DNA of 28,688 nt from a virus. Both the position numbers and the translations under genes were made by a program. The notes under the pieces were generated by a model. That model saw only the letters and a list, made by a program, of their open reading frames with translations, searched no databases and was not told where the DNA came from. Shown piece after piece: positions 1 to 28,688 of the stretch. Positions within the stretch are counted from its first letter, which is position 1. Each line of letters starts with the position of its first letter. Where the stretch lies: IMG/VR virus record IMGVR_UViG_3300047359_000091, positions 1-28,688 of that record, one strand, 5' to 3'.

Positions 1-1087
1 TTTCATGCAATACCTTTCCGTGTTTCTCTACAAACTGAAACATCACGAGAGTATTACCCTTTTGATCTAAAGCAAGTTTACTGATAAATTTATTACGAGG
101 TTCATAGGTGACAATAAAGTCAAGTTCATCTTGATACTTTTTGTCTTTCATCATATTGCAAATATCACTATGGTATCTAAGTAATAATACAGAGATATCC
201 AGATCAGCTAGTTGCTTAGATTCTTGAAGTTCTACCGTGCGTGTGACAGTAAATGTCGGACCAAACAAACCCTCCAAGACTAGTTTGTTAGTTTCTGTGC
301 CGTCAAGCGTACCAGTCAGACCAAATCTATATTTGGCGTTGATACACTTGTCCATCATAGTAGTGAGTGACTTTGCTTTGAACAGGTGCACTTCGTCACC
401 GAAGACTGAGTCAAACTGTTCAAACCATTCTTTGCCGAATTTGTAGATAGACTGCCACGTCGAGATAATGACACGCTTGTCTGTGACCTTTTCTTTGCCC
501 GAGTAAATGCGATGACAGAATTCATCCACGTCATACCCGTAGTCTTCAAAGTCTTTGTACATCTGCTCGACCAGAGAAGTGGTCGGCACGATAATGAGAA
601 TTTTGCCGTTGGTTACTTCGTAGCAGTATCTAAGTAGATTATAGATAATAAATGACTTGCCGCTACCAGTGGGGCTAAGGAGTATACATCTGAGGTTCTC
701 CACCCCATGAGCAATTGCTTTGTACTGATAGTCTCGTGGTTTATAAGGAGCATCAACCAGAGATAAAAACTCGACCAGAGCAGGATGGTCAATGTCGTCT
801 TTGAACGAAGGAATGCCATAAGTCTCATGTTCTAGTATCTCTAGAGGATAAAATCTGTCTGCACAGAAACGACGCAAGTGAGTATACAGACCCACGTTCA
901 TCTGTTTACTTACGGTATTGTAAAGCTTTACTCTGCCGTCCCAAACTTTTCTTTTATATGCGGGCATGAACTTATACCCAGGAACAAAGAAGGAGAAATA
1001 TTCTCTCAGTTCATTCTCTTGGGCAGGATGCGCTTCCACCATAAAGTGGGAGTGATCCTTCATGCGTATGCGTATCTTATTATCCAC
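1..1087 (-). CDS. uvsW: UvsW-like recombination DNA/RNA helicase (3' end outside window)
   Basis: This is a superfamily 2 helicase of the T4 UvsW type, which branch-migrates recombination intermediates and unwinds R-loops. About 362 residues are visible, and the C-terminal helicase lobe lies beyond base 1. The N-terminal part resembles T4 UvsW, with a conserved YFSFFVPGY-x-F and WDGR-x-KLYN region. Then come Walker A SPTGSGKS (about residues 138-145), IIVPTTSLVEQM, a DEVH box (about 231-234) and a motif III-like LTGTLDG (about 257-263). I prefer the GTG at 1087 as start because VDNKIRIRMKDHSHF aligns with the T4 N-terminus. The alternative is ATG at 1063, eight codons later. The GTG overlaps the end of uvsY, so the two are translationally coupled. 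The pair probably shares the sigma70-type promoter at 1562-1590. Confidence 0.93.
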   Translation of the reverse strand, partial: MDNKIRIRMKDHSHFMVEAHPAQENELREYFSFFVPGYKFMPAYKRKVWDGRVKLYNTVSKQMNVGLYTHLRRFCADRFYPLEILEHETYGIPSFKDDIDHPALVEFLSLVDAPYKPRDYQYKAIAHGVENLRCILLSPTGSGKSFIIYNLLRYCYEVTNGKILIIVPTTSLVEQMYKDFEDYGYDVDEFCHRIYSGKEKVTDKRVIISTWQSIYKFGKEWFEQFDSVFGDEVHLFKAKSLTTMMDKCINAKYRFGLTGTLDGTETNKLVLEGLFGPTFTVTRTVELQESKQLADLDISVLLLRYHSDICNMMKDKKYQDELDFIVTYEPRNKFISKLALDQKGNTLVMFQFVEKHGKVLHE

Positions 1088-1529
1088 CGGACTCAAACTT
1101 TCTGTAATCAATCATGTTCTTTATGGTTGAATGCCTCCAACGGAGAACATTTAATATATCTTCAAGGGTATTTATCTGGGTCTTAAGTGCGACTATTTTG
1201 TCTTCAGATTTCTGAATCTCTGGATCTGACTCATAGTAGTAGTCCATCTCACCCTTAAGAATCTTGAGTCCGTTGAATGGGTCGGGTTCCCAACCCTTCT
1301 CCATGATCTCTTTCTGATCCATCTTACCGTTGTAGTATAACCACTTCTCTTTCAGTAAGATCTTCTGTGCGTTCTCTGCTCGTCGTAGTGACTGTTTGGT
1401 CACGTCTAAATACTCGCGATACTTAGAGTGCAAAAGAGGGGTTTGTCTTGATGTCTCATCTAGTTGATGTACAGGGATGTTAGAATCTTCACGCCACTCT
1501 TTATGAATGCCTTCTAAATTCAATGTCAT
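1080..1529 (-). CDS. uvsY: UvsY recombination mediator
   Basis: UvsY is the T4-type recombination mediator that loads UvsX recombinase onto gp32-coated single-stranded DNA. The product has 149 residues, against 137 in T4. It shares the T4 pattern of a charged helical body (YREYLDVTKQSLRRAENAQK), a YYNGKMD region where T4 has a YYSGRGD-like segment, and a C-terminal YRKFESGG resembling the T4 MRAFEAGK end. The gene sits directly upstream of uvsW, as in many T4-like phages, and the two overlap. Unlike the structural genes around it, it is preceded by a canonical sigma70-type promoter in the oxygenase/uvsY junction. That fits early or middle expression before late virion genes. The assignment rests on recalled family features plus synteny. 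Confidence 0.9.
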   Translation of the reverse strand: MTLNLEGIHKEWREDSNIPVHQLDETSRQTPLLHSKYREYLDVTKQSLRRAENAQKILLKEKWLYYNGKMDQKEIMEKGWEPDPFNGLKILKGEMDYYYESDPEIQKSEDKIVALKTQINTLEDILNVLRWRHSTIKNMIDYRKFESGG

Positions 1530-1561
1530 TATGTATCCTAGGGTTCTATTAGCAACAGTAT

Positions 1562-1590
1562 ATTATACTACTTTAAGGTGATGTAGTCAA
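1562..1590 (-). promoter_or_regulatory. Sigma70-type promoter for uvsY-uvsW
   Basis: On the minus strand, TTGACT (1585-1590) and TATAAT (1562-1567) are separated by exactly 17 bases, followed by a leader to the uvsY ATG at 1529. The -35 half lies inside the end of the upstream oxygenase gene and the -10 lies just past its TAG stop. This is the best match to a bacterial housekeeping promoter that I found in the window. It differs from the TATAAATA late boxes elsewhere. Confidence 0.75.
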
Positions 1591-2218
1591 TGCAATCTTG
1601 CCAATAATCTTCATTATGCCCCAAGACGTAACTCAAAGTCATACGATAACAGTTTGTTCTCGCTGCGTGATATACAACGTCGCCAGAACCATATGCACCG
1701 AAGTATCCCGCCTTTAGCTGCCACCCTTTTTTGTCTCTAACGGTGACGACTTCATTTGTTTTTGGGTCGACGTACTTGAACCACCCGTCACCTTTCTCAG
1801 ACCAACTAAAGATCAGGTTGTGCGCCGCAGCATTTGCGTTGTTATGCCAACCAATATATCCACTTGGTGGGTAAAGCGAGGAAAGAACGCTTACTTGTAA
1901 CCCAAGTTCCGTCTTCATTTTGTTGTCTAAATGACCCCAAGTCTTTGCATATTCTTCGGGGTGAGTTGATTGATAATGTTCGGGCTTGATAGCATAACAT
2001 GATGCGCCTCTAGGAAACCCTTCATGACTCTCACCCATTGCGACTATTCGGTCTAATTCTTCATCACTTGTGTAATAGTCGGCTTGATTTGATTTCTCAT
2101 CGCCGCCAAGCAAAACATTAGTTTTTTCCGGTTGATAAAGTTCACGATATGTGTACCGAAAGTCTTCTAACAGATCAAGGACTGATCTGTTCTTGATTTC
2201 ATAAACTGAGAGAGACAT
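1568..2218 (-). CDS. 2OG-Fe(II) oxygenase-like protein (intact paralogue)
   Basis: The 216-residue protein resembles the iron/2-oxoglutarate oxygenase-like proteins common in marine T4-like phages. Visible core: LYPPSGYIGWHNNANAAAHN (about 116-134) with candidate metal ligand His125, then SWSEKGDGWFKYVDP, then VVYHAARTNCYRMTLSY with candidate distal His184 and 2-oxoglutarate-binding Arg192. The usual third ligand of the HxD/E motif is Asn127 here (H-N-N), so iron binding may be altered or the enzyme inactive. The substrate is unknown. A diverged, interrupted paralogue occurs at 25583-26290. The gene follows a structural protein gene by two bases, within a late operon, and its 3' end carries the -35 element of the uvsY promoter. 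The fold assignment is from motif recall; catalysis is inferred. Confidence 0.65.
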   Translation of the reverse strand: MSLSVYEIKNRSVLDLLEDFRYTYRELYQPEKTNVLLGGDEKSNQADYYTSDEELDRIVAMGESHEGFPRGASCYAIKPEHYQSTHPEEYAKTWGHLDNKMKTELGLQVSVLSSLYPPSGYIGWHNNANAAAHNLIFSWSEKGDGWFKYVDPKTNEVVTVRDKKGWQLKAGYFGAYGSGDVVYHAARTNCYRMTLSYVLGHNEDYWQDCIDYITLK

Positions 2219-2220
2219 AT

Positions 2221-3006
2221 TTACTGATTATCTACCAGAATAATATCGAACGTTGCGGATACTTGTGTTTGTTGACCAGCAACAACATCAATCTTAATGT
2301 CATGTTTTTCAGGGACAACTAAAGGGACAGGATACTCAATATCTAGGCTTTGACCACCAGCGGCATTTAAATTTGCCTTGATTCGAAACACACCACCATT
2401 GGTAATTTCACGACAGAACAACCGATATGTCATGCGAGAGTTAGTTGACGCCTTGTCAGAACCCAAATCGATTCCCAAGATATAACCCGTCTTTCCGGCA
2501 GGAACTGTATATGTCGCCATTAACGTCTGTCCCAATCCAGCAAGAATCTTTGCAGCGAGGTCTCCGCCTTGATTGATTTCGATGTCGCTGGCGTTTGTAA
2601 CGGTAGACATCTTCGCACGGAATACACGGGAGAACGTCAGGGTGCCTGTACTACCGATTGCAATAGTCTCACTCTGCAGATTGTAGTCTGCGTCTAGTCC
2701 GTCAACAATTACATCTTCACCCACTTCTGTCGCAGATGATACAGAAACCACACCAGCGTCTGGGTATGGGTATTCGACATCACCATTATTACCGTCCCAT
2801 ACGGTGCCTCCTGTTACATCGCCGTCTGTCGCACCAAACTTATTGACGTGACTATATCCAGAAATATCTCCTGCGGCGAGTGGAATGTTACTTGCTGCGC
2901 CCGACGTGTTGATAATGTTGCCGTCTTTATCGGCGATCATTACCACTTCGTGGATGTCATTGCGGTTGTTTAAATGTCTTCCTCGACCAACACTATATTG
3001 TGCCAT
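2221..3006 (-). CDS. Probable virion structural protein downstream of capsid gene
   Basis: This 261-residue protein has no catalytic motif I recognise. The N-terminus MAQYSVGRGRHLNNRNDIHE is followed by a Gly/Asp/Ser-rich region (about 30-110). A beta-rich C-terminal half contains TYTVPAGKTGYILGIDLGSD and ends in IDVVAGQQTQVSATFDIILV. That composition is typical of phage surface or decoration proteins. The open frame extends upstream to 3057, but I start at the ATG at 3006 because AAGGAG (3013-3018) sits at ideal distance and the longer version would overlap the previous gene. It lies between a tail-tube-like gene and an oxygenase-like gene in the transcript starting at the late promoter 3503-3510. 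Similar proteins occupy this post-gp23 position in marine T4-like phages as I recall. The exact virion role is unknown. Confidence 0.6.
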   Translation of the reverse strand: MAQYSVGRGRHLNNRNDIHEVVMIADKDGNIINTSGAASNIPLAAGDISGYSHVNKFGATDGDVTGGTVWDGNNGDVEYPYPDAGVVSVSSATEVGEDVIVDGLDADYNLQSETIAIGSTGTLTFSRVFRAKMSTVTNASDIEINQGGDLAAKILAGLGQTLMATYTVPAGKTGYILGIDLGSDKASTNSRMTYRLFCREITNGGVFRIKANLNAAGGQSLDIEYPVPLVVPEKHDIKIDVVAGQQTQVSATFDIILVDNQ

Positions 3007-3016
3007 AATAATCTCC

Positions 3017-3481
3017 TTAAATAATTTCGTATTCAGTAAACCTGAATGTCGCGTCAAAGTTTAAGTATGTAACATCTCCTGCGGTAGATGTCAATTCAAT
3101 GTTTCCTACTTGCGTAGGAATACAATCTTTATATTTGATAGTCACATTAGAGTTATTGTGACTAGTGAGGACGATCACTTGAATGTCGTGATGTGTTGTT
3201 TCTTTTGTACCATACGTGATACCTTCCATCCAGTCTAGGACTTCTTTGTAGCATGTCATGTCTTCGTCTAGGATGAGGCTAATAGTTAGTTCGCCATAGT
3301 TGATAGTGTCTGGCGGCAAGGGCAGTCGCTGAACACGAGGAACTGCCATCTCAGCAGAAGTACCTGTAGCGCCTGGATGAGATACTGTGTGCGCAAAAAA
3401 CTTTAAGTTGCCGAACGACCGTTCTATGATAACACAGAACCCTGTCGGTTGCAAAAAGTTTTTGTTAGGTGTTAGGTCCAT
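3017..3481 (-). CDS. Second tail-tube-fold protein (gp19/gp48/gp54-like)
   Basis: The 154-residue protein matches the pattern of T4-type tail tube proteins. It has a hydrophobic start LQPTGFCVIIERSFGNLKFF, a VSHPGATGTSAEMAVPR loop, INYGELTISLILDEDMTCYKEVLDWMEGI, and a C-terminal IPTQVGNIELTSTAGDVTYL. The last segment parallels FPTNISSIELSYETNDAIEE in gp19 of this phage. In T4 the same fold is used by gp19, gp48 and gp54, so this is probably a tube initiator, terminator or specialised ring. In marine T4-like phages the tail completion protein gp3 is often encoded near here, so gp3 is an alternative reading. It is the first gene behind the late promoter at 3503-3510, with a leader of about 20 bases. 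Confidence 0.6.
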   Translation of the reverse strand: MDLTPNKNFLQPTGFCVIIERSFGNLKFFAHTVSHPGATGTSAEMAVPRVQRLPLPPDTINYGELTISLILDEDMTCYKEVLDWMEGITYGTKETTHHDIQVIVLTSHNNSNVTIKYKDCIPTQVGNIELTSTAGDVTYLNFDATFRFTEYEII

Positions 3482-3502
3482 GATATATCCTCTTAGTCAC
3501 TT

Positions 3503-3510
3503 TATTTATA
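3503..3510 (-). promoter_or_regulatory. T4-type late promoter box TATAAATA
   Basis: There is an exact TATAAATA on the minus strand, 22 bases upstream of the ATG at 3481 and about four bases past the T-run of the gene 23 terminator. In T4 this octamer is recognised by the gp55 sigma factor with gp33 and gp45. It restarts transcription for the post-capsid genes. Confidence 0.8.
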
Positions 3511-3514
3511 CGCA

Positions 3515-3540
3515 CAAAAAAGGGAGTCCGAAGACTCCCC
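3515..3540 (-). terminator. Rho-independent terminator after gene 23
   Basis: On the minus strand a perfect 7-bp stem GGGAGTC/GACTCCC closes a UUCG tetraloop and is followed by seven T residues. This stable C(UUCG)G hairpin ends the 21-22-23 transcript. A late promoter follows almost at once. Confidence 0.9.
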
Positions 3541-3568
3541 AAAATGACTAGTAGACTAGTTCTTTTTA

Positions 3569-4939
3569 TTATGCCTTGTCTAGGATGTTGTCTACACGGA
3601 AGATACGGTAGTACTGGTTAACACCCTTAGTTGCATCGATGTCGCTAGTTGGATCGGCAGTTACGAATGGGTTTGCGACCATGCCATAACGAGTCTTGAA
3701 CCCGATACGTGGCTGGAAGTCGTTCTCACCAACTGCCTTGACCATCTGTAGTGGTACGTATGGGCAGTAGAACATACCTGCGTCATATGGGTTAGTACCC
3801 TTATAACCTACTGTTACGTAGTTGGTAGTTGCATATGGATCGATGAATACACGTAGGCGACCGTTTAGAGTACCTGCGAACGTGTTACCAGTGTCGTCGA
3901 TTGACAATGAAGTGTTCATTGCTGGAGTGTAATCTAGCATGCCAGAAGCTGCAAGTGCAGTTGCAACGTCAGAAGAACATACTACGATGTTACCCTTACC
4001 GCGACGAGTTTCTTTCGCGATTACGTTTGCTTCACGATCTAGTTGTACAACAAGACCCTTGAACTTCTCTGCAGACCAACGACCATCAGCGTCTGTCGAT
4101 AGATCGAAGACACCTGGAGCAGTGACGTTAGATGTCTGCGCACCTAGTTTTGCCTGAGTGTTGATTGTGCGGATGATTTCGCGGTTGATTTCAGCAAGAA
4201 TCTCTGTAGACAGAATGTTTGCTAGTTCTGTCTCAGCGTCAAGACCGTGGATTGCCTTCAAGTCTTGTGCTAGTTCTAGTGAGTACTCTGCCTTCAATGC
4301 GCGTGACTTAGCAGTAACAGTCGCCTTGTCGATCGAGAAACCCATCTCTTGGAACTCAACGGTCGGTTCGCCGTTAACGGATGGACGACCTAGCCTTTCT
4401 GCTGAGTCTGTAGACATTGGACGGCCAGCAGCATCTAGTACACGACCAGTTCCTGGTAATGGATCGCCGTTAGCGTCACGTGCGCCTTCAAAACCAGACA
4501 TGCCTGAACCATCTTCTGGTTGTGCTGGGCCTGAAACGTCGCCAGAGAAGCGAGAATCGACTTCGTTGAAGAATGTTTCGTCGCCACCCATACCGGTGTA
4601 TCGTGACTTCATCGCGAAGATTAGACCAGTTGGACCTGCCATTGGCTGGACGCCACATAGGTCATATGCCATTAGGTTTGGCATTGCGCGACGTACTAGA
4701 GAGATCAATACTGGATCCCAGTTAGCTAGTGGAGATGCGCCACCGTGCTGGTGGTTAGTTGGTGTGTCTTCGGTTAGAAAACCTTGCATTGCACCACGCT
4801 CTTCCATCATAGCGCGTTCTTGGTTTTCTAGGATAGCAGCAGTGACTGCCTTCTTGTGGTGATCGGTAATTGCGCCAGCAGATTCTTCGTTTAGAACTGG
4901 TGACCACTTCTCGATCAATTGATCGTATGAATTGTTCAT
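3569..4939 (-). CDS. 23: Major capsid protein gp23
   Basis: This is the T4-type major head subunit of 456 residues, which forms the hexamers of the prohead and has the HK97 fold. Diagnostic segments are ANWDPVLISLVRRAMPNLMA (about 72-91) and DLCGVQPMAGPTGLIFAMKS (about 93-112). The C-terminal half includes FVDP-like dimer regions and ends RIFRVDNILDKA. Residues 55-57 (Leu-Thr-Glu, before Asp58) fit the L/I-x-E consensus of the T4 prohead protease, suggesting maturation by gp21 after Glu57; this is inferred. It is shorter than T4 gp23 (521 residues). AAGGAA precedes the ATG. It follows scaffold gene 22 by 12 bases and ends in a strong terminator. No gene 24 homologue follows. Confidence 0.97.
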   Translation of the reverse strand: MNNSYDQLIEKWSPVLNEESAGAITDHHKKAVTAAILENQERAMMEERGAMQGFLTEDTPTNHQHGGASPLANWDPVLISLVRRAMPNLMAYDLCGVQPMAGPTGLIFAMKSRYTGMGGDETFFNEVDSRFSGDVSGPAQPEDGSGMSGFEGARDANGDPLPGTGRVLDAAGRPMSTDSAERLGRPSVNGEPTVEFQEMGFSIDKATVTAKSRALKAEYSLELAQDLKAIHGLDAETELANILSTEILAEINREIIRTINTQAKLGAQTSNVTAPGVFDLSTDADGRWSAEKFKGLVVQLDREANVIAKETRRGKGNIVVCSSDVATALAASGMLDYTPAMNTSLSIDDTGNTFAGTLNGRLRVFIDPYATTNYVTVGYKGTNPYDAGMFYCPYVPLQMVKAVGENDFQPRIGFKTRYGMVANPFVTADPTSDIDATKGVNQYYRIFRVDNILDKA

Positions 4940-4951
4940 TTTTCTAATTCC

Positions 4952-6004
4952 TTATTTCTTAGAGGTTTTACGAAGAGCATTCAAGTAAACTTCCATCGAT
5001 GACGAAACTTCTACTTCTTCTTGTTCAGTGTCTTCTGTTAGTGTGGATACTGACTCTTCAAGTTGCTCTGGGATTTCTTTTGAGAAGTATGATTCCTTGA
5101 CAGTGTTTACTTTATTGATGAATGTGGATTCATCTTCAAAGTCAACATTGCCTAGAAGTTCAGATAACTTCTCTGCTTGTGTGTCTGCTAGGCCACGAGA
5201 TGCTTCTGCGATAATAGTATTACGCTTGTAAGTCTCTAGTTCCTCAGCAAGTGAAATTGCGTCACCAGTAGTTGAGTTTAGTTTCTCTTCTAACTCAGAT
5301 ACTTGTTCTGCTAGTTCATCAACTAGGTCGACCTTGGACTCTGGAACTTCTACATATGACTCAACGAATAGGTCGCGCATACCGTTCATGAAACCTTCAG
5401 CGATTTCGGTACGTAGACCAGATTCGATTGCCAACTTGTTTTCTTCCATCCAAGTTTCAACAACGTAGTTTAGGTATGAATCAACCTTACCGACTAGGTC
5501 AGTTTTGATTGTTTCGACTTCTTCAGCAAGCTCTTCTGCGTACTGTTCCTCTAGACGAGTAACTTCTTCAGATAACTTAGTCTTGACCGCAGTCTCAAAA
5601 ATGATTGCAGTCTTCTCCTTGAACTCTTCGGAAAGAGTCGCTTCACCTTCAACAATTGCAGATAGTTCTGCGCTTGTGTCTAGTTCTGCAACGTCTTCTA
5701 GGTCTACGCCTTCACATACTTTGTCGTATGCTGCCATAAGATCTTTCTTGTTCATCTTAGAAACAGTCTTATACATAGCGTTTACCATGCCAGCTTTTGT
5801 CTTTGGCTTTGGCGGGGCAACTTTTGAAGTTGCGTGAGCTGCCTTATCGACGGATGCAATTGACTCTGGTTCAGAGGTTGCGTTCGCGTCTGGCTTTCCT
5901 TTTGCTGCAGGAGCTTGTGCTTCTTCGAGAGTTTCCTCCACGATTTCGTTAGTTTCAATCTCGGTATCGCGGATTTCACTTTCTACTTGATTTAAATCAG
6001 TCAT
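4952..6004 (-). CDS. 22: Prohead core scaffold protein gp22
   Basis: The 350-residue, very acidic protein is rich in Glu, Asp and Lys and predicted almost wholly helical. That matches T4 gp22, the internal scaffold around which gp23 assembles and which gp21 then degrades. The first 75 residues are low complexity (Glu, Ala, Pro, Lys). Residues of about 140-320 form long coiled-coil heptads, for example VDLVDELAEQVSELEEKLNS. Many L/I-x-E triplets, the gp21 cleavage consensus, are spread along it. It is longer than T4 gp22 (269 residues), mainly through the N-terminal tail. AAGGAG precedes the ATG. The gene sits between protease 21 and capsid 23, the invariant T4 order. Sequence similarity in this family is low, so position and composition carry the call. 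Confidence 0.9.
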   Translation of the reverse strand: MTDLNQVESEIRDTEIETNEIVEETLEEAQAPAAKGKPDANATSEPESIASVDKAAHATSKVAPPKPKTKAGMVNAMYKTVSKMNKKDLMAAYDKVCEGVDLEDVAELDTSAELSAIVEGEATLSEEFKEKTAIIFETAVKTKLSEEVTRLEEQYAEELAEEVETIKTDLVGKVDSYLNYVVETWMEENKLAIESGLRTEIAEGFMNGMRDLFVESYVEVPESKVDLVDELAEQVSELEEKLNSTTGDAISLAEELETYKRNTIIAEASRGLADTQAEKLSELLGNVDFEDESTFINKVNTVKESYFSKEIPEQLEESVSTLTEDTEQEEVEVSSSMEVYLNALRKTSKK

Positions 6005-6013
6005 AGTGACTCC

Positions 6014-6673
6014 TTATAGTTTAGATTTGATTAACGAGAGGAAATTCTTGAATTCACGAATCTGCACTTCAGGTTGATGTGCGATAGGTGCTTGCTTAAT
6101 TTCAGTCTCTATATCTTCAATGACTTGAGGCTCAAGAATTCCGTTATTCCAGACCCAGTCTACACCTTCCATAATCCCATTAACAAATGCTTCTGGTGCT
6201 GACGGATCTTGTACGATATCTACCGTATTAAGAATAAAATCATCTTTGACGTACATAACGCCGTTTCTGCTCTCAAGACTTCCCATTCCACGAGTTGACA
6301 CACCTAGTTGAACACCACCTTCTAAGAGACCTTTCACAATCTTGCCCATTGGGGTATCCAATATTTGTGCCTTTCCAACCACATCATTGCCTTCAAAACG
6401 AAGATCAGTAATAAGGTGAGAAACTTTATCCAAGTTAACAGTCGGACCTTCAGGGTGATTGAGTTCCCCAACGGCACGCTTCTTGCTAACCTGATCTTTC
6501 ACGTACGTGTCTACTGCCTTCTCCATAATTGGTTTAGGGTAAACACGACCGTTACGATTCTTTTTGTCTGCTTGCGCAAATACACCTTCAATGACGAAAT
6601 TTTTATCACCATTCTCTTTGGCTTCAACGATGCATTGTAAATCGTTTTCTACGTATTCGCTTATCAGTTTCAT
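6014..6673 (-). CDS. 21: Prohead core protease gp21
   Basis: This is the T4 prohead maturation serine protease of 219 residues, which cleaves gp23 and the core proteins once the prohead is complete. The N-terminal half shows NRNGRVYPKPIMEKAV (about 39-54). The catalytic His is probably His73 in GELNHPEG, and the nucleophile is probably Ser126 in GVSTRGMGSL. The context NHPE-about 50 residues-G-x-S-x-RG is typical of the family. The C-terminus is variable and hydrophilic and may be removed by self-cleavage. The ATG overlaps the stop codon of the preceding 66-residue gene (ATGA), so translation is coupled. It belongs to the transcript started by the late promoter at 6889-6896. Confidence 0.96.
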   Translation of the reverse strand: MKLISEYVENDLQCIVEAKENGDKNFVIEGVFAQADKKNRNGRVYPKPIMEKAVDTYVKDQVSKKRAVGELNHPEGPTVNLDKVSHLITDLRFEGNDVVGKAQILDTPMGKIVKGLLEGGVQLGVSTRGMGSLESRNGVMYVKDDFILNTVDIVQDPSAPEAFVNGIMEGVDWVWNNGILEPQVIEDIETEIKQAPIAHQPEVQIREFKNFLSLIKSKL

Positions 6674-6870
6674 TTTATTTTTCCTAAGTCCTTTAGGACT
6701 TGCTTCGCGGTTGACTCCGCTTCTTTTTGTGATTTAAAAGTATCGACCTTGTCGCCATCTATCGTCAACTCGAACCCTTTTGAGGCTTTTGTGATCACGA
6801 CAGGATATCCGCCCATTTTCTTTTTGAAGACAGGTTTAGATGACTCTCTTAATTGTCGAAAATTTTTCAT
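6670..6870 (-). CDS. Small basic protein between genes 67 and 21 (unknown)
   Basis: The 66-residue, lysine-rich protein begins MKNFRQLRESSKPVFKKKMG. A short beta-hairpin-like part follows (YPVVITKASKGFELTIDGDK), then a helical end (KEAESTAKQVLKDLGKIK). I recognise no family. Its position, between core protein 67 and protease 21, is that of T4 gene 68. T4 gp68 is about twice as long, so homology is not claimed. A prohead core or DNA-binding internal protein is plausible from charge and place. It is the first gene behind a late promoter, with a GAGAG ribosome site, and its TGA overlaps the start of gene 21. Confidence 0.7.
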   Translation of the reverse strand: MKNFRQLRESSKPVFKKKMGGYPVVITKASKGFELTIDGDKVDTFKSQKEAESTAKQVLKDLGKIK

Positions 6871-6888
6871 ATCACTCTCTTTTCGTAT

Positions 6889-6896
6889 TATTTATA
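6889..6896 (-). promoter_or_regulatory. T4-type late promoter box TATAAATA
   Basis: There is an exact TATAAATA on the minus strand, 19 bases upstream of the 66-residue gene. It probably drives the small orf, protease 21, scaffold 22 and capsid 23 as one transcript ending at 3515. I saw no separate box in front of gene 23. Confidence 0.8.
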
Positions 6897-6922
6897 CAAA
6901 AAAATTTTTCTAATGAACTTTT

Positions 6923-7285
6923 TTAGTCAACTTCAATAAAGTCGTCTACCTCATCGAGATTTACGTCTTCGATTTCTTCTAATTCAGATGTGACTTCAGA
7001 GTCGTCTTCACCAAACTCTTCTGCTTCTGATCCGTATTCTACGTCATCAACGCCGTCTTCTTCAAAATCGTCAGCGTCATATGGATCTTCTCCGTTGAAG
7101 ATTTGAGCTGCGACTGCGACTTTCTCTGCGTCAAGTGTATCTTGTACTTTGGCGCCTAGTGTATCCTGAAACAATTGATCCGCCGCATTGAAGTCCCCTC
7201 GTTGTAACGCATTGATAAGGTCAAGCGCGGGGTTAGACTCTGTTCCGAATTCTGTTTCTAGTTCTAGGTTTTCTGCTTCACTCAT
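6923..7285 (-). CDS. 67: Prohead core protein gp67
   Basis: This small acidic protein matches T4 gp67, a prohead core component needed for correct head shape. LINALQRGDFNAADQLFQDT parallels the T4 start LIEAIKSNDLVAARKLFAEA. It is followed by EKVAVAAQIFNGEDPYD and then a C-terminal half almost entirely Asp/Glu, as in T4. I choose the ATG at 7285 (120 residues), which starts eight bases after the gene 20 stop. The frame is open further to 7324 through four more ATGs made by a hexanucleotide repeat inside gene 20, giving alternative MKMKM-type starts. The gene is translationally coupled to portal gene 20. Confidence 0.85.
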   Translation of the reverse strand: MSEAENLELETEFGTESNPALDLINALQRGDFNAADQLFQDTLGAKVQDTLDAEKVAVAAQIFNGEDPYDADDFEEDGVDDVEYGSEAEEFGEDDSEVTSELEEIEDVNLDEVDDFIEVD

Positions 7286-7292
7286 AATTTTC

Positions 7293-8813
7293 TCACTGTT
7301 CATTTTCATTTTCATTTTCATCACCGCCAGAAGCTTCTGTCTCGGTGTTGATTTGTTTAATCATCTCTTCGATGTCTTTCTCATCGAACATCATTACATT
7401 CTTCATAATCCATGTACGTGAGAAGTACTCGCCCACATACTGTGAAATTTGATCCATTGTCTGCAGACGTTCACGTAATAGTTCTGCGTCTTTCAGTTCT
7501 GAGAAGTGGTTGTCTCGATTATAGTCAACCTGTATCTCGTTTTTCCAAGAATCCCAATCTTGTTCTGTACAAATCCCTTTCAATAGGCACTGTTTCTTTA
7601 GAATGCCGATAAACAGATTTGCAAACTTCTGACGAAGACGATCGATAAACTTCTGGAACTTGACTTCGTCTCGTGTGATCTCGGTTGAACGTCCTAGGGA
7701 GAACTGTGCTTCTTGCTCTAGCCTGTTGATTGGTACGTTCAGTGAACGATATAACTTCTTTTGAAAATAAATGATGTCGTCGATCTGACCAAGATTTTCA
7801 CCGCCTGGTAAAGTACTGATCTCTGTTCCTCGACCACCCTCACGACGTGGTAACCAGAAGTCCTCAAGCATAGACATATGCTTACGATCGTCTTTTATTT
7901 CGCCAGTGTTTGCATCATAGACAACCTTGTTGCGATAACGCGCCATGATGTCTTTGATATGTTGCTCCGATTTACCTTTAGGTAAGTTACCGACATCGAT
8001 ATAGAAGATGCGGCGTTCAGGTGCACGTGCCATACGATAGATGACCAAAGAGTCTTCCATCATACGTAATTGATTCATTGGCTTGATTGCTTTTTGCAAA
8101 TAGGATAGGACACGCTTCTTTGATGTGTCCAGAAGACCTGAAGTAACATACGAAATAGATTCCGGCGTCAATTTGATACCATTGTTCGTCCCAGCCTTCT
8201 CTTGATACAGGTAAAACTCATTTACCTTGTCTACAAGTTTTGCGCCAGTTTTCGGATCTTTTTTGTATTTGACCTCTTTGACTTTGCGGACCTTAGTTGA
8301 ATCGATAGGGCGAATCTCTAGAATACCCGACTTCAGGTTAGATTCGTTAACAACTAAGTGGTGGTACATTCTACCTTCTACATACCATGATCTGAAGATA
8401 TCGTGTCCATGTTCTTCGAAGTTTAGCATACTAAGTATGCCGTTAAACTCCTCGGTTAGCGCCTTTTTGATTTTGTCGCTAGTTTCAACTTTGTCTAGAT
8501 TGAGAGAGACTGAAGATTCTAGTTCTCCCGAGACAATAGACTCATTGATGATGTCTTCAATAGCAGCGTCGCACTCTGGATGTTCTGCCATCGCACGATA
8601 TTTTCGGATGAGTTCTGATGTGTCTTTTGCGGCAGTTCCTTCAAGGTCAACATACTGACCGAAGTATGAACCAGAAGCAGTTACATAACCAGCGCCGTCC
8701 TCGTCGACGCGAGGAACAATAGAAGGTGCCTTGGGGTTCTCTTCTTGTTGTTTTGATGCTCGTTTCAGTTCAAAACCGAATGCCGATAGAATACTGTTGT
8801 TTGGTTCTGCCAT
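7293..8813 (-). CDS. 20: Portal vertex protein gp20
   Basis: This is the T4-type portal protein of 506 residues, forming the dodecameric ring at the packaging vertex that docks terminase and the neck. Family segments include PECDAAIEDIINESIVSGEL (about 78-97), the MARAPERRIFYIDVGNLPKG region, VYDANTGEIKDDRKHMSMLE and DFWLPRREGGRGTEISTLPG. These are among the best conserved in T4-like phages and are widely used as marine myovirus markers. The ATG at 8813 has AGAGGA upstream. The C-terminus is short and acidic, ending ENENENEQ from a hexanucleotide repeat shared with the start region of gene 67. A terminator separates it from gene 19, and no obvious late box lies between, so it may rely on read-through or a divergent promoter. 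Confidence 0.97.
   Translation of the reverse strand: MAEPNNSILSAFGFELKRASKQQEENPKAPSIVPRVDEDGAGYVTASGSYFGQYVDLEGTAAKDTSELIRKYRAMAEHPECDAAIEDIINESIVSGELESSVSLNLDKVETSDKIKKALTEEFNGILSMLNFEEHGHDIFRSWYVEGRMYHHLVVNESNLKSGILEIRPIDSTKVRKVKEVKYKKDPKTGAKLVDKVNEFYLYQEKAGTNNGIKLTPESISYVTSGLLDTSKKRVLSYLQKAIKPMNQLRMMEDSLVIYRMARAPERRIFYIDVGNLPKGKSEQHIKDIMARYRNKVVYDANTGEIKDDRKHMSMLEDFWLPRREGGRGTEISTLPGGENLGQIDDIIYFQKKLYRSLNVPINRLEQEAQFSLGRSTEITRDEVKFQKFIDRLRQKFANLFIGILKKQCLLKGICTEQDWDSWKNEIQVDYNRDNHFSELKDAELLRERLQTMDQISQYVGEYFSRTWIMKNVMMFDEKDIEEMIKQINTETEASGGDENENENEQ
7299..7321. repeat. Hexanucleotide tandem repeat at the 20/67 junction
   Basis: About 3.8 tandem copies of ATGAAA (minus strand) encode Glu-Asn repeats at the end of gp20. 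In the other frame they supply four in-frame ATG codons ahead of gp67. Gain or loss of a unit keeps both frames. Confidence 0.85.
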
Positions 8814-8823
8814 ATAGTCCTCT

Positions 8824-8855
8824 AAACAAAAATGGGGGTGGTGTTACCCACCCCA
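8824..8855 (-). terminator. Rho-independent terminator after gene 19
   Basis: On the minus strand the stem GGGGTGG/CCACCCC (8835-8841 with 8848-8854) has a six-base loop and is followed by ATTTTTGTTT. It lies between tail tube gene 19 and portal gene 20. Confidence 0.85.
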
Positions 8856-8875
8856 TCACATTACTTATTATACCA

Positions 8876-9400
8876 TTAACTTGTGGTATTTGACTCCCAA
8901 TATTGAACTTGGAATTCTACTGTGAACTCTTCGATAGCGTCGTTAGTTTCATAGCTTAGTTCAATTGAAGAGATGTTAGTTGGAAAACAACCACGGAAGT
9001 TGTATGTCTTAACTACATCACCATCTTTATCTAGCTGATCTACAATTAAGTCTGCCTGATATGCAACTGGGTTAGTGATACCTACGTTCGCGCTGTGCGA
9101 GTTGATACCATTCATCCAACGTTCCATTGCGTTACGAACTTCGAAACCTACGTCATTGATGACTGTAACAGTCCATGGTTCGAAAGTACGATCGCCTGCG
9201 ATCTTCAACTGACGTCCACGGAAAGGGACTTCGATAACGTTCATTACAGATGCAGGCAACTGTGCGCCTTTACACATGAATGAAGTTAGTTCTGCATCGC
9301 CACCAGCGTATGCTGGAAAGTTGACTGTTGCACGGAACAGATTAGGACGAGCGCCACCACCACGGATTTTTGCTTTAAAATCATCTACTCTTAGTGACAT
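8876..9400 (-). CDS. 19: Tail tube protein gp19
   Basis: This is the T4-type tail tube monomer, which stacks as hexameric rings inside the contractile sheath. It has 174 residues, against 163 in T4. Family features are NLFRATVNFPAYAGGDAELT near the N-terminus, CKGAQLPASVMNVIEVPFRG (about 43-62), RTFEPWTVTVINDVGFEVRN, and the C-terminal FPTNISSIELSYETNDAIEE followed by FTVEFQVQYWE. The start has AGGAG upstream and lies two bases from the stop of sheath gene 18, so the pair is co-transcribed from the late promoter at 11138-11145. A terminator follows. Confidence 0.97.
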   Translation of the reverse strand: MSLRVDDFKAKIRGGGARPNLFRATVNFPAYAGGDAELTSFMCKGAQLPASVMNVIEVPFRGRQLKIAGDRTFEPWTVTVINDVGFEVRNAMERWMNGINSHSANVGITNPVAYQADLIVDQLDKDGDVVKTYNFRGCFPTNISSIELSYETNDAIEEFTVEFQVQYWESNTTS

Positions 9401-9402
9401 GA

Positions 9403-11073
9403 TTATACTCCTGATGTTCCGACAACTTCTTCAAAGTTAACACCAGATCTAACTGCTACGAAGTTTAGAGTTACGTAGTTGATAGATCGTGCTGGTTTGA
9501 TGAAGCAAGATGCGACGAATTCGTTGCGATCAATAACTTCTGACGTGTTGTTTGTTGTGTCACAAACAAGACGGAAGTCGGTGATACCGCGACGACCCTG
9601 AATTTCACGTAGGAATGGTTCTACGATATTGACGAACTCTGCACGAGTAAACTCATCGTTGAACTCAAACATAACGTTTTGTGCTGCTTCTGCAATCGCA
9701 CGTTCAATGACTAGGAATAGTCGGCGAACGTTGATGCGGTCAAACGCAGATGGACGTGATAGGTGAGTCTTGTCGCCGTAAAGCATAATGCCTTGGCCAG
9801 GGAAGCTAACGATAGGGTTAACGCCTGCCTTGTATAGTGCGTCACGTTGAGACTTAGATGGGTTGATTGCAATATCAGTGACACCCAAGTATTGACCACG
9901 ACGTGAACCTGCTGGTGAGAACCAAGGAGCAGAAGCAGCGTCTGTTGCTGCCATAACACCCGCAGTAGAAGATGCTGCTGGAAGCGTGATGTATACGTCA
10001 TTATACTTGTCGTAAACCTTCAACCAGTTACCATCGACAACTAGGTACGATGAATTCTGATTTAGTGCTGCGGCGTGATCAAGAACATCTTGAGCGGTTG
10101 TAGGGGCAGTAGTCGATGAAACGACCGCAACACAGTCTTTACGTTGTTCTGCAATACTAACCAATTCTACTTGAACAGCGAGCGCTTTTTCTTTTTCTTC
10201 AGGGGTACTTGTTTTGTGAACTGGCGGAACCAAGAAGTCGATCTGAATTGTATCTTTATCAGCAAATAGACCGTATGCAGTAACAAAGTTTGGTGAAGTG
10301 CCGTTGGATCCACCGATTAGAGTGTAATCTGCCTTTGCAGGTAGACCGTCAATTTCGACCCAAGAAGAACCTGCATTAATGACATCTACAATATAGTTAG
10401 TAGATCCATTAGCTAGTTTTGCTGTTGGGCTTGTTGATACATACTCATACGTTTCAAGTACAGATTCTTCATCAGAACCCTTTTTGAAAATAACAACGAC
10501 GTGTCTCTCATTACCTTCCGGTGCTGAAGAGAAAAGATCTTGATATTCCCAAGGATTAGGTGGGTTAACCATCACAGGAACTTCCTGTGTGACAGGTTCG
10601 CCGTCTGAATCTACGGCAGGCGTGCCATCCGATTCAAGTACAGGAACAGTGTTAAAAATAGGTAGACCGTCTGAATCTCTAGCTTGAACTAGAGTGTCTG
10701 AAGTATCTACCCAGTGATCAGCGTCACAAACGTGAACTGAAACTAAGTTACCTAGTTCGCCTGGATATTTTGCAGAAAATACGCCGTCATCTGCTGTGTT
10801 AGAATCATTATCTACACGAACAACAAACGCGCTTGAAGAGTATTTTAGGAATTGCGCGACTGATAAAAAGTCTGCCGCATTGCTTCCTGATAAAGGAGTC
10901 CCGAAAGTTGACGCAAGTTCTGATTCGTTGCCGACAAGAACTGGCGTGTTTACAGGGCCCCAACCGAAGTCACCGACAAAGGCACCCGTTGAAGATGTGA
11001 CTGCAGGGACAATCCCTGATAAGTCGATCTCACGGACACGTACTGCTGGCGACTCTGAAAATTTAAGAGCCAT
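9403..11073 (-). CDS. 18: Contractile tail sheath protein gp18
   Basis: This is the T4-type sheath subunit of 556 residues, against 659 in T4. The N-terminal ESPAVRVREIDLSGIVPAVT and GAFVGDFGWGPVNTPVLVGN are signature segments. The conserved C-terminal domain has NPIVSFPGQGIMLYGDKTHL, FDRINVRRLFLVIERAIAEA and FTRAEFVNIVEPFLREIQGR, ending in the GVNFEEVVG-type tail that threads between subunits. Residues of about 121-174 hold an unusual Asp-Ser-Asp-Gly-rich stretch with Pro and Val, probably a surface loop. AAAGGAAA precedes the ATG. The promoter is the late box at 11138-11145, and tube gene 19 follows directly. Confidence 0.97.
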   Translation of the reverse strand: MALKFSESPAVRVREIDLSGIVPAVTSSTGAFVGDFGWGPVNTPVLVGNESELASTFGTPLSGSNAADFLSVAQFLKYSSSAFVVRVDNDSNTADDGVFSAKYPGELGNLVSVHVCDADHWVDTSDTLVQARDSDGLPIFNTVPVLESDGTPAVDSDGEPVTQEVPVMVNPPNPWEYQDLFSSAPEGNERHVVVIFKKGSDEESVLETYEYVSTSPTAKLANGSTNYIVDVINAGSSWVEIDGLPAKADYTLIGGSNGTSPNFVTAYGLFADKDTIQIDFLVPPVHKTSTPEEKEKALAVQVELVSIAEQRKDCVAVVSSTTAPTTAQDVLDHAAALNQNSSYLVVDGNWLKVYDKYNDVYITLPAASSTAGVMAATDAASAPWFSPAGSRRGQYLGVTDIAINPSKSQRDALYKAGVNPIVSFPGQGIMLYGDKTHLSRPSAFDRINVRRLFLVIERAIAEAAQNVMFEFNDEFTRAEFVNIVEPFLREIQGRRGITDFRLVCDTTNNTSEVIDRNEFVASCFIKPARSINYVTLNFVAVRSGVNFEEVVGTSGV

Positions 11074-11137
11074 AATAGTTTCCTTTTGTTAAGGTATAAT
11101 AAGAGATCATAATACGAGATAATTCTATCAATGTATC

Positions 11138-11145
11138 TATTTATA
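11138..11145 (-). promoter_or_regulatory. T4-type late promoter box TATAAATA
   Basis: There is an exact TATAAATA on the minus strand in the 84-base gap between genes 17 and 18, about 65 bases ahead of the gp18 ATG. It drives sheath and tube genes as a unit ended by the terminator at 8824-8855. Confidence 0.8.
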
Positions 11146-11157
11146 ATATAGCGTTTT

Positions 11158-12774
11158 TCACCACAAATCGTCCTCTGCGGTGCGATCTGGCAGCTGCCAC
11201 CCAAATCCTGGATGTAGCGCTTCTGCTTCTGGGACGAAGTCTCGTCCGTCGTCTATTATACCAAATGGCAGTATGTCGTCCTCTATTTCCTTCATTCGTT
11301 GTTCAAACAACATAGACTTCAAGTCTACATCATATAGGTCGCCGAATGACTGTGTGCTCAAATAGTAACCAAACATTACCAAGTTCATCATTAAGTCGTC
11401 GTGGTTGCCATCACTCGCCTCGTACGACTGCCCCTTAGAAACAAACGTAGATATCTCCATGATCGTGTTTTCGTCTACGACTTCTAGTTTACCTGTTTCT
11501 AAAATGTCTTTGATCCCCGAACAACCTATGCGTTTGGTTTTTCTGTTCATCATGACACCAATGGCGTCAGATTTTATTGCGGATTCTAGGTGTATATTCT
11601 CATACTCTAGATCCTGATAGAGACCCTGACAAACCAACACGCCAGCATCATTATTCTCGATAATCACATATGCTTCATTATAAAGAGTCCCATACTTATA
11701 AATAATGTTCGGGTAGAGTATTGGAGAAATAGAATTGTTTCGATATACACATACTTGTTTGAATGGCCTTTGTGATACATCGATTACCGTAAATGTCGAG
11801 TAGTCCTGTCCTCTACCCTTACTAACATCCACAGTCATGATGTACATGTGACCTTCTATCGGTTCTTCGTATATCAGCAGACTCCCGCCCTCATGGTGCG
11901 ACAAAGGTGCACGTGACCTCAAGTCTAACAACACTTGACCTTCGATCAGTGTGTTGCCTGTACCAAAAAACGTATTTCCAAATTCTTGGTCGAACTGCAA
12001 ACTAGACGTGTTTGCAATCGTCTGTTCTTTCCATTTCTCATCACGTCCTGGGACGTCCCACCAATCCACGCGGAATGGTTTGTATTCGTTCACGCCTTGC
12101 ACGGCACCTTCCCAGATCTTGTGATAGGTATTGCCGATACCGTTGGCGGTACTTGTTATGATAACTTTTGTTTCTTTACCAGATGATATTACTGGGTATG
12201 TGGACGTGTAAAACTCGGCAGCGTTTTCAACAAACGCAAACTCATCTAGGAATAGAAGGTTTACCGACATACCACGAATAGATGATCCGGATGTCGCTGC
12301 AGCAATGATGCGAGAGTTATTGGATAGTTCTATAGAACCTTTGTTGAGTGCTTTACACCCTGGCTGAAGAAAGAACGGCAGGTTCTCTAACATAAGTGTG
12401 ACACGAGCTAACATCTCACGTGCGGTCATACCTTTGTTCGCGAGGATTGCGATAGTTTTCTCTGGATGAAATAACGCATACCACAATAGATACCCGACCG
12501 AACTAATCGACTTACCGGACTGACGACATGCCAACACGATGTTGAATCGGTTGTTGTTGAAGTGTTCGAACATCTTTTCCTGATAAGGATAGAGCTTGAA
12601 CGGCACAAGACCTTTATCTAAGTGAATAACCTTGACGTATTTTCGACAGAAATACGCGGGGTCTTTCATGCATCTTTTATACTCACGCAGCTTCTTGGCG
12701 TCCCATTCTTCTGCGACACCATCTCTTTTTACATTAGGGTTTCCGAGGTAAGATTCTTTTGTATAACTACTCAT
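11158..12774 (-). CDS. 17: Terminase large subunit gp17
   Basis: This is the DNA packaging motor and headful nuclease, 538 residues against 610 in T4. The ATPase domain shows YPYQEKMFEHFNNNRF, a Walker A variant ACRQSGKS (82-89), Walker B LLFLDE (173-178) and coupling motif TSTAN (207-211). The C-terminal RNase H-like nuclease domain starts near IMTVDVSKGRGQDYSTFTVI, with candidate metal ligands Asp316 and Asp324, and continues through IIENNDAGVLVC to DGNHDDLMMNLVMF. The missing length relative to T4 appears to be mostly N-terminal. Its ATG overlaps the stop of gene 16 by eight bases, so the small and large subunits are coupled. Confidence 0.97.
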   Translation of the reverse strand: MSSYTKESYLGNPNVKRDGVAEEWDAKKLREYKRCMKDPAYFCRKYVKVIHLDKGLVPFKLYPYQEKMFEHFNNNRFNIVLACRQSGKSISSVGYLLWYALFHPEKTIAILANKGMTAREMLARVTLMLENLPFFLQPGCKALNKGSIELSNNSRIIAAATSGSSIRGMSVNLLFLDEFAFVENAAEFYTSTYPVISSGKETKVIITSTANGIGNTYHKIWEGAVQGVNEYKPFRVDWWDVPGRDEKWKEQTIANTSSLQFDQEFGNTFFGTGNTLIEGQVLLDLRSRAPLSHHEGGSLLIYEEPIEGHMYIMTVDVSKGRGQDYSTFTVIDVSQRPFKQVCVYRNNSISPILYPNIIYKYGTLYNEAYVIIENNDAGVLVCQGLYQDLEYENIHLESAIKSDAIGVMMNRKTKRIGCSGIKDILETGKLEVVDENTIMEISTFVSKGQSYEASDGNHDDLMMNLVMFGYYLSTQSFGDLYDVDLKSMLFEQRMKEIEDDILPFGIIDDGRDFVPEAEALHPGFGWQLPDRTAEDDLW

Positions 12775-13150
12775 CGTCGTCGTGGTCTATAGTTTTTTCA
12801 TCACCCATCAGCATACGCTGTAATTCTGTAGTAGACCCGACAAATAGATTATTATTAGTAGTTTTTGCTTCGGCAGGTTTGTCTTCTTTCTGAAGTTCTT
12901 TCTGTTTCTTATTGAGGTCCATCAGCTTGTCATTGACATCAGCGATCCCCTTGATCATGCCCGACAGAACTTCAAACGCACGAGGGTGTTCACTCTCGCG
13001 TGCGACTTCTATCATGAGTTCTAGAGACTCGCGCCCCTTTTCAATTAGATCATAGTAAGTGTCACGAGAATACTCATAGTCTTGCTCGTGTACGAAGTTT
13101 TTCTTCTGTTCTTCGTCAAAAAGACCAGGCGGTTTACGATTGTCTCTCAT
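12767..13150 (-). CDS. 16: Terminase small subunit gp16
   Basis: The 127-residue helical protein matches T4-like gp16, the packaging initiator that regulates gp17. It has the family pattern of a central pair of helices (YYDLIEKGRESLELMIEVAR and FEVLSGMIKGIADVNDKLMD) forming the oligomerisation coiled coil. A Lys/Glu linker follows, then a conserved C-terminal FVGSTTELQRMLMG. I start at ATG 13150; the frame opens one codon earlier with GTG. It overlaps the end of gene 15 by 17 bases and the start of gene 17 by eight, so 15, 16 and 17 are tightly coupled. It is shorter than T4 gp16 (164 residues). Confidence 0.92.
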   Translation of the reverse strand: MRDNRKPPGLFDEEQKKNFVHEQDYEYSRDTYYDLIEKGRESLELMIEVARESEHPRAFEVLSGMIKGIADVNDKLMDLNKKQKELQKEDKPAEAKTTNNNLFVGSTTELQRMLMGDEKTIDHDDDE

Positions 13151-13892
13151 CACTTATCACCAAGTTAAAACCATAATCACTGTCTGGAGTCACATCGATC
13201 GGGTCCGGAGTCACCGTCAATAGTTCCGCAAACTCATTTTCAGCAGTATTTAGGTCGATATTAACTTCGCGAATAACTGGACCAGACTGCACAGGACCAT
13301 AGAAGTTCATTTTCATATCAAACGATAGAGTGTAGATAATTGTTCGTCTCTGCTCAATCGCACCTTCGAAGTCATCCGACAAATTGACACCGACAAGCGT
13401 TACAGGAACGTCTTCTTTGATATCAGGTTCGTCTGTAAATGGTTTGACTGTCAACGTGTATTGCGGCGCGAAGTATGGCACGACTTGTTCTACGACTTGT
13501 AAGGCGTCATCCTGAGATTTTGCATACACGTGAAGTTCAAAACTAATCGTATACGGTACGCCGACATATCTGCGAAATTGAGAGTCGTCGTTAGATGTGA
13601 CGTAACTATTGATCTTAGGAAGTTGTCGAGTCGGGTCATATACGATTGAGACGATCTCAAACGACATCCTAGGAAGTTTAAGTGCGACCCTACGTTCTGC
13701 TTCTTCTCCGTTCGTCATCTCCTCCAGACGTTCTATGAACGACCTAGCGGGTGCATATGACAGAGGCACCTTCACTTGAGATAATACTTTACCGCTTGAA
13801 GCAGTGCGTAGTATATTGATATTGTCAAACATAGAACCAAACAGTGCAACGCAAGTGCGCACACGTTTGTGATAGAAGTGTCCGCCCATCAT
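13134..13892 (-). CDS. 15: Tail completion / sheath terminator protein gp15
   Basis: This is the T4-type gp15 of 252 residues, which caps the tail and connects it to the neck. The N-terminus MMGGHFYHKRVRTCVALFGS followed by MFDNINILR parallels the T4 start MFGYFYNSSFRRYATLMGDL. Other shared segments are VKVPLSYAPARSFIERLEEM, LPRMSFEIVSIVYDPTRQLP, YTISFELHVYAKSQDDALQV and VEQVVPYFAPQYTLTVKPF. Two adjacent ATGs exist (13892, 13889). The first overlaps the gene 14 stop as ATGA, and either could serve. It is followed by terminase gene 16. Confidence 0.95.
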   Translation of the reverse strand: MMGGHFYHKRVRTCVALFGSMFDNINILRTASSGKVLSQVKVPLSYAPARSFIERLEEMTNGEEAERRVALKLPRMSFEIVSIVYDPTRQLPKINSYVTSNDDSQFRRYVGVPYTISFELHVYAKSQDDALQVVEQVVPYFAPQYTLTVKPFTDEPDIKEDVPVTLVGVNLSDDFEGAIEQRRTIIYTLSFDMKMNFYGPVQSGPVIREVNIDLNTAENEFAELLTVTPDPIDVTPDSDYGFNLVISDERQS

Positions 13893-14773
13893 GGTATTAG
13901 ATCTCCAAACGGATTTGACTCTGTGAAGTCTAGGAAGTCTTCTGCGAAGTCATCAAAGGTGCGTTTCTGTGCCAAACGATCAATCTCGTTGATTCCCTCC
14001 TCTTCAGAGATAGGTATCAATGATGCGTTCTCGCCAATAACAGGTCTGTCTGTTGCCCACTCGTGATACTTGCCGTCTGTGCCGCCTGTGTGTGCAATCT
14101 TGAGGACACGTGTGTCGTGATTCCAAGAAGTGACTTCACCCTCAAGGCGGAAGTCATCAAACTCTTGATAAACATCTTCACCGACAAGATAATAGATTTC
14201 GCGACCCATGCCTTCGTCTGGCATTTTGAGTTCGTATTGGAACGCGCCCTCGACTTCAACGTTATCGATCCCAGGAATGCCGGTATCGAAGTCTTCGTCT
14301 GAGAACTCGAATAACTCGCATTGCATACGGAACAGAGGTAGTTGAGACAGTTGATAGAAAGGAGACTCGGTCTCTACTTTCATAACTTGGAATAATGATT
14401 CGGATAACGGCAAGTATATAACGTCGCCTTCACGTGGACGGAATTGTGCGTCTGAAAGACGATCACCAATCAAGTGTTTCCATCTACGACGTGCGATAAC
14501 AAACGTTGCCTGATCTCGTAATTCGATACCGAACTTAGTGAAAAGATCCCCCTCGCCTTCGAAACCTTCTGCGTTCTCAATATACACTTCTACTTTATAT
14601 GCGTCTGAGAACTGAGACTGGATGCTGTCAAGGAAGATATCCTCTGACGCCACAATCTCGCGAGGCAGATAGTAGACGTCCTGACCATACATCTGAATTG
14701 ACTCGATGATCAAATCTTCATATAAGTCTTGTTCTGGACGATACTTCTGTGAAAAATATGGGTTAGTAGCCAT
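13889..14773 (-). CDS. 14: Neck protein gp14
   Basis: This is the T4-type gp14 neck protein, which joins the packaged head to the tail together with gp13. It has 294 residues, against 256 in T4. The start MATNPYFSQKYRPEQDLYED and the following LIIESIQMYGQDVYYLPREI match the conserved N-terminal segment of the family. Further on are GIELRDQATFVIARRRW and REGDVIYLPLSESLFQVMKV. The C-terminal third is acidic and less conserved, ending DFTESNPFGDLIP. It starts three bases after the gene 13 stop and overlaps gene 15 by four bases, so the neck genes are one translational unit. Confidence 0.95.
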   Translation of the reverse strand: MATNPYFSQKYRPEQDLYEDLIIESIQMYGQDVYYLPREIVASEDIFLDSIQSQFSDAYKVEVYIENAEGFEGEGDLFTKFGIELRDQATFVIARRRWKHLIGDRLSDAQFRPREGDVIYLPLSESLFQVMKVETESPFYQLSQLPLFRMQCELFEFSDEDFDTGIPGIDNVEVEGAFQYELKMPDEGMGREIYYLVGEDVYQEFDDFRLEGEVTSWNHDTRVLKIAHTGGTDGKYHEWATDRPVIGENASLIPISEEEGINEIDRLAQKRTFDDFAEDFLDFTESNPFGDLIP

Positions 14774-14776
14774 AAC

Positions 14777-15547
14777 TTACCCCATGAAGAAAATTGGACC
14801 TTCGTCCTCTTCTTCTCTAAATTTAGTCATAATACGTTCAATGTCTTGTAGTGCATCTTCATAGATCTGACGAGCGTTGACTGTAGTGCCGCCTGGTAAT
14901 ACCATACCGTCAAACTTGATCAGGTTGAGACCCCACTGCCTCTTGATCAATGCAGTAGCGTATTCTTTTACAAACTTGTGGTTCCATAGTGAGTTGTATT
15001 CGTTCACTGAGTCGTCTGGGTTTCGAATGCCGTAAACCTCAAAGACGACATAATCACCTTCTTTCATATTGTGTTTTGAGATATGTAGATTGACACGGTT
15101 GTATTGTCTGTCGAATGTAATCTGTGGCGTGCCCACTAGTTTCATATCAAGTAACGAAAGGTGTTGTTGCATAGATTCGTAGTGTGCAAGGTCCGCCATA
15201 TAACCACCACCACTTGTAAAGTCTGTGACGGTAAACTTGACTAGTTGCCATGCATCACTAAACCAACCCGACTGAGTAGCGGTCCATGACATTGGTAACA
15301 TTCGCACAACCGCAGATAGATCTAAGTCATCCGCGAAATCAATATACTTGTTTTCAATATCTTGCGTAGTTAGTTGATGCTTAAGGTAGTAACGGCGAGA
15401 ACCGTCTGGGTGATGTTCACGAAACCACTGTAACGCTTCATCTATGCGGTCATCCAATTGCTCTTCGTCAATGTTTATCTCAACGACAGGGTGACCTAAC
15501 GCCCTCAAGCAATAATCTATCAATTCATCTCGGTCAGTAGAATACAT
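14777..15547 (-). CDS. 13: Neck protein gp13
   Basis: This is the T4-type gp13 neck protein, which forms a ring between portal and gp14. Conserved segments are LIDYCLRALGHPVVEINIDE (about 9-28), LDDRIDEALQWFREHHPDGS, LPMSWTATQSGWF, FEVYGIRNPDDSVNEYNSLW and YATALIKRQWGLNLIKFDGM followed by VLPGGTTVNARQIYEDALQD. I use the ATG at 15547 (256 residues). A TTG four codons upstream is also open but less likely. It is shorter than T4 gp13 (309). It is the first gene behind two late promoter boxes and opens the 13-to-17 transcript. Confidence 0.95.
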   Translation of the reverse strand: MYSTDRDELIDYCLRALGHPVVEINIDEEQLDDRIDEALQWFREHHPDGSRRYYLKHQLTTQDIENKYIDFADDLDLSAVVRMLPMSWTATQSGWFSDAWQLVKFTVTDFTSGGGYMADLAHYESMQQHLSLLDMKLVGTPQITFDRQYNRVNLHISKHNMKEGDYVVFEVYGIRNPDDSVNEYNSLWNHKFVKEYATALIKRQWGLNLIKFDGMVLPGGTTVNARQIYEDALQDIERIMTKFREEEDEGPIFFMG

Positions 15548-15572
15548 GTTAGTGTCCAATAAAGAGTATTTC

Positions 15573-15580
15573 TATTTATA
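15573..15580 (-). promoter_or_regulatory. T4-type late promoter box TATAAATA (proximal of two)
   Basis: There is an exact TATAAATA on the minus strand, 26 bases ahead of the gene 13 ATG. It is the nearer of a tandem pair spaced 11 bases apart, about one helical turn. Confidence 0.75.
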
Positions 15581-15583
15581 CTC

Positions 15584-15591
15584 TATTTATA
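15584..15591 (-). promoter_or_regulatory. T4-type late promoter box TATAAATA (distal of two)
   Basis: There is an exact TATAAATA on the minus strand, seven bases past the T-run of the fibre gene terminator. With the box at 15573 it forms a doubled promoter for genes 13 to 17. Confidence 0.75.
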
Positions 15592-15597
15592 CAAATA

Positions 15598-15624
15598 TAA
15601 AAAAAGGGGACCGAAGCCCCCTTT
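15598..15624 (-). terminator. Rho-independent terminator after the 716-residue fibre gene
   Basis: On the minus strand AAAGGGG pairs with CCCCTTT through a G-T and a C-G pair around a UUCG loop, and the T-run continues. The design equals the gene 23 terminator: UUCG tetraloop and a late promoter immediately behind. Confidence 0.9.
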
Positions 15625-15643
15625 CTTATTCACTAATCTTAGA

Positions 15644-17794
15644 TTAGTTGACTAGAGTACCAGCAACGTTATAAACGTTGATACGGTAGTAAGTACCTTC
15701 CTGACCATCTAGTTTGTCAGCGTCATCTGAAGCAACAGACTCAGCAACACGTAGCGAAGACTCAGCTTCTGCCTCATCAACTGCAATTTCACCAGTTGTT
15801 GTGTTGTAAGTGATACATAGACCACCTGTCAAACATGCCTTAGCACGTGCATCTGTGAAGTACTTGTTAGTTGAACCTTCAGCAAGATCGTCTGTGTCTA
15901 GCGCGATCTTAGTCCATGCAGAACCGTTGTAAGTCTCCCAATGATCTGAAGTCTCGTTCCAACGAAGTTGAACAGCAGATGCATCTCCGCGCATAATGCG
16001 AATACCAGCATTTTCACTTGGACTACCTGAAGTTAGGTTAGAGTTCAAGTCAATGATGTTATCTGCTAGCGAGATAGTTTCACTGTTGACTGTAGTGGTT
16101 GTGCCTGAGACAGTTAGGTTACCAGAGATGATAACATCGTCTGCAAAAGTCTTACCGCCTGAGATAGTAGCTTCTGCGATACGATCATCTACATACAGTT
16201 TAGTAGCGGCATCTGCGTCCATAGATGGAGCGCCTAGTCCACTTACAGTGTTAGTCTGCATGTCGATGTCGCCACCGAACTTAGTTGCAGCACCGCCAAC
16301 TGTTGAGATTGTCTTACCTACAGATACGACCATGTCTGACTTAACTTGGACTGACTCGGAAGCAGCGTCGATTGAGATACCACCTGAACCAGTTGACTGT
16401 ACATTCAACCCACCAGTACCAGTTGTTTGAACTGTCATGTTCTGGTCTGGATCTGCATTAATCGTGATCGTACCAGAGTTATCTTCGATAACCTTCTGAC
16501 CACCGATGTATAGAGATCCTGGACCGATGTAAACATCTTTCCATACCTTATCTGGAGAACCTAGCGTATACATGTTGTCGTCTGACGGTACTAAGTTTTG
16601 CGAGATCGCAGAACCGTCTAGGGCAACTGTGTGTGTTAGGTTATCAACCGAGATGCCGTCGCCAGCAACTAGAGTAGTTGAAGAAATGATATCTGAAGCA
16701 AGTGCCGCATCAGCAGCGTTACGTTGAGTTGCTTCTTCACTATCCGCAAGGATACGAGCGGCTTCTTCGTCGTCGATCTTCCCCTGCAGCTCATTCTGAA
16801 GTGCCGCATCAGCAGCGTTACGTTGAGTTGCTTCTTCAGTGTCTGCAAGAGTACGGGCTGAAGTTTCTGCCGCAAGTGCCGCAGTCAGATCACTGTCACC
16901 AGCGATACGTGCTGCTGTTTCAGTTGATAGGTCAGTACCTGTTGAAGATGTCAGCGCGTCGATATTGCTCTGTAGAACACCTTCTGCTGTAGTTGCACGA
17001 GTAACTTCTGCAGAAAGACCAGTTGAGTTAGCAGTGATTACTGCCTGTAGATCTGAATCAGCATCTTCAAATGCCGCAACAAGTTCAACGATTGTGTCTA
17101 GTGATTCACCAGCACCGTTCAAGATTGCGTCAACACGACCACTTACTACGTCAACAGATGCCTGTACAGTTGCATCACCAGCAATACGTGCCGCAGTTTC
17201 AGTCGCTAAGTCAGAACTTGAAGTGGACGACGCCGCATCAACGTATGCCTTAGTTGCCGCATCTTGTGCCGCAGTTGGATCAGCCATGTTGGTAACTTTG
17301 TTACTGTCCATGTCAACTTCAGCAGCCATCTGGATGTTAGATGAACCTGAAGATGTGCTGATTCCAGAAGTACGTGCGTTTGCAGCAGCAATTGCCGCCG
17401 CGTTAGCTGCGATGTCTGTGTCGTTCGAAGTTACTTGACTTTGTAGGTCAGCAACGTCTGTTGGTGTTGCAACACCGTTCGTTAGAGTAGTGTTGATTGT
17501 TGCGATATCCGCAGCGTTCTGAGCAACAGAACCTGTTAGGGTGCCGTCCGCATTTTCAAATGCCGCAACGATTTCTTGTAGGGTGTCCAGAGTCTCTGGA
17601 GAAGTACCCAAAATTGCACTCACTTGTGCTTGTAGATCTGCGATGTCAGAAGAAGTCAGACCTGCAACAGCATCGGCAATAGCAGCAGGAACAACTTTAC
17701 CGTCTGCACCGATTACAACAACGTCATCGATAGAAAGTCCACCACCGTGGATATCGGCTCCGTTCTGTATTCTAAATTTCTTATTTGTAGACAT
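15644..17794 (-). CDS. Tail fibre-like protein, 716 residues
   Basis: This is a modular fibre protein. The N-terminus MSTNKKFRIQNGADIHGGGL has a fibre-attachment look. Residues of about 45-370 are Ala/Thr/Glu-rich coiled-coil repeats. Two copies of an LDT-x4-VAAFE module occur (about 63-81 and 229-244), and EEATQRNAADAAL occurs twice, 33 residues apart. Two copies of a DM-x-(S/T)-N-x-V...DAATK-x-YVD motif (about 160-187, 509-536) are typical of phage fibres. GNLTVSGTTTTVNSETISLA (about 558-577) is a segment common in marine phage fibres. TDDLAEGSTNKYFTDARA (about 634-651) recurs in the neighbouring giant fibre. The C-terminus (LDGQEGTYYRINVYNVAGTL) may be the tip. AAAGG precedes the ATG. Location in the virion and receptor are unknown. 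Confidence 0.8.
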   Translation of the reverse strand: MSTNKKFRIQNGADIHGGGLSIDDVVVIGADGKVVPAAIADAVAGLTSSDIADLQAQVSAILGTSPETLDTLQEIVAAFENADGTLTGSVAQNAADIATINTTLTNGVATPTDVADLQSQVTSNDTDIAANAAAIAAANARTSGISTSSGSSNIQMAAEVDMDSNKVTNMADPTAAQDAATKAYVDAASSTSSSDLATETAARIAGDATVQASVDVVSGRVDAILNGAGESLDTIVELVAAFEDADSDLQAVITANSTGLSAEVTRATTAEGVLQSNIDALTSSTGTDLSTETAARIAGDSDLTAALAAETSARTLADTEEATQRNAADAALQNELQGKIDDEEAARILADSEEATQRNAADAALASDIISSTTLVAGDGISVDNLTHTVALDGSAISQNLVPSDDNMYTLGSPDKVWKDVYIGPGSLYIGGQKVIEDNSGTITINADPDQNMTVQTTGTGGLNVQSTGSGGISIDAASESVQVKSDMVVSVGKTISTVGGAATKFGGDIDMQTNTVSGLGAPSMDADAATKLYVDDRIAEATISGGKTFADDVIISGNLTVSGTTTTVNSETISLADNIIDLNSNLTSGSPSENAGIRIMRGDASAVQLRWNETSDHWETYNGSAWTKIALDTDDLAEGSTNKYFTDARAKACLTGGLCITYNTTTGEIAVDEAEAESSLRVAESVASDDADKLDGQEGTYYRINVYNVAGTLVN
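16701..16839. repeat. 40-bp exact direct repeat, 99 bp apart, inside the fibre gene
   Basis: Bases 16701-16740 and 16800-16839 are identical over 40 bp. The 99-bp offset equals 33 codons, so unequal exchange between copies would lengthen or shorten the coiled coil in frame. Confidence 0.9.
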
Positions 17795-17812
17795 TTTTGT
17801 TTACCTTTTAGA

Positions 17813-17846
17813 ATTTTGATTTAGGGGGAGAGCTGATCCCTCCCCC
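17813..17846 (-). terminator. Possible weak terminator after the giant fibre gene
   Basis: On the minus strand GGGGGAG (17840-17846) pairs with CTCCCCC (17824-17830) around a nine-base loop. The following sequence TAAATCAAAATT is AT-rich but has no proper T-run. It may attenuate transcription or protect RNA between the two fibre genes. Confidence 0.5.
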
Positions 17847-17865
17847 GACTATTGTAAAGTTGTTA

Positions 17866-20800
17866 TTACGCATCAACGTAAGTTACTGAAACAGAAACAA
17901 CAGCACCAGCAGATTCAGCAGTGTACAATAGTTCAACACTTGAACCGTTGACTTGTACGTCTGTATCACCTAGTAGTGAAGATCCTGTGAATACGATGCC
18001 GTATTCTACGATTGATGCAGATGTTCCGTCGTGGACAACTAGACATTCGCGAGTCTCAAACTCACCACCATTCTCCACAGTAACGATGTACTTAGCAGAA
18101 CGATATGTTTCTTTGTTGAATGCCGAGACAACTGTTGCAGATGTTCCTGCAATGATGTCGTTACCCTGCTCGAAGACCTTGATGTTATCAGCAAGAGTCT
18201 CAAGACCAACAGACTTAGGATCTAGTACACCAACTGAGTTAGTGGACTGAGCAATCACAACCGCTTGCGTGCCAACTGGGATCGCACTGTTAAATGTGAT
18301 CTGCTGGTTAGCTGCATCGATAGAGTAGTGAGTACCTGGATCCTGAATAACACCACCAACGAATACAATCGCGTTTTGATCTTGCGTGTAGAAGTTCAAT
18401 GCGAATGTAGTCTGCGCACCGTCACCAGCCATTGTCTGACGCTGTGCGTTGTTGAATGCCAACTGAGTTGGATCCTGTAGAGTCATTCCGTCTAGAGTGT
18501 TGTTTACACGTAGAACGTAACCGTTCTTACCGTCATACTCTGTATCGGTTACATCTGCAAGTTCTAGTAGAGTCTTAGCAGTGTCGATTGAGATGACACC
18601 AGTTGAAGGATCATAAGATGCCTTACCTGCGCCGTCAACGTCTGTCAAAGATACTGAAGAACGTGCACGTGCTTCTGTAAAGTATAGGTTAGAACCTTCT
18701 GCGACATCGTCAGTAGAGAACTGTGAGATGTGTTGTGCAGCAAGACCTGCGTCCAACTGACCTTTGTTGACTGCATCAGCAGCGTCTGTACCATTTGCAA
18801 CACCAGAAACTTTGTTTCCGCCCATTGCTAGGTCGCCAGTCATTGAATCGCCAGACTTTGATACTTTACCGTCGATCTGAGTTTGTAGACCAGCGTCAGC
18901 AGCAGCGAACTCTGCACGGATTAGACCGTCCTGAGTTGCACGGATAGTTGCTTCGTCTACAAGACCTTGTGCGTTAGTTGCGATATCAGTTTGGTTCTGA
19001 GCAACTAGTGCAGATAGATCACCATCAGCACCTTGGAATGCCGCAACGATCTCTGTTAGAGAATCTAGTGCTGCACTATCAGTGTTTGAAGTGATGAAGT
19101 CGATCTGACTTTGTAGTGATGTCTCAACACCTTGCGCACGAGTTGATTCGTCTGAGATTGAAACCGCGTTCGCAGCAATCAATACGCCATTAGCAACTTC
19201 TGCCGCAGTAGCACGAGCAACTTCAGCTGCTAGTGAATCACGGATATCAGAATCTTCTGCCGTACGAGTTGCAACTTCTGCGTCAATCTGTGACTGCAAG
19301 TTGTTGATACCTGAGTTACGAGTATTGTCAACTGCCTTAATAGCAGCGTCCAACTTCGCGTCTGCGTCTGCTAGAGAAGTAGATGCATTCAGGTAGTTAG
19401 TTGATGTTGGAGTGACGTAAGTACCGTCAGTTGCAAGACCTGCACCCAACTGTGTAGCAGACATCTCTGTTTCTAGTACAGTAGTACGAGAATCTAGAGC
19501 GTTGTCAGCAGCAGCACGAGTATTTGCTTCTGTGGTGATCTTACCGTCTAGGACGTCATCTGCGTTTTCACGTAGAGTTGCTTCGTTAGCAACGATTCCG
19601 TCCGCGTAAGTCTTAGCGGCAACTTCAGCATCATCTGCTTCGTTTTCTGCGTAAGTCTGTGCAGATGCAAGAACGACTGCGTCACGAGCAACATAGTCTG
19701 CTTGATCAACTGTACGATCAGCAGCTAGATCAATACGGATTTGACTATCAGCGGCGATACGAGCAGCAATTTCAGCAACAAGTGCGTCTGAGTCTGCGTC
19801 AGCACGTGCGACAGCAGCCGCAAGACCAGCAGTGTTTACGTCAGTCTCTGCGTGTACTTCGTTGATCGCACCGTTGACTGTTTGTGCAGTAGTGTCTAGT
19901 GCTTCAGATGAAGTTCCGATAACAGCTTCTAGTGCGTCGATATCTGCTTCGTTGACAGTTAGACGACCTGCTTGTAGACCTTGTTCTGTCTCTAGTGCAG
20001 TTGCACGAGTCTCTAGAGAAGTTGCGCGTCCTTCGACTGCATCCATCTCTGTTTCTAGGGTGGAAACGCGACCTGTGTTAGAGTCTGCTTGAGTGTGTAA
20101 CTCGTTAACAGCAGCAGTTACGTTGTTCGCAACAGTTGCTAGAGTAGAAGTACCCATCTGACTCTGTAGAGTGTCGACATGACCTTCTTCAGTAGTCATA
20201 CGACCTTCTAGTGAAGTTGCGCGACCTTCGACTGCATCCATTTCTGATTGCAGTGTATCGATCTCACCTTCAGCAGTAGTTACGCGACCTTCTAGTGAAG
20301 TTAGATCAGCAGCTTCGCCGTCTAGTTCAGCGTGTAGTTCGTTAACAGCAGCAGATAGATCAGTTGCAACAGTTGCTAGGGTAGCAGTTCCGACCTTAGT
20401 TTCTAGGTCGTCGATGTCACCTTCGTTTACAGTTGCGCGACCTTCAAGAGCGGTTGCACGTGCTTCGACGGCATCCATATCTGCTTGTAGTTCGTCAACG
20501 TTTGCTTCTTCTGTAGTTACACGATTTTCTAGCGCAGTTAGATCAGCAGCTTCGCCATCTAGTTCTGCGTGTAGTTCGTTAATCGCGTCAGAAACGTTTG
20601 TTGCGACCGTGTGTAGAAGTGCAGAACCCTGCTTAGTTTCTAGGGCAGTAGCACGACCTTCAACGCCACTCAAACGAGTGTTTTGGACGATTTGATCTGA
20701 ATCAATATCGTTTGCGCGTCCTTCAAGGACAGTAGCGCGAGATTCAACATCTGTTGCACGTACTTCTAGTGCAACGATATCGGTTTCAGCAGTAGTTAGT

Positions 20801-23781
20801 CGACCTGAGTTATTAGTAATAACTGCTTGTAGGTCACTGTCTGCGGTTTCGAATGCAGCAACGATTTCTTGTAGTGTGTCCAGAGTTTCTGGTGATGTAC
20901 CGATGATTGCATCAACACGTCCAGTAACTGTATCTACGTCTGTACGTAGACCACCTTCAACACCAGTAGCACGAACAATTTCTGCGTCCAACTGGTTCTG
21001 TAGGTCTGTAACGTCACCTGCTTGTAGGTTTTGTAGAGCAAGGATATCAGAGTCGTGTGCAGTAACCTGCGCCTGTACACTATCTACGTCAGTACGTAGA
21101 CCAGCTTCGATACCAGTTGCACGTGCAACCTCTGCATCGATGTTAGACTGTAGGACGCCTTCAGCGGCAGTCGCACGGTTAACTTCAGCAGTGATCTGTG
21201 CTTGGTTATCGTTGTGATCAGATGCCTGTAGGATCTGAAGTGCAAGGATGTCTGAATCGTTCGCAGTGATTTGTGCTTGGTTCGCATCAACATCGGTACG
21301 TAGACCAGCTTCAACACCTGTCGCACGAGTAGTTTCAGCCGCAATTGCGTCTGCGTTAACTACTTCAGCAGCAGTTGCACGAATAACTTCCGCGTCTAAC
21401 TGAGCTTGTAGATCATCAACATCGTTACCTACTAAGTTTTGTAGAGCAGCGATATCTGAATCGTTTGCAGTAATTTGAGCTTGATTCGAATCAACGTCTG
21501 AACGAAGACCTGCCTCAACACCTGAAGCACGTACAACTTCTGCAAGAATCGATGCTTGTAGATCGGAATCTGCTTCGTTGAAGTCTGCTTCTACATCATC
21601 CAAACGAGTGCTTAGTGCAGATTCTGCAGCCTGAGCACGTGCTACTTCAACAGTGATTCGACCACGTTCTGTAGAGATGTCTGAGATGTTAGTGTTGATC
21701 TGAGTCTGTAGAGAAGATTCAACGCCTTGTGCGCGATTCTGCTCTGTAACAATTGCCGCAGCGTTAGTTGCTTCTACGCCAGTAGCGCGAGTAACTTCTG
21801 CGGTGATCTGTGCTTGTAGATCATCAACTTCGATTGTTGTATTAGCGTTTAGTGCGTCGACCTGCGCTTGTAGGTCTGAGTCACCAGATGCACGAGCAAC
21901 TTCTTCTGCGCGTAGATCGATTTCGTTTTGAGCAGCTAGTGCCTCAACGTCATCCATCTCACCTTCTAGTACTGTTGTACGTAGAGATAGTGCGGTGTCA
22001 GCAGCGATACGAGCAGCTTCTTCTGCAGATACGACCGTGTTTGCGTGTGCAATAGATTGAGACTTAGCAGTTGCGATACGGTCAGTGATTGTGTTGCCAC
22101 CAGTACCGTTTACAGTTGCGTCACCGATTAGGGCAGCATCTTGCGCATCAGCGTGTGCGATTGCAACAGCTTGGTGTGCGTCTGCTTCTTGATCAGTGTA
22201 TGCTTTTGCTTCAGCAAGAACGTCGTCTTTCTCAACCTGAATGTCAACATTGATTTGGTCAATCTGTGACTGTAGACCAGTGTCAGCAGTTGCACGACTT
22301 GACGCTTCTGTATCAATATTGCTTTGTAGTGTTGCTTCTGCCGCTTCTGCGCGATTCTTTTCTACTGAAATTGCAGTAGTGTTAGATGCGATAAGAGCAG
22401 ACATATCTGAATCAGATGCCTGATATGCACTGACGATTTCTGTCAATGAATCTAGAGCAGCTGGATCAGTGTTAGAGGTGATGAAGTCAACCTGTGATTG
22501 TAGGTTTGCTTCAGCAGCAGTTGCACGAACTTCTTCTGCATCGATGTTACCTTGTAGGACACCTTCTTCAGCAGTAGCACGAGCGATTTCTGCATCAACG
22601 CGAGCGTTTAGATCAGAGTCACCTGCGATACGTGCAGCATTCTCGATTGCAACTGAGTTACTTGATTCAGTGATTGCTTCTGCTTTCGCAGTTGCGATAC
22701 GATCAGTTACAGTGTTATTTGCTGTACCGTCAACAGTTGCATCGCCAATCATTAGTGCGTCTTGTGCTTCAGCATGCGCTTTAGCAGCAGCTTCTGCCGC
22801 AACAATATCTGCACCTAGGTCAGTACGAACTTGGTTATCTGCAACAGCACGTGCAGCGATTTCGTCTTGAATAGACTGTGCGTTTGCCGCTTCTGCGCCA
22901 GTAGCACGAGTAACTTCATCGGTGATTCGTATGGTGTTTGCGGCTTCAGCAGCAGTTGCACGAGAGATTTCAGCAGCAAGACCTGATTCTAGATCGTCTA
23001 CATTACCTTCTTCTGTAGTCAAACGAGCAGATAATGCGTTGTCCGCCGCGATACGTGCAGTTTCTTCTGCGCCAATTAGACCAGCAAGTGAAGTTTCTGC
23101 TGATATTGCGCGTGAGATCTCTGTAGTAACGCGATCATCAATTGCTTGTTCTGCTTGAGTTGCGCGAGTAACTTCTGCAGTGATTGCCGAAGCGTTTGCA
23201 ATGATAGAAGCAGACAGTACGTCATCCGCGTCTTCGAACGCTGCGATGATTTCTGCGAATGAATCTAGTGCATCTGAATCAGTGTTGTTTAGTACTAGAT
23301 CGATACGAGAAGACAACGCCGCGTCTGCTGATTGATATGCAGATTCGATTGCGTTTTCGCGTAGGACAGCACGTGTATTCTCTGCGTCGATGTTAGATTG
23401 TAGTACAACATCAGCAGCGAGACGAGCACTTGCTTCTGCGTCGATGTTAGACTGTAGTAGTGATTCTGCGGCGAGTGCGCGATTAGACTCTACTAGTACG
23501 TCAGCGTCAATTTGTGCTGCAACATCTGCGTTTGCACGAGATGATGTGTAGTAAAGGTTACTTCCTTCTGCTAGATCGTCCGTTGAGAACGAAGAGAAGA
23601 ACGCATCTGCACCAATCTTTTTCAGTGAGTCAGTACCTACGTCATAAAGTAGGGTGAAACACTGAGCTGGGTCTACCATACCCGTTAGAGTTGATTGTCC
23701 CTGAACCGCACTTTCGTCAAGTTTGGTATTGATTACCGCCTTGTCCGCTAATGCTGGGGATTTAATCTGCCTAAATGCCAT
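17866..23781 (-). CDS. Giant coiled-coil tail fibre protein, 1971 residues
   Basis: A single uninterrupted frame encodes 1971 residues. Residues 1-100 (MAFRQIKSPALADKAVINTK...) contain FSTDDLAEGSNLYYTSSRA. Residues of about 100-1640 are heptad-like coiled coil built from units such as EVTRATAAEGVLQSNIDAE and DAVEGRATSLEGRMTTEEG. Four LDS/T-x3-EI(I/V)-(A/S)A(F/Y) modules, two GDATV-x-GT...TDRIATAK modules and three NELHAELDGEAADL-like blocks recur. Residues 1639-1971 are globular: SGDSMTGDLAMGGNKVSG, FSTDDVAEGSNLYFTEARA, then an AIVFVGGVIQDPGTHY beta module and a final beta-rich domain. This looks like a trimeric proximal or whole long tail fibre. At about 0.15 nm per residue the coiled coil alone would span roughly 230 nm (inference). 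AGGAG precedes the ATG. Confidence 0.82.
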   Translation of the reverse strand: MAFRQIKSPALADKAVINTKLDESAVQGQSTLTGMVDPAQCFTLLYDVGTDSLKKIGADAFFSSFSTDDLAEGSNLYYTSSRANADVAAQIDADVLVESNRALAAESLLQSNIDAEASARLAADVVLQSNIDAENTRAVLRENAIESAYQSADAALSSRIDLVLNNTDSDALDSFAEIIAAFEDADDVLSASIIANASAITAEVTRATQAEQAIDDRVTTEISRAISAETSLAGLIGAEETARIAADNALSARLTTEEGNVDDLESGLAAEISRATAAEAANTIRITDEVTRATGAEAANAQSIQDEIAARAVADNQVRTDLGADIVAAEAAAKAHAEAQDALMIGDATVDGTANNTVTDRIATAKAEAITESSNSVAIENAARIAGDSDLNARVDAEIARATAEEGVLQGNIDAEEVRATAAEANLQSQVDFITSNTDPAALDSLTEIVSAYQASDSDMSALIASNTTAISVEKNRAEAAEATLQSNIDTEASSRATADTGLQSQIDQINVDIQVEKDDVLAEAKAYTDQEADAHQAVAIAHADAQDAALIGDATVNGTGGNTITDRIATAKSQSIAHANTVVSAEEAARIAADTALSLRTTVLEGEMDDVEALAAQNEIDLRAEEVARASGDSDLQAQVDALNANTTIEVDDLQAQITAEVTRATGVEATNAAAIVTEQNRAQGVESSLQTQINTNISDISTERGRITVEVARAQAAESALSTRLDDVEADFNEADSDLQASILAEVVRASGVEAGLRSDVDSNQAQITANDSDIAALQNLVGNDVDDLQAQLDAEVIRATAAEVVNADAIAAETTRATGVEAGLRTDVDANQAQITANDSDILALQILQASDHNDNQAQITAEVNRATAAEGVLQSNIDAEVARATGIEAGLRTDVDSVQAQVTAHDSDILALQNLQAGDVTDLQNQLDAEIVRATGVEGGLRTDVDTVTGRVDAIIGTSPETLDTLQEIVAAFETADSDLQAVITNNSGRLTTAETDIVALEVRATDVESRATVLEGRANDIDSDQIVQNTRLSGVEGRATALETKQGSALLHTVATNVSDAINELHAELDGEAADLTALENRVTTEEANVDELQADMDAVEARATALEGRATVNEGDIDDLETKVGTATLATVATDLSAAVNELHAELDGEAADLTSLEGRVTTAEGEIDTLQSEMDAVEGRATSLEGRMTTEEGHVDTLQSQMGTSTLATVANNVTAAVNELHTQADSNTGRVSTLETEMDAVEGRATSLETRATALETEQGLQAGRLTVNEADIDALEAVIGTSSEALDTTAQTVNGAINEVHAETDVNTAGLAAAVARADADSDALVAEIAARIAADSQIRIDLAADRTVDQADYVARDAVVLASAQTYAENEADDAEVAAKTYADGIVANEATLRENADDVLDGKITTEANTRAAADNALDSRTTVLETEMSATQLGAGLATDGTYVTPTSTNYLNASTSLADADAKLDAAIKAVDNTRNSGINNLQSQIDAEVATRTAEDSDIRDSLAAEVARATAAEVANGVLIAANAVSISDESTRAQGVETSLQSQIDFITSNTDSAALDSLTEIVAAFQGADGDLSALVAQNQTDIATNAQGLVDEATIRATQDGLIRAEFAAADAGLQTQIDGKVSKSGDSMTGDLAMGGNKVSGVANGTDAADAVNKGQLDAGLAAQHISQFSTDDVAEGSNLYFTEARARSSVSLTDVDGAGKASYDPSTGVISIDTAKTLLELADVTDTEYDGKNGYVLRVNNTLDGMTLQDPTQLAFNNAQRQTMAGDGAQTTFALNFYTQDQNAIVFVGGVIQDPGTHYSIDAANQQITFNSAIPVGTQAVVIAQSTNSVGVLDPKSVGLETLADNIKVFEQGNDIIAGTSATVVSAFNKETYRSAKYIVTVENGGEFETRECLVVHDGTSASIVEYGIVFTGSSLLGDTDVQVNGSSVELLYTAESAGAVVSVSVTYVDA

Positions 23782-23823
23782 TAGGTTATCTCCTAAGTTA
23801 GTGTTATTGGATTTGAGGATATA

Positions 23824-23837
23824 ATTAAACGTTTAAT
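23824..23837. repeat. 14-bp AT-rich palindrome ahead of the giant fibre gene
   Basis: The perfect palindrome ATTAAACGTTTAAT lies in the 62-base gap between the 119-residue gene and the giant fibre gene. It could be a small hairpin or a binding site. There is no T-run to make it a terminator. Confidence 0.5.
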
Positions 23838-23843
23838 AATATA

Positions 23844-24203
23844 CTAACGAAATTTAATGTAGATGTCCGTTCCTTGCGGAGGGATCTCAAAAAACTGTAT
23901 AGTATTACCGATGGTTTCATAGACTTCTTCAGGATGCTGAAGAACATCATTCACCCACACATCAATTAAGTCATCACGAACTGGGGTACCATTCAGAGTA
24001 AAGAGTGCTGTATCTCCTGGAGCGATAAATGCTTGTGCTTCAGGAATAATAGTATCTTTATTAGTTGATGAAGAGGTGCCTTCGATAAGATCAAATATCT
24101 GGGTTTCCTGACCTGGAGTTGCAGATACTTGATCCTGCTTTTGTTTGGCCAAGTTGAAAAGACTTTCGGCAAGTACCCTGTTGAAGGACTTATTATTGAT
24201 CAT
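23844..24203 (-). CDS. Small fibre-associated structural protein, 119 residues
   Basis: The N-terminal third (MINNKSFNRVLAESLFNLAK plus QKQDQV) is helical. Residues of about 55-119 are beta-rich. IDVWVNDVLQHPEEVYETIG then NTIQF (80-104) resembles a beta module also present in the 292-residue protein and in the C-terminal part of the giant fibre. No catalytic motif is visible. It is the first gene after the late promoter at 24240-24247 and precedes the giant fibre gene, so a virion or fibre-attachment role is the best inference. The exact function is unknown. Confidence 0.7.
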   Translation of the reverse strand: MINNKSFNRVLAESLFNLAKQKQDQVSATPGQETQIFDLIEGTSSSTNKDTIIPEAQAFIAPGDTALFTLNGTPVRDDLIDVWVNDVLQHPEEVYETIGNTIQFFEIPPQGTDIYIKFR

Positions 24204-24239
24204 ATCTCGGAATACTAAGAGTGGTTAATATACTGTTTT

Positions 24240-24247
24240 TATTTATA
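24240..24247 (-). promoter_or_regulatory. T4-type late promoter box TATAAATA
   Basis: There is an exact TATAAATA on the minus strand, 37 bases ahead of the 119-residue gene, in the gap after the 292-residue gene. It probably drives the 119-, 1971- and 716-residue genes. Confidence 0.78.
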
Positions 24248-24280
24248 CTAAAAACGAGTTTAACCAGTAGTTATTTTTTA

Positions 24281-25159
24281 TTACTGCCTGAACTGTAATA
24301 GTTCTTGCAATAACTCCGTAACTTCTTGTAGGTCACTATCTAGATTATTGATTCTAGTATGTAATGCATCTACTTCAATTTGTGTAGCGACACTTTGTCC
24401 ATTCAGTGTATAGTTACCAAGAAGCTGAACTCCCGCGTCGTCCATAATAAGTCTGTCATCATTCTGGTGCTGTATCTTAAACTGACTATCATTAAACCCT
24501 AAGTGCTTAATAATAGTATCAGTACCATTATGATAAAAACGAGTTTCTTCGTTGGTGCCTACGATAAAGGCAAAGTGATCATCTATGATGAGGTCGTTTC
24601 CAAAAGAAACGCCAGTTGAATTGTAGGCGGCAACTTGTACAACTTGTTCTGCGTCTACAATGTGTGTTAGGGAGATAGTACTCCCATCATTCGCAACGTA
24701 GTCAATTCCTTGATGGAGTAAGACACCGTTGAGATATACTTGAATTCTTGATGGACTGTTCGGGTCTGGGTCATACTGTAGTACGTTCCCAGCGTCGTCA
24801 GATCCCGTTATAACCTCTAATGTTCCGTCAGAGGTATAAATGTATGCGTTAAATGTAGTTGTCGCAGAGAGACTCTCATCTCCTACAGCGCCAATCTCTA
24901 CAATCGTTTGAATACCGCCGTCATACTCTCGCTTGATATAGAGTTTACCGTCTTGAGTATTTATACCAATCTCGCCCAGTTTTAACTCTTCGATACTGGG
25001 AATATCACCAAGACCGTCAAACGTCTTGATATTCGCACCGATGTTCTGTACGACATTACTGATAGGTCTACCGACAGTGACGCGCTTGACTTTGGTGCCA
25101 GAACCAAAACCGCTAATAGAGGATACACCTGTGACTCCACCAATTCTACGTATAGGCAT
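24281..25159 (-). CDS. Virion appendage protein, 292 residues
   Basis: The N-terminus is Gly/Ser-rich (MPIRRIGGVTGVSSISGFGS). Next comes a segment typical of phage fibre connectors (LKLGEIGINTQDGKLYIKRE, about 59-78), then an IQVYLNGVLLHQGIDYVAND module (about 139-158) shared with two neighbouring genes. A fibre-like DDRLIMDDAGVQLLGNYTLN stretch follows, and the end is a coiled coil (HTRINNLDSDLQEVTELLQE). No enzyme motif is seen. It follows the BppU-like gene by four bases, with GAGG before the ATG, so the two are co-transcribed. A baseplate or fibre-network role is inferred from domains and place. Confidence 0.7.
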   Translation of the reverse strand: MPIRRIGGVTGVSSISGFGSGTKVKRVTVGRPISNVVQNIGANIKTFDGLGDIPSIEELKLGEIGINTQDGKLYIKREYDGGIQTIVEIGAVGDESLSATTTFNAYIYTSDGTLEVITGSDDAGNVLQYDPDPNSPSRIQVYLNGVLLHQGIDYVANDGSTISLTHIVDAEQVVQVAAYNSTGVSFGNDLIIDDHFAFIVGTNEETRFYHNGTDTIIKHLGFNDSQFKIQHQNDDRLIMDDAGVQLLGNYTLNGQSVATQIEVDALHTRINNLDSDLQEVTELLQELLQFRQ

Positions 25160-25163
25160 GTCG

Positions 25164-25514
25164 TTACCTCGTGACAGAAGGGTTGACTTTTATCTTACCT
25201 TCTAGTATTCTTTCTATGATAGTGTGTCCGTCTTCATCAACGAAACTAATCTCAACATCATAGACATATCTACCACGAGTGGATAGAGTGTCGGTTTGTA
25301 AATTAGTAAGGGATATTGTAACGATACCCTCTAAAGCAGGGGTGGGTATTACAGCAGTGAAGTCAATCGCCTCTGCACTCCTGTAAGTTTTCTTCATTTT
25401 AGCAGCGGCAGAGTAACCAGTAAGATCTTTCTTTGACCCGTCAGGGTTCACTAACTCTATCTGTAGAGCTAGGTCTGCCCCTTGATCAATTGTGAAATCT
25501 TCGTAAGTTGCCAT
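25164..25514 (-). CDS. BppU N-terminal-like small virion protein
   Basis: The 116-residue beta-sandwich-type protein has the pattern DFTIDQGADLALQIELVNPD (about 6-25), DLTGYSAAAKMKKTY, VTISLTNLQTDTLSTRGRYV followed by YDVEI, and the C-terminal RILEGKIKVNPSVTR. This pattern recurs in small structural proteins of many marine podo- and myoviruses. It resembles the N-terminal domain of lactococcal phage BppU, which anchors receptor-binding proteins to the baseplate. I take ATG 25514; a TTG three codons upstream is open but unlikely. It is the first gene behind the late promoter at 25551-25558. Family resemblance is from recall. Confidence 0.72.
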   Translation of the reverse strand: MATYEDFTIDQGADLALQIELVNPDGSKKDLTGYSAAAKMKKTYRSAEAIDFTAVIPTPALEGIVTISLTNLQTDTLSTRGRYVYDVEISFVDEDGHTIIERILEGKIKVNPSVTR

Positions 25515-25526
25515 TCTGCTCAAACC

Positions 25527-25566
25527 CTGAGTGTTATAAACTTCTGACTCTATTTATAACACTCAG
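25527..25566. repeat. 14-bp perfect inverted repeat enclosing a late promoter
   Basis: CTGAGTGTTATAAA at 25527-25540 is the exact reverse complement of 25553-25566, with 12 bases between. The arm at 25553-25566 contains most of the TATAAATA box. No T-run follows, so it is not a simple terminator. Confidence 0.85.
25551..25558 (-). promoter_or_regulatory. T4-type late promoter box TATAAATA
   Basis: There is an exact TATAAATA on the minus strand, 37 bases ahead of the BppU-like gene and embedded in the arm of a perfect inverted repeat. It would initiate the appendage transcript. Confidence 0.78.
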
Positions 25567-25582
25567 ATACTTGAGAATATAA

Positions 25583-25714
25583 TTATTCTGCAGAGATATC
25601 TTCTAGAACCATCTCACGGAAAGAATCAGAAGCATCTGACCAATCGAAGATGTAAGATACCGTGCATCTCCATGAGTCTTCGGAAGAAGCAGCATGGTAA
25701 AGCACTTTATCTGG
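25583..25714 (-). pseudogene. Orphaned 3' end of the oxygenase-like gene (after in-frame stop)
   Basis: The frame of the upstream oxygenase-like gene stays open for 43 codons past its TAA at 25715-25717. It encodes PDKVLYHAASSEDSWRCTVS followed by YIFDWSD and ends at TAA 25583-25585. This aligns with VVYHAARTNCYRMTLSYVL of the intact paralogue at 1568-2218, including the candidate distal His (His199 of the joined frame) and Arg208. The segment is therefore a genuine coding remnant, separated by a single nonsense codon. It has no start codon or ribosome site of its own that I can see. Confidence 0.8.
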
Positions 25715-26290
25715 TTAGTTATACGGACCAAAGTAAGCAGCTTTACAAGTCCACTTACCTACTTCGTCTTGACAACGAATAACTTCTTTAGTCTCTGGGT
25801 GAACATACTCAAAGTATCCATCTCCACCTTCAGAGTAAGAGAAGATTAGGTTATATCCTGGCGCATTAGCGTTGTTGTGCCATGAGATGAATCCTCCTGG
25901 AGGATAAATCGCACACAATGCATTGTGCTTAGTAGATAGGAAATTCATCATACGAGCGTTTAGATCGCCTAGCTGGTGCGTTAAGTCTCTCTTGAAGATA
26001 GGGTCTGCGCCCTCAGAAAAGATTTTGTGGTTCTTATCTGCAGTCTTCAGATTATAACCTACCATCTCATCTGGAAACCCTTCGTGCCTTTTTCCTTGAG
26101 CAACAATTTCATCTTTATAACCATGACCAACGTAGTAAGGACGTTGACGCATAGCTTGAGCAGATGTCAAATGGCAGTTTTTTTCAAAGCCCTGCAATGT
26201 ATGCAATTTTGCATATTCGTTTAAAATCTCAATCAGTTCTGGGTTATTAACCGGAACATGCTTAAGATATTGGTCATTTACCTGTGTCAT
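25715..26290 (-). CDS. 2OG-Fe(II) oxygenase-like protein, truncated by nonsense codon
   Basis: The 191-residue frame is a paralogue of the oxygenase-like gene at 1568-2218. It shares EGFP (about 70), IYPPGGFISWHNNANAPGYN (128-147, candidate ligand His138 with Asn140 in the usual Asp place), FSYSEGGDGYFEYVHPETKE and CKAAYFGPYN. It stops there at TAA, before the part that should carry the second metal His and the 2-oxoglutarate Arg. That part continues in the same frame downstream. Unless the stop is read through or is a sequence error, the product lacks half of the active site. The ATG overlaps the glycosyltransferase stop (ATGA), with AAGGAT upstream. Its neighbours suggest a role in modifying a virion protein or glycan, which is speculative. 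Confidence 0.7.
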   Translation of the reverse strand: MTQVNDQYLKHVPVNNPELIEILNEYAKLHTLQGFEKNCHLTSAQAMRQRPYYVGHGYKDEIVAQGKRHEGFPDEMVGYNLKTADKNHKIFSEGADPIFKRDLTHQLGDLNARMMNFLSTKHNALCAIYPPGGFISWHNNANAPGYNLIFSYSEGGDGYFEYVHPETKEVIRCQDEVGKWTCKAAYFGPYN

Positions 26291-27024
26291 AAGATTGGTG
26301 TATCCTTATTTAAACCCGCAGAGAAGTGACGGATAATCACTGGTCCTGTCTCAGGTTTTGTGATCGCCCAGTTAAGAGCGTTATAATAGTTCCATCTCAA
26401 GTCGTCATCAAAGATACCAACTTTGAGATCCTTATATTTTTCTTCTTTCTCAGTTAACCACCAGAGTGAGAACTGATCCCAAGATTTGAGACTGTCCGCA
26501 TACCCATCTGGCCACCAAGTGTCATTCATCTGTCTGAACGTTAAGTCCCACCAATCATCCATGAACTCACGCACAATCGGTTTGGACATATCATATAAAC
26601 ATACTGCACCGCATAGTGTAAACTTTGATTTACCTTCTGGTGTATCAAAGTCACGTTCTGCATATATGTAGTCACGATCATCTGTCAAGGCAGTAAAGAC
26701 CACATCATGGTCCTTCATTTCATCCCATACTTTGACGATGTCTTCATGCTCTACTTCCATATCAGCATCGATATACATTGTTAGGTCATACGGCGATTTC
26801 GCCATACCCCATAACTTAGCGCGGTAGTGATCGTCACATAAGAGAATATCGTCTGCGACATCTCGACCACGGTCATCAAGGAATCGTTCCTCAGTCACCA
26901 AACAAATCTTACACTCTTCTTCAGGTTCATAGTAGTCCCGAAGAGACTCTGCAAGATTGATTGCGTACAAATAAAAGTTGCGTTTCTTTGACGCAACGAT
27001 AATAAACCCTTTACTCTTTTCCAT
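26287..27024 (-). CDS. GT-A type glycosyltransferase
   Basis: The 245-residue protein has a nucleotide-sugar transferase layout. The N-terminus is KGFIIVASKKRNFYLYAINL. MYIDADMEVE (about 83-92) carries a DxD metal/UDP-sugar motif (Asp86, Asp88). TLCGAVCLYDMSKPIV is a typical acceptor-side segment, WWPDGYADSLKSWDQFSLWW contains the Asp-Gln often seen in the catalytic region, and VIIRHFSAGLNKD near the end has a late His. No membrane segment is visible, so it would act in the cytoplasm. Donor and acceptor are unknown. It overlaps the upstream coiled-coil gene by 14 bases and the downstream oxygenase-like gene by four, forming one coupled cassette between fibre genes. A fibre or envelope glycan target is inferred. 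Confidence 0.8.
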   Translation of the reverse strand: MEKSKGFIIVASKKRNFYLYAINLAESLRDYYEPEEECKICLVTEERFLDDRGRDVADDILLCDDHYRAKLWGMAKSPYDLTMYIDADMEVEHEDIVKVWDEMKDHDVVFTALTDDRDYIYAERDFDTPEGKSKFTLCGAVCLYDMSKPIVREFMDDWWDLTFRQMNDTWWPDGYADSLKSWDQFSLWWLTEKEEKYKDLKVGIFDDDLRWNYYNALNWAITKPETGPVIIRHFSAGLNKDTPIL

Positions 27025-27472
27025 CAGCCTCGGCCTCTAGTTGTTCTTGCAGAATCATGATTGAGTACATATCTACTTCAATCTTTGACTTTGCCCGACG
27101 CAATTTTGCCTTTAACTTGCGGTTCTTAGAGTTCTTAATCTCTTCAACCTCAAACGCTTCTAGTTTGTAGTTGAACAGTTTTTCAAGTTTGCGTGCCTTT
27201 TGGTGCTCTTCATCACGCAGTTTTTCTTCTTCAGCTTCTGCTTTTTTGCGAACAACACGATCTTCAGTTTCCTTATCAATCGTTTCTTCACCTAGAGCAT
27301 CAACAACTTCATTAAACAGTTCGTTTTCACTGCCGTCTTTATTGTGACGGTGTAAAAACATTTGCTGTCGTGTAACACGACCCACATCATCTTCAAGTTC
27401 TAGAATACAGTTGAGTTCTTTTTTCTCTTCTGTTTCCCAGAACGCATTATCCATCCATTGCTTACGACTCAT
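27011..27472 (-). CDS. Charged coiled-coil protein of unknown function
   Basis: The 153-residue protein has a short folded N-terminus (QWMDNAFWETEEKKELNCIL and VTRQQMFLHRHNKDGSENEL). About 80 residues of highly charged helix follow (Glu, Lys, Arg), for example RKKAEAEEEKLRDEEHQKAR and KLRRAKSKIEVDMYSIMILQ. I recognise no family. It is the first gene after the terminator of the tetrapeptide-repeat gene, has GGAGAT before its ATG, and is coupled to the glycosyltransferase by overlap. A structural or assembly-helper role for the adjacent fibres is possible but not shown. Confidence 0.65.
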   Translation of the reverse strand: MSRKQWMDNAFWETEEKKELNCILELEDDVGRVTRQQMFLHRHNKDGSENELFNEVVDALGEETIDKETEDRVVRKKAEAEEEKLRDEEHQKARKLEKLFNYKLEAFEVEEIKNSKNRKLKAKLRRAKSKIEVDMYSIMILQEQLEAEADGKE

Positions 27473-27514
27473 TCATATCTCCAAAGAGTTCATTAAATTA
27501 TAATCTATATATGC

Positions 27515-27542
27515 TAAAAATAGTGGGGCATTTCTGCCCCAC
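27515..27542 (-). terminator. Rho-independent terminator after the tetrapeptide-repeat gene
   Basis: On the minus strand a perfect 8-bp stem GTGGGGCA/TGCCCCAC closes a GAAA tetraloop and is followed by TATTTTTAG. It ends the repeat-protein transcript before the 153-residue gene. Confidence 0.88.
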
Positions 27543-27562
27543 CTTCATTTCTATCCGCGTTA

Positions 27563-28688
27563 TTATGCAACCCTTGCGTATAAAGTATACGACTCGACCA
27601 CATTAGTTAGTGAGTCAGAGATTGTTGCACCTACGTAGTTACCTAGGAACGACCGTGCGTAGTTTCCTACGAAGTCACGGTTATAGTTACCTTCGAATCC
27701 ACGAGTATAGTTACCTGTGAAGTCACCTACGTATGTTGATACGCGATCACGTGAGTAAGCACCTGAGTAAGCAGATGTTCTAATACGTGCGTATGCAGAT
27801 ACACGGACACGTGCGTAGTTTCCTACGAAGTCACGGGAGTAGGTACCAGTGTACTCACCTACGAAACCACGGTTGTAGTTACCAGCAAAGTCTCCGACAA
27901 AGTCACGAGCATATGCACCAGTGTACTCACCAGCAAACGTTCTTGCATAGTTACCAGTGAAGTCTCCAGCAAATTCACGTGTGTACTGACCAGAGAACGT
28001 ACGTGCGTAGTTACCTGTAAACGTCGTGTTGTAAGTACCTGCGTACTCACCTACGAATCCTCGAGCATAGTTACCTGTGTAATCGCCAGCGAAGTTACGG
28101 TTGTAAGTTCCTGAGTAAGCACCAGTGTACTCACCAACGAATCCGCGTGAGTAAGCACCTGTGTACTGACCAGAGAATCCACGCGAGTAGTTACCCACAT
28201 AGTTTCCACCAAAGTCACGCGTATAGTTGCCTACGTAGTTTCCACCAAAGTCCCCAACGAAATCACCGATGAAGTTGCCAGCGAAGTTGCGTGAGTAGTT
28301 GCCTGTAAATGTACGTGCGTAGTTGCCAGCAAAGTCACCCGCAAAGTTAGTCACACGATCACGTGTGTATGCAGAGTTACGGTTGCGGACATATGCCGAT
28401 ACACGAGTACGTGCGTAAGCAGAGTAACGAGTACGTGTTGATGTACGAGTATATTCACCAGTATAGTTACCAGCAAAGTCACCAGCAAATCCACGAGCAT
28501 AGTTACCTACAAAGTCACCAGTAAAGGTTGTTGTGTAGTTACCTACGAAGTTTCCTTCGAAGTTTGTGACGCGATCACGAGTGAAGTCGCCAACATAGTT
28601 AGTAACGCGAGTACGTGCATAAGCAGAGTAACGGTTACGGGTTGAGTCACGAGTACTATTGCGGGTGTATTCACCTACGAAGTCACCA
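27563..28688 (-). CDS. Tetrapeptide-repeat fibre-like protein (5' end outside window)
   Basis: The frame is open from the right edge to TAA at 27563-27565, giving 375 visible codons with no start inside the window that must be used. The GTG at 28354 is internal to the repeat. Apart from the last 20 residues (TISDSLTNVVESYTLYARVA) the sequence is 88 consecutive four-residue units. Position 1 is Phe/Tyr in 75 units and Arg/Ser in the rest. Position 2 is usually small or beta-branched. Position 3 is always Gly, Arg, Ser or Thr. Position 4 is most often Asn, Asp, Glu, Thr, Gly or Ala. Examples are FAGN YART FTGN and RVSA YARI. I recall similar Tyr/Arg/Ser/Thr repeats in marine phage genomes but no defined family. 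A fibrous virion surface protein is inferred from place and composition. Confidence 0.75.
   Translation of the reverse strand, partial: GDFVGEYTRNSTRDSTRNRYSAYARTRVTNYVGDFTRDRVTNFEGNFVGNYTTTFTGDFVGNYARGFAGDFAGNYTGEYTRTSTRTRYSAYARTRVSAYVRNRNSAYTRDRVTNFAGDFAGNYARTFTGNYSRNFAGNFIGDFVGDFGGNYVGNYTRDFGGNYVGNYSRGFSGQYTGAYSRGFVGEYTGAYSGTYNRNFAGDYTGNYARGFVGEYAGTYNTTFTGNYARTFSGQYTREFAGDFTGNYARTFAGEYTGAYARDFVGDFAGNYNRGFVGEYTGTYSRDFVGNYARVRVSAYARIRTSAYSGAYSRDRVSTYVGDFTGNYTRGFEGNYNRDFVGNYARSFLGNYVGATISDSLTNVVESYTLYARVA
27626..28681. repeat. 12-bp-period coding repeat, 88 units
   Basis: The tract encodes 88 tetrapeptides in unbroken register. Units differ in sequence but the 12-base period is kept throughout, with no insertion or deletion that shifts the four-residue phase. 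Confidence 0.9.

Follow-up and report, generated by a model that had tools for sequence, protein, structure and literature searches.

A strictly phased tetrapeptide-repeat protein of a T4-like virus is probably the C-terminal part of a giant tail fibre

Tail fibres determine which cells are open to virus entry, and the giant phage tail fibre is a known kind of object. The T4 long tail fibres and the T5-type L-shaped fibres, long and trimeric and served by assembly helpers, are the likeness that we propose for the protein described here, which has an LtfC-like gene nearby. For the repeat itself the structures to be compared are those of T4 gp5, in which three chains form a beta-helix from an octapeptide with Gly at position a, Asn or Asp at b and Val at g, extending over 110 Å for residues 389-575, and of T4 gp12, a narrower three-chain beta-helix with about 6 residues per turn (PMC3004832). 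Two annotated phages gave matches to the repeat protein of the window (the whole stretch of 28,688 bases analysed, a fragment of a virus record). Phage C48C1 (OQ984149, Kyanoviridae) encodes a protein of the same family, WJE88074.1, annotated as hypothetical protein, which covers 97% of the window query at 49% identity. The only other match was a structural protein of Synechococcus phage S-RIM2 (YP_007675557.1), which belongs to a T4-like tail cluster and contains runs of the tetrapeptide (V/L)-T-G-(N/D) with the same x-G-N/D step. In the openly licensed PMC literature, no paper was found on the tetrapeptide repeat, C48C1 or the C48C1 accession.

Structural genes of T4-like type are clustered on the minus strand of the window, and the frame of the repeat protein has its coding part at positions 27566-28687 (minus strand, open at the 5' side) and its stop codon at 27563-27565. 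Eighty-eight consecutive four-residue units occupy residues 3-354 of the 374 residues. Position 1 of the unit is Tyr in 42, Phe in 33, Arg in 10 and Ser in 3 units, and is thus aromatic in 75 of the 88; position 3 is Gly in 46, Arg in 30, Ser in 7 and Thr in 5. This recount agrees with the first-pass annotation in all its counts, namely 88 units in one phase followed by a 20-residue tail, Gly, Arg, Ser or Thr at position 3 of every unit, and 75 units with an aromatic residue at position 1. Among 2,000 residue shuffles the maximum was 28 in-phase units and the longest run was 7, against 89 and 88 observed; such a phase is out of the reach of chance. The protein is devoid of K, P, C, W, M and H, and all of its positive charge is due to Arg. 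In a 22-sequence alignment, the C-terminal residues Y367, T368, L369, Y370, R372 and A374 (window numbering) are unchanged throughout.

A search for related loci yielded 63 viral loci. The lengths of the complete proteins, taken from stop to stop, range from 675 aa (L060) to 3,901 aa (L040), with many at 1,500-2,000. With 95% identity over the aligned part, L022 is the nearest relative, and its protein is complete with a length of about 1,532 aa; therefore, the window shows roughly the last quarter of the protein, and the missing 5' part, whose recovery had been proposed at the outset, is supplied by this and other complete relatives. Their common architecture consists of an N-terminal domain of about 262 aa, the tetrapeptide shaft, non-repeat inserts and the C-terminus YTLYxRxA, which varies slightly among them. 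The strict phase belongs to the visible C-terminal quarter, and the complete genes of the relatives have globular inserts and irregular stretches. The longest tract, found in L023, has 143 units; register kept over such a number, and over the 88 of the window, takes repeat-protein design to an extreme, and the structure of the shaft would show how so short a unit builds a long rod. The relatives contain 123 non-repeat stretches of at least 50 aa, among which one cluster of 61 comprises the N-terminal domains and one common insert type has 35 members. The inserts of L040 match LamG (PF13385, 1e-15) and FG-GAP (PF14312, 1e-14), and the lectin-like fold of LamG would fit host-surface binding. The C48C1 protein shares with the family the N-terminal domain, the C-terminus and the downstream genes for the 150-aa protein, the glycosyltransferase and the 2OG-like protein, but it is 3,347 aa long and has several additional globular inserts.

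The N-terminal domain, defined from a 34-sequence alignment (A5), was modelled by AlphaFold2 for L022 with a pLDDT of 88.4 and a pTM of 0.83. Foldseek with this model gave no hit in either PDB or BFVD at E<=0.001; no PHROG reached E 0.01 with the domain, no PHROG or Pfam fibre model matched it, and it was not found in the S-RIM2 record. The domain is encoded in 329 stretches of viral contigs but, at the sensitivity used, in only 1 of 50,697 annotated phage records, that of C48C1. The family is thus common in marine viral contigs and nearly missing from annotated phage records and family libraries. In 37 examined loci the domain is followed by the tetrapeptide shaft wherever the downstream sequence is long and intact; the exception, L148, is a bacterial metagenome-assembled contig in which the frame stops shortly past the domain.

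The fibre gene has baseplate genes on one side and neck genes on the other (Table 1); the latter, gp13-like and gp14-like, identify its surroundings as a T4-like tail cluster. In C48C1, baseplate wedge and tail-fibre genes are located upstream of the fibre gene, and a Tfa-like gene (phrog_4912, 3.9e-18), with relatives in 98 loci, stands immediately upstream. The downstream order of 150-aa protein, glycosyltransferase, 2OG-like protein and LtfC-like protein is kept in 49 of the 53 distinct loci. Three of the four exceptions (L056, L134 and L142) look like a second tandem fibre gene located at a contig end that is cut off, and the remaining one, L147, is a divergent contig from a bacterial metagenome bin. 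L147 (JAAXIF010000028.1) is a 142-kb contig of a Sphingobacteriales bin with a divergent fibre and without the usual cassette; it might be a phage contig or a prophage, and might give a hint of the host.

Table 1. Location of the fibre gene and its neighbours in the window
Feature	Position	Strand	Basis or remark
gp13-like and gp14-like neck genes	13889..15559	-	phrog_211 head-tail adaptor 1.6e-36, phrog_460 head closure 3e-79
Small tail-fibre-like structural protein	23844..24203	-	phrog_2710 tail fibre 5e-4
Small tail-fibre-like structural protein	24281..25159	-	weak PHROG tail-fibre matches
LtfC-like tail-fibre assembly protein	25164..25523	-	phrog_3304 8e-17
2OG-oxygenase-like protein, shortened by TAA	25715..26290	-	WHxN..H..R motif only
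GT-A-like glycosyltransferase, DAD motif	26287..27024	-	motif, weak PF00535, synteny
Conserved 153-aa protein, first gene past fibre	27011..27472	-	synteny
C-terminal 374 aa of probable giant tail-fibre protein	27563..28687	-	5' end missing, contig edge
20-aa conserved C-terminus TISDSLTNVVESYTLYARVA, family motif YTLYxRxA	27566..27625	-	22-sequence alignment
Putative shaft, 88 in-phase tetrapeptide units (F/Y/R/S)-x-(G/R/S/T)-x	27626..28681	-	unit count

The 153-aa protein matched no family in Pfam, NCBIfam or PHROG searches. In the glycosyltransferase, the triplet DAD follows a nucleotide-binding-type N-terminal half and is invariant in 16 members, as the DxD of GT-A enzymes would have it; PF00535 (GT2) was matched weakly in 11 of the 16 (best E 0.0014), and a match of the gene to Pfam ExbD (0.0018) was under the cut-off and judged to be due to chance. 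All 18 aligned members of the 2OG-like family contain WHxN followed by a conserved H and R; the Fe(II)/2OG oxygenase triad H-x-D/E...H is absent from these 18, and there was no Pfam or PDB match. If the protein is an oxygenase, WHxN would be an unusual metal site. In the window, this gene ends at a TAA at 25717-25715 and the same frame runs on to a second stop at 25585-25583, while the relatives are mostly 226-255 aa; the early TAA reflects either a broken gene in the window virus or an assembly error. The PHROG matched by the LtfC-like protein (25164..25523) is annotated as 'L-shaped tail fiber protein assembly', and LtfC itself (PF23926) was matched at 4e-4, below its cut-off.

Profile libraries gave the window protein no family in Pfam, NCBIfam or PDB; a single PHROG, phrog_22039 (7e-6), without known function, matched weakly. 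This bears out the earlier statement that the protein belongs to no named family; a Pfam SCVP match (0.68) was below the cut-off and judged to be due to chance. Sequence searches of PDB with the window protein, its profile and two consensus repeats returned low-complexity look-alikes only, and the repeats matched none of the Pfam beta-helix models. In Pfam and PHROG searches, no sequence similarity of the giant fibre to gp34-gp37 or any other described fibre was detected. As far as tested, three features are undescribed: the shaft of aromatic/Gly/Arg tetrapeptides, the domain at the N-terminus and the cassette of enzymes in its fixed order.

To compare the window tract with its relatives, substitutions were counted against ten of them. 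The values were 0.35-0.70 for pS, 0.03-0.19 for pN and 0.06-0.18 for dN/dS; the frame is real and under purifying selection, and the possibility raised in the first-pass annotation that it is not translated finds no support in its conservation. By unit position, pN was 0.01-0.05 at position 1, 0.01-0.10 at position 3 and 0.08-0.39 at position 2; positions 1 and 3 thus show the least amino-acid change and position 2 the most. Such a pattern suggests an ordered protein in which every other residue is buried. Among the closest pairs, tract length is unchanged or differs by whole units, the window and L022 being one 60-residue step apart. A general rule of indels in steps of four was not upheld: lengths divisible by four made up 1000 of the 1448 pairwise gaps in alignment A1 and 120 of the 283 in full-length pairs, and one- and two-residue gaps are frequent in whole-protein alignments.

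Unit statistics were obtained from 235 distinct tracts with 8,027 units. Position 1 is Tyr or Phe in 79% and Arg in 16%, position 2 is Ala, Thr, Val, Ser or Ile in 91%, position 3 is Gly in 45%, Arg in 37%, Ser in 11% and Thr in 6%, and Asn, Thr and Asp are commonest at position 4. Phe at position 1 goes with Gly at position 3 in 89%, Asn or Asp directly follows Gly-3 in 69% of the Gly-3 units, and units with Ser-3 are preceded by an Arg-3 unit in about 96%; units of the Arg flavour combine into a word of eight residues, Y-x-R-x-R-x-S/T-x. In the relatives' shafts, 86% of the spacings between aromatic residues are divisible by 4, 3.6% are 2 mod 4 and 10% are odd, whereas the corresponding values in the globular parts are 19%, 22% and 58%.

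The location within the tail/baseplate cluster, the candidate fibre-assembly chaperone genes nearby (Tfa-like and LtfC-like) and the conserved architecture lead us to read the protein as a giant tail fibre, and no other reading accounts for context and architecture nearly as well; the same evidence lends good support to the earlier label 'virion-type protein'. The alternative that it is a surface adhesin or another non-tail protein is highly improbable, because in well-covered relatives its gene belongs to the tail cluster and has fibre-assembly genes nearby to either side. Probably, then, the window contains the C-terminal part of a giant tail fibre of a marine T4-like myovirus, with an N-terminal anchor, a shaft that is likely to be built of three beta-structured chains, and inserts that touch the host; most likely the fibre serves to reach and grip the host. 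The conserved N-terminal domain would most likely attach the fibre to the tail, and the tetrapeptide tract would form a long beta-structured shaft, most likely of three intertwined chains. From the conservation pattern, Phe/Tyr at position 1 and Gly/Arg at position 3 may face the contacts between chains, and Thr/Val/Ala at position 2 and Asn/Asp/Thr at position 4 may point outward. The lectin-like and other globular domains inserted in the shaft of some relatives probably make contact with the host surface, and the fixed C-terminus probably caps the three chains or sets their register. The Tfa-like and LtfC-like proteins would assist folding of the fibre, and the glycosyltransferase and the 2OG-oxygenase-like protein may modify its Tyr/Ser/Thr/Asn-rich shaft; with this pair fixed beside the fibre gene, fibre modification is directly testable. 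What the data show of this picture is the repeat pattern, the selection on the frame, the arrangement of the complete protein and the genes around it.

As to the fold of the shaft, our best guess by analogy is that three chains form a beta-helix like that of T4 gp5. The family repeat resembles that of gp5 in its short period and, in part, in its Gly steps: Asn or Asp comes after Gly in 69% of the Gly-3 units, with aromatic residues at position 1, where gp5 has its hydrophobic residue two before Gly, yet Gly fills position 3 in just 45% of all units and Arg does so in 37%. It differs in that the gp5 repeat is a Val octapeptide confined to residues 389-575; a period of 4 rather than 8, and an aromatic residue at position 1 where gp5 has valine, speak against a gp5-style shaft. 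The window protein did not match PF22178 (Gp5_trimer_C). The VTGN repeats of S-RIM2, which have Val/Leu for Phe/Tyr, lack the Arg flavour and form a short tract within a larger protein, matched Gp5_trimer_C at 1e-3, below its cut-off, and this weak match places tetrapeptide G-N/D repeats near the gp5 class. If its rise were like that of gp5, about 1,240 residues of shaft would by our own arithmetic span about 70 nm. Collagen-like fibres are Pro-rich with Gly at every third residue, whereas the window protein has a period of 4 and zero Pro; pentapeptide repeat proteins have a similar small-[N/D]-aromatic order but a period of 5, and no Pfam match to them was obtained. On period, the earlier view that the repeat is neither collagen nor a pentapeptide repeat holds. 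The first-pass annotation raised a new beta-solenoid or fibre fold as a possibility; a known type of trimeric beta-helix that carries a new repeat would be no less probable. That the fibre has an architecture absent from solved structures and widespread in marine viruses, with its Tyr/Ser/Thr/Asn-rich surface decorated by the glycosyltransferase and oxygenase of the cassette, is a tentative possibility which we would not put at even chances.

Structure prediction of the single chain gave no confident fold anywhere: the AlphaFold2 monomer of the 374-aa tract, with 22 aligned sequences, had a pLDDT of 27.6 and every residue below 50. This failure fits a need for partner chains, yet it proves nothing, and the model was not taken as evidence for any fold. 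It bears nevertheless on two other readings of the tract. In one of them the protein is a fibre, but each chain closes on itself as a tetrapeptide beta-solenoid, analogous to the pentapeptide-repeat fold but with a unit of four and with 12 or 16 residues to the turn. The strict phase across 88 units agrees with this, as do the weak three-unit (12-residue) autocorrelation of Gly at position 3 (0.27), a strand periodicity of about 12 residues in the low-confidence AlphaFold2 model, and the small-[N/D]-aromatic order, which resembles the pentapeptide motif less one residue; however, self-folding solenoids are usually handled well by AlphaFold2, and we consider this reading unlikely. The other takes the tract for a low-complexity chain rich in Tyr, Arg and Gly, flexible and sticky, which binds weakly at many points and forms no ordered shaft. 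The unconfident model would suit such a chain, and so would the composition of the shafts of 21 relatives, which are rich in T, R, Y, G, A, S and N with 13.2% Arg and 0.02% Lys, since an Arg-rich, Lys-poor make-up is known in condensate-forming proteins. But a four-residue phase without slip over 88 units, the strong constraint at positions 1 and 3 and the whole-unit changes in tract length argue against it, as disordered repeats seldom keep register in this way, and it is quite unlikely.

A cyanophage identity was considered from the Kyanoviridae and S-RIM2 matches and is disfavoured, because no psbA-type gene (PF00124) was found in the seven long records behind L009, L014, L035, L057, L058, L060 and L065, several of which are perhaps incomplete. 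The host is thus probably not a cyanobacterium, despite the filing of C48C1 under Kyanoviridae.

Further repetitive or duplicated genes were observed. Positions 17866-23781 of the window encode a coiled-coil-like repetitive structural protein of 1,971 aa with many 'EVTRATAAE'-type repeats, for which no family was above the cut-off. A divergent second 2OG-like copy lies at 1568-2218, downstream of the capsid genes, and is 36% identical to that of L002. In L034, L056, L059, L134 and L142, a tandem pair of tetrapeptide-fibre genes is apparent.
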